This document shows, piece after piece, positions 1-61,782 of a stretch of 61,782 bases of DNA; the first letter of the stretch is position 1, and every line of letters begins with the position of its first letter. The translations under genes and the position numbers were made by a program. The notes under the pieces were generated by a model that worked only from the letters and a program-made list of their open reading frames with translations, ran no database searches and was not told the DNA's origin. Source of the DNA: a virus; the IMG/VR virus record IMGVR_UViG_3300036785_000389, positions 1 to 61,782 of that record; one strand, 5' to 3'.

Positions 1-125
1 ACAAACTCATAGGCAAGATCGACGCCGCGCATCTCGGCCAGTGCCTTGACCTTGCGCTGTTGCTCTCGCAGCGACGTGCCTTCAATCTGTTCCTCGGTCG
101 AACAGCGAGCGTACCCTAAGATCAT
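1..125 (-). CDS. Serine recombinase, N-terminal part (same gene as 61071-61766)
   Basis: This stretch encodes the first 41 residues of the serine recombinase that is complete at the right end of the window. It begins at the ATG complementary to 123-125 and runs off position 1. The leader seen here (complement of 127-140) contains a GGGGAGAG Shine-Dalgarno sequence suitably spaced from the ATG. It is therefore the genuine upstream region of the gene, and the 61768-61782 sequence is not. On a closed circle this is one gene, immediately downstream of the epimerase. Confidence 0.85.
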   Translation of the reverse strand, partial: MILGYARCSTEEQIEGTSLREQQRKVKALAEMRGVDLAYEF

Positions 126-126
126 G
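1..126. repeat. Terminal direct repeat, left copy
   Basis: Bases 1-126 are identical to 61642-61767. The match ends where the sequence after the shared ATG diverges: position 127 reads into a normal leader, whereas 61768 onward reads into an inverted copy of nearby sequence. The length and position fit either the overlap of a circular contig or a short direct terminal repeat; sequence alone does not decide. Confidence 0.9.
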
Positions 127-139
127 GTTCTCTCCCCAA

Positions 140-158
140 TGTAGTCATCTACACTACA
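140..158. promoter_or_regulatory. Inverted repeat upstream of the recombinase gene
   Basis: TGTAGT and ACTACA arms separated by 7 nt lie 15 bp upstream of the recombinase start and overlap the stop codon of the epimerase gene. The position suits an operator, or a regulatory hairpin in the intercistronic leader. No clear promoter hexamers were seen, so the role is inferred. Confidence 0.35.
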
Positions 159-1123
159 CCCTGGGCGCAATCTGTCAAGTGCTCGTAAACCCGCCTGATG
201 CCTTCCTCTAGCGTGATCCTAGGCACGTAATACTGGTGCAGTTTATGCACGTCAGCTACGCGGGCGAACACGCCTTCCTGCTTGCTGGCGTCGTTGACCA
301 CGTTCGGACTGCGATCAAACAAGACGGCGGTTTTGTACGCCAGTTCCTTGAACGAAGTACCGACGCCGGTGCCAAGATTAAGCGGTTGCCCCGATGGAAG
401 CGCGTCCATCGCGTTCAATACCGCCTCAACAATATCGTCAATATGGATGAAGTCCCGAAGCTGATCGCCCGAACCCCACACAGTTATAGGGTCCTCGCGG
501 TCGACCACCCGCTTTACAATCGACGGAAATGGATAATCAAACGACTGGTCGCCGCCGTAGCCACCGAACGGGCGGTATATTTTCACGTCTAGCCCGTACT
601 TCTCGACCGCACACTTGGCTAGGTACTCGCCGGCAATCTTGACAAAACCGTAGGTCATTTCGGGCAGACCAATGCGGGTTCCGTCGAAATTAAGAAATTC
701 CTCGACAAGCTGACAATGCACGTTACGTTTCTGCAAATCAGCGGGGTAAGCGGCAGACGACGAAAAATAAATCAACCTCGGCATTTTTTTGCTGCGCACG
801 ATCCAATTAAACAACTCAGCATCTATCGACATATCGGTAGCGACCGCCAACGGATCGCCGTCGATCATCCGGCGACCGCCGACAATGGCTGCACAATGAA
901 TAACCAGATCAAACTTGTCGGGATTAAACATCTTGAAAAACTTGCGAACGTCGAGATGGAAGTAGTTCAAACTGTGCTTATTAATTATAGTGCCGGTCCA
1001 TTTACTCGGGTGTAGCCCCGCGCTTAGGTCATCGACGCCTACAACATCATACCCAAGAACCAATAACCGCTTGGCAAAGTTCCGACCTACAAAGCCTCCC
1101 GATCCGGTAATGAGCACCCTCAT
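149..1123 (-). CDS. NAD-dependent epimerase/dehydratase (extended SDR), sugar-nucleotide type
   Basis: The 324-residue protein is an extended short-chain dehydrogenase/reductase. The dinucleotide-binding GSGGFVG is at residues 7-13, a serine-rich strand at 121-123, and the catalytic YxxxK pair at Y158/K162. The family (GDP-fucose synthase, UDP-glucose epimerase and relatives) converts NDP-sugars in the cytoplasm; the exact substrate cannot be read. The ATG at 1123 follows GAGGACAAG and overlaps the previous stop as ATGA, so it is preferred over the longer ORF start. It closes a cluster with two glycosyltransferase-like genes and lies next to the recombinase across the contig junction, so it probably supplies a modified sugar to those enzymes. 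Confidence 0.85.
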   Translation of the reverse strand: MRVLITGSGGFVGRNFAKRLLVLGYDVVGVDDLSAGLHPSKWTGTIINKHSLNYFHLDVRKFFKMFNPDKFDLVIHCAAIVGGRRMIDGDPLAVATDMSIDAELFNWIVRSKKMPRLIYFSSSAAYPADLQKRNVHCQLVEEFLNFDGTRIGLPEMTYGFVKIAGEYLAKCAVEKYGLDVKIYRPFGGYGGDQSFDYPFPSIVKRVVDREDPITVWGSGDQLRDFIHIDDIVEAVLNAMDALPSGQPLNLGTGVGTSFKELAYKTAVLFDRSPNVVNDASKQEGVFARVADVHKLHQYYVPRITLEEGIRRVYEHLTDCAQGVV

Positions 1124-1323
1124 TTCTTGTCCTCGAACGATAAATGCCAATGAAGTTGGTCAGCCCGGCTCGGCGGCCACAAGTGAATGGCGTTGCCCTT
1201 GGTCACACAGTAGTATTTTGGGAAAGACGCCTCCGTAAGCCGCTCATTATTTTCTCGCCGCAGATCGTTCATCTCGGCTTCCGTGATGCGGAGCAACATG
1301 CGCTGGTGGTTAAAACCAGACAT
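1120..1323 (-). CDS. Small hypothetical protein in the glycan cluster
   Basis: This 67-residue protein is basic and contains a short helical stretch rich in Glu/Arg/Asn. It has no recognised domain, signal or membrane segment. The ATG at 1323 lies inside the end of the upstream gene (14 nt overlap), and its stop overlaps the epimerase start as ATGA, so it looks translationally coupled on both sides. An alternative ATG at 1299 has no ribosome-binding site. Confidence 0.55.
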   Translation of the reverse strand: MSGFNHQRMLLRITEAEMNDLRRENNERLTEASFPKYYCVTKGNAIHLWPPSRADQLHWHLSFEDKK

Positions 1324-1756
1324 CCCAGGCCCCAAAGTCCTTTATCAACTCGGCAGCAAAACAATCGATCTTGAGATCGACACGCTCCCCGGCATGTTGC
1401 GCGATGATATTCTTAGCACGGCTCCTTACGCCATTTATACTGTGCGAAAGTTTTAGCAACGTATCTTGTTCTGAGCCGCCTTCTCTGGCCTTCGATTCAT
1501 TTAGCCATATCGTTCGGTTGGCCAGCATCAGCATCAACGCCGCAGTAATATCTTCGGAATTGAATACGAAGTTCTTCTGCTTAAGAACCACGTCGATGTC
1601 GTGCTCTATCAACCTGCGCTCATCCAGATAAGACGTGCGGTGCTGTTGTATGAATATCGACTTGAGCAAGACGATGCTCAACCGATCTATCAAATCGGCC
1701 AAGGTCGGCAAATAATGCCGCTGCTCTGGAATATCGGGGCCGTGTTCATCGCCCAT
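1310..1756 (-). CDS. Helical hypothetical protein
   Basis: The 148-residue, mostly helical protein has no signal peptide or membrane span. A pattern LADLIDRLSIV near residue 20 and a segment reading INGVRSRAKN near 108 look conserved-protein-like, but no family is assigned with confidence. It is linked to the upstream gene by a TAATG stop/start overlap and is part of the glycosyltransferase-epimerase operon, so a role in sugar or surface modification is only a contextual guess. Confidence 0.6.
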   Translation of the reverse strand: MGDEHGPDIPEQRHYLPTLADLIDRLSIVLLKSIFIQQHRTSYLDERRLIEHDIDVVLKQKNFVFNSEDITAALMLMLANRTIWLNESKAREGGSEQDTLLKLSHSINGVRSRAKNIIAQHAGERVDLKIDCFAAELIKDFGAWDVWF

Positions 1757-2088
1757 TATTTTACTTTCGCCAATGTACGCATATCTTCAAGATGATACCG
1801 AACGGCTTTTAACTCGTCCGTATGACCTTCCAGACCCTTTGGTTTGATGCCAATTTCCCATGCAGCATCAGACATTGCTTGAAGAATTTGTCGAACATTA
1901 GAATCTGGATGTGATCCGTCATCCATGAAAGATTCGTTTTGCGGAACCGACTCGTATTTATTCAACGTATGTAGCGTAGGATTAAACAAAATAGTTCCGC
2001 TGCCGTCAGGGTTATCTCTCATAACGTACATGCGATACCCTATTTGGCCGAATCTAATAAGGCTATCTAGATGAACTCTCCAAGCCAT
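1756..2088 (-). CDS. Hypothetical phage protein
   Basis: The 110-residue soluble protein ends in a segment of the type ELKAVRYHLEDMRTLA, which recalls C-termini of small proteins of unknown function in alphaproteobacterial phages. The N-terminal half is beta-rich and aromatic. It sits 2 nt downstream of the glycosyltransferase stop and overlaps the next gene by TAATG. No function is assigned. Confidence 0.6.
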   Translation of the reverse strand: MAWRVHLDSLIRFGQIGYRMYVMRDNPDGSGTILFNPTLHTLNKYESVPQNESFMDDGSHPDSNVRQILQAMSDAAWEIGIKPKGLEGHTDELKAVRYHLEDMRTLAKVK

Positions 2089-2090
2089 TT

Positions 2091-3338
2091 TTACACCTTC
2101 TGGATATTCAAGTAGTCGAAACTGGCGTGAGAGTATCTGGTTTGCGGCTCTCTAGATTGAACGCCGTAGAAGCATACGCCTTTGTTCAAGGCCGTAAGCT
2201 TGACCGTCCGGGCAGCAAATGATCCAGGGATGTTGACCTGCAACAATCCACCTTCAACCGGCTCAGGCTGCAAAGACGGTTCAATCTCGAACCCGGTGTA
2301 AGGGTCCTCGATCTTGATCTTGCCTCCTTGCTCGCCGCCAGAAATTAGAAAGTTGCAAACGCCGGTCAAGGGAATTTGGATGGCGGCGCCTTCGTCGTTG
2401 GCGACAAACGTGAATGGACCGATCCGCCGCAGGTCACGGCAATTCCAGTCGCCCGTGTAATACCCTCCGATCAAACCTATTTGATGGGCAAAAATCGTCT
2501 GTAACCCGGTATCGTGGTCGGTGTGCAATAGCGTATCGATGCCGAGATCAATACTACCCTGGTACAATCTCGATAGGCTGTCCCGGTATTTGGCGAAAGC
2601 ACCTTCGTACCGGCGTCCTTCAAGCGGCTGCTTGACGATGGACAATCCCTGTTGTTCCAGTGGCGGGTCCTGCCCGATCATCTCGACATGCGAAGGCGTG
2701 AGGGCGAGCGCGGCAAGGCCGTGAGCCGCAAGAACGGCTTCCCAATGCCAGTCGGCGGTAAGATAATGGTTGTTGCTGCGGAACGCCCAGTAGCCGCCGA
2801 TGTCGATCCCGCTGACGCGCTGGAATATGCGCCGGTTATCGTCCGTCCATGCCGAGCGGAAAGTCCGTAGAACCAATTTTGCAGCTTCGCGCGTAAAAAT
2901 GACATGGCCGGCTCCAAGATTGTGACAGACGGCATAGCCGTCGCGCTGGATCAAAACGCGATCTTCGTAGCAACGAGCGGACACGGCACCGACGTTCAAT
3001 CCGTCTTTTTTGCCTTGGTCGAACAGAGCCATCGTCGGCTTGAACCAATCGGATGGCAGCAGAGTGTCGTTCTCGCACAGACCGACAAACTCATAATTGT
3101 TTAGATGCGCGAGCATCGTGGTCAACGCAAAAACGAGCGCGTTGCCAGCGCCGCCCACGATATTTCCATATCGTTTTATGTCATTACCAGGCAGGCGATC
3201 AAAATACTGTTGCCCGTTTTCTGTAGAGCTTCCATCTATCCAAAACAAATCAAATTTGTTCGCCTGCCAAAGCGGTTCAATTGAACGTATAGATAGTGTG
3301 GTTCTATCCTTACTAAGAAACGAAACTGCTACTTTCAT
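2091..3338 (-). CDS. GT-A type glycosyltransferase-like protein
   Basis: The 415-residue protein has a GT-A-like N-terminal half: an opening beta strand (VAVSFLS), a strand ending WIDGSS near 33-38, and an acidic CEND motif at 88-91 followed by LLPSDWF, where the metal/nucleotide-sugar DxD site normally lies. The last 130 residues form a beta-rich extension of unknown role. The ATG at 3338 is preceded by GAGGAAG and overlaps the previous stop as ATGA. Together with the neighbouring DDDN protein and epimerase it suggests assembly of a glycan on the virion, the host surface or DNA. The substrate is unknown. Confidence 0.7.
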   Translation of the reverse strand: MKVAVSFLSKDRTTLSIRSIEPLWQANKFDLFWIDGSSTENGQQYFDRLPGNDIKRYGNIVGGAGNALVFALTTMLAHLNNYEFVGLCENDTLLPSDWFKPTMALFDQGKKDGLNVGAVSARCYEDRVLIQRDGYAVCHNLGAGHVIFTREAAKLVLRTFRSAWTDDNRRIFQRVSGIDIGGYWAFRSNNHYLTADWHWEAVLAAHGLAALALTPSHVEMIGQDPPLEQQGLSIVKQPLEGRRYEGAFAKYRDSLSRLYQGSIDLGIDTLLHTDHDTGLQTIFAHQIGLIGGYYTGDWNCRDLRRIGPFTFVANDEGAAIQIPLTGVCNFLISGGEQGGKIKIEDPYTGFEIEPSLQPEPVEGGLLQVNIPGSFAARTVKLTALNKGVCFYGVQSREPQTRYSHASFDYLNIQKV

Positions 3339-4411
3339 TTCAATGCTTCCTCGCAATCATCCAAAAACGCGCTTGCAAGAGGACAAACAGATAGCGACCT
3401 ATCAGAGTTGTAATTTGACCAAACGGCGCGCAAGTCATCTATGACCGACTTATTTTCTAGAATAATTCCGTCGAGATATTTTGCGAAGTTCAAAATATCT
3501 CCCATGCCCCATATTTCGTCTCGCAAATCCTTCATTAGATCGTGTTCATTGCGCTCTTGAAAAACAAAAGGTTGTCCGTAATGAACGTGATACCCTCGAT
3601 CACGCATGATGCGCTGTACAACAAGGCTGGCGTAAATGTCGTCGTTTCTTTCAAAGGCCGGAATCATCAAAAAACACGGCGCAAATTCTCGCAAGTAGGC
3701 GGTGTTTTGTGTATTCACCACCGTCCAAGTGTTGTTGTCGATAACGGCCCCACTACGCATTATTTCAGCAAAGCCTGTCACTACCGGTTCTTTGGCAATG
3801 CGCTCGACGGCTCCTATGTCTGAATTTCCTAGAACTGGTCCTGTCGCTACACCAACATTGACATTAGCAACCGGAGAAACAACCATTTCCGATCTGACTT
3901 GGTGCGGATAACCTCGCACTCGCACTGGCGGCACAAACAACGAGCCAGGGTCAAACCATCCGTTCTTGCCTTGGACCGAAAGACCGGAAAATGTTGGCAT
4001 TAGTCGGCGCGGTTTGCCACCGACAACCGCCATTCCGGCGGGGAGTGTCGGGGCTACTGGTTCCTCGTGACTCAGGACCGATTCAAAACGGTCGAAGTAG
4101 TCGGTGGAGAGTGGCAAATTATCGTCGTCCACCGAAATTATAATATCTGCGCCCCATGCCAATGCTTCAAGCAATGCGATATTGCGGCGAGCGATGGTGT
4201 TCCAGCCGATCAACTCCGAACACTTCCATGCGTTTTGCGCGCCGGCGCCGAGATAAAGATGATGTCCGCAGCCGTCGAGGAAATTCACCACGTCGAGATC
4301 GGGCGTCTTTCTGTCGCCCGTAACGAAAAACATAACTTCGCCGGAACAGGACCGGTAAAGATCGAGCACTTTTGGAACATTTATAGTCGTGGTAATTAAG
4401 GCCGACTTCAC
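3335..4411 (-). CDS. STELLO/RGP-like glycosyltransferase-family protein
   Basis: The 358-residue protein opens with a strand ALITTTINVP and carries ISVDDDNLP with the acidic cluster at about 95-98. This arrangement is seen in STELLO and reversibly glycosylated polypeptide-like proteins, a GT-A-like family also found in phages and bacterial surface-polysaccharide loci. Translation probably starts at the GTG at 4411: it has an AGGAGA site 6-8 nt upstream and overlaps the previous stop as GTGA. The gene is coupled by ATGA to the next glycosyltransferase. A sugar-transfer or sugar-isomerising role is inferred from family and context; the substrate is unknown. Confidence 0.65.
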   Translation of the reverse strand: MKSALITTTINVPKVLDLYRSCSGEVMFFVTGDRKTPDLDVVNFLDGCGHHLYLGAGAQNAWKCSELIGWNTIARRNIALLEALAWGADIIISVDDDNLPLSTDYFDRFESVLSHEEPVAPTLPAGMAVVGGKPRRLMPTFSGLSVQGKNGWFDPGSLFVPPVRVRGYPHQVRSEMVVSPVANVNVGVATGPVLGNSDIGAVERIAKEPVVTGFAEIMRSGAVIDNNTWTVVNTQNTAYLREFAPCFLMIPAFERNDDIYASLVVQRIMRDRGYHVHYGQPFVFQERNEHDLMKDLRDEIWGMGDILNFAKYLDGIILENKSVIDDLRAVWSNYNSDRSLSVCPLASAFLDDCEEALK

Positions 4412-4557
4412 TTCTTTTTCTCCTGAATATCCAGCCACTCGTTGACCGCAAATTCGATCAACCGCGATATGCTCCATCCTCGGGGATTGGCATATTTCTT
4501 GAGGCGAGCCTTTAGCTTGCTCGATAGTCTTACAGATGTTGGTTGTGTCTTAGCCAA
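4408..4557 (-). CDS. Ribbon-helix-helix DNA-binding protein
   Basis: About 49 residues with the ribbon-helix-helix pattern: a beta strand TSVRLSSKLKARL followed by two helices ending in IEFAVNEWLD, as in CopG/Arc-type repressors. The open frame extends further upstream, but that extension is a proline-rich low-quality sequence. A TTG at 4557 with GGATAGG upstream gives a compact domain of normal length. It is the first gene of the glycosyltransferase-epimerase operon (GTGA overlap with the next gene), so it may regulate that operon. Confidence 0.6.
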   Translation of the reverse strand: MAKTQPTSVRLSSKLKARLKKYANPRGWSISRLIEFAVNEWLDIQEKKK

Positions 4558-4711
4558 TGCACCTATCCGTGATTTGAAAGGCCGGAGTTGCAACGGGGGA
4601 CCAAACAACCCCGGCCACCGACGCCCCTTCGGCAGATTTGGGAGGGGGGTACGAGGAGCGAACGGCGATGTAGTCGGTAACACTACTTCGAGGAATAAGT
4701 CAATAACTATT

Positions 4712-4801
4712 TCAATCGTGCCACCGAAGCTCCGGTGCGCGGTAGCATAGTTCGAGGAAGGCCGAGGCCATCACGAGCCAGAAGATTGCCAAGAGGATCA
4801 T
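4712..4801 (-). CDS. 29-residue membrane peptide
   Basis: An ATG at 4801 overlaps the upstream stop as TGATG and encodes a 29-residue peptide that is almost entirely one hydrophobic helix (ILLAIFWLVMASAFLEL), ending in a short polar tail. GGAG lies 11 nt upstream. The longer frame through this region is arginine-rich and looks spurious. Function unknown; the coupling to the upstream gene supports translation. Confidence 0.45.
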   Translation of the reverse strand: MILLAIFWLVMASAFLELCYRAPELRWHD

Positions 4802-5043
4802 CACTTGTGCTCCATCGGTGGCATTGGCGAGGCCATTCCGTGTGATTTCATCATGCGCTCGACGCCTTCGTAGTAGTTCTTCCCGGCGACGTGGCAATCG
4901 ATCTGGGGCTTCTTACCGTATTGGCCCGTGGCGAACAGCTTATCGACTTCGGTTATGCACTGAGCCTTGCTGCTGTACGTACCCACATCTTCAGTCCGAT
5001 GGCCGCTGAGGTAGATGTAGGTCGCGGTCCAGAGTTCAATCAT
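4801..5043 (-). CDS. Hypothetical protein after the DUF1996 spike gene
   Basis: 80 residues, soluble, with two cysteines and a Met/Pro/His-rich C-terminal tail. The ATG at 5043 overlaps the stop of the large upstream gene as ATGA. It could be a small chaperone or accessory protein of the preceding fibre protein, by analogy with phage tail-fibre operons, but nothing in the sequence shows this. Confidence 0.55.
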   Translation of the reverse strand: MIELWTATYIYLSGHRTEDVGTYSSKAQCITEVDKLFATGQYGKKPQIDCHVAGKNYYEGVERMMKSHGMASPMPPMEHK

Positions 5044-7148
5044 GGGCACACGCTCGCAGCGCCATTGCGGGCCGTCATAAAGACATTGAGGCGATGGCAG
5101 AGATTAGCTTCATCGGTCGAGGATAGCGACGCCCCGATTGTATAGGCCGCGATCTGCATGGCTGCGCCACCAACGGCTCCAGGTCCAGGCTGATCCCATC
5201 TAGCCAGAACCACGACCTTCCCGGGGCCTGTGTTTAATGGAAAGCCGCTATCGACCGTCCCGGTAAATATCTGCGTAGCGTTATGATAGCCCTGCTCCGC
5301 CGTCTGCCCGCTACGATTGACGAGGAAGAATCCCGTCGAGTCCGTTATGCCCGAGGTTGTGGACGAGGGCGTAAACTCCTGCATCCTGAATATGCCAACG
5401 TTCGAGCCATTGCGCGGAGCAATCAGCGAGTGCTGGGAACCACCGTTTGACCAGCCGATGACCGAGTTACCTGAGTTGGAGTTTGTATTGCTCCAGACTG
5501 AAAAGTGCGCCGAATTAGGCTTGAGTGTCTGATAGCCCGGAATTGGTGGAGCACCGGCGTCGTACCCTGGATCGAGATAGACTGTCGTGCTGGCATTGAC
5601 GCCGGTATAGCCGTTATTGGCGGACCAAGCTGGCGAGCCAACGGGTACTGACGTGTAGTACGTGCCACAAAGATTGAGATTCGCCGTGACCTGATCGGGC
5701 GCAGCCAAAATGGCTATGACATCAAACTTCGTCCCGCAACCAAACTGTCGCAGCAGGCTTCCGTCGATTAGACCGTCAGTAACCATTCCACAAATCAAAT
5801 TAGCAAAGTCAGTCGCATCAGTTCCGCTCAGGCTTGTTCTAGCTACGTAATTATCGGCCTGCGCACAGCCGAGCGATACTGGCGTGCGCGATGGGATTTG
5901 GAGTTCATTATCGGGGAACGTAGCTAAGCCACCGGCGATGATTGTCCCGCCACCGCCAGTCGAACCTCCGGTCGTCAATAGTCCAATGTTTCCCATTGGA
6001 CCGCCGCTGTTATTCTGCGCATCATTGCCAGATGGCGATTGGTTTGGCTGGAGTATCGTACTCTGTATCTGGATCGAATGGGTCTGCCAGTAGTCCATTA
6101 CGTTGTAGTCCCACGCGCCGAACCAGTCAGTGTGGAACGTTGAACCGTTGGGTTTGACGGAATGACCTACAGCCCTGTCGGATGACAAGTACCACTGGCT
6201 AAAATCCGCCGTACCACGCTGATACGTAAAGATCGCCGTAAAGAACGGTAGCGGATAAGGATTGCTCGAAGGACAGACAACTGTTCCACTTCCAGCCGAA
6301 ACTAAACTTGCAACATGCGAGAAATGATCTGCACTATCGAGATGACCGTTCCAACAGTTTGGCGCATCGCCACGGCTGACGATCTGCAAGCAATGAACGC
6401 CGTCGGACTGGATACCGAGTGCGCTGAGTCGCGCATAAAGATCGCCAAAGTTCCAAGGATCGTCGTGGTTGGGAGCTATGCTAAGATTACTGTGGCTCCC
6501 CTCAGACACATCTGAACATGACCAAGTAAAATTACTATTATTTACGTCGTTCGCGATGTTGTAGCCGAAGATATAGCGAAGTCCTCGCGGAAGCTGTCGA
6601 ACGGCTATGCCGACCCATGCGCTGAAACCTGGTGGGGTTCCTGGGTTAGCAATATCGAGAAAATGATAACGGTCGTTCTTGTAATAGAACTGCACTGTAT
6701 CGAATGGATCGACCTTGTTGTTGATCGTGTCGATAACGGCTGGCGCCCAATATCCAGTGCGGTTGAGAGGACCACCAGCACACGAGCCGCCGTTTCCCGA
6801 GGCGCGCAGGCTCGCATAAGTCGAAGCGTAGTTCGTCCCGAAGTTCCCGGCGAACTCGTGCAGATGGCTCGAACCGCCCTGCACTCCAGGAGCAAGGATA
6901 GGATCATCGTAGTTCAGGTGATCGTGATTGCAGAGGAATCGAAACGATCCCTGCTCTTGGCCGCTGCTATAGCTCGTATTGGTCCCCGGCGTGTAGGGCG
7001 TTCCAGGGCTAGAGTCATATTCATAGTCCGCAGCGGTGAAGTCTGTCGTCGGTATGATTGGAAGCTCAGACGAACCGTGGCCGACTCGGCCAGCACTTGC
7101 AGCGCCAGCAATCAATAGAGAACAAATTATCGCCGCGAGTCTTAGCAT
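5040..7148 (-). CDS. Secreted DUF1996 domain protein with C-terminal fibre-like domain
   Basis: The 702-residue protein starts with a Sec-type signal peptide (hydrophobic core ending AGAASA near residue 19). Residues about 70-340 match the DUF1996 pattern: FLCNHDHLNYDDPI, then HLHEF, CAGGPLNRTGYWAPA, and CWNGHLDSADHFSHV. DUF1996 is known from fungal and bacterial secreted proteins of uncertain, possibly carbohydrate-related, function. The C-terminal third resembles a lectin/LamG-like module seen at the ends of phage tail proteins. It overlaps the preceding pectate-lyase-fold gene by 7 nt and is probably a receptor-binding or glycan-active virion protein. An export signal is atypical for a virion protein. 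Confidence 0.8.
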   Translation of the reverse strand: MLRLAAIICSLLIAGAASAGRVGHGSSELPIIPTTDFTAADYEYDSSPGTPYTPGTNTSYSSGQEQGSFRFLCNHDHLNYDDPILAPGVQGGSSHLHEFAGNFGTNYASTYASLRASGNGGSCAGGPLNRTGYWAPAVIDTINNKVDPFDTVQFYYKNDRYHFLDIANPGTPPGFSAWVGIAVRQLPRGLRYIFGYNIANDVNNSNFTWSCSDVSEGSHSNLSIAPNHDDPWNFGDLYARLSALGIQSDGVHCLQIVSRGDAPNCWNGHLDSADHFSHVASLVSAGSGTVVCPSSNPYPLPFFTAIFTYQRGTADFSQWYLSSDRAVGHSVKPNGSTFHTDWFGAWDYNVMDYWQTHSIQIQSTILQPNQSPSGNDAQNNSGGPMGNIGLLTTGGSTGGGGTIIAGGLATFPDNELQIPSRTPVSLGCAQADNYVARTSLSGTDATDFANLICGMVTDGLIDGSLLRQFGCGTKFDVIAILAAPDQVTANLNLCGTYYTSVPVGSPAWSANNGYTGVNASTTVYLDPGYDAGAPPIPGYQTLKPNSAHFSVWSNTNSNSGNSVIGWSNGGSQHSLIAPRNGSNVGIFRMQEFTPSSTTSGITDSTGFFLVNRSGQTAEQGYHNATQIFTGTVDSGFPLNTGPGKVVVLARWDQPGPGAVGGAAMQIAAYTIGASLSSTDEANLCHRLNVFMTARNGAASVCP

Positions 7149-8659
7149 CCGCTAACACCGCTTCCGATGTTATCCACTACAGTCGTCGGCGTTGTTGATG
7201 TTCCGGCGTAAGCAATCAACTTCGCGCTCCCGGCATTGGTCCCGCAGACAATAGCGAGCTTCGCCCCTGGAGCGCCAGGAGCAACACCAGATGCGGTGAT
7301 CTTTCCCATTCCAAGTTCGCCATTAGACACTGATAAGAGCGCTGCAATAACCATGTTGGGAATAATCATCTTCTGGCCATCAGTAGAGTTACCCGGATAG
7401 AGGTCTGTTCCGACGACGGAAGTGCTTTCGCCCTGATCCGCGTTGCACAGCGGCGTGGACATCAAGCCAATACCGCCACCAATGACCTGAGTTTGCCTTG
7501 TCCCTGACGAACCAAAGTCGATGCCGCAAGTCGGCGCGCTATTGAACGCCTCGATGCTCGGGTTGATGATCCTCACGCGCTGTATTGTCGAGGGCGACCC
7601 GGCGAACAAGATGCCTGAGCCATTGGTCTTGAGATTGACGATCATGCTTGTATCGGAAGCGATGATCTTCAGTCCGGTATTCTGCCCGTTTAGTTCGTTG
7701 CCGACGAGATTGCTGTCGCCATAAGGTGTCGGGGTGTTGATAACGATTCCCCAACCACCCTGAGTGCCCTGAATATAGTTGTCGGTGAACCAGTTCGAGA
7801 TGAGGAAACTACCGAGGAATATCCCGCCCCAAAGATTGTTCATCACAATACGATTGATGTGCAAGTTGGTAACGCCGTTGCCAGAGGTGCCAGCCACGGA
7901 AAATCCATATCCGTCCGTCGCAGTCATCCCGTTTGCTTGCGAAATCTGGAAATCCTGAAACAGCGCCGCTTTGCCCTGATAGCAACCTGTCCAGCCTGAG
8001 AACCAGCCTGTAAAGCACGCCGTCGCCGCCACCTGACTGGTGTACGAAATCGTAAAGACCGTTCCGGTAGGGTTACGATTCCAGATAATCGAAAGACCAC
8101 CACCGTCGCCAACGAACGTGGTTGGTGAGCTAATCGTGAAGCCGCTGGTGACGTTGTAGTTCCCGGTGCGAAGATGAACGGGCTTGCCAGTCGCTATCGC
8201 CGCCGCAATCGCCGCCGTATCGTCATGATTAACCGTCTGCGTTGTAGCTGTCGTAATTGCGGCGTCGTTGAGCGTAAATGTCGTGCCTGAGATATTGGTA
8301 ACGCTCGTTATTAATTCCGTATTGCCACCCGTTCCGGCGTTGGCAACAGCAATGCCCATACCGATTGACCAGCCAGTAGCACTAGCAACCGTAAGTGTTT
8401 TTGAACTGGCTGTGATTGATCCTGTCGTCGTCGTTATGATGCCAGCAGCATTTTCAGACAAGATCGGATCGACGTAGTTTGTCGCCATCGTAGCAAGCGC
8501 CTGCGTCGTTGTCTTGACCGCAGGGTTGGCACCCTGAAATACAGGGAATTGTTCTTGCCCATTGAGAGTAGAAGCCGCACCGAGATTATTGATTGTCGAA
8601 CCAGCCCAAGCAGATTGGATAAGCAATAATGCTGCGAGAACATTTGCAAGCCATCTCAT
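7142..8659 (-). CDS. Pectate-lyase-fold (beta-helix) tailspike-like protein with signal peptide
   Basis: The 505-residue protein has an N-terminal signal peptide (LAALLLIQSAWA) followed by a linker and, from about residue 140, a right-handed beta-helix signature: HDDTAAIAAAI, PVHLRTGNYNV and SPTTFVGDGG, typical of Pectate_lyase_3 phage spikes. The C-terminal 80 residues form a separate Gly/Ala-rich domain. Such proteins bind or depolymerise host surface glycans. ATGA couples it to the 53-residue gene upstream. It is the second beta-helix protein in the genome, with the tailspike at 33962-36193. Confidence 0.8.
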   Translation of the reverse strand: MRWLANVLAALLLIQSAWAGSTINNLGAASTLNGQEQFPVFQGANPAVKTTTQALATMATNYVDPILSENAAGIITTTTGSITASSKTLTVASATGWSIGMGIAVANAGTGGNTELITSVTNISGTTFTLNDAAITTATTQTVNHDDTAAIAAAIATGKPVHLRTGNYNVTSGFTISSPTTFVGDGGGLSIIWNRNPTGTVFTISYTSQVAATACFTGWFSGWTGCYQGKAALFQDFQISQANGMTATDGYGFSVAGTSGNGVTNLHINRIVMNNLWGGIFLGSFLISNWFTDNYIQGTQGGWGIVINTPTPYGDSNLVGNELNGQNTGLKIIASDTSMIVNLKTNGSGILFAGSPSTIQRVRIINPSIEAFNSAPTCGIDFGSSGTRQTQVIGGGIGLMSTPLCNADQGESTSVVGTDLYPGNSTDGQKMIIPNMVIAALLSVSNGELGMGKITASGVAPGAPGAKLAIVCGTNAGSAKLIAYAGTSTTPTTVVDNIGSGVSGC

Positions 8660-8817
8660 TGGTATAACAACTCGCTTCCTGTATCGACCAAGATCGCGTT
8701 GCTAACGGATAGGTCTATGGCGTTAGCTGAGGAACTTCCACCACCGACGCCGTGCGTCCAGGCAGCCAGAGTAAGCGCAGCCACTACGATGAAGGTTGAT
8801 CTTAGTAAGATTACCAT
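8656..8817 (-). CDS. 53-residue exported or membrane-anchored peptide
   Basis: The ATG at 8817 encodes 53 residues: a basic start, a hydrophobic segment (STFIVVAALTLAAW) and a Gly/Ser-rich stretch leading to a short polar tail. It lies between two large spike genes and overlaps the next start as ATGA. Like its neighbours it looks exported. A role as a fibre accessory or chaperone is possible but not shown. Confidence 0.5.
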   Translation of the reverse strand: MVILLRSTFIVVAALTLAAWTHGVGGGSSSANAIDLSVSNAILVDTGSELLYQ

Positions 8818-8820
8818 ATC

Positions 8821-9540
8821 TCAAGCCGATTTTATTGCGCAGCCATAGCCGACCCAGAACGTTGAGCTGCCCATTGCATAGCCAACAGAAACGCTTGCTG
8901 CTCCAACAGCATAACTTGATGCGTTTTGATTAACCCCGGTGTTTACCTTGCCTATATCGACGCAACCAACGGCCGGAACTGTAAAATTCTGCGCGGCTGC
9001 ATTGAGCCATCCAGCGATAGCAAGTTCGTTCGTTGCGCTAGTAATTGTCACTGATGGGCTGCTAGATATTGCACTATTGGTTGCGTAATCGTGGAACGTA
9101 GTCGTTCCACCCGATTGATCCGTACCAGTCGTGGACAACGCCGCTAATGATACCGTCCCGCCGCCAGTGAACGTCGCTACGATATTGTTAGCGCCAGAGG
9201 CAGGCGCGACTAAGCCAAAGACTGTTCCATCCGCCCCAATGCCTGTCATCGACACGCCGTTATAGGTAACAGACGAGCCGCCAAATACGCCAGTGTTTTG
9301 CAGGAGTATAACGACAAGGGCGCGTTGCGTTCCCGAGCCGACTGTAAACGACGTTGATGCCCCTGACGCTACGCCGCCTGTGAACTGAGAGTTGTCGAAA
9401 GTAACCGGGCCTCCGCCGCCGCCAGACGGCACCGCTTTGAACACACCCTCGCCAATCATCTGCGCACGAACGAGCGCGGGCGCGGCAAAAAGCGCCGCAG
9501 CGCCTAGCAGAAGTTTTCGGCGTGGCAGGATCAAGCGCAT
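8821..9540 (-). CDS. Tat-signal fibre-like protein
   Basis: 239 residues beginning with a twin-arginine-type export signal (PRRKLLLGAAALFAAPALVRA), then a Gly-rich linker and an all-beta Ser/Gly/Thr-rich body of about 190 residues resembling phage fibre or adhesin domains. The ATG at 9540 follows TAGGAG and is preferred over the longer frame. The protein lies in an uninterrupted series of signal-bearing fibre genes. A Tat signal on a putative virion component is unusual; it could instead be a protein secreted during lysogeny. Confidence 0.65.
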   Translation of the reverse strand: MRLILPRRKLLLGAAALFAAPALVRAQMIGEGVFKAVPSGGGGGPVTFDNSQFTGGVASGASTSFTVGSGTQRALVVILLQNTGVFGGSSVTYNGVSMTGIGADGTVFGLVAPASGANNIVATFTGGGTVSLAALSTTGTDQSGGTTTFHDYATNSAISSSPSVTITSATNELAIAGWLNAAAQNFTVPAVGCVDIGKVNTGVNQNASSYAVGAASVSVGYAMGSSTFWVGYGCAIKSA

Positions 9541-9550
9541 TTGCGCGCTC

Positions 9551-10663
9551 CTACTTGTTAACGGTATTAATAACGATGTCGCCAGTCGTCCAGCCGCCGT
9601 TGGTGTTGTCGGTGTGGCCGTAAGCGCCACTGATGCAGTAGGCCAATCCATTTGACAGGAGAATGCCGACCGGACCGAGATTAGGACTCATCCCCGGCGA
9701 GGTCGCACTTGACATGAGATCGAACTCGAATACGAGATTGGTCGCTGACGTACAGGTAGGAGCACTTGCCGAATTGTAAATACGGACGTTAGCAATGTGT
9801 GTCCCGGTGTTCGTAGCGGTGACGCTGTATAGCGTCGTAGCCGCTGCGGTGATGAAGTTCGTCGCGACCGCTCCACCGGCAGGTGTAATAGTCGTTCCGC
9901 CTGCGCCACCAGTCGCGCCCGCCGCAGGAATAGTAGAGCCGATAATGGTCGAAGTTGGCGATGCGGCTGGGATCGGCCCCGCGATGCCGTTGGCGATGTT
10001 CTTGAGCAACGCAATCTCTGTGCCGTTGCCGGATACCCATGCGCTGTCGCCAATCGCGCCGAGGGCGACGATTGAGCCATCTGCCCACGAACCCGAGGCC
10101 GCTGCGCCCGAGGCGAACGCACCGGAGGCATAGGCCCCCGACGCCACGCCGCCAGAGGCGATTGTAACTGCACCGCCGCCGCCCGACCCGCCGCCGCCGC
10201 CCCAACCAGTCGGCAAGCCTGAGCCGCCAGAAGCGATGACGACGTTCGACGTGGAACCTGTCTGGTCGATACAGGCAAAGTGGTCGTAGGTTGTTGCGCT
10301 ATAAACAGTAGAAATAGCCAAGCCGCTAGATGCTGGTATTTGAAGTTTGTTTGTCGCGCCCGTCGCCGCGCCGGAAGCCAGCGTACAGCTAACCGTTGTC
10401 GTTCCAGAATTGAATAAAACAACAGAACCTGAATTAGTTGGTATCGCTGTTGATGCGCAGGCTGAATCTGTCGCGGTACAAGTGGCGTAAGATAAACTTG
10501 GAGCAAAACCGGCAATGGAGGCGCTGACCGAAGCGGAAACCGCCAGAGGGTTGGAGACGCTTACAAAATCCGTGCCGTTCCAGATTCTGACCGATTGCTG
10601 TGCGTTAACGGACGTTATGAGAAGCAAAAAAGCGGCTAAAACACTTGCAAATCTGGTCAACAT
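9551..10663 (-). CDS. Signal-peptide fibre/virion surface protein with ASG repeats
   Basis: The 370-residue protein starts with a signal peptide (ASVLAAFLLLITSVNA) and contains a central run of short Ala-Ser-Gly repeats (GVASGAYASGAFASG and onward, about 185-225) of the kind found in phage minor surface proteins. A Gly-rich hinge comes just before and a conserved-looking beta-rich C-terminal domain after. GGGGAGCG sits 8 nt before the ATG at 10663; the longer frame start is less likely. It heads the series of exported-looking spike genes 10.7 to 5.0 kb. Confidence 0.7.
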   Translation of the reverse strand: MLTRFASVLAAFLLLITSVNAQQSVRIWNGTDFVSVSNPLAVSASVSASIAGFAPSLSYATCTATDSACASTAIPTNSGSVVLFNSGTTTVSCTLASGAATGATNKLQIPASSGLAISTVYSATTYDHFACIDQTGSTSNVVIASGGSGLPTGWGGGGGSGGGGAVTIASGGVASGAYASGAFASGAAASGSWADGSIVALGAIGDSAWVSGNGTEIALLKNIANGIAGPIPAASPTSTIIGSTIPAAGATGGAGGTTITPAGGAVATNFITAAATTLYSVTATNTGTHIANVRIYNSASAPTCTSATNLVFEFDLMSSATSPGMSPNLGPVGILLSNGLAYCISGAYGHTDNTNGGWTTGDIVINTVNK

Positions 10664-10731
10664 GGACGGCTCGCTCCCCTTTGAGATTAGGAAAGCTAAC
10701 ATAACACTTGACAAACGGAAAGCGGGGGTAA

Positions 10732-10842
10732 TCAGCCCGTCCTACGGCGCCATTCGGCCAAGGAAAACTCAAATATCTCCAGAGCCAAGATGGCAAACTC
10801 GCCAATGAGGATCAAGACAAGAAGGGTGTATTCGGACGGCAT
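10732..10842 (-). CDS. 36-residue membrane peptide
   Basis: An ATG at 10842 gives 36 residues dominated by one predicted membrane helix (YTLLVLILIGEFAILALEI) and a basic RRR tail. There is no strong ribosome-binding site, so the call rests on the hydrophobic pattern. It lies between the 44-residue membrane peptide and the first fibre gene. Function unknown; small phage membrane proteins near 11 kb may affect the host envelope. Confidence 0.35.
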   Translation of the reverse strand: MPSEYTLLVLILIGEFAILALEIFEFSLAEWRRRTG

Positions 10843-10880
10843 GACCGTAGGGTGTCTGGTAATTGTGACGCCCGCGTGTC

Positions 10881-11015
10881 TCAGGCAAAAACCATCAGGA
10901 AAATGGTGAGGGTGCCGATGGCGGACAGAAGGCAAAGGGCGACAAAAATCCTAGTCGGCACCAGAACCATGCCCGGCACGTAAGGGCGCATATAAATCAG
11001 TTGCGGGTCATCCAT
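10881..11015 (-). CDS. 44-residue membrane peptide
   Basis: The ATG at 11015 encodes 44 residues with a polar N-terminus and a C-terminal membrane helix (FVALCLLSAIGTLTIFLMVF). GGGGAT lies 16 nt upstream, so the start is uncertain; in-frame ATGs also occur inside. It is divergent from the two-helix membrane protein at 11050, with only 34 bp between the start codons. Confidence 0.4.
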   Translation of the reverse strand: MDDPQLIYMRPYVPGMVLVPTRIFVALCLLSAIGTLTIFLMVFA

Positions 11016-11049
11016 TGGGAACTTTTATCCCCTATCGTTGTTACCGGAC

Positions 11050-11250
11050 ATGATCGAAACCCTCGTCTCGCTTATCGTGTGGTTGGTGATCGTTGGCCTT
11101 ATTTATTGGGCTGTGACGACTATCCTCGGGGTGATGCCGATCGCGGAGCCGATTGCCACTGTGATCCGGGTTTTGTTGATCGTTGTACTGTGCCTCATCA
11201 TCATTTACGCGCTGCTGCCGTTAACGCATGTGCATGTCAGCCTGCATTGA
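11050..11250 (+). CDS. Two-helix membrane protein, Thivi_2564-like
   Basis: 66 residues with two membrane helices (LVSLIVWLVIVGLIYWAV and VIRVLLIVVLCLIIIYALL) separated by a short loop with PIAEPI, matching the pattern of the Thivi_2564 family of small phage/prophage membrane proteins. The ATG at 11050 is chosen over a TTG at 11038. It is a lone plus-strand gene between minus-strand blocks. A holin-like or superinfection-related role is possible. Confidence 0.55.
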   Translation: MIETLVSLIVWLVIVGLIYWAVTTILGVMPIAEPIATVIRVLLIVVLCLIIIYALLPLTHVHVSLH

Positions 11251-11253
11251 GCG

Positions 11254-11892
11254 TCACGGCGCTAACGAACCTTGTTTAGGTTGATCGACGCTTGATAGTC
11301 TCCATGTAAAACGTCCCGGCAATGGGTCGCCCATGAAAAACCCAACTGTGGTCTGACCCTTCCGTAGGGCAGATCGATATTCTTCTAGGATGGACACGGA
11401 AGGCTCGAACGCTGCGTGTTCGACAAAGAGAAAACCCTCCTCACTGAAAATCTCGTAGAAAAACTCGCAAACCTCATCTCTGACCCCGCGCGGTCCGCGT
11501 TTCTCCGGTTCCTCTGGAATAAGAACTCCATCCTCGACCGCCCGGACCCGTTTTTCCTTCGGTGCCCGTGGCCCAGATAAAAGATTTAACCTCTTGGCCT
11601 CTCTCCGATCGCAAGACCGAATCACATCAACCGCCGCCTGGTCAGTACCAGCCGCCTTGATCGCCGCAGAAAGCCCTTGCAGTAAGGTAATCGCCGATCC
11701 GGTAACGGTCGCCTGTACAGCAACATCGGCCTGTAGCTTGGAAAGGTCCGCCATAGCATCATCCTCCTTTTGCAAAAGAAGCGCCAGCATCGATCTTAGC
11801 TCCCAGGCCCATTGCGGCGCTCCATCAAACGGGTCTTGAGAGTGGTGAAGGTGAAAACCGTGCAGCCGGAACCCGTGAATGTCAAAGACCAT
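11254..11892 (-). CDS. Hypothetical protein, possibly chimeric
   Basis: The frame from the ATG at 11892 (GAAGGGGGGG upstream) encodes 212 residues. A second ATG at 11754 has an excellent AAAAGGAGG site and would give 166 residues starting MADLSKLQADVAVQ. Residues about 68-105 form the alpha-helical SAITLLQGLSAAIKAAG pattern common in small phage proteins, whereas the remaining half is unrelated-looking, Arg/Glu-rich and without a recognised domain. The N-terminal start region abuts the truncated nuclease fragment on the other strand, suggesting a recombination junction here. Confidence 0.5.
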   Translation of the reverse strand: MVFDIHGFRLHGFHLHHSQDPFDGAPQWAWELRSMLALLLQKEDDAMADLSKLQADVAVQATVTGSAITLLQGLSAAIKAAGTDQAAVDVIRSCDRREAKRLNLLSGPRAPKEKRVRAVEDGVLIPEEPEKRGPRGVRDEVCEFFYEIFSEEGFLFVEHAAFEPSVSILEEYRSALRKGQTTVGFFMGDPLPGRFTWRLSSVDQPKQGSLAP

Positions 11893-11948
11893 CTCAACCC
11901 CCCCTTCGCCGCACGCCGCTTGCGCATATAGACAACACGTCCATCCCA

Positions 11949-12446
11949 GTGCCATTCGAGTGCTTCTATGCAGCGGAGGTGGTCGACGCCGCCAGAGTAG
12001 AGCGCGCGATCCATGAGGCGTTCGATGATCATCGTGTCAGGAAAAGTCGAGAGTTTTTCAGGCTGTCCCCCGATAAGCCCAAAGCTATCATCGAGCTGCT
12101 CTGCCTCAAAAATGTGACGCCCGGAGATGAACTGTTCACAGAGGCCGATGACAAAGAAGCGCTTGGAGAGGCCAAGAAGCGCAGAGCCGCTTTTAACTTT
12201 TCGATTGTCGGCATTGCTCCTGGCACCGTCCTGCAATCCGTCTTCGACGACCAGATAACGTGTATCGTTAAAGGCGACCGTTCGGTCGACTTTCGAGGCC
12301 AAGAACACAGCCTGTCCAGCTCCGCCCTCGAAGTTGCCCATGAAAAAGGTTTTGGCTGGTCAGCAATCGCCGGCCCCCAATATTGGAAATATGAAGGCAA
12401 AACTCTTTCAGAGCTCAGAGAGGAAAAAGCGGGCGACGAAGATTAA
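11949..12446 (+). pseudogene. C-terminal fragment of a GIY-YIG (T5orf172)/DUF4357 nuclease
   Basis: The frame reads NTSIPVPFECFYAAEV, then EFFRL, which is the C-terminal half of a T5orf172/GIY-YIG nuclease domain, followed by a DUF4357 domain (RRAAFNFSIVGI, ITC, SLSSSAL, GPQYW). The N-terminal 40 or so residues carrying the GIY-YIG core strands are missing: upstream in-frame sequence is unrelated and has no good start (the GTG at 11949 is internal to the domain). The fragment is probably inactive. It marks the left edge of an imported block that ends in a second truncated nuclease. Confidence 0.7.
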
Positions 12447-12489
12447 GATTTCGAAAGGCGTGGCTTGAGAAACGTTTGAACGGTATGCC

Positions 12490-13128
12490 ATGGCATCAGA
12501 TTTTATAATTGGACAGACATATAACCGCCGAAAAGACATTCACGCGCATTACAGTGGTCAGCGGCAAAGCGGAATTGTTACGCCAGCAAATTATCCGGCC
12601 GTCTTCATCTTCACGGGCCGTGGCACACGGCATGGGTACGCCGATGATTGGTCGGCCGATGGCACCTTCCGTTATTTCGGAGAGGGTCAAAAGGGCGATA
12701 TGACCCTTACGAAGGGAAACAAAGCGATTGCCAATCACGCAGCCGATGGCAAAGACTTGTTGCTCTTTGAGATGCTCGGTGGTGGCAATATTCGATTTCG
12801 GGGACCATTTAATTGTGCCGGGTATTCATTTGAGAACGGCAAGGACCAGCACGGCAACATCCGCAAGGCTATCGTTTTTCACCTAGTGCCCATTGCCACC
12901 GAGGGCGCTGAATTAGATCTCCCGCCGCTCCTTGGTTCTGGCATCAGCCTGGAGGAACAGCGCAAGAGAGCCCTTGCTGCCGCAGGCCCTGCCCGCGAGA
13001 GTGAGCGTGAGGGTTCAAACCGAACCTATCGCCTGCGCAGTCAGACAATCCGGCAGTATGTGCTGGCGCGCGCAAAGGGCGTTTGCGAAAGTTGTGATCC
13101 CGAACAAATCCCGCTCCGACATTTATGA
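12490..13128 (+). pseudogene. ScoMcrA-like SRA-HNH endonuclease truncated within HNH
   Basis: 212 residues. The first 140 match the SRA-like domain of McrA-type HNH restriction enzymes (YNRRKDIHAHYSGQ, GYADDW, RYFGEGQKGDM). The domain normally recognises modified DNA. The following YVLARAKGVCESC begins the HNH zinc site, but the frame stops 12 residues later, so the rest of the zinc site and the catalytic histidines are absent. It could survive only as a DNA-binding protein. The cut lies where the antisense ORF of the minus-strand gene enters, pointing to a recombination breakpoint near 13.1 kb. Confidence 0.7.
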
Positions 13129-13399
13129 TCATTTGTTTGGCAAGTTTCTGCGCCTTTTCCTCTCGCCAATCGATCTTCCGGTCAAATTCATCGTCGTCTC
13201 GTTTTGATGGTTGCTTGTAAGCCCACCAAGCGCTCCGCCATGAGTTACCTTCGACCGCTTTTGGACACTCTCGCAGGACCTTTGCCATTGTATTGATTGT
13301 TCGCAATGAGACGGTGGTTAGGTCTTTTATGTGCTCATATGTTTTCGTTCCTTTCTTTACCAATCGAAATGCAGCATCAAATTTCTCAGCCCTAGTCAT
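12944..13399 (-). CDS. ParB-C-terminus-like helical protein, C-terminal part antisense to the nuclease fragment
   Basis: From the ATG at 13399 the first 95 residues (MTRAEKFDAAFRLVKKG, TVSLRTINTMAKVLRE) resemble the helix-turn-helix/C-terminal part of ParB-like partition or nuclease proteins, without their N-terminal ParB domain. A GTG at 13423 is an alternative start. Beyond about residue 95 the frame runs through the antisense strand of the truncated McrA-like gene and reads as nonsense. The native C-terminus was therefore probably lost at the same breakpoint. Likely a remnant. Confidence 0.4.
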   Translation of the reverse strand: MTRAEKFDAAFRLVKKGTKTYEHIKDLTTVSLRTINTMAKVLRECPKAVEGNSWRSAWWAYKQPSKRDDDEFDRKIDWREEKAQKLAKQMIINVGAGFVRDHNFRKRPLRAPAHTAGLSDCAGDRFGLNPHAHSRGQGLRQQGLSCAVPPG

Positions 13400-13412
13400 T
13401 CGCAACTTGTCT

Positions 13413-13721
13413 TTAACATTCACCCGCAGCCTTGACGCCTTCCGTCTTGAGGTGGAACGAATTACGCGGCCTAAAATAAAGCCTCACATAGTTATGTGCA
13501 TCTGGATTGTTCCAAACAGCACCTTGATTAGCCACATCACAGATCAAATTGCCAACATTGCTTCTGCATTTAATTTCGCCCGATTTTACGATCTCGACGG
13601 CGACCTCAAGTTGGCAGGTATGAAATAGGTGCACCGGCCAATTAGCTCTAACCGGGAATGGCGCCAATTTAGACGACCATTCCTTCGAGTGGCGCGCCGC
13701 ACGTTTTACAGTGATAGACAT
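13413..13721 (-). pseudogene. DarT-like DNA ADP-ribosyltransferase, N-terminal fragment
   Basis: 102 residues from the ATG at 13721. VHLFHTCQLE, IVKSGEIKCRS and YVRLYFRPRNSFHLKTEG match the N-terminal half of DarT1/DUF4433-type toxins, which ADP-ribosylate single-stranded DNA. The frame then stops, so the C-terminal half containing the catalytic glutamate (HAE region in the family) is absent. It overlaps the macrodomain gene by 16 nt, as toxin and antitoxin genes do in darTG operons. As it stands it should be catalytically dead. Confidence 0.6.
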
Positions 13722-14209
13722 TCCTGGTGGTATTCCGAAGCTTGCGCGTTCTTGCTCAGTAATTCGTCGCCTACATGCAGACTGTGAATGTAGATTGGAA
13801 TACTGATTTTGCCCAAATAGCGCTCGATAATTGGCTTGACGTCGGTCCAATTCAGATTGCCGTTTCCGCAGCCCAAGGGCGGGAACGATGCCGAGACAAT
13901 TCCCATTTTTTCGTAATTTTGTACGAACGTCTCAAGGCCCTTTTCAATGTATTCAAGCTTCGACGGCAATTGCCACGTAGTCTTAGTCGGAAAGTTCAAC
14001 ACCCAACGACCGTCGCCCTTCCAAAGGTGCAGGTCGCCGATCTTAAACTCTCCACGGTCGCAAAGCTTACGGTACTCTGCGAACATCGCGGGGTAGCGAT
14101 CTCGAAAAGTTTTAGCAATACCCTTGCCCATAACTCCCACGGTGTTCACCGTATTCACCAGGGTTTGGGCCGGAGAATCAAATAGGCTGGCGTAAATATA
14201 GGTTAGCAT
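13706..14209 (-). CDS. Macrodomain protein, DarG-like
   Basis: The 167-residue protein is a single macrodomain: VNTVGVMGKGIAKTF at 18-35 (ADP-ribose binding loop), INFPTK-type strand (VLNFPTK), and FPPLGCGNGNLNW near 110-123. This is the ALC1/DarG1 subtype that removes ADP-ribose from DNA thymidine or guanine adducts. It lacks the C-terminal extension of full DarG, so it is a minimal version. Upstream of the DarT-like fragment it forms a recognisable darTG-type pair with an apparently intact antitoxin and a broken toxin. It may protect phage DNA from host DarT. Confidence 0.75.
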   Translation of the reverse strand: MLTYIYASLFDSPAQTLVNTVNTVGVMGKGIAKTFRDRYPAMFAEYRKLCDRGEFKIGDLHLWKGDGRWVLNFPTKTTWQLPSKLEYIEKGLETFVQNYEKMGIVSASFPPLGCGNGNLNWTDVKPIIERYLGKISIPIYIHSLHVGDELLSKNAQASEYHQECLSL

Positions 14210-14443
14210 GCGTTCTCTGTTCGTTCGAGCCACCGTACCATACGCTGATTCGTTGTGTCGAGTTTCTACGGTTGGAGCGTGCCTCAATCCACAGAACAAC
14301 TGGCCGACTATAGCCGCAGTTCGGTCCGCTTTCAGCTTCGCGAGGTTGATTTATGGTTTGCAGAGAGCCCTATTTCCCTCGACCCCAATAGATTCTGATC
14401 AACAAATGGAGGCGAAGCAACATTGTCTTCTTCATCTTGATGG

Positions 14444-14650
14444 TTAATCACGCATGTAAGACCGGCGTGTATCAATATCGTTGTAGGTCGTAGCCTCTCG
14501 ATTTGACGCGATCACAGCCTCCCCGGTCTTTGGACGCGCCCCCCGGGCGGACACTCGCGGCATCACACCTGAAACCTTCGGGCACGGCCTCCCCACCCCA
14601 ACCCTAAAAGGGTGGTTCTGACCACACTCCAAACAAGAATACCAATCCAT
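14444..14650 (-). CDS. Possible small Cys-containing protein
   Basis: A 68-residue frame with an N-terminal zinc-ribbon-like CLEC plus a third cysteine 18 residues on, then a basic stretch. There is no convincing ribosome-binding site before the ATG at 14650. The surrounding 14.2-15.0 kb shows little other coding signal, so this may be a remnant. Confidence 0.25.
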   Translation of the reverse strand: MDWYSCLECGQNHPFRVGVGRPCPKVSGVMPRVSARGARPKTGEAVIASNREATTYNDIDTRRSYMRD

Positions 14651-14706
14651 AAAGTTAATCTGACACCGTTAGTTTAACGAAGGCAAGGCGACTACATAAA
14701 CCATTT

Positions 14707-14919
14707 TCATTTTCCGGGGGAAAGGGTGAGGTGCCCTCTAATCATCCTCGCGCCGACCCATTTACTTGCAAAAAACACCGCCGCAACCGGAAATACCCAC
14801 GAAATTTCAAACCCTCTATTAAGCTTCTGACGCCCTCCCCGGCGCTGAATATCGAGTTCGATCGGCACCTCATTTTCTGCCGGCAGAAAACTCCTGAATA
14901 AATATCTCCAATTTCTCAA
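14707..14919 (-). CDS. Doubtful small ORF
   Basis: A 70-residue frame with a weakly hydrophobic segment (FEISWVFPVAAVFFAS). Only TTG or internal GTG starts are available in this frame; a competing frame begins at an ATG in the middle. Nothing else is seen between 14651 and 15081 apart from AT-rich sequence. Low support. Confidence 0.2.
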   Translation of the reverse strand: MRNWRYLFRSFLPAENEVPIELDIQRRGGRQKLNRGFEISWVFPVAAVFFASKWVGARMIRGHLTLSPGK

Positions 14920-15081
14920 TTATTTCAATACCACAACATATCGAGACGTACACACTTACAAGACCGTCACTTACCAAGCGCAAGGCTTTGAGCCATGGGC
15001 GCATCCTGACCTGGCCGGCGATCAATCACGGTGCGATTTTGCTGGCGCCGAGCTGCCGGATCGCGCTATGTGAGGCGCATG

Positions 15082-15432
15082 GGCGTTCAGCAAGCCGAGC
15101 CGGTCGCGCGCGTAATTAGCCGTCGGAAACACCCCCGCGCAGTTCCCAAACACCACGCACCCTTAAAACGGATGCACCGGGAAACTGGAGTTGATTTGTT
15201 AGCTGAGGCTATCTGGCCTTGGCATTGGGCAGCGTATCCAGGGCTACTTAAGGGGTTGTGGGGGTTGTTTGGGCCGAGGGCGGCTAAGGTCACTATCAGA
15301 GATTGGCGAAGGGGCCGTAGGGGCGCCCCTGTATGGGCCTTAGACCTTCTAATAGCCGAGGCGAGGAAGCGGGTCGCTGTACTATCGGCCGCAATTGAAC
15401 GAGCCGAAAAAGAAAAAACCACGCGGAAATAA
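15082..15432 (+). CDS. Basic hypothetical protein with HTH-like segment
   Basis: From the ATG at 15082 (GAGG 5 nt upstream) 116 residues: a basic N-terminus, then a Trp-rich helical segment (AEAIWPWHWAAYPGLLKGLWGLFG), then KVTIRDWRRGRRGAPVWALDLL, which looks like a helix-turn-helix/recognition segment, and a C-terminal helix of Arg/Glu. It may start later, at an ATG at 15172. It resembles small DNA-binding proteins of rhizobial prophages; function unproven. Confidence 0.5.
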   Translation, partial: GVQQAEPVARVISRRKHPRAVPKHHAPLKRMHRETGVDLLAEAIWPWHWAAYPGLLKGLWGLFGPRAAKVTIRDWRRGRRGAPVWALDLLIAEARKRVAVLSAAIERAEKEKTTRK

Positions 15433-15467
15433 TAGCGTATTTGCCTATTTAGATCAATCCCCACATG

Positions 15468-15480
15468 CGTCTTTAAGACG
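15468..15480. promoter_or_regulatory. 13-bp perfect palindrome upstream of the ArdC-fragment gene
   Basis: CGTCTT-T-AAGACG lies 90 bp upstream of the ATG at 15571, in the only sizeable gap before the 15.6-17.2 kb plus-strand operon. A TATACG box follows at 15501, but no good -35 was found. It could be an operator for that operon. Confidence 0.3.
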
Positions 15481-15570
15481 TAACAATTCGTGATTAGACA
15501 TATACGACATTAAGGCTCATTGGTTCATTCATGCCCGATTGGCGTTGGGCAATAACCGAGAGGACTTTCC

Positions 15571-15855
15571 ATGAAACGCGACCTTTATCAGTCGGTAACA
15601 GATTCCATCCTAGCTAAGATGGAAACCGGAGTTATGCCATGGCAACGCGATTGGAGTTCGACCGGCCCTAGCGTTCCCATGAACGCGATTAGCGAGCGCC
15701 CCTATTCCGGTATCAACGTATTGCTCTTTTGGGCGAGTGCCGATGCCGGATATGCAAAACCGCGATATGTGACGTTCAAACAAGCCAAAGAGGCCGGCGG
15801 TACCGTATACCTACGCGGCTTGGCGATTGCCGAGCCGCAAGCGATTGCAGCGTGA
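15571..15855 (+). CDS. ArdC N-terminal domain, single-domain antirestriction-like protein
   Basis: 94 residues matching the N-terminal ssDNA-binding domain of ArdC antirestriction proteins: DLYQSVTDSILAKMETGVMPWQRDW at the start, then PYSGINVLLFWA and YVTFKQAKEAGGTV. Full ArdC proteins of about 300 residues continue with a metalloprotease domain, but here the frame leaves the family after GGTV and stops. GAGAGGA precedes the ATG. It is the first gene of a short plus-strand operon. Either a functional minimal protein or a truncation. Confidence 0.7.
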   Translation: MKRDLYQSVTDSILAKMETGVMPWQRDWSSTGPSVPMNAISERPYSGINVLLFWASADAGYAKPRYVTFKQAKEAGGTVYLRGLAIAEPQAIAA

Positions 15856-15860
15856 TCGCC

Positions 15861-16115
15861 ATGAATCGCAACGCAATCGACTTTAGCGAGCGCATGGAAC
15901 AAGGCAACGCTAATGCGCTCGACTACCGGAATCAAGGGCGCGGCGGCACCGTGCGCGTGTTCAAAACCACCGCAGAAATGTACCGCAATCAAACTTTCGA
16001 TTGTTGGGATGTGCTGCGCGCCGAGGTCAAGGCCACATGCAAGCTCGTATTGGCCGAGATCGACGGCTCTAGGCTCAATAAAATCCTAGGAGATGACGAT
16101 GGTCTATCATTCTGA
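15861..16115 (+). CDS. Hypothetical protein following the ArdC fragment
   Basis: 84 residues from the ATG at 15861, 5 nt after the previous stop. Soluble, mixed helix and strand, with no recognised motif. A reading frame extending upstream is antisense noise. Codon use resembles its neighbours. Belongs to the 15.6-17.2 kb operon. Confidence 0.5.
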   Translation: MNRNAIDFSERMEQGNANALDYRNQGRGGTVRVFKTTAEMYRNQTFDCWDVLRAEVKATCKLVLAEIDGSRLNKILGDDDGLSF

Positions 16116-16281
16116 TTTGCCCGGCACCGCGCCCGATCCTGTGGGACTCGCGCGGCAATTGGCTGCAAAGCCGCTATTGTCACCAAAGCCACAACAACCT
16201 TGCGACATTGGCTTGTTTTCCGATGACGCAAACCAGCTTGATCTTATCGAAATGCTGATGGAACCAGTCGAGGACCATTAA
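16099..16281 (+). CDS. Small acidic protein
   Basis: 60 residues starting at the ATG at 16099, which lies at the right distance from TAGGAG; the ATG at 16093 directly abuts it. The C-terminal part contains DDANQLDLIEML, an acidic helix. The frame overlaps the end of the previous gene by 17 nt. Function unknown. Confidence 0.5.
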   Translation: MVYHSDLPGTAPDPVGLARQLAAKPLLSPKPQQPCDIGLFSDDANQLDLIEMLMEPVEDH

Positions 16282-16286
16282 TAAAC

Positions 16287-16318
16287 GCGGCCGACGAGAT
16301 TGGCGTCCCGCCGGCCGC
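16287..16318 (+). terminator. GC-rich hairpin between two plus-strand genes
   Basis: GCGGCCGACG and CGTC/CGGCCGC form a long GC stem with a 7-nt loop (AGATTGG) and a small bulge. Only a weak T-containing run follows (TTGTTACCGTTT), so this is at best a partial terminator or attenuator before the HTH gene at 16386. Confidence 0.4.
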
Positions 16319-16385
16319 TTGTTACCGTTTGGCTCAAAGGCCCGAGAGGACGCCCGAGCGCCACGATAACTAAAGGGTTTATACC

Positions 16386-16577
16386 ATGACCACAAAGAAA
16401 TACCTATCCGCCATCCACAAATTAGGTCTTACGCCATCGGGATCGGCCACCGCCGAGGCGCTAGGTTTGTCGCTTCGCCAGATACAGCGCATCGCTGCCG
16501 GGACCGCGCCAGTGCCGGAACCTGTGGCTTTGCTGCTGACCGCCTACTTGCGATTTGGCCTTCCGCCTTGGCGTTAA
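16386..16577 (+). CDS. Helix-turn-helix regulator
   Basis: 63 residues. The central AEALGLSLRQIQRIAAGTAPVP is a Cro/C1-type helix-turn-helix with the typical LGLSxRQIQR recognition segment. AAAGGG lies upstream of the ATG. Such single-domain HTH proteins are common in alphaproteobacterial prophages. Targets unknown; the nearest candidate is its own operon. Confidence 0.7.
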   Translation: MTTKKYLSAIHKLGLTPSGSATAEALGLSLRQIQRIAAGTAPVPEPVALLLTAYLRFGLPPWR

Positions 16578-16616
16578 TTCGGTAGAGTAGTTTTCCACAG
16601 GAATCGGGAGAGTTTC

Positions 16617-16988
16617 ATGTATCACGAGGGCGTAACCAACCGGCTTTCCAATGCGCAGCGAAGGTTCCTAATTAAGATGATAGATGGGCCGCATCTCTTT
16701 GTAAACGATGTGGAAACAGGATTATTCAATACGAGACTTTCGCTCTTTCGTGCCCATTTGATCCGCATGTGCGGTCCTGACATGGGAACCATAATTTGTT
16801 CTGGCGCCAAACATTTCTGCCTTACCGACGACGGCCGCCAAGTCGTTTGCTTCGTCTTAGCCGAATATGCTGAGGCTTTGGTTCAAGCAGAATTAGACGG
16901 ATTCCCTTCTGTTAACGAAATCTTAGCACGTCTTTCGTATCGTTCACATGAACGAGGAAAGACCCATGAAACAAAAGAACCAGTTTGA
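16617..16988 (+). CDS. Hypothetical protein
   Basis: 123 soluble residues with a GGGAGAG ribosome-binding site. The N-terminal half (LSNAQRRFLIKMIDGP) looks like a winged-helix or MarR-like start, with a FCLTDDGRQVV strand typical of the wing/C-terminal part of small wHTH proteins. That reading is tentative. It overlaps the next gene by 23 nt. Confidence 0.5.
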   Translation: MYHEGVTNRLSNAQRRFLIKMIDGPHLFVNDVETGLFNTRLSLFRAHLIRMCGPDMGTIICSGAKHFCLTDDGRQVVCFVLAEYAEALVQAELDGFPSVNEILARLSYRSHERGKTHETKEPV

Positions 16989-17169
16989 TATTCTCCCTTG
17001 CGGCTGCCGATTATGCGGATGCTCGTGTCCCGACCACTCCCCAACTCGCCAAGAGTGCGCCTGCCCCTCGCATATCGTCCGATTCTTAGCCGAGGAAGCC
17101 GCCGCCCTTGTGTCCCTGGCGCTGTTCACCGGCATGATAGCGGTTTGGGCGGCTATCTTTTCCTCCTAG
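16966..17169 (+). CDS. Cys-rich small membrane protein
   Basis: 67 residues from the ATG at 16966 (GAGGAAAG upstream). The N-terminal 35 residues contain seven cysteines (CGCRLCGCSC, then CAC), and the C-terminal half is a membrane helix (ALVSLALFTGMIAVWAAIF). The cysteines could bind a metal at the membrane. Its TAG stop shares the tetranucleotide CTAG (17166-17169) with the TAG of the convergent minus-strand gene. Confidence 0.55.
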   Translation: MKQKNQFDILPCGCRLCGCSCPDHSPTRQECACPSHIVRFLAEEAAALVSLALFTGMIAVWAAIFSS

Positions 17170-17381
17170 ATCGCCGGGCGTCCGCTCAACATAACCGGCC
17201 GCTCTTGCTGGCGTCGCATCCTGGCGAGTAGCTTTCCGTCTCTCATTTCAGCGTCGCCAAAAATCAGGACTCCAAATCGTGGAGAGTGGGCCGTAAGAGG
17301 ATAATGGACGCACCACGGAGCGTGGCCGTCGTTATCAACCCCGCACCAATTGCAGCGCAGAATCGGGTTACGAAGCATCAT
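17166..17381 (-). CDS. Small zinc-finger-like protein
   Basis: 71 residues from the ATG at 17381 with AAGGGG upstream. CNWCGVDNDGHAPWCVHYP provides a CxxC...CxxH set suited to a zinc site. It overlaps the end of the previous gene by 14 nt and is the last gene of the minus-strand replication operon. Function unknown. Confidence 0.5.
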   Translation of the reverse strand: MMLRNPILRCNWCGVDNDGHAPWCVHYPLTAHSPRFGVLIFGDAEMRDGKLLARMRRQQERPVMLSGRPAI

Positions 17382-18042
17382 GTTTTTGCCCCTTAAGCGT
17401 TTCCAGTAACGACGGAGAGACGCCGCGCCCCGGATCAATGCCGGCGGCAGCACATTCGCGACTTAATATAGTCTCTGAGGCGCGCAAGTGTGTCTCTCGC
17501 ATGATGCTTTTCGCCTCATCCGCAGCATCTTTTCCCCGCCTATCCCTCGCCAGCCAACCACCCTTTCCGTCGCCGTATTTGTCCTTTAACTCATCATAGG
17601 TCGGTCGGTTTGCTTTGTCCGCTTGCTCTAGCTCGAATAGCTCTCGTTCGGTGAATTGCTGCCGAATACGTTCATCCCGCAACCTATCGTGCTCGACCTT
17701 TTCCGCCTCATTGTCGCAGAACTCTTTAACCTCTGCTGGCGTCGGTAAAAACTTCATTGTCGAGGCTAACCCCGTGCGCGGGTCGGTCGCTAAAATAACA
17801 ATCCATTGGGGATAAATCGACAGAACCGCCGCGACCGCCGCGCAATACATCTCAGGATCGTGGGCCTCATCCTTTCGGTAACAAGCGAACAGGATTCGCG
17901 TTCTCTCTAGGAAAAAGTCCGGGTCTGGTTGGCATTGCGCCGAAACTGAACTCTCCAACTCTTGCTTTTTCGGCAAGACGCCCAGCGGCGCGACTAATGC
18001 TGAGGTCATTGTCTTGAAGTGGTCGCGGTCCTCTCGATCCAT
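17368..18042 (-). CDS. Replication-associated phage protein
   Basis: 224 residues. A compact helical domain at about 45-110 (RTRILFACYRKDEAHDP, AAVAAVLSIYP, FLPTPAEVKEFCD) recurs, from memory, in rhizobial prophages just after DnaT-like genes, where replisome organisers or helicase-loader partners are expected. The rest is a charged, possibly coiled region. AAAGGA sits 9 nt before the ATG at 18042, although that start lies 176 nt inside the upstream gene in another frame. Confidence 0.6.
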   Translation of the reverse strand: MDREDRDHFKTMTSALVAPLGVLPKKQELESSVSAQCQPDPDFFLERTRILFACYRKDEAHDPEMYCAAVAAVLSIYPQWIVILATDPRTGLASTMKFLPTPAEVKEFCDNEAEKVEHDRLRDERIRQQFTERELFELEQADKANRPTYDELKDKYGDGKGGWLARDRRGKDAADEAKSIMRETHLRASETILSRECAAAGIDPGRGVSPSLLETLKGQKHDAS

Positions 18043-18259
18043 TGCCGTTTCCTTTCGCTATCCTACGCAGCCATCCCTTAAACGCCATGCTCCAGTTTGA
18101 CTTGCGGGCTATCTGGCGATTTGAATTTGCTCCTGCCCATAATTTCAAATCCTCAATAGCGTCGTCAATTTGTGTTCTCGTGAGGCCGAGCTTTTTTCCG
18201 TAATCTAGGTCATCGCATGTCGGTTGCCAATCGTGAGGAAGCGATGATCCAGACGCCAT
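17867..18259 (-). CDS. DnaT/replisome-organiser-like protein
   Basis: 130 residues. LPHDWQPTCDDLDYGKKLGL and WAGANSNRQIARKSNW followed by WLRRI match the pattern of the phage DnaT-like domain that helps load helicase. The tail, SISRAAGRLAEKARVGEFSFG then VRLLPKG, also looks conserved. This supports a genuine 176-nt out-of-frame overlap with the next gene rather than a wrong start. Probably part of the replication initiation machinery. Confidence 0.6.
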   Translation of the reverse strand: MASGSSLPHDWQPTCDDLDYGKKLGLTRTQIDDAIEDLKLWAGANSNRQIARKSNWSMAFKGWLRRIAKGNGNGSRGPRPLQDNDLSISRAAGRLAEKARVGEFSFGAMPTRPGLFPRENANPVRLLPKG

Positions 18260-18260
18260 T

Positions 18261-18479
18261 TTATTTCTCCATTCTCTTATTTGTTACAGAAAGTTTACGG
18301 TTTTCAAATGCAATTCTTGCTCGATTTTTATTCAAAATAAAATTCATTTTGCGGTTAAAAGCACCAGGAAAATGTTGCAAACGAGGAATTTCCGTAAAAA
18401 AATAAATAGTTTTCAAGGGTTTAACTTTGTCAAACTCAAGATTTATGCCATGAAATTTCATTGTGATCTGATTCTCCAT
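18261..18479 (-). CDS. Hypothetical basic protein
   Basis: 72 residues from the ATG at 18479; very Lys/Asn/Phe-rich and more AT-rich than its neighbours, which suggests recent acquisition. No motif recognised. The frame extends upstream into the structured RNA region, and the hairpin at 18497-18526 argues against the longer start. The gene lies 1 nt upstream of the DnaT-like gene. Confidence 0.45.
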   Translation of the reverse strand: MENQITMKFHGINLEFDKVKPLKTIYFFTEIPRLQHFPGAFNRKMNFILNKNRARIAFENRKLSVTNKRMEK

Positions 18480-18496
18480 AGCTGCCGCTTTTCCCC

Positions 18497-18912
18497 CTTG
18501 GTATAGGCTCACGCCTATGGACCAAGCCCTCACGACAAGGGCGTAATGGGGTACTAAATTGTCCCCGGCCCGGCTTAATAAGGCCCCGGACCATTTCTAC
18601 GGCTCGTCAGTTCCGTAGAACCTTGGTAGGCCCACGCGGCTTTCACCGCGCCAAGGTGCTAGTTGCCAATACTACAGGCAGAGCCAGCAATTTGTTTTCT
18701 GAGGGTAGGAGACGCCCCAGCCCGTCGCCACATTGCGATCACCGTGGTCATAGCTCGATCGGCTATTAGGCCGGGCTGGCAGGGGCTTGGGTCTTGACCT
18801 GGAGGTAAAGTGAATGTAAATCACATTTACTTCCTTCGTTCCGCAGCCTTGCCAAAGACCTTGCGGACATCGCCCGGCCGGGATCGCATCTCGCGCCGGG
18901 CTTCTCTTTTTT
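18497..18912 (+). ncRNA. Candidate large structured non-coding RNA
   Basis: Over 415 nt without a credible reading frame there are at least nine stem-loops. They include 18497-18508/18513-18526 (two 6-bp helices, TCAC loop), 18595-18602/18613-18620 (8 bp perfect), 18621-18626/18651-18656 enclosing 18635-18639/18646-18650, and a three-way junction closed by 18714-18724/18772-18786 with arms 18728-18731/18744-18747 and 18750-18754/18762-18766. A 13-bp stem follows at 18801-18813/18821-18834. The last hairpin is followed by a U-tract only in the plus orientation. A weak promoter candidate (TTAACT, 17 nt, TATGCC) lies at 18421-18449. If read as minus it would instead be a leader of the 18479 gene. 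Confidence 0.55.
18872..18912 (+). terminator. Rho-independent terminator of the structured RNA
   Basis: GCCCGGC (18872-18878) pairs with GCCGGGC (18895-18901). Inside, CGGGA pairs with TCTCG, leaving a 5-nt loop, and TTCTCTTTTTT follows directly. This is the clearest intrinsic terminator in the window, and it works in the plus direction although all adjacent genes are on the minus strand. Confidence 0.8.
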
Positions 18913-18975
18913 AACGCTAAAATGACAACATTTCCAAGACCATACAGATAGATGTTATTTGTTGATTTCCTACTA

Positions 18976-19191
18976 TCAGTTGATTTTAGGCGGTTCCCGG
19001 TCTTTACAGTCGCCGCAGCACCACCACATCAGCAATGACCATTGGCCGTGAACCGGACCAAGATCGCCCACAAAACGCCAGCCATTCGATAGCGCCATAA
19101 TCACTAGGCGATGTGCCACGAACGCGAAAATTCCGCGCGTAGGACTTTCTAATCGACTAGGCACAAGCGGCCTCACGAGCAAACAGGTCAT
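18976..19191 (-). CDS. Small Trp/Cys-rich protein
   Basis: Up to 71 residues; the C-terminal 45 (NGWRFVGDLGPVHGQW, then a MWWCCGDC cysteine cluster) are protein-like and recall small phage proteins that follow methylase genes. The start is uncertain: ATG at 19191 overlaps the methyltransferase by 35 nt, and ATG at 19098 gives only 40 residues. The cysteines may bind metal. Confidence 0.45.
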   Translation of the reverse strand: MTCLLVRPLVPSRLESPTRGIFAFVAHRLVIMALSNGWRFVGDLGPVHGQWSLLMWWCCGDCKDREPPKIN

Positions 19192-20050
19192 CTTGTCGGT
19201 CCTGGGCGTCCAGATAACGGCAGGCTTGGCGCCAATAACTCTCTTTCAGCTCTACGCCGATAAACCGGCGCTTTAATTTCAGGCTCGATACACCTTCGCT
19301 TCCGATGCCCATGAATGGCGACAAAACGACATCTCCGGCGTTGCTCCACATAATCAATGCGCGTTCGATAACGTCGAGCTGCAGGGGGCAAAGGTGGCGT
19401 TCGTCGTTTTTCTCACGCGCCAGTTTGACGTTTAGAACGTTGGATTGTTGCACAGTCATCCAAACCGGAGACGCCCACTCCTGCCATTGATCGAGGGGAA
19501 AATCTTGCGGGGTGTGATTGATAGGGTCGGGGTTGTCGCCTGGCTTGATGAATGTCAGCAAATAGTCAGGCATTCCACCGCGCGATTTGCTGCTGTCTTT
19601 TTGCAGTTGCTTGTAAAGCAAGCCAACGTGCTTAGTACGGGTCATTTCGACAACCGGACATTTCCAGATTGTCCGGCGCCCATGATAAATCCATCCAGCA
19701 TCTTCATGGGCGCGAATAATCTGGCCGCTGAAATCCTTAATCCCAACCGCGCCGTCTTTCCATTTTGTCATCGGCAGGTCGGAACAATGCACGGCGGTTA
19801 GCCGTCCAGGCATTGTCACTCGTAGTTTTTCCCGCACTAAAAAAGCATAGTGCTCGGAAAATTCTTCATCCGTGCTGTTGCCCATATCCGCCGCTCCTTC
19901 GGAATAAACAAAAAGAGATCCGAACGGCGGAGAATAGACCGAAAATCCAACGCTATCCTGCGGCAACTGGCTAACAACATCGACGCAATCACCGTTAATG
20001 GATTGATAATTATTGCCGTGCGATTCGTTTAAGCAGCGGATTTTATCCAT
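19157..20050 (-). CDS. Site-specific DNA methyltransferase (N4/N6 amino type)
   Basis: 297 residues. The catalytic SPPF motif is at 40-43 and the AdoMet-binding region SPFMGIGSEG at 244-253, preceded by HLCPLQLDVIERAL. The order, catalytic motif first, is that of beta-class amino-methyltransferases; SPPF rather than DPPY favours N4-cytosine but does not prove it. It overlaps the helicase gene by 22 nt, and no endonuclease lies nearby. It is probably an orphan phage methyltransferase that protects its own DNA or alters methylation-dependent transcription, interesting beside the GcrA-like gene. Confidence 0.85.
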   Translation of the reverse strand: MDKIRCLNESHGNNYQSINGDCVDVVSQLPQDSVGFSVYSPPFGSLFVYSEGAADMGNSTDEEFSEHYAFLVREKLRVTMPGRLTAVHCSDLPMTKWKDGAVGIKDFSGQIIRAHEDAGWIYHGRRTIWKCPVVEMTRTKHVGLLYKQLQKDSSKSRGGMPDYLLTFIKPGDNPDPINHTPQDFPLDQWQEWASPVWMTVQQSNVLNVKLAREKNDERHLCPLQLDVIERALIMWSNAGDVVLSPFMGIGSEGVSSLKLKRRFIGVELKESYWRQACRYLDAQDRQDDLFAREAACA

Positions 20051-21417
20051 TGGACAAGCCTTGCAGTATGAGTGGGGTTGTACGGGATTTTACGATCAAC
20101 GATATGGCCGGTCGCACGCAACATGGCGGAGCGCATTGCCTTCTTCATCGAGGTGTGGTCGCCGGCCTTGCGATCGATGACGCGACCGATTGTATCCTCG
20201 CCTTCGGCAACAATCAGGTGAACGTTGACGTGCTTTTTCTGACCAAATCGCCAGCACCGACGAACAGCTTGGTAATAAGTCTCGTAGCTGTACGATCGAC
20301 CGACAAACGCCATGTTAGCGCAATGCGACCAATCAAGACCGAATCCACACATCGACGGCTTGGCGATGAGATGTGTAGCTTTTCCGGTTGCAAATGCCTC
20401 TAGCTTTTCTTCTTTTTCATCTATCGTTTGCGATCCTCTAATTTCAATCGCGCTAGGAATAGCCCGTTTTAGAGCATCAGCCTCATAGTCGGTATCGCAC
20501 CAAATCAGCCACGGTTTTTTGTCCACAAGAGAAGCGGCCATTTCTGCCCGCGCTTCGCTCGTTTGTCGTTTCACGTCATGCAGAGTGGTTGCGGACATAA
20601 TCGGCGCGCCAAACATATCGGCCAGTTCGCGGTCTATGCGGCTGTCTTTTGCCTTGTGCCGATGAACCGTAAATGGTGGCAAAATAAAGCCTTTGTCATC
20701 CGCAATTTTATTGGTGAGGTCTGACGGCTTCTCGGCCATCCTCGCCCAAGACGCCATCCAATCCCAAAACGCCGTGACGGCATGGCCCTTTAATCGCCAT
20801 TGCTGACTTGCGGTTGACGTATCGTTGATGAAAAACCGCGATAGCATTTCGACCGCCGCCATGATTTCAAGAAACTCTCCATAGTTTCCCAATTCCATGT
20901 GATCGTTCGGCGCTGGCGTCGCCGTCGCCACCAACTTGAACCTATGCCCACGGAACGCATCGATTAACGATCGCGTCGTTTTTCCGGTGAAAGATTTAAG
21001 GATTGATGCCTCATCCAAAGACACAATCCCAAATGCAAAAGGATCGAGCTTATCTACGCGGTCATAGTTGCAAATGTTGATGCCCGGTCCCGCGTCTGAT
21101 TGTTCTCGGATGATCCTAGCCTCATAACCCCATCGATCCGCGCGTCGTTTTGTCTGACCCGCAACAGCGAGCGGCGTTAGAATAAGGGCTTTATCGTTCG
21201 TGACCTCAATTGCTTTTTGACACCATTCTAATTGCACTTCGGTCTTGCCAAGTCCGGTATCCAGAAAACAACCGGAAGCACCAGATCGTAGAGAAAAATC
21301 AACGCAATGATTTTGAAACGGAAAAAGGTGAGCAGCTAAGTTACTGACTCGCTCTAATCCTCGGCCTTTTGCCTTAATGGCTTTACTCTGCAAAAACGTT
21401 TGATAATCCTTATTCAT
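20029..21417 (-). CDS. SNF2-like superfamily 2 helicase
   Basis: 462 residues with Walker A DTGLGKT (53-59), motif II LDEAS (134-138), motif III ATATPAP (165-171) and a C-terminal motif VI QAVRRCWRFGQ. This organisation matches phage SNF2-type DEAD-like translocases, which remodel or unwind DNA during replication and recombination. It overlaps RusA-like and methyltransferase genes in one minus-strand operon. The start at 21417 overlaps the RusA stop as ATGA. Confidence 0.85.
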   Translation of the reverse strand: MNKDYQTFLQSKAIKAKGRGLERVSNLAAHLFPFQNHCVDFSLRSGASGCFLDTGLGKTEVQLEWCQKAIEVTNDKALILTPLAVAGQTKRRADRWGYEARIIREQSDAGPGINICNYDRVDKLDPFAFGIVSLDEASILKSFTGKTTRSLIDAFRGHRFKLVATATPAPNDHMELGNYGEFLEIMAAVEMLSRFFINDTSTASQQWRLKGHAVTAFWDWMASWARMAEKPSDLTNKIADDKGFILPPFTVHRHKAKDSRIDRELADMFGAPIMSATTLHDVKRQTSEARAEMAASLVDKKPWLIWCDTDYEADALKRAIPSAIEIRGSQTIDEKEEKLEAFATGKATHLIAKPSMCGFGLDWSHCANMAFVGRSYSYETYYQAVRRCWRFGQKKHVNVHLIVAEGEDTIGRVIDRKAGDHTSMKKAMRSAMLRATGHIVDRKIPYNPTHTARLVQWIKSAA

Positions 21418-21773
21418 TCTATCCCCGCCCGTTCAATCATGACCATCAACGCTGGTCCTTGAGTAACCCACCGCGCCGACAACATTTCGCAGAGATAATC
21501 ATCTTCAACAATACCGAGCGAAACGAGCAAATCAGAAATTGCTTTAAAACCGAAATTGTCGAGGTCCCTTCGGCGCCGATCGGGGCGTAACAGTTGCACC
21601 GACATTTTATAGCGTCCGGTGATATGTTTCCCGCCGACTTGCGCCTTTGCTTCCCATCCGGAGGATTTCAGCCACTCTCGATACTCGTTTGACTTATGAG
21701 GTCTGCCGCCGCGATCAGACCGCCAGATTCGGTTTACGCTTGGCGGTAATTTCGTGAAGATAAGCTCAATCAT
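21414..21773 (-). CDS. rusA: RusA-like Holliday junction resolvase
   Basis: 119 residues from the ATG at 21773, which overlaps the previous stop as ATGA. The family pattern is present: LPPSVNRIWR at the start, RPDRRRRDLDN with its acidic residues and AISDLLVSLGIVEDD. The aspartates of DLDN and EDD correspond to the metal-binding catalytic set of RusA. It would resolve branched DNA during replication and Bet-driven recombination. Confidence 0.8.
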   Translation of the reverse strand: MIELIFTKLPPSVNRIWRSDRGGRPHKSNEYREWLKSSGWEAKAQVGGKHITGRYKMSVQLLRPDRRRRDLDNFGFKAISDLLVSLGIVEDDYLCEMLSARWVTQGPALMVMIERAGIE

Positions 21774-22039
21774 TTGTGGTACGCGCGGCGAGAATGCGTC
21801 GAGCAATAAGGACGCCCTTCGTTCAAATCCGCATCGCCACCGCAATAGAAATAGTCGCCCGGTACGTCGCCCACGACCCACCGACAGTCTTTCGGACCAA
21901 GATCGAATATCGTCTTGCGTTGTTCTATAGGAATCATAGCGTCGGATATTTCCGGCGCCGGCAAAGGTCTAGGCTCCATATGTAAATCTGGCCGCTGTCC
22001 GCTCCATGCGAACGTCTTTCTAAATGGCGTTTTGTTCAT
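21770..22039 (-). CDS. GcrA C-terminal-domain-like protein
   Basis: 89 residues. The last 50 (FDLGPKDCRWVVGD, YFYCGG, PYCSTHSRRAY) match the zinc-containing C-terminal domain of GcrA, the alphaproteobacterial cell-cycle activator that contacts sigma-70. The N-terminal helix-turn-helix that reads methylated GANTC in GcrA is absent. By inference it could bind sigma-70 region 2 and either redirect or block GcrA-dependent transcription. Linked by ATGA overlaps to the Cro-like and RusA-like genes, so expressed early. Confidence 0.75.
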   Translation of the reverse strand: MNKTPFRKTFAWSGQRPDLHMEPRPLPAPEISDAMIPIEQRKTIFDLGPKDCRWVVGDVPGDYFYCGGDADLNEGRPYCSTHSRRAYHK

Positions 22040-22236
22040 GACGCGCGCTTTCTCTCAATCGGATAAATATCGGGGCGCAATTGGTGACGGCTGATTCCGC
22101 TAACAGCCTCGACTTTCAGTACGTGCGCGGGGGGCACCCTGACCCAATCGGACACCGCCTGCGGCGAAATATCGAGCGCCCGCGCTATCTTTGATGCGAG
22201 GCCGCGAGTGGTCCTGATTTTTTCTATTCCTGTCAT
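22036..22236 (-). CDS. YdaS/Cro-like transcriptional regulator
   Basis: 66 residues with SKIARALDISPQAVSDWVRVPP followed by VEAVSGISRHQLRPDIYP, the pattern of the YdaS/Cro helix-turn-helix family. It is the first gene of the minus-strand early operon and is divergent from the Bet operon, the usual place for a phage Cro-type regulator. No CI-type repressor gene is adjacent. Confidence 0.85.
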   Translation of the reverse strand: MTGIEKIRTTRGLASKIARALDISPQAVSDWVRVPPAHVLKVEAVSGISRHQLRPDIYPIERKRAS

Positions 22237-22327
22237 GCGCCGTATTTGGCATATATTTTATTGCAAGTAAAGCTTGATTTTCGTTTTGGGTCGTGCTTAA
22301 TTCAATCTCTGTAATTTTCAGCTCACC
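22237..22327. promoter_or_regulatory. Divergent early control region
   Basis: This AT-rich gap separates the Cro-like gene (minus) and the Bet operon (plus). A weak plus promoter candidate is TTGATT (22274-22279), 17 nt, TTAATT (22297-22302). CAAG-N5-CTTG (22264-22276) is a short inverted repeat that could be an operator. No strong minus promoter was found. The assignment is positional. Confidence 0.4.
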
Positions 22328-22477
22328 ATGAGATTGACCACTATGATCGTCCATCCCCACATAACCCTAGGCGAACGCATCACGATTGCCGTTTGCATAG
22401 TCTTAGCTATCAGCGGATCGTTCTTGCTGGCGGCTACGGCGAGCTTGATTGGTATCGGCGCTTTGGTGTTTCCATAA
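22328..22477 (+). CDS. 49-residue membrane protein at head of the Bet operon
   Basis: An ATG at 22328 (alternative 22343) opens a frame of 49 residues with a polar start and one long membrane segment (IAVCIVLAISGSFLLAATAS). It ends 17 nt before the next gene. No strong ribosome-binding site. Function unknown; first gene of the rightward early operon. Confidence 0.45.
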   Translation: MRLTTMIVHPHITLGERITIAVCIVLAISGSFLLAATASLIGIGALVFP

Positions 22478-22494
22478 ATCAAAGGACATTAGAA

Positions 22495-23463
22495 ATGGCG
22501 GATCAATTTGCGTGGTACAAAGAAGCCATTGATGGAAGGCGCGGCGATATAACTGACGAACCAATGTCAGGATTTTATCGTAATCGTCGTAGGGGGCAAC
22601 AAGCAGAGGCCATCGCATATTGGCGCGATACTAAAAACGGAAATCTGCGATGCCAAATCGATGGCGAAGATGTCGATGAAATGCGAGCGCGAGAAACTTG
22701 GCCCTTCGCGAGCAAAGAGCCTATCGCTCACGAAATGTTCAAGGCCAAGATGTCCACAGGAAAATGGCCCGATATGGACGATGCTGCATTTTCCACATTG
22801 CCGCTTTCCCGCGAAGTAGTCGGCGGAAATAATCCTCCCGCCGATTCTCTCGATATTTTGAGAGAGCAAATTGAATCTGCAAAAGCGGGCGCGGTTGATT
22901 ATTCCAAAATCAGTGACGATCAAACCGCCGCGAAAGCACAGTCCCTTCGCTCTCGATTATTGGAATTGAGCGGGAGCGCCGATAAAAAAAGAGAGGCAGA
23001 AAAACGCCCTCATTTCGAGGCCGGCAAAGCCGTTGATGAGAAATGGCAGCCGCTCGTTAAAATGGCAAAGGCGGCGGCAGACAGTATCAGGTCAGCCCTA
23101 AGTGCCTGGGAAACCGAAAAGGACCGAAAAACTAGGGAGGTTTTCAGGCTTGCCGAGGAGGCCCGTAGGAAGGCCGAGGATGAGGCAAAAGCCGCCGAGG
23201 CGGCAGGACTACCAGCCGCCCCCATTCCGCCGCCCGTAGCGCCTCCTGTGCAAGTCTCCGCCCCTATTAAAGGGGCTTATGGCCGGGCTGGAAGCGTCAA
23301 ACAAATCAAGGTCGCCGTCATAACCGACCAAGCTAAGGTCTATGAGACATTCAAAGACAGGCCAGAAGTGATTGAATTACTTAGAAAATTATCACAAAAA
23401 GCCATTGATGACGGCTATGATGTGCCTGGAATAACGGTTGATCTGCAAAGGAAGGTGTCATGA
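22495..23463 (+). CDS. Phage protein of the Bet operon, coiled-coil
   Basis: 322 residues from the ATG at 22495 (AAAGGA upstream). The middle (VVGGNNPPADSL, KAQSLRSRLLELSGSADKKRE, GKAVDEKWQPLVKMAKAAAD, then a charged coiled-coil) and the C-terminal GAYGRAGSVKQIKVAVITD form a pattern often seen beside RecT/Bet genes in rhizobial phages (DUF1351-like). It overlaps bet by ATGA. Probably assists recombination; no nuclease motif is evident. Confidence 0.6.
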   Translation: MADQFAWYKEAIDGRRGDITDEPMSGFYRNRRRGQQAEAIAYWRDTKNGNLRCQIDGEDVDEMRARETWPFASKEPIAHEMFKAKMSTGKWPDMDDAAFSTLPLSREVVGGNNPPADSLDILREQIESAKAGAVDYSKISDDQTAAKAQSLRSRLLELSGSADKKREAEKRPHFEAGKAVDEKWQPLVKMAKAAADSIRSALSAWETEKDRKTREVFRLAEEARRKAEDEAKAAEAAGLPAAPIPPPVAPPVQVSAPIKGAYGRAGSVKQIKVAVITDQAKVYETFKDRPEVIELLRKLSQKAIDDGYDVPGITVDLQRKVS

Positions 23464-24482
23464 AAATCCAAGAGAAAACCGAGCCAATTGCCGAAGTTGC
23501 AGTCAATAAAGGCGAAATCGTTCACATTGCGCCGCCGCGCCTTCCCTATCATGACCTTGTTCAAGAGCGATTCGGTATCGATAAAGCGGGCTGGCGTGTT
23601 TTGGTTGACGCCACTTTTCCAAGCGCCAAAACAGTCGATGCGATCATTATGGCCTTGTCCTATTGCAAGGCGCGTAATCTCGATCCGTTCAAACGGCCTG
23701 TTTATGTCGTGCCCATGTGGTCTAGCTCCGCTGGCCGAATGATCGAAACCGTTTGGCCTTCCATTTCAGAGCTTCGCACCACGGCCTTCCGAACGGGGCA
23801 ATACGCCGGCATGGAAGCGCCAGAGTTCGGCCCGATGATAGAGCGTGAATTTTCTGGAACGGTAGGACGCGGCCCCGATAAGGGCAAGATAATCAAAGCC
23901 ACTATAAAATTTCCAGAGTGGTGCCGTGTTACTGTTATTCGCACCCTTCACGGCAAGGAACGGAAGTTTGTCGGGCCTACTGTCTATTGGCTAGAGACTT
24001 ATGCCAAGCGCGGCGACACCGAAGTGCCAAATGAAATTTGGTGTAGGCGAGTTGTCGGGCAACTTGAGAAGTGCGCGGAAGCTGGTGGATTGCGGCGCGC
24101 CTTCCCAGAGGAGCTAGGAAACGAACTAACCGCCGAGGAAATGGAAGGACAACGGTGGGAAGCACCTGGAGATGTGGCTAAAGATGTGACGCCAAAGACC
24201 CAGGACGAAGCGCCGCCCGATCCGGCAGTGCCGTCAACGGAAACGCCAATCGATGAAGCGGCGCAATGGCTGCGCGATCTTGAAGGCGCATTTGGCGGCT
24301 GCGAGGATATGAGCACTCTTGCTGAAAAGCAGCATGAATTGATGATGCCAATGCGGGAAAAGGTGTCTCCTAGTTTTTGGAGTGAAGCCGAAGGCATCCT
24401 GCAAGAGCACATCGTCCGGATTACAGGAGAAGCTCCTGAGAGTGACGAACAGGCAACCGGCACAATCATAGACGCGGGCTAA
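23460..24482 (+). CDS. bet: Phage recombination protein Bet (Red-beta/RecT type annealase)
   Basis: 340 residues. IIMALSYCKARNLDPFKRPVY and WPSISELRTTAFRTGQYAG are signature segments of the Bet single-strand annealing family, followed by EIWCRRVVGQLEKCAEAGGLRRAFP. The acidic C-terminal 120 residues are variable. It anneals complementary strands during recombination and circularisation. Coupled by ATGA to the preceding gene. No Exo-type nuclease is recognised in the operon, which is odd for a Red-like system. Confidence 0.85.
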   Translation: MKIQEKTEPIAEVAVNKGEIVHIAPPRLPYHDLVQERFGIDKAGWRVLVDATFPSAKTVDAIIMALSYCKARNLDPFKRPVYVVPMWSSSAGRMIETVWPSISELRTTAFRTGQYAGMEAPEFGPMIEREFSGTVGRGPDKGKIIKATIKFPEWCRVTVIRTLHGKERKFVGPTVYWLETYAKRGDTEVPNEIWCRRVVGQLEKCAEAGGLRRAFPEELGNELTAEEMEGQRWEAPGDVAKDVTPKTQDEAPPDPAVPSTETPIDEAAQWLRDLEGAFGGCEDMSTLAEKQHELMMPMREKVSPSFWSEAEGILQEHIVRITGEAPESDEQATGTIIDAG

Positions 24483-24483
24483 A

Positions 24484-24900
24484 ATGAAAGGCGTCTTTCG
24501 ACGCGACGGAGATAAATTAATTCCTGTCGATGATTCGGCAAAAGAGGCTTTGTTGGCGATCAAAGACGGATCAAAGTGCATGGGAGAAATTCGTGGCGCA
24601 AGAAATTTAGACCAACATAGATTGTATTGGGCGCTCTGCCAACTTGTTGCCGAGGCCGACGACGACACGAAAGAGAACGTCAAAAAATGGCTCTGCATCA
24701 AATGCAACCACGTCGATATTTGGTTTGAGCCTGATGGAAAAATGCACGTCGATCCCGCATCGATCGCGTATGAATCGATGCCACAGGCCGAGTTCAATCA
24801 AATGTTTCAGGAGGCGGTTCACCACATCGCCGCTAGACTTGGATGCAAAGAAACCGATGTGCAGACCAAGTTTGCAGAGATGACAGGAGCAAGAAATTAG
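24484..24900 (+). CDS. DUF1367-like phage protein
   Basis: 138 residues, one nucleotide after the bet stop. GVFRRDGDKLIPVDD at the start, the RGARNLDQHRLYWALCQLV segment, and the C-terminal ESMPQAEFNQMFQEAVHHIA fit the DUF1367 pattern of NinX-region phage proteins. Function in the family is unknown; the location suggests recombination. Confidence 0.6.
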   Translation: MKGVFRRDGDKLIPVDDSAKEALLAIKDGSKCMGEIRGARNLDQHRLYWALCQLVAEADDDTKENVKKWLCIKCNHVDIWFEPDGKMHVDPASIAYESMPQAEFNQMFQEAVHHIAARLGCKETDVQTKFAEMTGARN

Positions 24901-25239
24901 ATGGGCCGCTTTTCCGATCAAATGCTGCTGCCTTACAACGGAAACGGAACTCCGGGCTACAAGGAAAAAACCACCAGCCGGGATGCTGCCCACGCCGTTG
25001 GGCTTTACTCCAGCGACCTACGAGAGCGGGTATTTCAAGCAATTAAGAATGCACCTAACGGTTTAACTGCTGACGAATCAGCCCTAGCAATAGGATCAAC
25101 ACCATTGGCTTGTCGGCCTCGCCTTTCCGAACTGCGCGAAATTGGTCGGATCATACCTTTATTCGGAACCAAGCGCCCGAGTAGCACAGGAAGGCCATCG
25201 CGTGTCTGGATTGTTGCGCCAACGTCAGCCCCGCGTTAA
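24901..25239 (+). CDS. Winged-helix protein
   Basis: 112 residues; the ATG directly follows the previous stop. The middle RERVFQAIKNAPNGLTADE and PLACRPRLSELREIGRIIP is a winged-helix DNA-binding pattern like that of phage proteins in nin regions, ending in a wing-like TGRPSRVWIV. Overlaps the next gene by 38 nt. Confidence 0.65.
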   Translation: MGRFSDQMLLPYNGNGTPGYKEKTTSRDAAHAVGLYSSDLRERVFQAIKNAPNGLTADESALAIGSTPLACRPRLSELREIGRIIPLFGTKRPSSTGRPSRVWIVAPTSAPR

Positions 25240-25567
25240 ATCTCCTAGGCATTGCGCTTGGATTAGACTTTTGCCCTGCATAATTTCAGGCCAGCAAGCT
25301 GAATGCGCCCACATTCGCTATAGCGCCCCGGAATACGGAAAATTCAACCCAGGAATAGGTCAACGGCCATCCGATCAATGGACCATCCCATTAAGCCCTT
25401 ATTGGCATCGTCTCGGGCCGGCGTGCCAGCATTCAATGGATGAAAGGAAGTTTTGGGAACTGCATGGAATTGATCCATGCGCCATAGCATTAAATCTGTG
25501 GGAAGTTTCGGGAGATTTAGAGGCTGGCGAGAAGATTATTGCAGAAGCTAGAATGGCAGTGAGGTAG
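25202..25567 (+). CDS. DUF968/HNH-like protein with altered zinc site
   Basis: 121 residues from a GTG at 25202 with AGGAAGG upstream. RQRQPRVKSPRHCAWIRLLPC, AHIRYSAPEYGK, then WTIPLSPYWHRLGPACQH and FWELHGIDP follow the DUF968/HNH-like family. In relatives the first part ends C-x-x-C; here it reads CIISG, so one zinc cysteine is replaced by serine. Possibly a nuclease with weakened metal binding, or a variant site. Confidence 0.6.
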   Translation: MSGLLRQRQPRVKSPRHCAWIRLLPCIISGQQAECAHIRYSAPEYGKFNPGIGQRPSDQWTIPLSPYWHRLGPACQHSMDERKFWELHGIDPCAIALNLWEVSGDLEAGEKIIAEARMAVR

Positions 25568-25571
25568 CCTC

Positions 25572-25733
25572 CTATTTCTTGTCTGCCAATTCGCGGATAA
25601 AGTCCCCTATTGGGTCGAGGTTATATTCCTCTGCGATCTTTGTCATTTCCTTCGCCTCGCGGCGCTCAGACTTAGACGCCTCGCGCTTAGTTTTTCCATC
25701 TCCGCTGGCGGTTAAACTCCATTTCTTTGTCAC
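25572..25733 (-). CDS. Small charged protein, last gene of leftward mini-gene operon
   Basis: 53 residues starting at GTG 25733, with CAGGAG 7 nt upstream. Lys/Glu/Arg-rich helix in the middle and a C-terminal segment EYNLDPIGDFIREL. No family recognised. Its stop faces the stop of the DUF968-like gene, 5 nt apart, closing the operon that starts at 28460. Confidence 0.6.
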   Translation of the reverse strand: MTKKWSLTASGDGKTKREASKSERREAKEMTKIAEEYNLDPIGDFIRELADKK

Positions 25734-25748
25734 GCCAAACTCCTGCTG

Positions 25749-26051
25749 TTACAACGGCCTTGCGGCCAAGTCGCATTGAATACGGTTCATTTCGTAGATG
25801 CGCTCGATAGCGCGGTATGCGTTCCCGCAAGCTGGGCCATCCCCGTTGAACCAAAAGATAATTTGGCAGCGGTTACCACTCTCGCCGCCGGAGTGAACCG
25901 AAATTGAAATGTCATCCGCTTTGAGCATCGCAAGCGCGCCGGGCAACCTGCCGCGCAGAATATCGATGGCGCAGCGGATGCACGAGAACGATAACGTGAA
26001 GGGCCAACGCCTGCGCAGCGGGTGATAACGCGGATCTAGGCTGATGCTCAC
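25749..26051 (-). CDS. Hypothetical protein
   Basis: 100 residues from GTG 26051 (TAGGAG, 6 nt spacing). A small alpha/beta protein with four cysteines spread through it (CIRC, GNRC, GPACG). No recognised domain. Member of the 28.5-25.6 kb operon of tiny genes that each have a near-consensus ribosome-binding site. Confidence 0.55.
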   Translation of the reverse strand: MSISLDPRYHPLRRRWPFTLSFSCIRCAIDILRGRLPGALAMLKADDISISVHSGGESGNRCQIIFWFNGDGPACGNAYRAIERIYEMNRIQCDLAARPL

Positions 26052-26060
26052 CAAAATCTC

Positions 26061-26180
26061 CTATTCTTTCAAAGAACTTTGATAATGATTCCATGCCAAC
26101 TTTGCTTCGTAGTGGCACCGCGCACCAAGTTTTGACCAGTTAGAAATGATGAACTGAGCGAGAAATCCTGTCCAATCCAT
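26061..26180 (-). CDS. 39-residue protein
   Basis: The ATG at 26180 follows AGGAGG at ideal spacing and opens 39 residues: an amphipathic N-terminal helix (WTGFLAQFIISNW) and a polar tail with CHYEAKLAWNHYQ. No family recognised. The strong ribosome-binding site is the main support. Confidence 0.55.
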   Translation of the reverse strand: MDWTGFLAQFIISNWSKLGARCHYEAKLAWNHYQSSLKE

Positions 26181-26334
26181 TGCGGTCCTCCTGTTTTATT
26201 GAGCCACATACGCCGGGCGCGAACTTAGCGAATAGCTCGAAAAACCCATTATTTTTCAAGGTCTGACGGCGGGCGCGAACGCTCCTGTTATGTTAGACGA
26301 CCACTTGAACAGCCCTACCACCGCGCGGACACTT

Positions 26335-26496
26335 CTAATTGAGACAAAGTTCTTCAATAGTATTATCGAGAATTGAGAGCAACCGAGCCTGATCCTTAGT
26401 CGAGCCATCAGGAAAATTACCGCAGCGAGCAATGCGATTGCGAATAGCGTCGATAAAAAGTGCATCGTCCTCGAAAAACTCGCTGAGAGATTTCAT
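26335..26496 (-). CDS. 53-residue acidic protein
   Basis: The ATG at 26496 (CAGGAG, 6 nt) gives 53 residues, acidic and helical (SLSEFFEDDALFIDAIRNR, LLSILDNTIEEL). An overlapping longer frame on the same strand has no ribosome-binding site. Small acidic proteins of this kind include anti-defence proteins and DNA mimics in other phages, but no specific similarity is seen. Confidence 0.55.
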   Translation of the reverse strand: MKSLSEFFEDDALFIDAIRNRIARCGNFPDGSTKDQARLLSILDNTIEELCLN

Positions 26497-26609
26497 TCTG
26501 GCTCCTGTTCTGTCTCCAGTCGGCGGCGAATCTTACGTCACCGCAAGATCGTATAAAGTAGCCACCATTTCGGCTCCGGAATCTTATCCACTGTGCTACA
26601 CTCCTGTTT

Positions 26610-26741
26610 TTAGCAATTACCGGCTGGCGTTGTTCGTGGTCTTGAGAACCATCCATGGCATTTCCGACATTCGACTAATTCATGAGATAGAGATCGACAT
26701 GAAATATAGTGATAAGTTTTATGAAATAGTTTGCACCACAT
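26610..26741 (-). CDS. 43-residue Cys/His-rich protein
   Basis: AGGAGCAACGCC precedes the ATG at 26741. The peptide is Cys/His-rich (MWCKLFHKTYHYISC, then ECRKCHGWF), suited to binding one zinc ion. Function unknown. It follows the zinc-ribbon gene at 26752-26904 by 10 nt. Confidence 0.5.
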   Translation of the reverse strand: MWCKLFHKTYHYISCRSLSHELVECRKCHGWFSRPRTTPAGNC

Positions 26742-26751
26742 GGCGTTGCTC

Positions 26752-26904
26752 CTATTTCTTCTGCTCTACATTCCAACACGCTGCGCAAGTCCATTCAATT
26801 AATTCGGTGGATCGGTCACTGTCTGGTGTGTAGTCACAATGACCACCAACCTCTTTGTGCGAAATGAACTTGCCGCAGACCACGCATTTGATTGGCTCAT
26901 TCAT
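26752..26904 (-). CDS. 50-residue zinc-ribbon protein
   Basis: The ATG at 26904 opens a 50-residue frame with two CxxC knuckles (CVVCGKFIS near residue 7 and CAACW near 40) plus a histidine between them, a typical rubredoxin/zinc-ribbon layout. The ribosome-binding site is weak (AAGCGG). Probably binds nucleic acid or protein; target unknown. Confidence 0.6.
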   Translation of the reverse strand: MNEPIKCVVCGKFISHKEVGGHCDYTPDSDRSTELIEWTCAACWNVEQKK

Positions 26905-26920
26905 TTCCGCTTCTGTTTTG

Positions 26921-27151
26921 TTAGGCGGCTTTGCGCCCTATTGCAATTATGTTTGTGTCCTCAGATATAGGTTCCTGTTCTGGATCGGGATCATAATCGT
27001 TATCACTATCGTCAAAAGTAATTGTTTCAATCTTGTTCTCGATCTCAGTCAATCTCGTGTCTATTTTTTCAAGTTTCCAAGCATGTATCCACGGGCCAAT
27101 GATAATAGAGCAAAGACCAAGCAACCCCAAAATCTGAAATGCCGTGTCCAC
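26921..27151 (-). CDS. Membrane-anchored coiled-coil protein
   Basis: 76 residues from GTG 27151 (AGGAG, 7 nt). An N-terminal membrane helix (AFQILGLLGLCSIIIGPWI) is followed by a heptad-like helix (KIDTRLTEIENKIETI) and a strongly acidic tail (DDSDNDYDPDPEQEP). The layout resembles small inner-membrane proteins such as spanin-like or superinfection proteins, but it is in the early mini-gene operon. Confidence 0.6.
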   Translation of the reverse strand: MDTAFQILGLLGLCSIIIGPWIHAWKLEKIDTRLTEIENKIETITFDDSDNDYDPDPEQEPISEDTNIIAIGRKAA

Positions 27152-27161
27152 GTTTTTGCTC

Positions 27162-27353
27162 CTATTTTTCGTTGGCTAGAAAACGGTAGGTCCATTTTGA
27201 CCAAGCGTGAGCGCCTTCCCAAGCACTTACTTCTTTCCGTTCAAGCCATTCAAGCCAACACCATTCCGTACCGCATTTGAGTTTGTCGCCAACCTCAATT
27301 GGTCGCCAAGCGAAAAAGGGGCGCCAGTCGGACGATTTGATACCTGCTCTCAC
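27162..27353 (-). CDS. Trp-rich small protein
   Basis: 63 residues from GTG 27353 with TAGGAG 6 nt upstream. Nine tryptophans in 63 residues, with segments PFFAWRPIEVGDKLKCG and WCWLEWLERKEV. It looks like a small beta domain (SH3-like or DUF-type), but no family could be named. Member of the leftward mini-gene operon. Confidence 0.55.
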   Translation of the reverse strand: MRAGIKSSDWRPFFAWRPIEVGDKLKCGTEWCWLEWLERKEVSAWEGAHAWSKWTYRFLANEK

Positions 27354-27362
27354 ACTAATCTC

Positions 27363-27659
27363 CTAATCTTTTAACTGATTGCGGATAGTCTTAGCGATAT
27401 GAACAGCAAGTTTTGGATTGGTGGGGAGATCACCCCAACCGTTAAGACGCTCCGCTGATTGTGCCGCCGCTTCCGTCGCCTCATTCCATCCCCGCAGCCA
27501 GTTAAAATCTTTAGCGCAGTTAGACAGCGACACAATAATGGTCGTCTGCAACTGCGCTTTCTGCATAGTAAACGGCATGATATGAAATTGCTTATCCGCA
27601 AATTTCTCAATTATACTTTGCGCCAAATTAAGAGCGATTTCATCGATATTTGCGCTCAA
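27363..27659 (-). CDS. Helical hypothetical protein
   Basis: 98 residues, mostly helical, starting at TTG 27659 with ATAGGAG 7 nt upstream. No cysteine motif, signal or membrane span. Competing frames in the region lack ribosome-binding sites. Function unknown. Confidence 0.55.
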   Translation of the reverse strand: MSANIDEIALNLAQSIIEKFADKQFHIMPFTMQKAQLQTTIIVSLSNCAKDFNWLRGWNEATEAAAQSAERLNGWGDLPTNPKLAVHIAKTIRNQLKD

Positions 27660-27668
27660 GCTCGGCTC

Positions 27669-27866
27669 CTATGATTCTAACTCAATACGGCCAAAAGCTG
27701 CCGCTCGTTTTGCTGCATCTTCGGTTGGTCCCCAACCTACTGCCGTCTTGTAATCGGGGAATGAACCGAATCTCATTTCCGCTCGCCACCGGTCGGGGCT
27801 GACGGTAGGAATGTTCAGATACTTTCGCGGGCCTGAGATTTTCCAATATGGCTCCTCGTCGGCCAT
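27669..27866 (-). CDS. Hypothetical protein
   Basis: 65 residues from ATG 27866 with AGGAG upstream. Strand-rich first half (PYWKISGPRKYLNIPTV), then a FPDYKTAVGWGPTEDAAKRAA segment typical of a helix following a turn. No family recognised. Confidence 0.55.
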   Translation of the reverse strand: MADEEPYWKISGPRKYLNIPTVSPDRWRAEMRFGSFPDYKTAVGWGPTEDAAKRAAAFGRIELES

Positions 27867-27875
27867 CTAAAACTC

Positions 27876-28460
27876 CTACAGTTCTAGCCCGCGCTCGCGG
27901 GCAATGATCGGTAGCTTTTCAATGCGCCATGTGCGGCTCGGCGGCTTGCCGTCGCAGCCCTTAATGCCTTCCTTGGCCAGTGCGACGACGCGCTGATTAT
28001 CGTTCTTATAGCGGCGGCTGTCTTGGATGCGCAGCATTGTCTTGAGTTCGGCGTTCGTAAAATTATGCTTGTGCTTCGAGCCGTTGACCACGTTCTTGAA
28101 GGCGTTGATGTCAGCCCGCGCCTTGATCTTCATCTCGGGCCAGTTGCGTCTAGAACTGAGCCCGTCATCGGCGGTTACGAGGACGGCCACCGCCGTGTGA
28201 ATGTCGCTGCGCGCGTCGGCCATGTCGGCTAGTCGCGTGTCGATCCGCCCCGTTGTCTTGGCGATGCATCCGGCACTCGCCACGACCGCCTCATCGCTTG
28301 TGCGAAGATGCTGGATGAAGTCCGCGCGCGTGACGCGCTTGCTCTCGACATACCACTCGGCAATGTCGGGGAAGCGTTTCAGGATTACTTCGCGCTGCGC
28401 CGTCTCCGAGAAGCCGGGCTGCGGGTTGATATAAGCTCGCCTGTGGACGACTTTTTCCAT
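27876..28460 (-). CDS. Resolvase-N-terminal-like protein without catalytic residues, probable regulator
   Basis: 194 residues. YINPQPGFSETAQRE, EWYVESKRVTRADFIQHLR, EAVVASAGCIAKTTGRID and VAVLVTADDGLSS line up with the fold pattern of serine recombinase N-terminal domains, but the catalytic serine and the LDRLxR arginines are replaced. The C-terminal half (MLRIQDSRRYKNDNQRVVALAKEGIK) resembles an HTH. ATG 28460 abuts the palindrome GTGTCCGGACAC and sits a few nt after the predicted transcription start, so the message may be leaderless. It heads the leftward operon and is likely its regulator. Confidence 0.6.
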   Translation of the reverse strand: MEKVVHRRAYINPQPGFSETAQREVILKRFPDIAEWYVESKRVTRADFIQHLRTSDEAVVASAGCIAKTTGRIDTRLADMADARSDIHTAVAVLVTADDGLSSRRNWPEMKIKARADINAFKNVVNGSKHKHNFTNAELKTMLRIQDSRRYKNDNQRVVALAKEGIKGCDGKPPSRTWRIEKLPIIARERGLEL

Positions 28461-28516
28461 GTGTCCGGACACTATTAAATGGGCCTTGACAAATTGTCAA
28501 GAGCCGCCCTATATAG
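28461..28516. promoter_or_regulatory. Divergent overlapping promoters on a shared palindrome
   Basis: The perfect 15-bp palindrome TTGACAAATTGTCAA (28486-28500) supplies a consensus -35 on both strands. Plus: TTGACA (28486-28491), 18 nt, TATATA (28510-28515). Minus: TTGACA (complement of 28495-28500), 17 nt, TAATAG (complement of 28472-28477). A second perfect palindrome, GTGTCCGGACAC (28461-28472), covers the minus start site and touches ATG 28460. The two operons cannot easily initiate together, and a dimeric repressor could close both. Confidence 0.8.
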
Positions 28517-28533
28517 GGTTTGTAAGTCCAACG

Positions 28534-28647
28534 ATGGAATGTACCCCTCCACAAAGCGGGTATCGCCGCGGGGACGGCGTTAGTGACGAGGCAAGACAGT
28601 CGCTTGTTGAGAGTGTTGCCTTACTAAAGTGCCCACCGTGGCCGTAG
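28534..28647 (+). CDS. Possible leader peptide gene
   Basis: The first ATG after the plus promoter opens 37 residues (start MECTPPQSGYRRGDG) without a clear ribosome-binding site. The 28517-28708 interval otherwise appears to be an untranslated leader. Low support. Confidence 0.3.
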   Translation: MECTPPQSGYRRGDGVSDEARQSLVESVALLKCPPWP

Positions 28648-28708
28648 GCAAGACTTGAGGGCTAGAGAGCCGCAGACTCACATCCCGATAGTTTGGAGGA
28701 ACAGGCCC

Positions 28709-28918
28709 ATGAAACGGAAACCCGCAGGACGCCTAGGCGATACAATCAAGTGGATCGACTATTGGAGCCGTGCCCACATGGTCAACGTGGATGAAATCCG
28801 GTCGCTGGCCGATATGGCGAGTGCCCGGTCGTTCTGCTCCTGCATGAGCCGGGGCATCTTTTGGGACGTGACGGACGAGGAAATGTGGGGTGCGTTGCAG
28901 GAGTTTCGTCGTGGCTGA
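28709..28918 (+). CDS. Hypothetical protein, first solid gene of rightward mini-gene operon
   Basis: 69 residues from ATG 28709 with GGAGGA upstream. Basic start, then helical segments (DTIKWIDYWSRAHMVNVDEIRSLA). No family recognised. Its end overlaps the next gene (GTG 28911) by 8 nt. Confidence 0.6.
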   Translation: MKRKPAGRLGDTIKWIDYWSRAHMVNVDEIRSLADMASARSFCSCMSRGIFWDVTDEEMWGALQEFRRG

Positions 28919-29321
28919 ACATACACCTGCCCCTTGGACGATTGAGGAATACGGCGATGACGAGACGCCAAGCCTCGTCATTCATAAAGATAGCGAGAGT
29001 CGCGTCTGCTTCATGGCAACGCCTGGATCGCATGGTGATCCGGCAATCATCGAGGCAAACGCGCATCTAATTTCGGCAGCGCCGGATTTATTCGATGCTC
29101 TCCGCGACATGAGCGAGTGGTGGGCCTATGCGATGGCGAAACCGCTTGGCGCACAGCCAAATGCCGAAGATCACAAAAAGGTTGAGCAGCTTGCCGTCAA
29201 AGCAATCAACGCTTTGCATAAAGCTGATCCGACCTATGTGCGTTGCCTTGTCGGCAAGCGACTCACCGCCGATCACCCTGCGGCGCAAGCCGCCCTAAAA
29301 GAGGATATGCCGTTGGCATAA
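28911..29321 (+). CDS. Phage protein with ANAHLISAAPDL motif
   Basis: 136 residues from GTG 28911, spaced 7 nt from AGGAG. TPAPWTIEEYGDDE at the start and ANAHLISAAPDLFDALRDM in the middle are the hallmark of a widespread small phage protein of unknown function encoded in early operons. The C-terminal part is variable. Confidence 0.65.
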   Translation: MAEHTPAPWTIEEYGDDETPSLVIHKDSESRVCFMATPGSHGDPAIIEANAHLISAAPDLFDALRDMSEWWAYAMAKPLGAQPNAEDHKKVEQLAVKAINALHKADPTYVRCLVGKRLTADHPAAQAALKEDMPLA

Positions 29322-29328
29322 TACCCCG

Positions 29329-29577
29329 GTGGCAAACAAATTAATGACCCTGATTGAGCGCCTACACAATCCTGCGTGGACAGCGGACGGCGGAATAATG
29401 GACGGAAAACCAGCACGATTAAATGCTGAGCGCACTCGCGCTGACATGGAGGAAGCTGCCGATAAAATCAAACGGCTAACCGCTGCACTTGATCGGATTG
29501 CTTTCTATGATGATTTTCTCAACAAAGAAGCGGCTATTTGGATGCAAAATGAAGCCCGCGCAGCATTGAAGGAGTAG
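29329..29577 (+). CDS. Small helical phage protein
   Basis: 82 residues from GTG 29329. TLIERLHNPAW and ADMEEAADKIKRLTAALDRI form a helical, coiled-coil-prone protein of a type common in phage early operons. The ribosome-binding site is weak. Follows the ANAHLISAAPDL gene by 7 nt. Confidence 0.6.
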   Translation: MANKLMTLIERLHNPAWTADGGIMDGKPARLNAERTRADMEEAADKIKRLTAALDRIAFYDDFLNKEAAIWMQNEARAALKE

Positions 29578-29583
29578 CTAGCG

Positions 29584-29823
29584 GTGAAACCAGAGAAGAT
29601 TGACACTAGCGACGAGAATTGCGCAATGGTCTGTATGATCGTATCCAATCCAGGCGGGGGCAAACGAAAATTGGCCTGGCAGAAACGAAACAATGATCTG
29701 ATCCGTGCCTTACGTGACGAACGCAACGATCTTCTCTCTTACGTTAAAACGCTTGAGAGAACTATTGCCAATTTACAGAAGCCCCCGCACAAAGATTTAA
29801 CTCGCCGCGGCCAGTCAGGATAG
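29584..29823 (+). CDS. Small basic coiled-coil protein
   Basis: 79 residues from GTG 29584 with GAAGGAG upstream. A basic middle (GGGKRKLAWQKRNNDLIRAL) leads into a helix with heptad-like spacing (LSYVKTLERTIANL). Possibly nucleic-acid-binding. No family recognised. Confidence 0.55.
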   Translation: MKPEKIDTSDENCAMVCMIVSNPGGGKRKLAWQKRNNDLIRALRDERNDLLSYVKTLERTIANLQKPPHKDLTRRGQSG

Positions 29824-29829
29824 CCCGCC

Positions 29830-30036
29830 ATGTTAGATGTGCGAGATAAAATCGCTCTGCATTTTTTGTCATGTATGAGCGACGCCGACATTGAATGGTG
29901 CGTTCCTCGTCTCGAGGAATGGAAAAAGGAAGTTCATTATGGCGATTGCACAAAAGCGCCAATCACCTGCAATCGATGTGTCGCAGATGAGGCATATAGG
30001 CGCGCCGATGCGCTGGTTGCGGAATTGAAGGAGTAG
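29830..30036 (+). CDS. Small Cys-containing protein
   Basis: 68 residues from ATG 29830 with CAGGA upstream. Four cysteines, three of them spaced GDCTKAPITCNRC, could bind zinc; ends in a helix (EAYRRADALVAEL). Part of the rightward mini-gene operon. Confidence 0.55.
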   Translation: MLDVRDKIALHFLSCMSDADIEWCVPRLEEWKKEVHYGDCTKAPITCNRCVADEAYRRADALVAELKE

Positions 30037-30040
30037 CCCG

Positions 30041-30142
30041 ATGATGCCACACATGGAAGTCACAATGAAACGCTGGCAATTTGTCGAGTATTTTATTGCG
30101 GCGTTTGTGGTCGGGGTCATCGTCGGCAGGCTATGGAATTGA
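30041..30142 (+). CDS. 33-residue membrane peptide
   Basis: ATG 30041, 7 nt after AAGGAG, opens 33 residues with a single membrane helix (FVEYFIAAFVVGVIVGRLW). Function unknown. Confidence 0.5.
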   Translation: MMPHMEVTMKRWQFVEYFIAAFVVGVIVGRLWN

Positions 30143-30154
30143 AGGATAGCCCGG

Positions 30155-30325
30155 ATGGCACTGCACGCGATCACAAATCTAGGCGTGACCCCTATTGAAG
30201 TGCGGGAACGCCCAAGCGAGACGGCAACCAATGTGCAACCCGGCGAAGCTAGAGTACTTGAACTATACGAAATCCTGACGCGCGGACGAACTCGGTTACG
30301 CGTAGAGCCAGCAGAGGAGAAATAG
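30155..30325 (+). CDS. 56-residue hypothetical protein
   Basis: ATG 30155, preceded by AAGGA, opens 56 soluble residues (LHAITNLGVTPIEVRERP, then a helix VLELYEILTRGRTRLR). No family recognised. Ends before a 55-nt gap leading to the DUF6948-like gene. Confidence 0.5.
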   Translation: MALHAITNLGVTPIEVRERPSETATNVQPGEARVLELYEILTRGRTRLRVEPAEEK

Positions 30326-30380
30326 CCCGCAATTCTGCGGCACCGCGCGCCTCGGCGGTATCTGGGGCGGAGCAAGTAAG

Positions 30381-30689
30381 ATGAACACACACCCAAACCG
30401 TACCAAACGCACAGGCGAGCGGGCCGTGCTGGTAACGACCAGTCATCGCGGAGTTTTCTTTGGCTATGCCAAAAAGACTGACGGCGCGACAATCACTCTG
30501 CGCCGTGCCCGCAATTGCATATATTGGCCTGTTGCCAACAAGGGCTTTCTCGGCCTCGCCTCTATGGGGCCTGTTGATGGGGCGAAGATCGGGCCTGCCG
30601 CTGATATTGAATTACGCGATATTACTTGCGTGGCTGAGTGTTCAGAGGAAGCCACAAAGGCATGGGAGCAAGCGCCGTGGAGCCGGTAA
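30381..30689 (+). CDS. DUF6948-like phage protein
   Basis: 102 residues. GERAVLVTTSHRGVFFGYA, ITLRRARNCIYWP and KGFLGLASMGPVDG are segments of a common phage protein (DUF6948-like, as remembered) with a small beta fold, ending in the typical EEATKAWEQAPWS. GGAGCAAG precedes the ATG. Function unknown; usually adjacent to proteins like the Gly-Tyr repeat protein that follows. Confidence 0.65.
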   Translation: MNTHPNRTKRTGERAVLVTTSHRGVFFGYAKKTDGATITLRRARNCIYWPVANKGFLGLASMGPVDGAKIGPAADIELRDITCVAECSEEATKAWEQAPWSR

Positions 30690-31294
30690 TCCTTAAAGGA
30701 GACGCCGCGAAAGCGGCGGCAATTCTCGGCGACGGCTCCGGCTACGGCTACGGCGACGGCTCCGGCTCCGGCTACGGCTACGGCGACGGCTCCGGCTACG
30801 GCTCCGGCTACGGCGACGGCTCCGGCTACGGCGACGGCTACGGCGACGGCTACGGCTCCGGCGACGGCTACGGCTACGGCTCCGGCTACGGCGACGGCGA
30901 CGGCTCCGGCTACGGCGACGGCGACGGCTCCGTCTACGGCGACGGCTCCTATTGGCAGTCCTGCATTGCCTACTTTGCCGAGAAATGGAACACCGAGCAG
31001 AAGAAGCGCCTTGCCGAACTGCAAGGCGCAGGCGCAAAAATTTGTTTCTGGCGATCCAGTAATAGCGGTCATGCATCGAATGGCGGCAAGAAGATCGAAG
31101 TCGCCGCCCCCGGTGTTGTCCATAAGGAAAACGGCCCGCTTAATCTCTGCAATGCTGGTACACTTCACGCCACACTCATTCCGCCAAAGTGGAAAGGCGA
31201 GCGTTGGTGGATTGTCGCCCTTATCGGTGAGGTCGTGGGTGATGACGAAAAGTACGGTGCACTTGAGCGTGAAATAATTGGTGAAGCAGTTTGA
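30677..31294 (+). CDS. Gly-Tyr/Asp/Ser repeat protein with DUF7666-like C-terminal domain
   Basis: 205 residues from GTG 30677 (GGGAG, 7 nt; ATG 30662 is an alternative). After a short start, residues about 18-91 are 37 dipeptides of Gly paired with Tyr, Ser or Asp (GYGYGDGSGSGYG and so on), all encoded as GGC-TAC, GGC-TCC or GGC-GAC except one GTC. The C-terminal 115 residues (AKICFWRSSNS, PLNLCNAGTLHATL, ERWWIVALIGEV) match a DUF7666-like domain. The repeat is flexible and aromatic, so it could self-associate. Last gene of the rightward operon. Confidence 0.7.
   Translation: MEPVILKGDAAKAAAILGDGSGYGYGDGSGSGYGYGDGSGYGSGYGDGSGYGDGYGDGYGSGDGYGYGSGYGDGDGSGYGDGDGSVYGDGSYWQSCIAYFAEKWNTEQKKRLAELQGAGAKICFWRSSNSGHASNGGKKIEVAAPGVVHKENGPLNLCNAGTLHATLIPPKWKGERWWIVALIGEVVGDDEKYGALEREIIGEAV
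30728..30949 (+). repeat. 37-unit GGCNNC hexanucleotide repeat
   Basis: 222 bp made of the hexamers GGCTAC, GGCTCC and GGCGAC in irregular order (one GTCTAC). Copy number could change by slippage in steps of six bases without breaking the frame. Confidence 0.9.
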
Positions 31295-31312
31295 AGGAAA
31301 AGGCCGGCACGG

Positions 31313-31714
31313 CTACAAAGCCGCATATCCCCTATTGATAATGCGAGCGCCAGAAATATTTCTGATGTGCAGCCTCGATAGTCCGCCACCAGAATTGTAA
31401 TCCCTAAGCAATGCTTCATTCGGTCCGGTCATGCGTTCCACCAGCGCGACATGGTGTGACCAAACGGCAATCATCCTATTTCCCTTGTAGTATCGCGGCC
31501 AATTGGCGGCCAGATTGAGCCGAATATCATTAATTCCAAGGTATAGGCGAGCGCCACATCCGCAATAACGAACAGGGCAACCGGCAGGACGGCCACCGAT
31601 AATGGTGCCAGAATCATAAGACGCTGAAACTCGAATATGGTGTTTCCGGTTATTTGCATCAGCCGTTCCGGTCATTATGGCAATCAGTACGATTGCGCCC
31701 ATGAAACGCATCAT
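31313..31714 (-). CDS. Secreted conserved protein near the lysis genes
   Basis: 133 residues with a signal peptide (FMGAIVLIAIMTGTADA). The mature part (GGRPAGCPVRYCGCGARLYL, NLAANWPRYYKGN, then RDYNSGGGLSRLH) resembles secreted proteins of rhizobial genomes, with conserved cysteines and an HVxL/DxNSGGG arrangement suggestive of a papain-like or CHAP-type fold. Last gene of the lysis cassette, so a peptidoglycan-active accessory is plausible but unproven. Confidence 0.55.
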   Translation of the reverse strand: MMRFMGAIVLIAIMTGTADANNRKHHIRVSASYDSGTIIGGRPAGCPVRYCGCGARLYLGINDIRLNLAANWPRYYKGNRMIAVWSHHVALVERMTGPNEALLRDYNSGGGLSRLHIRNISGARIINRGYAAL

Positions 31715-31735
31715 GATCGTATCCTTTGCTGGTTG

Positions 31736-32005
31736 TCAGGGAAGTTCCTTGCCTTCGGTAAAGTGAATATGATCCCAAATTCTTAATCGTTCGCCATGTT
31801 GGCTTATTTTTTCTTCGTTATCTCGCTGTCTATTTTGTATCGTATTAACTCGCTCTGTCAGCCCCTTGAATGATTCTTCGTATAGCTTGGTCCACGTCGC
31901 TATGCGAGTATCAATATTTCCAACCGTTATTGACATTCTCCATAGCCCGATGACACCAGCGGCTATCAGAGCGGCGACTATGCCCAATATCCACTGGTCA
32001 TTCAC
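31736..32005 (-). CDS. Spanin-like membrane/coiled-coil protein
   Basis: 89 residues: an N-terminal membrane helix (WILGIVAALIAAGVIGLW) and a long coiled-coil stretch (YEESFKGLTERVNTIQNRQRDNEEKI). The layout is that of inner-membrane spanin subunits or small phage tail/lysis accessory proteins. It sits downstream of endolysin and holin-like genes. The matching outer subunit might be the lipoprotein at 32332. Confidence 0.55.
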   Translation of the reverse strand: MNDQWILGIVAALIAAGVIGLWRMSITVGNIDTRIATWTKLYEESFKGLTERVNTIQNRQRDNEEKISQHGERLRIWDHIHFTEGKELP

Positions 32006-32031
32006 AATTCACCTAATCGGAAATGATTTTG

Positions 32032-32322
32032 TTATGTCGCGGAATCATCTTCCGCCTCGGCTGCGGCAGCAGCCGCATCAAAATCAGCATCAGTCTGAGC
32101 ATCAAATGCCTTGAGAGATGTTAATTGATCCGCAGTCGTAGCAGGATTTGCGGAGAGTGTAGTGATGATATTCTTGATAGATGGAACAACGGCCTTTTCC
32201 TCGGCAATTGCCAACGGAATTAGATTTTCAAGCATTGATATGATTTGGCCAATAACAGAAACTTCGGAGGTTAGTGACGAGATGCTTGCCAAACTGGCCA
32301 GGATGGTTGTGAGAATTTCCAT
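32032..32322 (-). CDS. Hypothetical protein of the lysis region
   Basis: 96 residues: hydrophobic helical first half (TTILASLASISSLTSEVSVIG, then MLENLIPLAIAEE) and an acidic Ala/Asp C-terminus. AGGAGC lies upstream of the ATG. Related-looking proteins occur beside endolysins in alphaproteobacterial phages; function unknown. Confidence 0.55.
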   Translation of the reverse strand: MEILTTILASLASISSLTSEVSVIGQIISMLENLIPLAIAEEKAVVPSIKNIITTLSANPATTADQLTSLKAFDAQTDADFDAAAAAAEAEDDSAT

Positions 32323-32331
32323 GATCGCTCC

Positions 32332-32727
32332 TTATGATTTTACTTGGATGCCGTATTGGGTGAAGATCGCCAGCAATGTTTTACCGGCAGCTACCATGGC
32401 GTCGTAGAGGCCCTGGTTGCCCAGTTGTCCTGGGTGCGAGGCTAGAAAATCCTCTGCATTATTACGCGCCAATCGCGCCGATCTCACAGCAGGAATGATC
32501 GCCTTTGTCGCCGTTACATTCCGGCAAATCGGACCGTTACTGCCGTTGCACTTCGGCTGGCGAAGATAGACTGTTGCAGTGGCTTCCAGGGCATCGAAAG
32601 AATAACCTCCGACGATTACGGCGGTGGGATTGACAGAAGCGCCAGTCAGAGCGTTCCAGTCATTTGTGAGTTGGGTACAGCCGGTAACGCTGGTTGCGAT
32701 AAGGATAGCAATTATGATTTTTCGCAT
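32332..32727 (-). CDS. Phage lipoprotein
   Basis: 131 residues beginning with a lipoprotein signal: a basic start, hydrophobic core, and lipobox VTGC at about 14-17, so it should be lipidated and membrane anchored. The mature part is Ala-rich and helical with one cysteine pair (PKCNGSNGPIC). In this position it could be the outer-membrane partner of the spanin-like protein, though it is longer and less Pro-rich than Rz1. Confidence 0.65.
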   Translation of the reverse strand: MRKIIIAILIATSVTGCTQLTNDWNALTGASVNPTAVIVGGYSFDALEATATVYLRQPKCNGSNGPICRNVTATKAIIPAVRSARLARNNAEDFLASHPGQLGNQGLYDAMVAAGKTLLAIFTQYGIQVKS

Positions 32728-32741
32728 GGTGGTTTCCTTGG

Positions 32742-33089
32742 TTAATCTGCCTTTGCGATGGTGCTGACGGCAACTTCCGCTCCTGGCTTAATCTCGATTT
32801 TGTCCAGCGTCGGATCAACGGCAAGAGCGGCAACCGTTTTGTTGGCCTGTGCATTGATCTGGATTGGTTCTATCCCCGGCATTGCCGCCACGTCGCGAAC
32901 CTGCGCACCTTGTCCGGTCAAAATAGTTGAGATGCCGGATACCATCGAAACCATTAAGCCGGCGGCACTGACGACATATTTTGTCACGGTTGGCCCGAAC
33001 AAATCATTGAGTTGTCCGGTGGATGCCACCAGCACACCAAGAATTACCAGAATAATTGAAAATATCTGAGCCGTTGTAAGATTTTTCAA
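32742..33089 (-). CDS. Holin-like membrane protein
   Basis: 115 residues starting at TTG 33089, with AGGAG 6 nt upstream. Two membrane helices (IFSIILVILGVLVAST and KYVVSAAGLMVSMVSGIST) are followed by a soluble 55-residue tail. It lies 9 nt downstream of the endolysin gene, the usual holin position. Class not assignable. Confidence 0.6.
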   Translation of the reverse strand: MKNLTTAQIFSIILVILGVLVASTGQLNDLFGPTVTKYVVSAAGLMVSMVSGISTILTGQGAQVRDVAAMPGIEPIQINAQANKTVAALAVDPTLDKIEIKPGAEVAVSTIAKAD

Positions 33090-33098
33090 TTTGCACTC

Positions 33099-33704
33099 CT
33101 ATGAAACCCATTCTTGGGCTAGTTGCGTTCCGGCATAGTAGTTAAAATCTATTGCACCGTCAGTCCCAGGAAGCCGACCTGATTCGCTATACTGCCATAA
33201 CCATGGTTTAGACCATGATGCCTGCACATGCGCTGTTGGGCCATATTGAGCCAACCAAAGTCGGTGCGAGCCGAGATAACTATCGATATTAGCCCCAAGT
33301 AAATCTTTTACCCGATTTCCAGAGTAAAGGATAGCCTTCCTACCCGTCGCGGCCTCTATCTGTTGTAGCCAAAGTCGAGCCTGATCGAGTGACATTTGGC
33401 TATGAGGATTGTCCTCAAAATCCAACGCCATCAATGTAGAATTATCCAATTCGGCGTGAGATAGAAATTCCTTGACCTGTGCCGAGACTGACTCTCCGGT
33501 GTTGAATGAATATGCTCCCCACAACAATCCGGCATCGGTCACTAACTTGCGGCGTGTTGCGTACATCGGATCGGCATATCCTGCACCTTGCGTGCATTTG
33601 TGAATAATGCCTAGAACACCAGCCGATTTAAGCTCGGCAAAATCGTGGATTGCGTTGCCGTGGTAGATATCAATTACATTTGAGGTGAGCAATGTTTCCC
33701 CCAT
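33099..33704 (-). CDS. GH25 endolysin (muramidase)
   Basis: 201 residues. NVIDIYHGNAI near the start, a DFED motif in the middle (LMALDFEDNPHS, catalytic Asp/Glu pair of GH25), RKAILYSGNRV and a WLWQY segment near the end identify a glycoside hydrolase family 25 muramidase that cuts the glycan strands of peptidoglycan at lysis. No export signal, so it depends on a holin. The start region overlaps a relic of a GH24 lysozyme. Confidence 0.85.
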   Translation of the reverse strand: MGETLLTSNVIDIYHGNAIHDFAELKSAGVLGIIHKCTQGAGYADPMYATRRKLVTDAGLLWGAYSFNTGESVSAQVKEFLSHAELDNSTLMALDFEDNPHSQMSLDQARLWLQQIEAATGRKAILYSGNRVKDLLGANIDSYLGSHRLWLAQYGPTAHVQASWSKPWLWQYSESGRLPGTDGAIDFNYYAGTQLAQEWVS

Positions 33705-33853
33705 CTGTTTTCTTTATTTCTCGGATCAAATAGAGCATAAATTATTATAGGTGTGTCTGTATGATACACATGATCGTTGTAATCATCATAGGCGTGCAAG
33801 AATAATCCCTCAAACCCTTCGATAAAATGTCTGCCGTTATCGCTGGTTTTCAT
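33674..33853 (-). pseudogene. GH24 endolysin relic (N-terminal fragment)
   Basis: 59 residues from ATG 33853, which overlaps the previous stop as ATGA. KTSDNGRHFIEGFEGLFLHAY then DDYNDHV is the N-terminus of a T4/P22-type GH24 lysozyme including the catalytic Glu (FEG), but the TIGYGH active-site segment and the remaining 100 or so residues are missing, and the frame degenerates before stopping inside the GH25 gene. It records replacement of one endolysin by an unrelated one. Confidence 0.65.
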
Positions 33854-33948
33854 AGCCCATGCCCCGGTCGCACAAGGAAAGCGATATAGCTGCATACCGC
33901 CATGGGCGGTATGATACAGATCAAAATGCCTAGCAGAATATCGAGCAT
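33850..33948 (-). CDS. 32-residue membrane peptide
   Basis: ATG 33948 with GGGAAA upstream opens 32 residues with one membrane helix (MLDILLGILICIIPPMAVCSY). Its stop overlaps the GH24 relic start as ATGA. The position before the endolysins suits a small holin or pinholin-like peptide. Confidence 0.5.
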   Translation of the reverse strand: MLDILLGILICIIPPMAVCSYIAFLVRPGHGL

Positions 33949-33961
33949 CCGTATTTCCCAG

Positions 33962-36193
33962 TTAGTCGGTCAATATCATTATTGTTGCACGAACTGTAAA
34001 CGTGGAAAGAGACACGTTTGTAACGGGAGTGCCTACTTGATTAGAAGTGAAGGTAAGCAGCGTGGGAGAATAATTGGTGGCTTGAATATATAATAAAGGT
34101 ACGGCACTCGTTTGATAGCCGGTCAGCGTTGAAATAGTGCTGTTGCCTACTGATGTCGTTTGATTGCACGGCAAGCTGCCCAAAGCAGCAGAGGTGCCGC
34201 TCGCGGTCGTTGGATACGTTACGTCTAGCGTGACATAACATAGTTTACCAACCACATAGTATCTTGAGGCATTGTTTGTAATTGAAAGGCTTGCGCCGCT
34301 CGCATCCGTTGGTGTCCATGATGTTGGCCCAGTCCCAATAGGTCCAACGGTGAAAGGCGCTCCCGTTGTCGCCTGTTTCACAAAACCTGATGTGGCGGTG
34401 AAATCGGTAACGCCAACCGGCCAAAGCAGCGAACTCAAAGTAGCCGAGTATCCCGGTCGAATTGGTCCCAATGCGCAACTAAACCAATTATCTTGAACTA
34501 TATTACCTATGATGTTTGAGCCATTATTAAATTCAGAATAACAATATTGTTGTGTGCCGCCGCCTTGGTCATAAATAACATTTCCGCTGATTAGGTTGTT
34601 TGATCCTCGTAACCCATCTTGATTGCCCCCCCAAGCCGCTATTATTCCATCGTGGCTTTGCGTAGCGCCGGTCGTCAAAAGACCGTTGCCAAAAATGACA
34701 TTGTTGCTGATTGTGGAGTGTTCTGAAAATACCGATATTCCTAACCCGTCATTGTTGGCAATTATATTGCCGCTTACAATACTATTGCACCCAAGCAGCT
34801 CGCCTCCCCCTGATACGGTGGAGTTATTGTCAAGTCCCCTGCCTCCAGTAAAAACATTGTCGCTTATTATATAAGAGAGACAGGCTGGAGAACCGGCGAT
34901 AGTATCATTAGTGCCAAAACCAGTTCCAAATCTATACGACGCAACCGCGTTGCTTAAAACTCGAATTTGATCGCCCTGTAAAAAAAGACCTGATCCTGTG
35001 ACTGAATTATTTTCAAATAGAATATTGCTTGATAGTGATATAGAAGAAGCAACGACAAATGCCTGATTAGGCATTGTCTCAAAAGAAATATTATCCCCGC
35101 TACCAACGCCAGCTCCAGTAACAGCAGCGGTAAGAACGACTGTCGTAGAAGTTACCGATTGAACAGTTGCACCAGCCGGAATCGCTATATTAGCCCCGGT
35201 CGTTCGGTCGTAAACATCCATACCGGGGACAATCCACGACGGTACAGAAGCAAAGTGAAGGGTAGAATTACCCGCAGCAGTAGTTCCGTTGGTGAGAACG
35301 GCTGGCGGATTAAATGAAATACTACCGTTTTTGAACGATCCGTTTCTAGAACTCTCGAAAGCGACGCCGTACTGAACCATGTTGGTGACAGCAACATGGT
35401 CAAATGTAAAACTCGACGATATGATGACGTAAATACCGTATAAGCAAGAAAAATTGTTATTAATATCGACCGTTAAATCACTTATAGAAACGTTGTTTAA
35501 CGTATCGAATTTCATTACTGTGGATGCGGTACAAGTAGCGTCGGCGAGCATCTTAAGAGTGGTGGCGCCTTCGCCTGCACCTCTAATAGATACGTTTACG
35601 CCAGTATCTGTAATTGTTGCGTCGAGCAGGCACGTTCCGGTCGGAAGCTGAATGATAGCACCGGGATTGGAAGATATTATAGAATTAAGCGCCGCAGATA
35701 CATGGGTCACTCCGTCGCATTTAATATTTGCAATGATGACTGGTGCCGTAATCTGAGCAATCGTAAATCCGCAGTCGTACAGAACTCCGGCGGTATTTTG
35801 AAAGCAGGATATGTCGTTGGTCGTAAATGGCCCTGTTACTGTTGCTAGTACGGCGGTCGTTCCGTTAAGAACGAACTGCAAAGGTTGCGCTGCTGCCCCG
35901 CCGTGGTTCTGCAATACAACTTGCGCCGGCCCGGAAGTAGATACTTGCAAACAGAGAGAATTATAAGGTCCGGTAGTCGCCGCACTGTTTACACAAAAAG
36001 CTCCGGCTCCGTCATGTACTATTCCAAAAGTGGTCAGAAAAGGAACAGCCGCCGTTCCGCAATCTTGGATTACTCCTGTCGTTGTCCAGCACGAAGCATG
36101 AGTGGGGGTTATGGACCCGGATTGCTTGACAGGTGCTTGCGCCTGAGCGGCAAAAGAAAAAGCTGTCAGAAACAAGACTATAAGTTTTTTCAT
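33962..36193 (-). CDS. Pectate-lyase-fold tailspike with signal-like N-terminus
   Basis: 743 residues from ATG 36193 (ATGA overlap with the adaptor gene). The first 19 residues form a signal peptide (KKLIVLFLTAFSFAAQAQA). An adaptor-like motif follows (QSGSITPTHASCWTTTG), shared with the upstream gene, and from about residue 170 a right-handed beta-helix (HVSAALNSII, IIQLPTGTCLL, DNVFTGGRG, SNNLISGNVI). The C-terminal 130 residues form a beta domain probably involved in trimerisation. It is expected to bind or digest host polysaccharide at the tail tip. Confidence 0.8.
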   Translation of the reverse strand: MKKLIVLFLTAFSFAAQAQAPVKQSGSITPTHASCWTTTGVIQDCGTAAVPFLTTFGIVHDGAGAFCVNSAATTGPYNSLCLQVSTSGPAQVVLQNHGGAAAQPLQFVLNGTTAVLATVTGPFTTNDISCFQNTAGVLYDCGFTIAQITAPVIIANIKCDGVTHVSAALNSIISSNPGAIIQLPTGTCLLDATITDTGVNVSIRGAGEGATTLKMLADATCTASTVMKFDTLNNVSISDLTVDINNNFSCLYGIYVIISSSFTFDHVAVTNMVQYGVAFESSRNGSFKNGSISFNPPAVLTNGTTAAGNSTLHFASVPSWIVPGMDVYDRTTGANIAIPAGATVQSVTSTTVVLTAAVTGAGVGSGDNISFETMPNQAFVVASSISLSSNILFENNSVTGSGLFLQGDQIRVLSNAVASYRFGTGFGTNDTIAGSPACLSYIISDNVFTGGRGLDNNSTVSGGGELLGCNSIVSGNIIANNDGLGISVFSEHSTISNNVIFGNGLLTTGATQSHDGIIAAWGGNQDGLRGSNNLISGNVIYDQGGGTQQYCYSEFNNGSNIIGNIVQDNWFSCALGPIRPGYSATLSSLLWPVGVTDFTATSGFVKQATTGAPFTVGPIGTGPTSWTPTDASGASLSITNNASRYYVVGKLCYVTLDVTYPTTASGTSAALGSLPCNQTTSVGNSTISTLTGYQTSAVPLLYIQATNYSPTLLTFTSNQVGTPVTNVSLSTFTVRATIMILTD

Positions 36194-36672
36194 ATTGTCG
36201 CCAGTACGATACCGCAAAGGTAAATGTCGGCGGTACAAGGAGCGCCTTGCGCCGTAGTCAACGATAGGTAAATGGAATTAACCGTCAGAATGTTTGGCGT
36301 GAATGCCGTGCCACCACCATAACTGGTCAGGGTAGGATTGATTAGTTTTGTCGAGTCGGTCAAAGCCGAGTACACTTGCGTGTTGGCGACGATCGACGTG
36401 CCGCCTTTGCTGACGGTTGTGTAGAACCCACCAACTGCGGTTGTCAGTGAGATGTTGGCGTTGGTTACGATGATGCGAGTTAGTTGAAACTTGGATATAT
36501 TGTTCGGGATAGCGATTTGCTGGTCGTTGGTCGTATTCATGTTGGCGCTGATTAATTGCGCTAGTACCGTTTCGGAAGTACCGAAAAACGGGCCGCCATC
36601 TTGTACGGTGCCGTCTGTCGTCCAAACGACAAAGTGGCCGGGGGTGACGGACCCGCTTTGAACAATTCCCAC
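36190..36672 (-). CDS. Tail adaptor/fibre head protein
   Basis: 160 residues beginning QSGSVTPGHFVVWTTDG at 5-21, a recurring phage tail motif that the tailspike downstream repeats after its signal peptide. The rest is a beta-rich domain (NISLTTAVGGFYTTVSKGG). Probably an attachment protein carrying the same docking element as the spike. Confidence 0.6.
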   Translation of the reverse strand: MGIVQSGSVTPGHFVVWTTDGTVQDGGPFFGTSETVLAQLISANMNTTNDQQIAIPNNISKFQLTRIIVTNANISLTTAVGGFYTTVSKGGTSIVANTQVYSALTDSTKLINPTLTSYGGGTAFTPNILTVNSIYLSLTTAQGAPCTADIYLCGIVLATI

Positions 36673-36673
36673 G

Positions 36674-36958
36674 CTATTTTCTCCGCACGATTACGTTCAA
36701 TGCAATGACGAAAATCGCGTATCCGCCAAGCCCTACGAGCTGGTAAACAGTGGGTTGAAATGGAACAATAGCGAGGCAAAGCCAGAAAACAGTGGCAACT
36801 GTTAAAAGAGAGAAGCAGTCGCCAATAGCGATGGCGGCTCGTTGCGACAGCGATTTTAGATTGAGAAGTTTGTCGAGAACCAATTCAGCAAAAGCAGAGG
36901 GGTCAGGCGTCTTTTCTTGATTGTCGTCCTCGACGATCTCGAATTTCGGGGCTGCCAT
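36674..36958 (-). CDS. Two-helix membrane protein of the late operon
   Basis: 94 residues: an acidic soluble N-terminus (FEIVEDDNQEKTPDPS), a helix, then two membrane segments (LLTVATVFWLCLAIVPF and LGGYAIFVIALNVIV). Its start lies 56 nt inside the upstream gene, and both look genuine. Possibly a holin or envelope protein expressed with the tail genes. Confidence 0.55.
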   Translation of the reverse strand: MAAPKFEIVEDDNQEKTPDPSAFAELVLDKLLNLKSLSQRAAIAIGDCFSLLTVATVFWLCLAIVPFQPTVYQLVGLGGYAIFVIALNVIVRRK

Positions 36959-37169
36959 TCACAGGCTCCTGTAGGCTCTTGCTAAAATGCTCGAACGACG
37001 GTGTATCTTCATTGCCATCATCCGATTGTCCCCGATTTTTCTCAAGTGCTGTATATAGCGCAGTCAAGGCTTTCAAAGCATCGGTAGAATCCTGTAGCGG
37101 CGTTTCTGTTTTTTGCGCCTTTTCAGCAACGGACGCTGCCAGATCGTCGAGGTTAGAACGGAGTGTCAT
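36903..37169 (-). CDS. Hypothetical protein
   Basis: 88 residues, helical and charged (NLDDLAASVAEKAQK, DALKALTALYTALEK), starting with an ATGA overlap of the ejection-protein stop. No family recognised. Overlaps the membrane-protein gene by 56 nt. Confidence 0.5.
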   Translation of the reverse strand: MTLRSNLDDLAASVAEKAQKTETPLQDSTDALKALTALYTALEKNRGQSDDGNEDTPSFEHFSKSLQEPVNGSPEIRDRRGRQSRKDA

Positions 37170-40069
37170 TGATAAGCGCCCCGCATTTGCTGCTCGCCAA
37201 GTTCTCCAATCCCTGCGCCAATTGACCCGCCTCTATTCATGGCCTGACGAATTAACGCTCTAATGGCTTCTTTTTCTTTCGGGGCACCTTCGGTTAAACC
37301 TTTTTCGATCCACCGCAACAATCCGGGTGACGTAGCAAGTTTGGTAACAAACTTGTAGTAGGCCCCAAGTACTGCTCGACCTGCAATATTGACCCCTGGA
37401 ATCTTGCCGGTCACTTGCCCGATGATCCGGCCGCCAACAGGGTGCTCGACTTTGGCCATAGCCGACATACTACCGGCTGTGGTTTTTCCTAAGCCACGTC
37501 GCTCGGTCAAAAACTCCATTTCCTTGGCTAGTGTTTGCATCTGCTTGAGAGTGACACCGGGGAACATCAATTGCTGGATTTCCGGCGTTATTTTTTCTAA
37601 TCTCCGCCCTAGGTTCAATCCGCCTTCCAGAACACGCTGCGCATAAATTTGCCGCAGCATGTTAAATTCCTCGGATTTCTCGCCAAACTTGGCACTTGCC
37701 GCAAGGATCAAGTCCTCGGAACCAAGTATTTTTTCGACTGCTTCGCTCGCCCCAACGGTAGGATTGTGCAGAAATCCAAGGGGTTCTGATTTTCGTTCTG
37801 CTTTAAGCCTTGATAACTCCAATCTATGCTCGCCCTGTATTTCACTCATCTCGCGCTTGAGAGTTCCTAGAGGATCGCGCTTTGCCGCAGCTTGCGCTTC
37901 ATCAGCCGCCATGCGGGCGCGAGAAATTACTTGCGTCAACGTGTCGCTTGGTTTGGCGGGAATCGGCAGGCGGCCGTCCAATTGTTCGATAGCCCTCGCC
38001 TGCGCCAAAAGATTTTCTGACGCTTCCTTGCCGTGGACCGTTTCCAACAGATTGGCGCGGTGACGATCCAAAACCTCTCGTACAAACTTGCGCCCATCAA
38101 TAACACCGGGCTGCAACGACTTGCTTGCATCCATCATAGCTTGCGTATCGGCGGCACGAACGCCTGACCACAGATTAGGTCCAACCATGTCACGAACGCG
38201 CCTAATCAAGTCGGTGTGACCTTCCTTGATAAGTACATTGTATAGATTGCGAGGATCGGCTGGCTCACCAGCCTGTAATCCCTTCATCACTGCCTTGATC
38301 TGCTGCGCCTCGAATATGCTGATGTTGTGCCCGTACCACTTATCGACCATATCGAGGAATTTACCAGCCTGCTTTACGGCATCTGGCGCTGCTGGATCGT
38401 GCAACAAAGCATCGATGCGACCGGAAAAGTTCTTTAGCGCCCCATTCTTGAAGTCGGATGACAACGTGTGCCAGTCGGCAGAGCCACGGAACAAGGAACG
38501 TAGATCGTGCAACTGTCCATAGGTTAGTTGTTCCGATGCTTTTATTTCAGGGCTGTAAGCAGGACCGCCAAATCGGGAAATTTCAACATCTTCTTTTTCT
38601 CCCGCCAACTTGGCTAGTTTCTGAACCAAAGACGGATTGCGCGACTTGAACTCGGCAGGAAGTTCATCAAGCATCCGTTGTGCTGGTTCCGACAGGCTTT
38701 CGCTGCTTACGGTGTGTCCAGAGGTCATTTGATCGTAGCGATCATACCAATAGCGAGCGCGTTCCGAGATACCTCGGCGCAGAGCGGTCAATTTGTTGCC
38801 GATATTTTCCCACAGAACGCCGGTATTTCCGTTCGCGTTGGCAACTTTGAATGCGCTTGCGGTGTCGCTTTCAATGTCCTTAAATCCTTGGTCTATAAGC
38901 TTCTGCGCTGCCGCCTGCGACCTCTCTGCCGCCGCTGCGATGGATTCGCGCTGCGCTATGTTTTCCGTTAGTCTAGAACGTGACGCCTCTAGGCGTTGAT
39001 CCAAAACCCTCTGCAATTCTTGATCGGCGGAAGCCGATTCGGCCAATGTTCGTTGCAGAATACGCTCGCCTGTTGTCTGAATAGGTACGGCGGCTCTCTC
39101 TGCTTCCGTAGTCGGACGGCTGACGCCAAGATCGTCCAGAATGCGACTTTTTTCCCGCTCGTAGTAGTCGGTTGACGACTTCTGCATCGGCTTATCGGTA
39201 CGAAAAGCCGGGTCGAATACCTCCGCAACGTTCTGCAAGTGCGGAGATTCGTGCGCCCAAGACGAAGGCGGCACCATGACGCCTTTATCCGCCAACTCGC
39301 GTGCCATCTTCATGCTCTCGGGCTTGGCGCCTAAGAAATAGGAAGCAAAAGTCGGCAGCCCGGCAGACCCTTTAGAAATCGCCGCTTTGGCGGCTGGCGC
39401 GACAGCAGCCACTCCTCTGCCAACACCAGTCCCGATTAGAGCGCTGGCGCCGGCCATTCCCATGGCGGATGCTTCTTCGGTCAGTGAGCGATCATAAATA
39501 CCCGCTAATTGGAGCACGGTGTCATTGAACGTTTGCCCTAGTAACGCACCGCCCACCGCGCCAGGCAATCCACCGCCAACGGCTCCGAGAACCGTCGCCC
39601 CTACAGGTACGGTTGCCGCACCAACTCCTCCGACAATCGAACTAATGCCGCGTCCAGGTTTCCTTAACTTTCCATCGTCCTCGATATAAAGCCCTTCCGG
39701 CCCTTCTTTAACTTTTCCCTTGTAACCGCGCTCCAACGCCCTGCGCTGTTCTTTCTCGTTAACCGCCATGTCGTAGAGCGTTTGCGTCGTAACGTCGATG
39801 CCCTCGTAAGTAGGCTTCTCGCGCAATTTGTTGTCTGGATCGAGATACTGCGCACCTTCCGGCACGTCTGAAAATTCGACTGCCGTCTTGGGCGAGTAGG
39901 GTTTGACACGCGGCTTGCCCTCGGGATCGAGATACTTGCTGCCCGGCTCCAAAGCCTCAAATTCGGATTTTTCCTTGATCTTGGGAATTTCCGGCAGCGT
40001 CATGTGCTCAGAGACGGGTACGGCTCCGACGCCGGAAATATCCAAGGGCAATGCGGTTTCAGCCATCAA
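37166..40069 (-). CDS. Large internal virion/ejection protein
   Basis: 967 residues, the largest protein here. An N-terminal region with a duplicated element (KYLDPEGKPRVKPY, QYLDPDNKLREKP) is followed by a Gly/Ala-rich membrane-active segment (GAVGGGLPGAVGGALLG, about 160-175) and a long helical body with coiled-coil character (RLEASRSRLTENIAQRESIAAAAERS). Size, position after two other internal proteins and composition match the large ejection proteins of short-tailed phages (T7 gp16 role), which form the DNA conduit across the cell envelope. Confidence 0.65.
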   Translation of the reverse strand: MMAETALPLDISGVGAVPVSEHMTLPEIPKIKEKSEFEALEPGSKYLDPEGKPRVKPYSPKTAVEFSDVPEGAQYLDPDNKLREKPTYEGIDVTTQTLYDMAVNEKEQRRALERGYKGKVKEGPEGLYIEDDGKLRKPGRGISSIVGGVGAATVPVGATVLGAVGGGLPGAVGGALLGQTFNDTVLQLAGIYDRSLTEEASAMGMAGASALIGTGVGRGVAAVAPAAKAAISKGSAGLPTFASYFLGAKPESMKMARELADKGVMVPPSSWAHESPHLQNVAEVFDPAFRTDKPMQKSSTDYYEREKSRILDDLGVSRPTTEAERAAVPIQTTGERILQRTLAESASADQELQRVLDQRLEASRSRLTENIAQRESIAAAAERSQAAAQKLIDQGFKDIESDTASAFKVANANGNTGVLWENIGNKLTALRRGISERARYWYDRYDQMTSGHTVSSESLSEPAQRMLDELPAEFKSRNPSLVQKLAKLAGEKEDVEISRFGGPAYSPEIKASEQLTYGQLHDLRSLFRGSADWHTLSSDFKNGALKNFSGRIDALLHDPAAPDAVKQAGKFLDMVDKWYGHNISIFEAQQIKAVMKGLQAGEPADPRNLYNVLIKEGHTDLIRRVRDMVGPNLWSGVRAADTQAMMDASKSLQPGVIDGRKFVREVLDRHRANLLETVHGKEASENLLAQARAIEQLDGRLPIPAKPSDTLTQVISRARMAADEAQAAAKRDPLGTLKREMSEIQGEHRLELSRLKAERKSEPLGFLHNPTVGASEAVEKILGSEDLILAASAKFGEKSEEFNMLRQIYAQRVLEGGLNLGRRLEKITPEIQQLMFPGVTLKQMQTLAKEMEFLTERRGLGKTTAGSMSAMAKVEHPVGGRIIGQVTGKIPGVNIAGRAVLGAYYKFVTKLATSPGLLRWIEKGLTEGAPKEKEAIRALIRQAMNRGGSIGAGIGELGEQQMRGAYQ

Positions 40070-41811
40070 TGCAGAACTTTCCCGGCAGCCGGGTCATCCC
40101 ACCAGCGATCACCGCTATCGGACTTAGGTTTCTCGCTGCCAGTGCCTTGCCGCTCGCGCAAGCCACGTTTTATTTCTTTGAGCGTGTCCTCAAAGTCTTT
40201 GTAGGCTCGCAACGTGTTAGCCTTGGTATCGCCAACCGCAAGACCGGCTATGATGCCGTTGACCCTAGAAGACTCGCTGCCGAGCGGGCGGCCCTTGGTG
40301 TCGAGCAACAATCGTGGCGCCAACTCCTGCATTTCCAGAACCAGACGTTTGAACTCGGCGCGGTCGGTCTGACTAGACCCAAGCATGTCGGCAATGGCTT
40401 CCGGCGGCCTAGTAAAAATGCCGCCAAGTCCGGTTATCGCGGCGCGCTTCAACAACAGGGCGTCGATTTTCTGAGCAATTCCAAGAGCCATATCGACTTG
40501 GTTTTCCTTGCCCTTCAATTCGTCTAGCCGATTACCGGAAGGGGCCGCTCCCTGCACCTTCAACCGGCGAGATGTTTCGGCACGGAAAGCCGCCACATCT
40601 TCGGGCTTCCAATACGGGTGCTTCGCGTGTTCTTCCTCGACGATGGCGTTGGTATCCTTGGCGCGCATACGGTCGTCGGTTATCAAACCGACGCCGGTCT
40701 TTGACCCTTTAACCTTTTCAATAGCGCGCTCAAGCGCCTGCGCCCTCGGCAATCCCAAGCCGCCTTCATCGGTAGGCTTCATGTACTGGTCCGCAAGGTC
40801 AGCCACCTCGGCATTGGTGCCGCGTCCTGCTGCTCCCGCAGTAGCAATTTCGCGTATCTTTTTGGTTTTCCAGTCAGCGGGCGGCTCGTGGCCGTTTTCC
40901 AGCGAGTATTGCTCAACTGCGCTTTGGTAGGCGTCCTGCTGCATACTGAATTTTCCAGCCATAGAATCGTGAACCACCATAAGGCGGTGCGACATTTTAT
41001 CGGCCGGTTTGGCGTTTGGATTTTGTTCGTCGTATTCCTTCATCTTAGCGGACACGACGCGGCGCTGGGTGTCGAACAAGTCGAATTTCTCCGACGAATC
41101 CCGCATGGCATCGGCAGCCCTGATCTGCGCCGTTTTGGCTTCCAAGTATTCCTTGTCCATCCCGTTTTCGAGCAACATGATGGCCTTGCGGTTGCCAAAT
41201 CTGGCTTCATTGGCAATTTGTGACGCCCGCCATGCGGTAATGTCAGAACTCATCAAGTGCTGGGTGTCGTTGAAAAGCTGCTGCTCCATGTTGAATTGCT
41301 TCTGCACGCGATTGACGTTTTCTTTCCACGCAGCAAAGGCGTGCTCGTAAGCCTTCTCGTCGCTTGCCGATATTGCGTTGTTGACGGCGGCACCCGCGTT
41401 GAGAGCGGAAGTCAAGGGCGTCTTGGTCGCCAGCGAAGCGAACATGGCGAATATCATGCCGGCCGAACCAAACGATTCCATGGGGCCGGTGGTACGCTTG
41501 GCCTTCTCTTTATCTGCATCCCAGGCAGGCGGCATGGCGCCCGCCGCGTATTGCTCGCGCTGGAACGCTTGCTCCATTTGTTGACGGTCGTATTCAACTC
41601 GCGTCTCCATGGTCCGCGCATTGGCGTCGGCAACAGTTGCTTCTTTCCGCTTTAGACCGGCAAGATCGCTCATAATGCCGCGATCTTTTTGGGTAATGCC
41701 GCCAGGATCAGGAGCTTCGTCTAGAACCGGGGCCTGCTTGGCAACGGGCGTCTTAGGATCGGCGTCGCCCGAATCACCCATGATCGTTTCGTTGCCGCCG
41801 AGCATCGTCAT
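40066..41811 (-). CDS. Internal virion protein
   Basis: 581 residues from ATG 41811 (ATGA overlap; the longer frame start lies in the upstream gene). Largely helical with coiled-coil stretches; a VAKQAPVLDEAPDPGG linker near the N-terminus and a hydrophobic segment FGSAGMIFAMFASLATKTPLTS near 110. No enzyme motif. The gene order (354, 581 and 967 residues in a row) parallels the internal core/ejection protein sets of podoviruses. Confidence 0.55.
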   Translation of the reverse strand: MTMLGGNETIMGDSGDADPKTPVAKQAPVLDEAPDPGGITQKDRGIMSDLAGLKRKEATVADANARTMETRVEYDRQQMEQAFQREQYAAGAMPPAWDADKEKAKRTTGPMESFGSAGMIFAMFASLATKTPLTSALNAGAAVNNAISASDEKAYEHAFAAWKENVNRVQKQFNMEQQLFNDTQHLMSSDITAWRASQIANEARFGNRKAIMLLENGMDKEYLEAKTAQIRAADAMRDSSEKFDLFDTQRRVVSAKMKEYDEQNPNAKPADKMSHRLMVVHDSMAGKFSMQQDAYQSAVEQYSLENGHEPPADWKTKKIREIATAGAAGRGTNAEVADLADQYMKPTDEGGLGLPRAQALERAIEKVKGSKTGVGLITDDRMRAKDTNAIVEEEHAKHPYWKPEDVAAFRAETSRRLKVQGAAPSGNRLDELKGKENQVDMALGIAQKIDALLLKRAAITGLGGIFTRPPEAIADMLGSSQTDRAEFKRLVLEMQELAPRLLLDTKGRPLGSESSRVNGIIAGLAVGDTKANTLRAYKDFEDTLKEIKRGLRERQGTGSEKPKSDSGDRWWDDPAAGKVLH

Positions 41812-42041
41812 GCGCTTATTCCGACTGTCCAATCCTTTGATCCGGGTCCTCGCACAAATTCATATACTTCTTTATTGCGCCACCCAGTTAAATTAAAGAT
41901 TGTCGGTATCTTAAACAAATGATCTTCATCTACCTCGACATTTAACCAGTTGTAAAAAATAAATTCTTCCTGCTTTGGCTCAGGCATACGCGCCTTGTAC
42001 CAAGTCGGAAATAACGAGCTAAAAACTGTCTCTGGTTCCAT
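41808..42041 (-). CDS. Small virion-region protein
   Basis: 77 residues, acidic and aromatic (FYNWLNVEVDEDHLFKIPT). Joined by TAATG to the preceding gene and ATGA to the following gene. No family recognised; translation coupling supports its reality. Confidence 0.55.
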   Translation of the reverse strand: MEPETVFSSLFPTWYKARMPEPKQEEFIFYNWLNVEVDEDHLFKIPTIFNLTGWRNKEVYEFVRGPGSKDWTVGISA

Positions 42042-43105
42042 TATGCCAGCTTCAATTGAACCGTGTTAGCAGCACCCTTGCCGCTTAGAGACGCGGCGAA
42101 CGAGGCTATTGAGTTCATCAGGTTGGTGTTGTCCTGTCGGTCCATGTTGGTGAGCAACGTGTAAAGCTGAGTTGACAGGCCGGTTTCGTTCAAGCCGGTC
42201 TGCATCATCTGTATCTGCGCCTGTGCCATGGCGCCTACCGCATTGGTGTCAACCGCGTTCAACTCCTGCGCCAACGCACTATTCTGGCTCGGATCGGTGG
42301 ACATTCCGTTTTTGGCGTGATTGGCAGTAATTCGTGCCTTTTCCGCCGCAGTAGCGTTCGCGAGCTGCTGTTGCAAAGCCGGCGGCAATGTGCCATTCGC
42401 CAGATAAGATTGAAGTTGCTGGCCTTGCGCCGCCAACTGCTGCGCTTGCGCCGACATTTGCTGCTGGTTGGGACTTTGGGTGTTTCTGTTTGTAAGCGCC
42501 AATCCAAGCCCGACGCCAGCCGCACCGATACCGAGCGGATTGGAAGTTACAGATTTTTGTGCTCCGCTCAGAACGGAATTAAGGAACCCACCGCTTTCAC
42601 TTGTCGCTCCGCCAGCGGCATCACCCGCCGCCGCTCCGACGCTCGACGCGCCTCCAGGAGCGCCTATTGGGCCGGCAGGCCACGCCGCAGTATCCAAAGG
42701 AGACGGTCCCGCCCCGGATATGATGCCGGGAGCCGCTGTGGCTCTATCAATTGCGGCAATACCGGGCGAATCGGAAAACGCACTGCCTTCTGATGCCAAT
42801 CCTAACGCTCCTCCGCCAGCAACATCGGCCGCCGCCGTGCCACCAAGAACGCCGCCAGCGTCGGCTGCTAATCCAGCCCCCGCGCCAGCCGCCGTTGCCT
42901 CTCCTGCTCCGAACAAACCGCCAGCACCGCCAAAGAGACCGCCAGCACCGAACCCGGCCCCGCCCAGCAAGGCCGGAGCGCCAAACGCGGCAAACGGCGC
43001 GGCAACAGCCGCAAGTTCAAGTGGCAAGTCCTGCTGCCAATGGGCCGTCAGGTCATGCCCAAGATTGCCAAAATTTCCTTCAAACACGTCGGTCAGGAAC
43101 GACAT
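42041..43105 (-). CDS. Gly/Ala-rich internal virion protein
   Basis: 354 residues. A Gly/Ala-rich low-complexity central region (GAGFGAGGLFGGAGGLFGAG, repeated GAGAG) separates a short N-terminal domain (LGHDLTAHWQQDLPLELAAVA) from a helical Gln-rich C-terminal half (QQMSAQAQQLAAQGQQLQSY). The composition is like that of membrane-penetrating internal proteins (T7 gp14 role). Confidence 0.55.
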   Translation of the reverse strand: MSFLTDVFEGNFGNLGHDLTAHWQQDLPLELAAVAAPFAAFGAPALLGGAGFGAGGLFGGAGGLFGAGEATAAGAGAGLAADAGGVLGGTAAADVAGGGALGLASEGSAFSDSPGIAAIDRATAAPGIISGAGPSPLDTAAWPAGPIGAPGGASSVGAAAGDAAGGATSESGGFLNSVLSGAQKSVTSNPLGIGAAGVGLGLALTNRNTQSPNQQQMSAQAQQLAAQGQQLQSYLANGTLPPALQQQLANATAAEKARITANHAKNGMSTDPSQNSALAQELNAVDTNAVGAMAQAQIQMMQTGLNETGLSTQLYTLLTNMDRQDNTNLMNSIASFAASLSGKGAANTVQLKLA

Positions 43106-43106
43106 T

Positions 43107-43589
43107 TTACAGCCTCACGAACTTTTCCTCGCGGGTGAATACTCGTTTCTCGCACTTCTTGACGACGGTTTCATGCGGAACATCGCTATTATTCTCGACG
43201 ATGATGGTGCCGGCGCTTTGCTGTCTCGCCCAACGCATGATGTTGGTATAAAATTCTGCCGCTTCGTCCACATGCGCGGGATTGGCCGGGTCCATGGCCC
43301 AAACGAAATGCTCTCGCACCACCGGAGCAGGTATCAACGTGTGACCGCGCTCGACCTGACACAGCGCAACAGAATGGGGCATGTAAAGAAACAGAAACTC
43401 GTTGGAATAGACGATTCCGCGAAGCCACCCGGCCATCTGTTGTTCGTTAAGATGGCGATAGACCTTTGCCAGTCTATTCAGTATCCATCCGCCATGCTGT
43501 GACAAATCGGGAAGTTCAAACCGACGCGGATAGGTTCTCTCCCGGTCACGAACCGGATTGAGGACTTCGGCGGTCGCTGTCTGTGCCAT
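43107..43589 (-). CDS. Acetyltransferase-like internal virion protein
   Basis: 160 residues. The layout (FLFLYMPHSVALCQVERGHTL, IMRWARQQSAGTIIVENNSD) resembles the GNAT-fold small internal proteins of podoviruses (T7 gp13 counterpart) rather than an active acetyltransferase, since no clear acetyl-CoA P-loop (Q/RxxGxG/A) is visible. Located just ahead of the other internal proteins. Confidence 0.5.
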   Translation of the reverse strand: MAQTATAEVLNPVRDRERTYPRRFELPDLSQHGGWILNRLAKVYRHLNEQQMAGWLRGIVYSNEFLFLYMPHSVALCQVERGHTLIPAPVVREHFVWAMDPANPAHVDEAAEFYTNIMRWARQQSAGTIIVENNSDVPHETVVKKCEKRVFTREEKFVRL

Positions 43590-43596
43590 TGGACTA

Positions 43597-43935
43597 TTAT
43601 CCTATCCCCAATTGTGAGGCCGCTATACTATGCTCAACGAAGTTACTCTGCAACCATTGAGCCGTGTTCTCCTGATCCGACCAGTCTAGATAGGACAGGT
43701 CATTACTCTGGATATTTAGAACACTGTCCATCTGCTCGTGCATGATCCTGTGCTGATCTACCCATCCGCCCATGTCGCTTGGATCGAAGGGATCGAGCAC
43801 AAACTCCTGTAGGTTCTTTCCCTTGGTTTCGAAGATGCGCCGCAGTATATCTCGATGATGCGCTGCATGACCAAACGACCAGACGGCAAAATCATCTGGT
43901 GTTCTAGGATATGTCTGTAGCAACCCAATCGACAT
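43597..43935 (-). CDS. Neck-region hypothetical protein
   Basis: 112 residues; aromatic and acidic with a helical middle (HHRDILRRIFETKGKNLQEF, FDPSDMGGWVDQHRIMHEQM). One base separates it from the stabilisation protein. Small proteins here in related phages join or guard the tail tube, but no motif confirms this. Confidence 0.5.
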   Translation of the reverse strand: MSIGLLQTYPRTPDDFAVWSFGHAAHHRDILRRIFETKGKNLQEFVLDPFDPSDMGGWVDQHRIMHEQMDSVLNIQSNDLSYLDWSDQENTAQWLQSNFVEHSIAASQLGIG

Positions 43936-43936
43936 A

Positions 43937-45922
43937 TCATCCCCTATAGTCGTGCGGATCGGCGTCTATGATCGACGAGATAAACTGCATATCAGGAGAA
44001 TTGGTTTTCATGGTCAGTCCAAGGAATTGTCCGATTTGTCCTATTGCTTGCGGCGGAGATAGAAAATATCCGGTCGATGCTGGCCCGGCAATCGTATAAG
44101 TGGTCGCCCCAAAACCCGCTTGATTGTCGATCGTAAGTTTCAAATCAGGCGTCACCGTGCTGTTGTAGTTGGCGGCAAGCCACGCTCGACCATTAGCCTT
44201 GGTGAATATATAGCTTCCCGGCTCATCCCATAGCCGAGACGAAGCGCGTTTCTCAAATCCACTCGATGCCGTAGAGAACATAGGAGATACAATAGTTCCG
44301 TCAGTGCCGTAAGCAGTAAGTTGCGAGTTGATTTCCTGCGCTCGAATATAGGTCAGGGTGATGTCCTGTTCGGAAGTCCACCACTTCTTTCCGCCGTCCC
44401 ACATGAACACTTTATTGACAGTACTGCCGGTCACTGGATCGACAATCTTGACAAGAACCATCCATACCTTACGTCCGAAGATGGTCGCCTTAGCAGAACT
44501 GAGTTGCAATCCGCCAAAGTTGCTGACGGTATTGAATATCCCATCTAGCATTTGGCTGACCTTGCGGACATCTGCTCCGAGACAGACTTGTACTCCGAAC
44601 GAATTGGCAAAAAGAATGTTTCGTCCGAATACCTCTACCGACATAGGAAACGGCGTTCCTACTTCTGGATCGGCGTTAAGATTGGTGAACGTCGTGGTCG
44701 GCGGAGAACCGGAAGTCTGCACACCGGAAATATAGTCAACCGACGAGTCTCCGATGAGATAAAGGAACCCGTTGGCCGCGATCAACTGGATATAGGAAAC
44801 CTTCAAGTTCGAGCTGCTAGACGTAAAGTTACCGCCACCATTAGAAGTAGAGAAGTCTGTAATAGAACCGGGAGAGGTGAACTGGATTAACGGTCCGTTC
44901 GCAACCCAAACATGCCCTTGGTAAGTTTCGACGGCCGTTCCTTGCACTCCGAACGGCATCAAATTCAGGTTGATCGACGCCTGAACTGCTGTGTCGGTGA
45001 TTAATATCGTTCCTGTCGTTCCTGTCGTTAAACCACTACCTCGGAACGTAATGCTAGTGCCGGTAATCGATCCGCTGGTTAGAATAGGAAGTATCGCTGG
45101 ACCTATTTGCCCCGGCGATAACGGTCCAAAAACAAGAGACGTATTAGGCCCATAGAGGCTACCAGAAGCGGCAATAGTCAAAGAAACGAGAGTGCCGCCC
45201 GACACTGAAGATGTGATCGATCCTCCGCTGCCGCCGACCGGAACAGGCGTCACTACGCCATAAACAGTATCGTTGACGCTGTATCCCGAACCCGCACTGA
45301 CAATCGATACGTTCGTCACTCGCCCTGCCACTACCGAGCCGGTCAAACTGACGCCGTGACCGTAACCACCAACCGCCGTGATTGTGATAGGCGCTGTGTA
45401 CCCGGAACCACCGTTAGCAATAGTCGCGACCGGAGAAATAGAACCGGCGGTCGAGACGTTGACGCCATCCCAAGTCCAATACCCATTGGTCTGATTAGCG
45501 ACAATGATAAGGTATTGCTGGCCCCATTGCGTCAATCCACAATTGAGAATTGATGGTGATGTGATCGAACCCGCATTTAGAAGATGAGTAACCGCTGTAG
45601 TAGAAACATTGACAGCATCTACCGCACCGTTCGCCAGAAAAACAATCATGTACGGCGTAGAACCGATATTGATGAAGTCGTAGAAAACAACGGTTGTGCC
45701 AGACGCGGTGTAAAGTGTTGAACCGACGCCGTAGAGCGTGCGAGCATTACGCGCATCAAGCGGCATGAATCCGTCAAGCCAATAAGCCTGAGCGTCAGGA
45801 ATGCCAGCACGAGTTGTCGATTGGTTTATTCCAGCAAATTGCTCGAAAATAAGCGGCTTAAACCCGGTAGGAAGAAACGGGTCCTGTTGCTGATCTGGAG
45901 GAGGAGAAGCTTGGATGGGCAT
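43937..45922 (-). CDS. Packaged-DNA stabilisation/tail tubular B-like protein
   Basis: 661 residues. Opens with FKPLIFEQFAGINQSTTRAG, typical of the large neck protein (P22 gp10 / T7 gp12 role), and continues as a beta-propeller-like body (LNCGLTQWGQQYLIIVANQ, GYWTWDGVNV, YQGHVWVANG, GFLYLIGDSSVD). Residues about 165-275 hold Gly-rich GSGYTAPITI modules also found in two other virion proteins. Closes the head and forms the tail nozzle. Confidence 0.75.
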   Translation of the reverse strand: MPIQASPPPDQQQDPFLPTGFKPLIFEQFAGINQSTTRAGIPDAQAYWLDGFMPLDARNARTLYGVGSTLYTASGTTVVFYDFINIGSTPYMIVFLANGAVDAVNVSTTAVTHLLNAGSITSPSILNCGLTQWGQQYLIIVANQTNGYWTWDGVNVSTAGSISPVATIANGGSGYTAPITITAVGGYGHGVSLTGSVVAGRVTNVSIVSAGSGYSVNDTVYGVVTPVPVGGSGGSITSSVSGGTLVSLTIAASGSLYGPNTSLVFGPLSPGQIGPAILPILTSGSITGTSITFRGSGLTTGTTGTILITDTAVQASINLNLMPFGVQGTAVETYQGHVWVANGPLIQFTSPGSITDFSTSNGGGNFTSSSSNLKVSYIQLIAANGFLYLIGDSSVDYISGVQTSGSPPTTTFTNLNADPEVGTPFPMSVEVFGRNILFANSFGVQVCLGADVRKVSQMLDGIFNTVSNFGGLQLSSAKATIFGRKVWMVLVKIVDPVTGSTVNKVFMWDGGKKWWTSEQDITLTYIRAQEINSQLTAYGTDGTIVSPMFSTASSGFEKRASSRLWDEPGSYIFTKANGRAWLAANYNSTVTPDLKLTIDNQAGFGATTYTIAGPASTGYFLSPPQAIGQIGQFLGLTMKTNSPDMQFISSIIDADPHDYRG

Positions 45923-46854
45923 TAGAACCGCCCATAAGGATTTACTCCGCGACCGACACGCGCGTAGCTACTGTATCCTAGACACATTTTCTCAAATAAA
46001 TCCAAATAAAACTTGGCTACGTTGTAATTCTGGATCGAGAGCATCCCAAGATGGCACGCCATGTATGTAATGGCATCAGTCCAAGGATCGGGGATTGCTT
46101 CTTCGCTTAGATTTGTAATCAATGGTGCCGGTATGCAGAAGCAATCCAACTCGTACTGATAAATTTGTGATGGCAACGGATAGACGTAGAAACTTCCGTT
46201 CACACCCTGCCCGTACTGCGAAGCAAACGTAGGAACGTAAGTATATTGGAACGGGTACTGGCGTATCATCGACTGATAAACGCTGAAAGAGTAAACCGGC
46301 AACGAATAGCGATAATTTGCGTAGATGATTGAAATGGATTTCACCGCATAGACAGATTCACAGCCAGGATTACGCGACAAGTCAATCCCTGAAAACTGAT
46401 AAACTTCCTGGTTAGGGTTCAACTGATTGAAAGTCTGCACTTGCAACGTCACTCTCGCGCCGGTCCCGGTCGAATCTGTGATCGACGCTTGCGGCTGGAA
46501 ATATCCATCACCACCATAATTTATATCGACTCCAGAGATCGTTCCAGATTGAGAAAATGCCGTTCCAGTTGCTTGGGCACCACCCGGATTAGCGCCTTGT
46601 CCGCTTGGAAAATCTGGCGGCGTTATAGTGACAGTCGGAGTGGCGCTGTATCCAGAGCCGGGAGCTGTGACACTGGCCGTAATAACCGGACCAGAAATAG
46701 GCGTAAGAACACGAACGCATTGCGTTCGCATTGCTACTTCTCGTCGCGCGCGATTAATGAACGAGATCAAAGTTGACGGACTGATCTCGGACTGCCTCTG
46801 CTCGCGCAAAAGGCGCTGAGTGTCCATAAGGTAGTCGTTGAGTGATGCTGGCAT
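45922..46854 (-). CDS. Head-tail adaptor-like protein, third paralogue
   Basis: 310 residues, homologous along its length to the two genes upstream: LISFINRARREVAMRTQCVR, an ELDCFCIPAPL strand and EAIPDPWTDAITYMACHLGML. An extra 70-residue module (about 60-130, GSGYSATPTVTITPPD) is inserted after the first domain. The family (P22 gp4/T7 gp11-type) forms rings between portal and tail. Translational overlap of one base with both neighbours. Confidence 0.7.
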   Translation of the reverse strand: MPASLNDYLMDTQRLLREQRQSEISPSTLISFINRARREVAMRTQCVRVLTPISGPVITASVTAPGSGYSATPTVTITPPDFPSGQGANPGGAQATGTAFSQSGTISGVDINYGGDGYFQPQASITDSTGTGARVTLQVQTFNQLNPNQEVYQFSGIDLSRNPGCESVYAVKSISIIYANYRYSLPVYSFSVYQSMIRQYPFQYTYVPTFASQYGQGVNGSFYVYPLPSQIYQYELDCFCIPAPLITNLSEEAIPDPWTDAITYMACHLGMLSIQNYNVAKFYLDLFEKMCLGYSSYARVGRGVNPYGRF

Positions 46855-47606
46855 TATCCCGCTCCGTTTCCAGTAGCCCGGTTGACAACGCCAAGCTTGT
46901 TGATAACGGCAGGGTCTTGCGATTGTTGGTATAGATGTGTGTTGGTGCTCGGATTGGAGAATTGCCGCGCTCTCTGCATAAACGTCGTGTAGAGATTGAA
47001 CATGCGCTTCGCATCGTCTTGTCGAACGCCGTAAGACAAGAAAGCCAAGTACGCTGCAAAATAAGGAACAGCATCAGTCCACAAATATGGAATAGTCTCA
47101 TTGGTGCTGGAAAAATCCAGAGCGGATGGATAGCAGACGCAATCTAGAACAAGAGAGTAAGCAAAATCAGGGATTGGATTTAGTATAAAACTTCCGCTCG
47201 CCGTTGAATTTGTTCCAGTCCCGGCCGAGCCTTGTTTGTACTGCGCCCACTCTGTCGGAGGCCCAGAATCAGGAACCGGGTTATTTAGGTAATAAAGGTT
47301 AAACCACTCAAATCCATGTGGCTCTATGAATTGCGCTCCTTGCCCAACCAAATAATTTATCAAACGGACATGGATAACGCCGCCAATACCAGGTGCGCTA
47401 ATATTGATGTCAGAGAAATTATAAACCCTGTTCCCTACTACAGTAGGAAGGGTTCCAACCACACGAATACATTCGCCTTCACCCGCCACCTGACCGCGCG
47501 CCGTATTGACATAATCCACCAAATCGCCCGTATCCAACGTGTCCTGCTTTGCGTCATGCAAGAGACGTTGCGTTTGCTTCAAATATGGAAGAATAACTTG
47601 CGCCAT
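46854..47606 (-). CDS. Head-tail adaptor-like protein, second paralogue
   Basis: 250 residues. LVDYVNTARGQVAGEGECIR, LDCVCYPSAL, ETIPYLWTDAVPYFAAYLAFL and the closing FMQRARQFSNPS match the first and third paralogues. Predicted to be a ring-forming neck protein. The three genes are contiguous (shared bases at junctions), which indicates tandem gene duplication. Confidence 0.75.
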   Translation of the reverse strand: MAQVILPYLKQTQRLLHDAKQDTLDTGDLVDYVNTARGQVAGEGECIRVVGTLPTVVGNRVYNFSDINISAPGIGGVIHVRLINYLVGQGAQFIEPHGFEWFNLYYLNNPVPDSGPPTEWAQYKQGSAGTGTNSTASGSFILNPIPDFAYSLVLDCVCYPSALDFSSTNETIPYLWTDAVPYFAAYLAFLSYGVRQDDAKRMFNLYTTFMQRARQFSNPSTNTHLYQQSQDPAVINKLGVVNRATGNGAG

Positions 47607-48361
47607 TAGCCGGCTGCCTGTCGGTTAGGTGGAACAACGTTGGCGAGTTGCAGCGGGTCTATTGCCTGTTCATACATCCAATTTCCCAAACTTGGATTGG
47701 CCGCAGAACGCGCTCTCTGAACGAATGTCTGATAGTGCTGGAAATATCGTTGCGCGTCCGCTTGTCGAGCATTGGTCTGAGCCGACAGCAACGCATAATA
47801 GGCCGCAAAAAACGGCACCGAATCGGTCCACAGATAAGGAATGGCTTCGACCGTCGTATCATCGGTCAACGCAATAGGGTAACACACGCAATCGAGGTTA
47901 AGCGTGTAAATAGCATCAGGAATAGGATCGAGATAAAATGAACCGGATGATCCTGATCCAGTTGATGTTCCGGCAGAACCTTGAGCATACTGCGCCCATG
48001 TAGTCGGTAGCCCGCTGTTCGGAACGGAGTTATTCATGTGATACAACATGAACCATTCAAATGGTCGCGGATAAAGCCAAAACTGCCCGGTCCCTGAATT
48101 AACAGTTATGGCTCTAACGTGAATAACGCCGCGAATGCCGTTTGTCGCTGGTGTTCCCGTAGCGATGCTTGAAAAATTATACGCTCTCTGGCCGGATACG
48201 GTTGCTATCGTTCCGTAAAAGCGGATGCACTGAGACTCGCCGGCAAGCTGGCCGCGAGCAAGATTAATCCATGTGTTTAGACTGGTAGTGTCATAAAGAG
48301 TAGTCGGAGAAGAAGGGTTCTGAAGAAGGTTCTTCGTATTGGTTTGATATGCTGTGAGCAT
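47606..48361 (-). CDS. Head-tail adaptor-like protein, first paralogue
   Basis: 251 residues: LNTWINLARGQLAGESQCIR, LDCVCYPIAL, VEAIPYLWTDSVPFFAAYYALL, FVQRARSAANPS. Clearly the closest relative of the second paralogue. The Shine-Dalgarno GGAGG is the 3' arm of a 6-bp hairpin (48366-48381), so translation of this gene may depend on unfolding it. Confidence 0.75.
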   Translation of the reverse strand: MLTAYQTNTKNLLQNPSSPTTLYDTTSLNTWINLARGQLAGESQCIRFYGTIATVSGQRAYNFSSIATGTPATNGIRGVIHVRAITVNSGTGQFWLYPRPFEWFMLYHMNNSVPNSGLPTTWAQYAQGSAGTSTGSGSSGSFYLDPIPDAIYTLNLDCVCYPIALTDDTTVEAIPYLWTDSVPFFAAYYALLSAQTNARQADAQRYFQHYQTFVQRARSAANPSLGNWMYEQAIDPLQLANVVPPNRQAAG

Positions 48362-48365
48362 CCAT

Positions 48366-48381
48366 GCCTCCAGGCGGAGGC
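48366..48381 (-). promoter_or_regulatory. Hairpin masking the Shine-Dalgarno of the first adaptor gene
   Basis: On the minus strand GCCTCC-GCCT-GGAGGC forms a perfect 6-bp stem with a 4-nt loop. The 3' arm is the GGAGG ribosome-binding site a few nt before ATG 48361. Confidence 0.5.
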
Positions 48382-48392
48382 TACCGCCAAAA

Positions 48393-48620
48393 CTATACCT
48401 TCTTCAAGATGCGTCTGAAACCGGGGACTGATCGTTCCGCATCAAACGTATACCACTCCTGCCCGCCATCGGGTCCTTTGCACAAGAACGGCGTGTTCAA
48501 CTGCATCGCGTTCTGCTGGTCGCCCGGTGTTTGACATACCGTATCATCTATAAGCAAAACGGCCGGCTGATTTGGCGTAAAACCAGCCGGCACTCCTGTG
48601 ACCGATTGCGAGTACGTCAT
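48393..48620 (-). CDS. Small virion-region protein
   Basis: 75 residues, strand-rich (AVLLIDDTVCQTPG, PFLCKGPDGGQEWYTFDAE). Its ATG shares a base with the stop of the decoration-like gene. Possibly a capsid- or neck-associated protein. No family recognised. Confidence 0.5.
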   Translation of the reverse strand: MTYSQSVTGVPAGFTPNQPAVLLIDDTVCQTPGDQQNAMQLNTPFLCKGPDGGQEWYTFDAERSVPGFRRILKKV

Positions 48621-49807
48621 TACGGTGCCGGCTGGATGATCGCGGTGTCAGGACGGCTTCCCATGGTGAACACGATGGTCGATGAACCCGTGACCGAGCC
48701 ATAGACACCCACCGTAGTCGGCAAGGTCTGGAGGATTGGAGACGGCGGCGAAGCGAACACACCGCTATCGATGAGCGTGCCGACCTGTGCAGCGATCGTG
48801 CCGCCGCCAGTCGATACCAGCGAGATTTGCGCCTGTCGCGGCAGGAACCGAAGGCCAAGATACTCGGGGCTGTTCGTAAGCGTGCCGAGCGAGTATCCGC
48901 CACCCTGCGACGTGACCGCGACACCCGTGGTCAGATTGAGCGTCGAAGTACCAACCAGCGAACATGCCGTAATGGTCTGCAACATGGCCGGGATGACCGT
49001 GGCGTTCGTGCCCGCGCCAGCCACCGTCAAGGTGATATTGGCCGGGTTCGAGATTGGGTTGCCGGGGTTGGTGCAAAGCGCGCCGACCACCGAGCCGGAG
49101 CCGGTCAAGCTGAATGAAACGGTCCCCAGTGTGATGCCGGTCGCGATGTTCGGGTCTGTCGGGTTCGGCAGAAGCACGATGTTGGTCGGAGCGGTCGGAT
49201 AACCGGCGCCGGGATTGGTGATGACGATCGTGCTGATCGTGCCAGAGCTGATACCGGCATAGCCGGATGCCTGGATGCCGCCGACGCCGTTGGCGTTGTT
49301 GGCAGGCGGCGGCGGAGCCGGGATAATTAGGATCGGCGGAACGCCATAACCGGCACCAGCCTGTGCCGTAACGAGCGTGCCGGCTTGCGTAAGCTGGCCG
49401 CCGACGATAGGCGCCCAGGTCGAGCCGCCGCCGCCTGTGACCGAAATCGTGGTTGACGCCTGCACATAGGCCGTGCCGCCAGGATTGGTGACAATGCCGC
49501 CGATCGGGCAGCCAAGGCGGTTGGCAATACGATAGTTGAAGCCATCCGACTTGATGTAATGAAGTTGACCCTGTTGGCCGGCGCACGCTGCCCACTTCCA
49601 CGTACCAGTTACCGAGTCGTAGTATTCGAGCATAAGATACATGCCCAAACTGATGTACCAAGTGCCGGCGGCGATCGGAAGCTGATCTCCAGCGTTCAAG
49701 GTAAGATGGTTCGTGCCCGAGTCGTAGGGTGCGTTATATAATTGTGAAGGATAAAGGTTCTGGGGTAGCGCGAGGCCAAGACCGGGACCTGACAACGGAG
49801 CGGGCAT
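48620..49807 (-). CDS. Capsid-associated (decoration-like) protein with GY modules
   Basis: 395 residues directly after the major capsid gene, with AAAGGAG upstream. N-terminal 100 residues form a distinct domain (YPSQLYNAPYDSGTNHLTL, GTWYISLGMYLMLEYYDS). The rest consists of three or four Gly-rich beta modules (GAGYGVPPILII, GAGYPTAPTNIVLL, GGGYSLGTL). The position after the capsid gene suggests a decoration or head-stabilising protein. Confidence 0.55.
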   Translation of the reverse strand: MPAPLSGPGLGLALPQNLYPSQLYNAPYDSGTNHLTLNAGDQLPIAAGTWYISLGMYLMLEYYDSVTGTWKWAACAGQQGQLHYIKSDGFNYRIANRLGCPIGGIVTNPGGTAYVQASTTISVTGGGGSTWAPIVGGQLTQAGTLVTAQAGAGYGVPPILIIPAPPPPANNANGVGGIQASGYAGISSGTISTIVITNPGAGYPTAPTNIVLLPNPTDPNIATGITLGTVSFSLTGSGSVVGALCTNPGNPISNPANITLTVAGAGTNATVIPAMLQTITACSLVGTSTLNLTTGVAVTSQGGGYSLGTLTNSPEYLGLRFLPRQAQISLVSTGGGTIAAQVGTLIDSGVFASPPSPILQTLPTTVGVYGSVTGSSTIVFTMGSRPDTAIIQPAP

Positions 49808-49819
49808 TTCAAACTCCTT

Positions 49820-50860
49820 TTAGAAGGCGTTGCCGAGCAGGCCATAGCCCCAGAAACCGGAACTGGATTTGGCCGAAACCACATCGTAGCCGACGACCAC
49901 GACACCTTGCTGGCCGATCTGACCAAGCGGAACTAGCGAGTAGAACCCGGAGAAGTCGAACGCGGCATCTTCGGATAGGTACATCGCGGTGTATTTGACG
50001 TTGACACCGAACACGTTGCCCTGCGGGCAGAAGTGGTCGGCGAAGATAGGAACGCCAGAAATGTTGATGTTCGGAAACGACGAGCGGATCGGGGTGCCCA
50101 TCGTATAGGAACTGCCGGGATCAACGAACGTAGTTTCGTGACCAACTATGTCCTTGTTGAGCGTGGCGTAGTCGCCGGGGTTCATGACAACGAACGTAGG
50201 GGCCTCTCCGCCGGCCGTATCGGTCACGTAAGCAAGCAACGTCGCCATCGAGGCGCGAGTGAAGCCGACCGTGCCTTGGCTAAAGGTGCCTGAGTTCAGA
50301 TTGATGTACTGACCCTTGAACGCTGAGTTGCCGGCTGCGGTGCGCGAGATGCCACCGTAGGTCGGGAAGTTGGTGCCATCGTCAAAAGCGTCTTGCAGAC
50401 TGTTCGGGAATAGAGGATTGGCGCCGTTGTTGGTAAATGCCAGTCGCGCCATGTTCTGCCGTGTCACGGCATACACGTCGTTCATGCGCGCTTTGAGCAA
50501 CGAGATTTCGCGGTCGGTCGCCTGGATCACCGTCTCACCGAAGGGCAGCGGGACCGGCACGACCCAATAAGCCAAATTCCACTGGCCGTTTTGTATTCCG
50601 GGGGTGATGACGGGAGAATTGAAGCCGCCGCCATAGCCGGTGAATTGACCCTGCACCATGCTTTGTCCTTGCATGGGTACTGTGATCTGATTCAAGCCGC
50701 CGGCCGCTCTCTGAGCGTTTCCGATCATGTAGAACAGGAACGGAGAGCCGAAATAAATCTGGACAAACAGCCTCGGGACGAAAGCCCTGCGTGTTACGGC
50801 CGCCAGTTCGTTGTAAAGCGCACCCGCTGCGGGAGCGACGCCAATTCCAGGTAACGACAA
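49820..50860 (-). CDS. Major capsid protein
   Basis: 346 residues starting at TTG 50860, preceded by a full AGGAGG. HK97-type features: a helical N-terminus (LYNELAAVTRRAFVPRLFVQI), LPFGETVIQATDREISLLKARMND in the spine-helix region, FVVMNPGDYATLN, and a C-terminal beta region (VFGVNVKYTAMYLSEDAAFDFSG). Located after the scaffold-like gene and before the decoration-like gene. A TTG start for the most abundant protein is unusual but has the strongest ribosome-binding site in the region. Confidence 0.75.
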   Translation of the reverse strand: MSLPGIGVAPAAGALYNELAAVTRRAFVPRLFVQIYFGSPFLFYMIGNAQRAAGGLNQITVPMQGQSMVQGQFTGYGGGFNSPVITPGIQNGQWNLAYWVVPVPLPFGETVIQATDREISLLKARMNDVYAVTRQNMARLAFTNNGANPLFPNSLQDAFDDGTNFPTYGGISRTAAGNSAFKGQYINLNSGTFSQGTVGFTRASMATLLAYVTDTAGGEAPTFVVMNPGDYATLNKDIVGHETTFVDPGSSYTMGTPIRSSFPNINISGVPIFADHFCPQGNVFGVNVKYTAMYLSEDAAFDFSGFYSLVPLGQIGQQGVVVVGYDVVSAKSSSGFWGYGLLGNAF

Positions 50861-50875
50861 ACTAGCCTCCTCTTA

Positions 50876-51460
50876 TCAGCGGCGCTGAGTTCCGCGAATG
50901 TCAGCCAAAGCTTCCCGCGCCATCTTGTCGAGGAGCGGAGAGCTTTCGCCCTTGGTTTCGATGAGTGATTTGAGGTCTTTGTCGCCGTCATCCGGCAACA
51001 CAGTGAAATCCCACGCGCCGTTCCCGTTCGGCTGGATAGGAACTTGCTGCGGAAACTGTCGCTCGATGTAGGCGGCGGCGATCTCGACATCGAGAATGCC
51101 GCGCTCCTCCATAACCTTCTTGACCTTCTCGATCCCGTCCTCGGTCCACTTGTCCCGACGAAGTTCCGCAAATCCTTGCGCCTGCTTGGTTTCAATGGAC
51201 TTGAATTTATCATCCTGCTCGCGCTTGGCTTCCGCCTCTTTTCGCGCTTTCTTTTCTTCCGCCAGTTCGGCGCGTAGGTCCGAAAGGTCCTGCTCATAGG
51301 GGTCGGCCGGAGGATCGGCGATCTTGGCGTCCGGGTTGACTGTCTTAATCAACTCGTGAAGCTTCTTGGCCGTGCGCGGGTTCTTTGCCAGCCCCTCGAC
51401 CAGCGCCCGCGCATTGCGGTTCTGCTGCAATTCTAGTTCATCAACCTCGACCGTTGCCAT
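50876..51460 (-). CDS. Scaffolding-like protein
   Basis: 194 residues, acidic, with a long central coiled coil (LSDLRAELAEEKKARKEAEAK) and a helical C-terminus, the composition of head-assembly scaffolds. It lies immediately upstream of the major capsid gene. No protease motif is seen nearby, so the scaffold may be released intact. Confidence 0.65.
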   Translation of the reverse strand: MATVEVDELELQQNRNARALVEGLAKNPRTAKKLHELIKTVNPDAKIADPPADPYEQDLSDLRAELAEEKKARKEAEAKREQDDKFKSIETKQAQGFAELRRDKWTEDGIEKVKKVMEERGILDVEIAAAYIERQFPQQVPIQPNGNGAWDFTVLPDDGDKDLKSLIETKGESSPLLDKMAREALADIRGTQRR

Positions 51461-51463
51461 GGT

Positions 51464-51652
51464 CTATCGCCCTACCGTCGAGCCGGCGTTCGGCACATGG
51501 CTGATGTTGAGTGATTCCGACTTCGATCCGGCCGGAAGGTGGTCCTTGCGGCCCTGAATCTCGATTTCTTCCATCGAGACGCGAACGATCTGTTCGTCCG
51601 CTTTCATCGGAACGGTCTTGGCCGCGTTCTGGAAAATGTTCATGTTCGACAT
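51464..51652 (-). CDS. Small head-operon protein
   Basis: 62 residues from ATG 51652 with GAAGGAG upstream; the longer frame start is unlikely. Strand-rich middle (EQIVRVSMEEIEIQGRKDHL). Ends 3 nt before the scaffold gene. Function unknown. Confidence 0.5.
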   Translation of the reverse strand: MSNMNIFQNAAKTVPMKADEQIVRVSMEEIEIQGRKDHLPAGSKSESLNISHVPNAGSTVGR

Positions 51653-51665
51653 GGTTTCAACTCCT

Positions 51666-51893
51666 TCAAACTCGCCCGCGATTGGGGCGGTTGGCGACAC
51701 TCATTGCTGGATTAAAGACCTGCCCCGGTAGCCGCGCAAAATTGGAAGCTGTTTCATCCGGTGCCTGTGCGGTTTTTACCGACAGATTCGTATCGGCATG
51801 TTCGTGATCGGCGGAACCCGACATGGAAGGACCACTAGACACACTCACCGTCTTGAACACCGACTTCATCTTAGTTTTCGTCAAGTGCGGCAT
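51666..51893 (-). CDS. Small head-operon protein
   Basis: 75 residues, Ser/Ala/Asn-rich, probably disordered (MSGSADHEHADTNLSVKTAQ). TAATG overlap with the preceding gene. Function unknown. Confidence 0.45.
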   Translation of the reverse strand: MPHLTKTKMKSVFKTVSVSSGPSMSGSADHEHADTNLSVKTAQAPDETASNFARLPGQVFNPAMSVANRPNRGRV

Positions 51894-52285
51894 TAAGCGG
51901 CCTGGGCCGGTTGAGACGCGGCAGGCGACGGGCCACCTGCTTGGGCGGCCTTCATCTGCTGCTGCATCTGAGAATTTTGCTGGTTCTTCATCGCCATCTG
52001 TTCGATGTTATTCCGCTCGGCGGCCGGGTTTAGTTGCCCCGGTTGAACGTGCTTGGCGAGCTTCTTAATCATGTCCATTACTTGCATGCCGACTTCGGAT
52101 GTCGCGCCCACCAACGGAAGCGCCTCGGTCAGCAACTTGGTTGCCATCCCCAACTTCTGCATGCCTGCTGCTTCAAACCCCTTATTGGGTGTAGGTCCCG
52201 TTATCGGGGACGCTCCCATGGGGGCCTGCTGCGGTCCGCCCTGACCGGGCATTTGTGCAGTCGTTGGTGACGGCGAATCAGGCAT
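51893..52285 (-). CDS. Gln/Pro/Ala-rich protein between portal and scaffold
   Basis: 130 residues. Disordered Pro/Gln-rich start, a helical middle (MATKLLTEALPLVGATSEVG, MDMIKKLAKHVQPGQL) and a Gln/Met-rich end (MKNQQNSQMQQQMKAAQ). Such proteins are regular occupants of this slot in podoviral head operons, function unknown. Confidence 0.55.
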   Translation of the reverse strand: MPDSPSPTTAQMPGQGGPQQAPMGASPITGPTPNKGFEAAGMQKLGMATKLLTEALPLVGATSEVGMQVMDMIKKLAKHVQPGQLNPAAERNNIEQMAMKNQQNSQMQQQMKAAQAGGPSPAASQPAQAA

Positions 52286-52301
52286 GGGCGATCAAATGCC
52301 C

Positions 52302-52346
52302 TTACTTCCGGCCCTTGCGACCCTTGCGACGGTAGTGCGTCAGCAT
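52302..52346 (-). CDS. 14-residue highly basic peptide
   Basis: ATG 52346 with GGAGAG at good spacing opens MLTHYRRKGRKGRK and a stop, with half of its residues Arg or Lys. It lies at the head of the structural operon. The ribosome-binding site argues that it is translated; a role in DNA or RNA binding or as a leader peptide is speculative. Confidence 0.4.
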   Translation of the reverse strand: MLTHYRRKGRKGRK

Positions 52347-52424
52347 TTGGTACTCTCCGTGTTGGGTGTTGGGTTGACTAAACAGTGGAGAGAATTTCGT
52401 TAATTCACGGGAATTACTAGATAG

Positions 52425-52454
52425 TTGACAAAATGAACTCCGGTAGCGTATTGA
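52425..52454 (+). promoter_or_regulatory. Promoter for the plus-strand insertion in the head operon
   Basis: TTGACA (52425-52430), 18 nt, TATTGA (52449-52454), with AT-rich flanks, 37 bp upstream of ATG 52491. It would let the two inserted genes be expressed independently of the minus-strand late operon. Confidence 0.55.
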
Positions 52455-52490
52455 TTATTTTACAACGTGTTAAAGGATGCCAATTTTTCA

Positions 52491-52727
52491 ATGGCGCAAA
52501 GTAACGGAAAAATTGAACGGCGTTACTGGACGGCAAAAGAAGCCGCCGCTTACATACCAGTCTGCGTGACCACACTGTACCAATGGGTAGGCGTCGCAGA
52601 GGGAAAAAAGATCGCAGGAAAAATCAGCAAACTACACGGACCGCCCCCGCCTTTTCGAAGATTCGGTCATAACAAATTGATGTTTCCTGTCGAACGATTC
52701 AAAACCTGGGCCGACGCTCCCAACTAA
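52491..52727 (+). CDS. Excisionase/MerR-like HTH protein
   Basis: 78 residues. YWTAKEAAAYIPVCVTTLYQW is the N-terminal winged-helix pattern of excisionase-like proteins, followed by FRRFGHNKLMFPVERFKTWAD, the wing and second helix. It sits on the strand opposite the head genes with its own promoter, so it behaves as an inserted cargo gene. It could regulate excision or transcription. Confidence 0.65.
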   Translation: MAQSNGKIERRYWTAKEAAAYIPVCVTTLYQWVGVAEGKKIAGKISKLHGPPPPFRRFGHNKLMFPVERFKTWADAPN

Positions 52728-52738
52728 GGAAAAGTTTG

Positions 52739-53077
52739 ATGCACAGCATCACCGTCATCATCGGCTCTCTTGCGTTCGCATTGATTTTCAAGACCAAAGA
52801 GAGCGCTGCCAAAGCCTGCACTACTCTCGGAGAAAGAATTGGTGAATACCTAGTTATAGAAGATGACTACGGACAAAAAATAGACGCTCGCTTTGATATG
52901 ATCGCCGGTTTTATCTTCGAGGACATGGAAAAAAGCAAACTAGCCCATGTCGAACGCGCCTTGCACCAACAGCGCACTCAAAACCTCGCGCAAAAAACCG
53001 CTGAAACCGATCCTAGCCTTCGCATGGCGCGCAACATGAACGGGCCTGCCATCGTCAGTCCGTTCCCACGTAACTAG
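52739..53077 (+). CDS. Phage protein of the inserted pair
   Basis: 112 residues from ATG 52739 with AAGGAAAAG upstream. A hydrophobic start (TVIIGSLAFALIFKTKESA), then EDDYGQKIDARFDMIAGF and RALHQQRTQNLAQKTAETDPSLR, a pattern remembered from small proteins found near portal or capsid genes in phages. Its TAG shares CTAG with the portal gene's TAG (53074-53077). Confidence 0.55.
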   Translation: MHSITVIIGSLAFALIFKTKESAAKACTTLGERIGEYLVIEDDYGQKIDARFDMIAGFIFEDMEKSKLAHVERALHQQRTQNLAQKTAETDPSLRMARNMNGPAIVSPFPRN

Positions 53078-54795
53078 CGGCGGCCACCACCAAGAGACTT
53101 GGCGAGTATTTTCTGGCCGACTTCCGGGTTTTCCTTGAGGATATTTTGAAGCATCGCCGCTTGGCGTTGTTCCTTCTCGCGCAATTTGATCTTGGCGCCT
53201 TCCTTGTCGGGCAAGGGCAAGTGGTCGATCGCATACTCGCCATCGACAATGCCGGATTTCTGCGCGTAAGTGACAAGCTGCTGGTTCTCGCTTGAGAAAA
53301 TAGGCGATGACGAATGGCTATCCACCGTCACGAACCAATCATCCGGCAAATTTGACAGCAAGAAACTGGTCTTTTGTGCGTCCTCTGGTGTGTCTGCCTT
53401 AGTCCAATAGGTCGAAGCGTCCTTGGCTTCCTTGATCGACAAAGTTAGATCGGCAGCGTTCTCGACTTGACGCTCGATAATCAAAGCACGATCACGCAAT
53501 GTCGGAGCCGCCGTTTTCATCAACGTGTCGGCATGTGCGCCGGCCCGAACTCCCGGCTCACCCTTACCCTGCATAATCTCTGGAAACGATCCTAGATTGT
53601 TGATCGTGTCGATCATAAATTTTATCATGTTCAACAATTCGGCCGGGAAAGCAGGAGTCAAATCCTGCACCTTCCCGGTAGGACCCATATTCATGTAACC
53701 AGAGATACGAAACTGCCCGTACTGTTCGTCGGTGATATTGTTGTCGCCCATGAAGGCGAGTATTTTATCGACCTGCAATCCGGTCAACCGCTTCGCGTCA
53801 TCCGCCATGGACGACAACATGGCCTGCGGTTCGATCAAATCCACCAGTTCGCTTCTACCCCACAGCCAATTCGAGACTTCGTTGGCCTGGATCAACGTGT
53901 AAGGGTGCTTTCCCTCGACGCCGAGAAGGTTTGCCTTCTTATGTAATGGAGCAATCAAAACATCAGGATCAACCATGATTATCGTGGTGTAATCATCGTC
54001 GTCCTGTACCCATAATTCATGAATCTGCACGGTTTCAGCGGCGACCTGTGGACCCATGATCGCGAAGTTCGGATCGTTATTGAGTTGAACGATCCCGCCG
54101 GGGAGAGGGCGGGTGGCACCCTGCACTCCGGTCTGTATTTGAGATGTCGATAGGACCTGATGGAAAAACGACTGTGGATCGGACAATGATTGCCCGGTCA
54201 TGGCGTGCGAACGGATACGATTATAGAGCTTGTCCGCGTTGGGAAGGTGACAAATTCTGCGCCACACCTCTGGCAACGTCACAATGGAAGTCTCGCACAG
54301 TGCCGGCTGGCGCTCTAGTTCGTTCTCGGCTTCGTTGTAAACCCCAAACTGCCACGGCATGACTAGTTTGGCGTAGTAATTTGGCTTCTGCTTAGGTCCC
54401 TCGACCTGACACCACTGCTTCAAGAATGAAGCACCATACTTCATGGCGTCGAACACGCCGCGCCCGAACAACTTGTCAGTCGAATTTCTCTGCCACTGTC
54501 GAGTTAGCTGCTTGGAAACGACATTCGCTTTCTCGTACCATGTTTTCGCGGCAGGGCGGTCGAAGTCTATGGAGAATTTCAACTCGACCGGGCTATACAA
54601 ATGCGTTGCCGATCGATCAAGGTGCTTATACATCATATTGATGAGAGACTTGGTTCCGTCGTACCGGCCAGTCTCGGTAATCGAGTTCATCAACCGACAA
54701 TAAGCCGCTCTCGAGCCAACACTCACTCGACACTTTTCGATAGTGTCGTTGGTAAAATTCAACAACTCCTTTGGCGCGGACGGAACGGTAAGCAT
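53074..54795 (-). CDS. Portal protein
   Basis: 573 residues, in the normal slot between terminase and head proteins and of normal size for a podoviral portal. Motifs include RSATHLYSPVELKFSID, KYGASFLKQWCQVEG, RSELVDLIEPQAMLSSMADD and GKGEPGVRAGAHADTLMKTAAP. It forms the dodecameric DNA channel at the capsid vertex. TGATG coupling to the upstream zinc-ribbon gene. Confidence 0.8.
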   Translation of the reverse strand: MLTVPSAPKELLNFTNDTIEKCRVSVGSRAAYCRLMNSITETGRYDGTKSLINMMYKHLDRSATHLYSPVELKFSIDFDRPAAKTWYEKANVVSKQLTRQWQRNSTDKLFGRGVFDAMKYGASFLKQWCQVEGPKQKPNYYAKLVMPWQFGVYNEAENELERQPALCETSIVTLPEVWRRICHLPNADKLYNRIRSHAMTGQSLSDPQSFFHQVLSTSQIQTGVQGATRPLPGGIVQLNNDPNFAIMGPQVAAETVQIHELWVQDDDDYTTIIMVDPDVLIAPLHKKANLLGVEGKHPYTLIQANEVSNWLWGRSELVDLIEPQAMLSSMADDAKRLTGLQVDKILAFMGDNNITDEQYGQFRISGYMNMGPTGKVQDLTPAFPAELLNMIKFMIDTINNLGSFPEIMQGKGEPGVRAGAHADTLMKTAAPTLRDRALIIERQVENAADLTLSIKEAKDASTYWTKADTPEDAQKTSFLLSNLPDDWFVTVDSHSSSPIFSSENQQLVTYAQKSGIVDGEYAIDHLPLPDKEGAKIKLREKEQRQAAMLQNILKENPEVGQKILAKSLGGGRR

Positions 54796-55352
54796 CAGGC
54801 CCTTCGTCTATAATTTGGGCTGAACATCTCGTTCGCGGGACGATCACCAACCGCGTCGTAACCCACTCTTTCGGCATGTGCGCTACGCAAAACTGACTGA
54901 AACTTGGCACCCGAATTGGCAAACGGTCCTGACGCTACCGGACCGCTGAATCCAAGTCCGTTGTTTCCCTGAAAACCAAACGGGCTTTGCGGCGCCGACA
55001 CCATCTGAGCAACCGGATTATTTGCTAGAGACGGCGCTGCAATATCTCCGTTTCTCATTCCGGTGTTCATGTTGGTGATCTTGAGCGCAGACATTTCTGC
55101 GGCAGTAGCGCCGGTCATTTCCGCTGCTGCATTGGCGCGCACTTCCGACCCGGCCTCCATGTCTCGATAAACCTTATCGACCGAACGGTTTTTGGCCGAC
55201 GACAAGAACGGCATTGGAATGTCGATTATCTGAGATTCGGTCAAACCGATATTGGTTTTGCAATCAGGATTTGGGCACTGATCGGGAAACCCCTCGGTAG
55301 GCTTCCAAGGAAACTTCTTGCGACACTCGGGGCAACGGATGCTGAAAGCCAT
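54795..55352 (-). CDS. Zinc-ribbon protein between terminase and portal
   Basis: 185 residues. An N-terminal zinc ribbon (IRCPECRKKFPW, QCPNPDCKT) is followed by a Gln/Ala/Asn-rich linker and a basic end. This gene sits between TerL (3 nt gap) and portal (overlap), so it may help docking of the packaging motor, but no family is named. Confidence 0.55.
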   Translation of the reverse strand: MAFSIRCPECRKKFPWKPTEGFPDQCPNPDCKTNIGLTESQIIDIPMPFLSSAKNRSVDKVYRDMEAGSEVRANAAAEMTGATAAEMSALKITNMNTGMRNGDIAAPSLANNPVAQMVSAPQSPFGFQGNNGLGFSGPVASGPFANSGAKFQSVLRSAHAERVGYDAVGDRPANEMFSPNYRRRA

Positions 55353-55355
55353 GTC

Positions 55356-57266
55356 CTACCTATAGCGCCAAGCGTTCCTCGCCAGAACGGCCTGATCTTG
55401 GCGGCGGGCGCCCTGTTTAGCCTTGAAAAACATATCCAGATGGTTCCGATTAAACAAGGCCACCCGATCAACCACACTGCCGATCTTGCGAGCTTCCTCG
55501 GCTTCGCGCGTTCTGCGCTGTGAAATCAGGTTCTTTTGAGACTTTTGCTCCCAATTATAAGCCGCCAATGCCGCAGCAAGAACGCGGTCGTCCTTTTTAG
55601 ACCCCTGCGCTCCTATGGTATCCCCGTCTCGTGCAATAGACTGCATCTCGTTAATCAAATCAGCGGATCGGATGCGAACCACCGCCCGCGAAATATGATC
55701 GCGCAGCCGTTCCAGAACCATGATCTTTAGGCGGGTGTTGGTCAGCCAGTGCCAATTGTATCCCGCTCCCATGGCGTCAACGCGAGTGTAGATGTAGGTC
55801 TTGATGTTCTGGAAAAGATTTCTAAGACCCTTTTCCTCCACCATGGGCTGTAACCATGTCGCGTTGTCGATCTTATACTGTAGAGACTTTAACTCCGTGA
55901 ACACCGCAGAACCGGGACCGTTGATTTCAAGAATATACCGGACTTCGTTATTGCCCTGTCCGTACCAGCCCATGATGGTGGCGAGAACCCAAGCGAGCTG
56001 CTGTGCGGTAATCAACGGCGAAGCATATTCGGCCACCTGATCGACGCCATCGGCATAGCAACGAAATACTTCGATAGCCGACCTATCGTTATGCTCGTTT
56101 TCACCGTAGGCTGGATCGACGCCAATCGTATAGCAGGCGTCGTTTGGTTCCGGCTCCTCCCAAACTTTCAACTCGGTCATCTTCTGGTTAGGAGCCTTAT
56201 GAACCAGCATGTCCATGAACTCCTGACCTGGGGTGAACATATATCGTTCGTAGTTTTTGTTCACGTATTTGTTGGTGTGGTCGGTCAGTGTCTCTGGCGT
56301 GAAGAAAACAGAACCAGTTTGCTGGAAGGCTTCTTCTTCTGTCCAAGGCTGCTCTTGGATTTTTGTAGTGGAGCCTTCAAATTCAATTGTTTCTCCCTCC
56401 GCTGATTTGGCGGAAGGGTCCATCTTTCGACGATACCAAGCCAATATTTCCTGGCTTACTTCAAATGAGTATTGTTCCCGGACGGCTTGTATCTTCTTCA
56501 ATTCCTTATCTGTAGGTGGTTGCAATCCATATTTTTCAAAATCCTTATCATCCCTATCAATGCGTTGGCTTTGCTTGCTCCAAAAACCAAGGAAAACACA
56601 CTTGCAATGATCTGGATCATTGCGCGCGTTAATCCATAAATCGTTCCAGAAATTGAACCCCCTAGCGGTGGACTCATAAATATAAAGTCGGTCTGGATGT
56701 ACTTCTGACAACGACTGCTGAAACGCTTCAAATCCTTCTTCATTATCCCAAGAACACAATTCAGAACAATGAGCTATAGTAAGACCTACAGAGCGGCCTA
56801 GCGTTCCAGAACTCTTTGTCTTTCGCACACCAGCCGACATAAAAAGAACCTTGGAGTTATTTTCCAAAGTCAGGCCAGCACGATTGTTGTTTTTTATTGA
56901 AGGGAATTTTAGATTTGCAGGCAGGCCATCAATCATTAATTCCAATTCAACACGGCTTTCGCTTTTATTTTGATCCGTGTCAAATACGATGGCTCCCTTG
57001 AGCGCCTTGTGAACTCCTAGGAGAAAAATACAAAGAGCGCGTATGAGAGTAGAGATTCCCAATTGACGGCTCTTTAACACATAAATCTGGTGGATATCTT
57101 CTTCTAATGCGTCAAATATCTCAGTTATTAGCTCCATTTGCCCCCAATACAAATGTTTTCCAAGCGAGATTTCTCCCGCGTCTTTTGAATTAACAAAACA
57201 TCTGTCGAGATATTGGTAGAAAGCAATTTCTACCCGCTCTCTCTTTTCGTGGGACCATCCAGCCAT
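55356..57266 (-). CDS. terL: Terminase large subunit
   Basis: 636 residues. The ATPase half has a Walker-A-like KSRQLGIST (65-73), a Walker-B-type LTIAHCSEL (162-170) and a coupling motif YIYESTARG (195-203). The nuclease half has GVDPAYGE (382-389), YILEINGPG (444-452) and KDDRVLAAAL (558-567), the RNase-H-like metal ligands. It packages DNA and cuts it at the end of a headful or at terminal repeats. No Shine-Dalgarno is obvious before ATG 57266. The small subunit has not been recognised. Confidence 0.9.
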   Translation of the reverse strand: MAGWSHEKRERVEIAFYQYLDRCFVNSKDAGEISLGKHLYWGQMELITEIFDALEEDIHQIYVLKSRQLGISTLIRALCIFLLGVHKALKGAIVFDTDQNKSESRVELELMIDGLPANLKFPSIKNNNRAGLTLENNSKVLFMSAGVRKTKSSGTLGRSVGLTIAHCSELCSWDNEEGFEAFQQSLSEVHPDRLYIYESTARGFNFWNDLWINARNDPDHCKCVFLGFWSKQSQRIDRDDKDFEKYGLQPPTDKELKKIQAVREQYSFEVSQEILAWYRRKMDPSAKSAEGETIEFEGSTTKIQEQPWTEEEAFQQTGSVFFTPETLTDHTNKYVNKNYERYMFTPGQEFMDMLVHKAPNQKMTELKVWEEPEPNDACYTIGVDPAYGENEHNDRSAIEVFRCYADGVDQVAEYASPLITAQQLAWVLATIMGWYGQGNNEVRYILEINGPGSAVFTELKSLQYKIDNATWLQPMVEEKGLRNLFQNIKTYIYTRVDAMGAGYNWHWLTNTRLKIMVLERLRDHISRAVVRIRSADLINEMQSIARDGDTIGAQGSKKDDRVLAAALAAYNWEQKSQKNLISQRRTREAEEARKIGSVVDRVALFNRNHLDMFFKAKQGARRQDQAVLARNAWRYR

Positions 57267-57296
57267 GATGGAAACTTAACTATTTCGGCAACAAAA

Positions 57297-57545
57297 TCAA
57301 CGCCCAAAAGCCTTCCCGGTACGCTGGCGAACCGCCATTTCCGTCTGAATTAGTTGCAATCTTGTCGCAATCGTCGAAATAAATTGAGCCTCGTCGGGTT
57401 GAGCGTCCAACGTCACAAACTCGATAGCCTCCCCTTGCGGAAGGACGATCACGCAAGCTCCGCCAAATGAAGCGTCCTTGTTGTGCTCGATCCTATCGGC
57501 CATGCGGCGAAGGGTGGCAACAGCTTGATCGGACTGCTCAGACAT
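57297..57545 (-). CDS. Small protein upstream of terminase
   Basis: 82 residues; helix (VATLRRMADRIEHNK), strands (GGACVIVLPQGEAIEFVTL), helix. It occupies a slot where a small terminase subunit could lie, but it is shorter than TerS and lacks an HTH. Overlaps the KTSC gene by 8 nt. Confidence 0.5.
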   Translation of the reverse strand: MSEQSDQAVATLRRMADRIEHNKDASFGGACVIVLPQGEAIEFVTLDAQPDEAQFISTIATRLQLIQTEMAVRQRTGKAFGR

Positions 57546-57753
57546 ATCTGTGACTATGATACGGTTTAATTTCTGATTCTATCATCTGTCCTACGCTCGG
57601 CGCCTTCGATAGTTCATCGGCTTTGGCTTCATCCACCCCTTGATAGGCACTCACCTTTCCGCCCCTGGCCCACTTCACCAGCAACTCTTGGTTTTCGGCG
57701 TCATAGCCTATTTCCGACACCATAGACGAATGAACGTCGCGCCACCAAGTCAT
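57538..57753 (-). CDS. KTSC domain protein
   Basis: 71 residues. SSMVSEIGYDAENQELLVKWA then GKVSAYQGVDEAKADELSKAP and VGQMIESEIKPYHSHRY match the KTSC fold, a small beta domain found fused to or beside nucleases and in phages. Function unknown; ATGA coupling to the previous gene. Confidence 0.75.
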   Translation of the reverse strand: MTWWRDVHSSMVSEIGYDAENQELLVKWARGGKVSAYQGVDEAKADELSKAPSVGQMIESEIKPYHSHRYV

Positions 57754-58106
57754 GACATTTTCCTAGCCGCATCTGTCATTATCTCTCGTATCAATGGAAG
57801 TAGAATCTCGTCGCTGTCCTCTATCATCTCGTCGGAAAACGACAGCAATGGCAATTTCAGAAGGTGGTTGTCCTTCAACGGCTCGCCTTTCACGTCCACT
57901 CTCGTCAAGATGATACGGCGCCTCGACTTGTCGTGATCGCCCAAGGACCAAAATTCTCCTTCGCATTCGTCAACGTATCGAACGCCCCGCTGCCTGTCTT
58001 TCGACAACACTTTTCTAGGATAACGAATCCTAGCCTTGCGATCGGGGTTCAGCATGAAAAACTGCGCATCTTCATCCGGTCGTCCGTTGGCAAACAACAG
58101 TGTCAT
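57750..58106 (-). CDS. Hypothetical protein
   Basis: 118 residues; basic and strand-rich at the start (ARIRYPRKVLSKDRQRGVRY), acidic at the end. No family recognised. Translational coupling (ATGA) on both sides places it in the terminase-side operon. Confidence 0.5.
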   Translation of the reverse strand: MTLLFANGRPDEDAQFFMLNPDRKARIRYPRKVLSKDRQRGVRYVDECEGEFWSLGDHDKSRRRIILTRVDVKGEPLKDNHLLKLPLLSFSDEMIEDSDEILLPLIREIMTDAARKMS

Positions 58107-58363
58107 GCGCCCCGAACCTGTGGGTTATAAGAACCGTCAGCAGGTGGATTAGTTTGTCCGTAGCTGGCCATCGTAACGCAATCGGCCCCGTCGCCACACC
58201 CCCAACTGTCGGGATACTCGATAATGGGCCATGATGCCGAACCAGTAGCTTCATGCGCGACCGGGCAGCTCCTAGCACATACCGTCCTGTCTCGCGGTCC
58301 TTCGTTCGTGTGAACGGGGATCGTGCGAACGAAATAGCACTTTGCACAAGTTCCGATGGTCAT
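58103..58363 (-). CDS. Cys-rich small protein
   Basis: 86 residues with a CAKC knuckle at 6-9, a second pair CARSC, and WGCGDGADC, giving enough cysteines for one or two zinc or iron-sulfur sites. Likely a small redox or metal-binding protein. ATGA coupling to both neighbours. Confidence 0.5.
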   Translation of the reverse strand: MTIGTCAKCYFVRTIPVHTNEGPRDRTVCARSCPVAHEATGSASWPIIEYPDSWGCGDGADCVTMASYGQTNPPADGSYNPQVRGA

Positions 58364-59148
58364 TTTAGCTCCACCGTATTCCAGACTTCGCCAACATCCT
58401 TTAACGTTGAAAACAAGATATTGGGCGGATTAGGCTCCCGATGAATCTTTGTACTCAACGGAAGCATGGTAGGCATAGCTCCGTCATTGTGCAACAAAAA
58501 CGTATCGTAGCCCAAATCTTTAGCCGTTTCTCTCAAATACATGGGCGTGTGTTTGGCGTATCCGAGAGTAATTCTGTGGCATTCGCAAACTATAAATGCC
58601 GGGCGAACATTTCCCAACCCCTGTAAAACATCAGGCTCCGAACCCTCAGTATCGATCTTGACCAACCTCGGCACAGGCTTGCAAAATTCATCTAGCGTAC
58701 TGGCCTGTAGCTTGACCGCGCTCAATGCGTTGGGAATATCGACAATGGAATTTAAGCCACTGTCGTGCGCCAAGTGAAAAGTGACTTCTTCGTTCTTGCT
58801 CCACATCGGCTGTGTCAAGATCGTGATATTGGTGATCTTGTTGTGGGCTATATTGTCTTTGAGCTTCTGGATGTTGTTGACGCCCGGCTCGACAGCAAGA
58901 ACCTTTCCTTTAGGTCCAACTAGCTTTGATAGAACGATACTCATGAACCCGGTGTTAGCGCCAACGTCGATCACGTAGTCGCCAGGGCGCAATACCCGTT
59001 TGAATAGATGAACGGTTTCCGGCTCGCACAAACCGTTTTTCAAAAGATACTGTCTCATTCCGACATCAGAATAGAAATTGGGATCAAACGTCATCTGAAA
59101 CGACAACTTTGTGCCGGAAATATCCAAATTTATGTCCAAAATGCTCAT
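58360..59148 (-). CDS. FkbM-family methyltransferase
   Basis: 262 residues with the AdoMet-binding DVGANTGF (61-68) and the FkbM-typical KIDTEGSEPDVL (164-175). These enzymes O-methylate sugars or other small groups, often on cell-surface polysaccharides. Together with the glycosyltransferases and epimerase it suggests a complete glycan-modifying toolkit. Confidence 0.85.
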   Translation of the reverse strand: MSILDINLDISGTKLSFQMTFDPNFYSDVGMRQYLLKNGLCEPETVHLFKRVLRPGDYVIDVGANTGFMSIVLSKLVGPKGKVLAVEPGVNNIQKLKDNIAHNKITNITILTQPMWSKNEEVTFHLAHDSGLNSIVDIPNALSAVKLQASTLDEFCKPVPRLVKIDTEGSEPDVLQGLGNVRPAFIVCECHRITLGYAKHTPMYLRETAKDLGYDTFLLHNDGAMPTMLPLSTKIHREPNPPNILFSTLKDVGEVWNTVELK

Positions 59149-59531
59149 AGCAATTCACATGCCCGTTCAATGATAAGAGCGCCCCACTTCCTCGCAGCTA
59201 TTTTTTCCGCGTCTCCGGTCAAAATGGACGACGCCTTGGCCGCCTTGGCGAGGATTTGGGCGGCCTGCTGCACGAAGTCCTGAATATCCTCCTGTACTTG
59301 AGGAACCGGCGCCATCGCTCCAATAAGCGCGCGAGCATCTTCGTTTTCCCTTTCGTCCACGGCTTTTTCTCCTGCCGGGGTTATATAATTGTTGAATTTA
59401 TCGCCGCGCTTCAAGAATCCGAGCCGAACCAGACTATCGACAGGAATTTCCCAACGCCCAATCGCGCCTATCGATTGCCCGGTTTTGGCTATCAGAAGCA
59501 CCGTAAACTCGTCGTCAGTCAGTTTTTCCAT
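59145..59531 (-). CDS. Winged-helix-like hypothetical protein
   Basis: 128 residues. The first half (DEFTVLLIAKTGQSIGAIGRW then SLVRLGFLKRGDK, YITPAGEKAVDE) looks like a small winged-helix domain; the second half is helical (DIQDFVQQAAQILAKAAKAS). Coupled by ATGA to the FkbM gene. DNA-binding is plausible. Confidence 0.5.
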   Translation of the reverse strand: MEKLTDDEFTVLLIAKTGQSIGAIGRWEIPVDSLVRLGFLKRGDKFNNYITPAGEKAVDERENEDARALIGAMAPVPQVQEDIQDFVQQAAQILAKAAKASSILTGDAEKIAARKWGALIIERACELL

Positions 59532-59709
59532 CGGCGCTCACTCCGCCAGATAAAGTTACAGTAGTCATACGAACCGGCGGTGATAAAACTTTATCTAATA
59601 CAGCACACAACTCGGCGGATTTGTAATCAAAGTTTTCCCCTTCTAGAGAATCAAGAGAGCGTTTCTTTGCTTCATCACGAAATTTTTCAAGCCTATCTCT
59701 TAGAGACAT
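59515..59709 (-). CDS. Small charged protein
   Basis: 64 residues, helical and charged (DRLEKFRDEAKKRSLDSLEG), then a strand-rich end. Overlaps neighbours by 17 nt on each side. Function unknown. Confidence 0.5.
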   Translation of the reverse strand: MSLRDRLEKFRDEAKKRSLDSLEGENFDYKSAELCAVLDKVLSPPVRMTTVTLSGGVSADGKTD

Positions 59710-61078
59710 CTAACATCTCCTTTAACGCTTCTATGATCTGCTCGAATACTGGTCCCCACTGGCGGTCTTTGCCTTGGCGAAAAATTCTATGTTTTGGTGT
59801 CCAGAGCATGTCTTTTGTATCTAGCCCAAGACGATAATCGCGGCCTAGATAACTATACAGGAGCCAAAATTCTTTGCCGGTCGCGGCACAGATATGGCCG
59901 AGAGCTGATTCGCATCCGATTACGAGGTCAAGGTCGCTCAAAACCGCGAACGTATCGGCCACGTCGCGCAAGTAGGGACCAAGTTCCCGCACCAACCCCG
60001 AACCGCCGCTGTCTCCAATTTCTTTGGCGCGGTCGCCAACCTGCAACGAATAAAGTTGAACTCCTGGCACCCGATACAATTCGTAAAATTCGTGTACGGG
60101 AATGGACCTGTGCATGTCGAGATTGTTCAACGGTGAACCGGCCCAAGCAATACCGATGTGTATCTTTCGATCCGGCACCTTCCAGTTCAACGGAATTTGC
60201 CAGTTCGATATTTCAATCTGTTTGGTATTACGAATAGTTGCGTCATCAAGTCCCAATGCGTTTGGCAGACTTACAAAAGTCGTCCAAGCATCAGCCGCCG
60301 GGAACACTTGCCCGTTCGGAATGAGATTGAGATTTCTTATGTCGTTGAACACATGCACAAACAGTCGCATCAGCTCGGGCTGAATCGCGGCATGAACATA
60401 TTTCGATTTCTCACACAGCATCGGCACAAACCGAGCGAACGAAAGCGTATCCCCCAAACCCTGATCGGCGCTAAGAAACACCGTCTTGCCGGCGGTGCCG
60501 TCCCATTTAGGATACGGGTACTGGAGATAGTTTTTCAGCTTGTAAGGAAAACGGGCTTCGAGATGATTGAATCCTTCGACCAATTCTCGATTAAACAATA
60601 AAGCAAGTCCCAAACCGAACTCGACTAGAGGATCGTCGGGCATCAATGCGTAAGATTTACGTGCAGCATCCGCCGATTTCTCCGCATCGTCAAGTATCTG
60701 GTAGATGTTGGCGAGCGTGATCCAGCAATACCCGTTTTTCGGATCGACTTCGACCGATTGCAATCCAGCCTGCAATGCTTCTTCAATGCGTCCGAGAGTC
60801 AACAGACGCCATGACATATTTCCGAGAATTTTTGATTTCTGATCGGAGGTCGTCTCGCATTGCAGCCCGCGACGCCAATAAGCAACGGCGGCGTTGAACA
60901 AGTTCAAATCGGATATTGTATTGCCGTTCTGGTAAAAGGCGTCGGAAAACGTTGGATCGACCAAACACGCCGACGAAATACACTGGTAAGCATGCTGCAA
61001 TGCCTGCGGATTTGATTTGTCCGACAGGCTGGCAATACCGGAATTGAGAAGATCGACAGCGTGCTTACGATCACCCAC
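59693..61078 (-). CDS. TPR protein with GT9/GT41-like glycosyltransferase domain
   Basis: 461 residues. The first 190 form tetratricopeptide-like helical pairs (EALQAGLQSVEVDPKNGYC, LANIYQILDDAEKSADAARK); from residue about 205 comes SADQGLGDTLSFARFVPML, GIAWAGSP, YSLQVGD and DLVIGCESALGHICAATGK, the layout of TPR-linked glycosyltransferases. It may glycosylate a protein or surface glycan. Lies next to the recombinase gene with 8 nt overlap. Confidence 0.7.
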   Translation of the reverse strand: MGDRKHAVDLLNSGIASLSDKSNPQALQHAYQCISSACLVDPTFSDAFYQNGNTISDLNLFNAAVAYWRRGLQCETTSDQKSKILGNMSWRLLTLGRIEEALQAGLQSVEVDPKNGYCWITLANIYQILDDAEKSADAARKSYALMPDDPLVEFGLGLALLFNRELVEGFNHLEARFPYKLKNYLQYPYPKWDGTAGKTVFLSADQGLGDTLSFARFVPMLCEKSKYVHAAIQPELMRLFVHVFNDIRNLNLIPNGQVFPAADAWTTFVSLPNALGLDDATIRNTKQIEISNWQIPLNWKVPDRKIHIGIAWAGSPLNNLDMHRSIPVHEFYELYRVPGVQLYSLQVGDRAKEIGDSGGSGLVRELGPYLRDVADTFAVLSDLDLVIGCESALGHICAATGKEFWLLYSYLGRDYRLGLDTKDMLWTPKHRIFRQGKDRQWGPVFEQIIEALKEMLDVSKR

Positions 61079-61766
61079 GCACCCGCTCCATGATTCTCTG
61101 CATCTGGTTTGCTTGGAACGGCTTGCCTGAGCGGGACAAAATGCCTTCCTTCCTACACTGGCGTAGGATTTTCCAACGTGACGCTCGCTCTCCCTCGATC
61201 ATTGATCGAACCCTTTCGATAACTGCCTGTTCCTCGGGAATAGGCTCAAGCTGTGCCTGTTTTCCCATCCCCACCTTACGCCAGCCATAAGGAACGGTTC
61301 CTATGCAGCCGCCCCTAGCCCGCTTGGCCTCGCGACCATCCTGCATACGCTCGGCAATACGAGAGCGTTCAAACTCGGCCATGAGCGCCAACATGCCGAA
61401 AAACAACTTGGCGGTTCCGGAATCGGTCACAGGCTCAACGCCAAGGTCTATCAGGATCAAACCGATACCGCGTTTCTTCAAAAGATCGGCAGTATTGAGA
61501 GCGTCGGACGCCGAACGGAACAAGCGATCTAGTTTTGTGCTAACTATAATATCTCCCTTGCCGGCGTCGGACAGTAGTTTCCCGCCATTGGGACGTTCCG
61601 CCAAAGGAATTGTTCCTGATACTCCAGCATCGACATAAGAAACAAACTCATAGGCAAGATCGACGCCGCGCATCTCGGCCAGTGCCTTGACCTTGCGCTG
61701 TTGCTCTCGCAGCGACGTGCCTTCAATCTGTTCCTCGGTCGAACAGCGAGCGTACCCTAAGATCAT
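61071..61766 (-). CDS. Serine recombinase (resolvase/invertase type)
   Basis: 231 residues. Catalytic serine at position 9 (YARCSTEEQ), then KLDRLFRSASDALNTADLL, GMLALMAEFERSRIAERM and a short recombinase/HTH-like C-terminus (FQANQMQRIMERV). The family catalyses site-specific inversion, resolution or integration. At 231 residues it is longer than a simple invertase but lacks the large domains of phage integrases. It is the only integration-capable enzyme seen. The reading frame continues into the left copy of the repeat (1-125). Confidence 0.85.
   Translation of the reverse strand: MILGYARCSTEEQIEGTSLREQQRKVKALAEMRGVDLAYEFVSYVDAGVSGTIPLAERPNGGKLLSDAGKGDIIVSTKLDRLFRSASDALNTADLLKKRGIGLILIDLGVEPVTDSGTAKLFFGMLALMAEFERSRIAERMQDGREAKRARGGCIGTVPYGWRKVGMGKQAQLEPIPEEQAVIERVRSMIEGERASRWKILRQCRKEGILSRSGKPFQANQMQRIMERVRG
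61634..61651. repeat. 18-bp element, inverted at the right end
   Basis: CATAAGAAACAAACTCAT lies inside the recombinase gene, and its exact reverse complement forms the last 18 bases of the window (61765-61782). Confidence 0.8.
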
Positions 61767-61767
61767 G
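61642..61767. repeat. Terminal direct repeat, right copy
   Basis: Identical to 1-126 and including the start of the recombinase gene. Supports circularity or direct terminal redundancy. Confidence 0.9.
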
Positions 61768-61782
61768 AGTTTGTTTCTTATG
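61765..61782. repeat. Inverted tail of the contig
   Basis: The last 18 bases are the reverse complement of 61634-61651, replacing the true gene leader seen after position 126. This is what a foldback artefact at a contig end looks like. Confidence 0.75.

Follow-up and report, generated by a model that had tools for sequence, protein, structure and literature searches.

What does a phage keep in 415 nt that contain no open reading frame with a relative, next to its DNA-replication genes? The question is raised by positions 18497-18912 of the window, the whole 61,782-nt stretch analysed here (virus record IMGVR_UViG_3300036785_000389). To our knowledge, few large structured RNAs have been described in phages, and we know of no function for them. 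If the segment encodes one, such a compact RNA, next to replication genes and equipped with a terminator and perhaps a host TetR operator, would allow the control of phage replication by RNA or by antisense transcription to be put to the test. If it is an origin region instead, it would show where replication starts in a poorly known group of phages that has links to alphaproteobacteria.

Setting and structure of the interval

A second, 99.98% identical record (G001) spans positions 30727-61771 and then resumes at 1-2115; about 129 bp of it align at both ends of the window (1-129 and 61643-61771), which makes the genome circular or terminally redundant. The interval lies outside G001, whose match starts at a 24-bp tandem repeat array (CGGCTACGGCTC...; 30727-30947), probably an assembly break. 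No tRNA occurs in the 61.8 kb window, and a tRNA array was rejected on this ground. All genes between 17.4 and 21.9 kb lie on the minus strand. The polarity proposed by an earlier, sequence-only reading of this DNA, a terminator pointing against every adjacent gene, is therefore correct for this block yet not for 15-17 kb or beyond 22.4 kb, where plus-strand genes are found. Along the minus strand the order is RusA resolvase, helicase, N6/N4 DNA methyltransferase (19157-20050), a small conserved phage gene (p71, 18976-19191; 53% identity over 45 aa to L043) and the interval. The methyltransferase served to find related phages; among bacterial genomes, its relatives come mostly from alphaproteobacterial bins (Mesorhizobium, Azospirillum, Bosea). 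Beyond the interval, still on the minus strand, come an AT-rich stretch of about 220 bp (18261-18479, 28-35% GC), a 130-aa gene (17867-18259) and a 224-aa gene (17368-18042). The AT-rich stretch holds a 72-aa ORF whose stop adjoins the next start codon, and a search for relatives of this ORF found none.

By sequence comparison, the 130-aa and 224-aa genes look like a replication module. Their counterparts are adjacent in a related phage (L082), where the first encodes a 267-aa protein; the replication-type 130-aa protein matches only the C-terminal half of this relative (residues 142-267), and its match to the DnaT DNA-binding domain is weak (E 0.012, below the cut-off). The 130-aa gene has its own GGAG ribosome-binding-site-like motif and lacks the N-terminal half. 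In a Microcystis phage, a relative of the 224-aa gene comes after a DUF1376 protein; the DUF1376 domain was not found anywhere in the window. In two related loci (L008 and L017), the methyltransferase precedes small genes as well as an initiator-like gene of full length, and the hairpin array is absent from both. The possibility that the interval is a decayed initiator N-terminus was rejected, as initiators of the relatives align only from 18268 leftward. Coding capacity within the interval is equally poor: no ORF longer than 52 aa lies wholly inside, and relatives of two interior minus-strand ORFs were sought without success. We thus reject a coding region, in line with the sequence-only reading. 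A 34-codon plus-strand ORF (18810-18914) has GGAGG upstream and would cross the terminator hairpin.

Reading and folding the sequence revealed about 11 hairpins that tile the interval with little spacer, and every element listed in the earlier account, which counted at least nine stem-loops, was located. On the plus strand, folding gives H1 (18497-18526), a 12-bp two-helix hairpin with a GG bulge and a UCAC loop; H2 (18526-18542), a 5-bp GC hairpin (GCCCU/AGGGC); H3 (18548-18567), a GGGG/CCCC hairpin; and H4 (18571-18590), a weak hairpin with alternative pairings and few expected pairs in full context. H5 (18595-18620), evident in the sequence as well as on folding, is a perfect 8-bp stem with a 10-nt loop; H6 (18621-18656) combines CCUUGG/CCAAGG with CGCGG/CCGCG; H7 (18658-18688) is interrupted, with GCU/AGC and UGCC/GGCA helices. 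The single unpaired linker of the array, about 25 nt (18689-18713), separates these from H8 (18714-18786), a three-way junction with an 11-bp closing stem, a 4-nt bulge and two inner hairpins, for which competing pairings exist in full context. H9 (18801-18834) is a 13-bp stem with an A bulge and H10 (18840-18867) a UCCGCA/UGCGGA hairpin; H11 (18872-18912), from a hairpin-plus-T-tract scan, is terminator-like and followed by the U-tract TTCTCTTTTTT.

The structure exceeds what composition predicts. Against 150 dinucleotide-preserving shuffles, the minimum free energy of the whole interval is -175.1 kcal/mol versus -147.4 +/- 6.1 (z -4.5; 0/150), and local hairpins (span <=45) reach z -4.95, again unmatched by any of the 150. 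GC content is 50-64% inside and falls to 28-36% on both flanks. The reverse complement is equally stable (z -4.1 whole, -5.0 local), and the 500 nt of 18421-18920 fold with z -4.3 on the plus and -4.0 on the minus strand. The high structure claimed from sequence alone is thus real, yet not unique: when 6341 windows from this phage and its relatives were scanned for composition-corrected folding, the interval came at about 49-58, inside the top 1% yet short of first place. Many coding windows of related phages show comparable folding and several rank higher; the higher-ranking structured windows of those phages were mostly coding on inspection. Within our own window the strongest composition-corrected fold (22681-22950, minus strand, z -4.95) lies inside a plus-strand exonuclease-like gene. 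In L017, a very hairpin-rich, largely intergenic segment (8521-8880) with several long palindromes adjoins a small HTH-repressor-like gene.

Terminator-like site, strand and a palindrome within H9

The hairpin-plus-T-tract scan ranked 18872-18912 (plus strand) first in the window, at -22.2 kcal/mol against -15.7 for the second site, and so agrees, as a sequence match, with the intrinsic terminator proposed earlier. Since 6 of 60 shuffled windows reached a site as strong, it carries weight because it sits exactly where the array ends, and not because such sites are rare. A simple consensus terminator scan missed it, probably because of a bulge. The same hairpin-plus-T-tract scan gave no terminator-like site on the minus strand close to the interval, so that the minus-strand operon probably reads through it. 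Indications of strand conflict. The sole U-tract suits plus-strand transcription only, as had been claimed, and favours that strand; two GNRA loops favour the minus strand, being present there alone (GUGA in H1 and GAAA in H6, with UCAC and CUUUCA as the plus counterparts). No sigma-70-like promoter above chance was found upstream on the plus strand, where the best pair (TTGTCA-N18-TGAAAT, 18427-18456) was equalled in 120 of 300 shuffles, and minus-strand candidates were no better. For the candidate RNA, we prefer the plus strand.

Part of the array may not act as RNA at all. Positions 18810-18830 match an intergenic stretch of a Bosea genome at all 21 bp, and include a palindrome, GTAAAT-N3-ATTTAC (18816-18830), within the 13-bp stem of H9; in the window the core reads TGTAAAT-N3-ATTTAC. 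Compared with the Rhizobiales form, TGTAAAT-N3-ATTTACA, the 15-bp core matches but the outermost base differs. Among 61 genomes of this order, to which Bosea belongs, 8 contain the Rhizobiales form, versus none for a reversed control pattern. In all ten fetched loci (L109-L118, near 1502), ATGTAAAT-N3-ATTTACAT lies between what we take, by sequence recognition rather than profile search, to be a TetR-family gene and a DUF2852 gene; the TetR-family genes are 48-100% identical to the Bosea one. To judge from this arrangement, the Rhizobiales palindrome is likely the operator of the adjacent TetR-family regulator. The phage shares 21 identical bases with this putative operator, including the palindrome, yet no TetR gene was found in the window, nor a relative of DUF2852. 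The 15-bp core occurs once in the window, in none of 100 window shuffles, and was not found in the related phage loci; a TTGACC -35-like hexamer (18794, plus strand) directly precedes the palindrome. Thus, the H9 dyad may act as DNA, a candidate TetR-type operator, instead of as an RNA helix, on the strength of a match that was noticed after the fact.

Search for relatives

No homologue of the interval was retrieved by blastn against phages (INPHARED), plasmids (PLSDB) or 47 related virus records. Six bacterial genomes having the methyltransferase contain none apart from the 21-bp site, and 397 Rhizobiales genomes yielded none at E <= 1e-4, in a search run without a positive control. Exact and peptide-pattern scans of IMG/VR and GTDB, which reach close relatives only, were likewise negative, as were three single-sequence covariance models (R1-R3) applied to 74 sources. 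Several weaker matches were discarded: of the weak BLAST hits in related phages, the two downstream of the methyltransferase (in L046 and L010) lie in gene-like sequence packed with ORFs and were put down to chance, and a 16-mer in L107 lies inside an integrase-like gene that is otherwise dissimilar. With R3, only L024/L103 was notable (21 bits, E ~0.001): three hairpins and a terminator in a methyltransferase operon leader, in the other strand relation. There, R2 gave no match and R1 only a weak, unrelated one, and the R3 match did not recur when the whole record was searched; we reject homology and treat the leader as an analogy. This methyltransferase-helicase operon leader (L103, 6455-6720, minus strand) has successive hairpins and a terminator-like end, with z -3.0.

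Candidate RNA and competing readings

The reading that we prefer, and hold tentatively, is an orphan structured RNA on the plus strand, opposite the replication operon and oop-like by position. An independently transcribed, highly structured ncRNA of about 400-450 nt would begin in or beside the AT-rich stretch (~18430-18497), head away from the replication genes and stop at the predicted intrinsic terminator (18912). Either the act of transcribing it or the RNA product might limit how far transcription of the minus-strand operon continues into the replication genes, in the manner of a lambda oop-type antisense unit. In lambda, pO gives rise to a short transcript opposite to that from pR near the origin, antisense to cII mRNA, and pO activity is proposed to affect how replication initiates, by interplay with transcription from pR (PMC3985674). 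As in the lambda pO-tO unit, the predicted plus-strand RNA would oppose an early operon directly upstream of replication genes; and, just as oop has its own intrinsic terminator, the interval has a putative matching site in the -22.2 kcal/mol hairpin and U-tract, equalled in 6/60 shuffles. The differences are considerable: at 415 nt the interval is more than five times as long as the 77-nt oop and far more structured, its putative promoter is at chance level and it has no known cII target. It has no Rfam or phage-collection match. An oop-type antisense RNA also pairs with an mRNA and destabilises it by way of RNase III.

We favour a plus-strand RNA on several grounds: hairpins beyond all 150 shuffles within a GC-rich island; the window's strongest terminator-like site exactly at the plus-strand end of the array; no coding relatives in a block of exclusively minus-strand genes; and replication-type genes that directly follow the interval in an operon with no minus-strand terminator-like site nearby. 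The sequence-only proposal of such a locus retains its non-coding, hairpin-dense character and its terminator-like end. It is weakened by promoter-like sites at chance level, by equal folding of both strands and by GNRA loops on the minus strand only. The missing homologue, and hence covariation, also counts against it, as do a terminator equalled in 10% of shuffled windows, an H9 that doubles as a likely DNA operator and a length well above that of oop.

The main rival, though on balance unlikely, is a composite replication and regulatory region that works as DNA. Here the AT-rich stretch, hairpins and dyads would form an origin, a single-strand priming or primosome-loading site and operators, and any plus-strand RNA would be a short one, from ~18825 to the terminator. 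The hairpins are adjoined by AT-rich DNA (18261-18480); the replication gene immediately downstream of it has a weak, below cut-off match to the DnaT domain (E 0.012), and AT-rich DNA of the kind that could serve for unwinding at a phage origin is present beside the replication genes (28-35% GC over 18250-18500). Phage origins and primosome-loading sites share such hairpins and AT-rich DNA beside replication genes; yet the interval has no iterons or tandem repeats, of the kind that an initiator binds, that we could find, no clear GC-skew switch at the site, no recognised known site and, at one end, a terminator. The strand-symmetric folding suits a DNA function, as do the palindrome, placed in Rhizobiales only between TetR and DUF2852 genes (8/61 genomes, control 0) and reproduced in 0/100 window shuffles, and the TTGACC hexamer before it. 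No TetR gene was found in the phage, however, and the resemblance to an operator was noticed only afterwards; nor does an origin require GC-rich hairpins with a terminator.

Two further explanations are less likely than a composite DNA region. A structured minus-strand leader or intercistronic RNA controlling the replication operon, which we judge improbable, would account for the two GNRA tetraloops, for the minus-strand fold (z -4.1, local -5.0) and for a position directly before the minus-strand replication genes with no minus terminator-like site nearby. Its 3' side, however, has no U-tract, the only one being suited to plus-strand transcription; promoter-like sites are at chance, and no such leader was present in the related phages inspected. 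Least probable of all is a non-functional remnant or a chance-structured insertion in a mosaic phage genome. This would fit the lack of relatives, a folding rank merely in the top 1% of windows and an adjacent replication gene that looks truncated; but local hairpins at z near -5 (0/150 shuffles) and near-contiguous tiling that ends in a terminator-like site speak against it, and phage genomes seldom retain 650 bp of useless DNA.

Returning to the plus-strand RNA, we asked how it relates to described classes. The resemblance to ROOL and GOLLD noted from sequence alone proved merely general: the interval is likewise phage-borne, has no recognisable ORF and has many helices. ROOL measures 659 nt and is often near tRNA islands, and GOLLD often exceeds 800 nt (PMC12286853); at 415 nt the interval is smaller than both, in a window without tRNAs, and an orphan where they are widespread. 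GOLLD also has a conserved 3' domain. ROOL, GOLLD and any other Rfam family were rejected as its identity for want of a covariance-model match at permissive thresholds, in keeping with the earlier failure to recognise a consensus of the first two; no described RNA family tested takes in the interval. It is very improbable that the interval represents an undescribed class of large structured RNA in phages, orphan across the collections searched, which occupies the place of the N-terminal half of a related phage's initiator and perhaps acts in replication control instead. The evidence throughout comes from a single sequence. Rfam 15 returned no match at E <= 1 for the window or E <= 10 for the interval; one unrelated CRISPR-repeat match lies just outside the interval.
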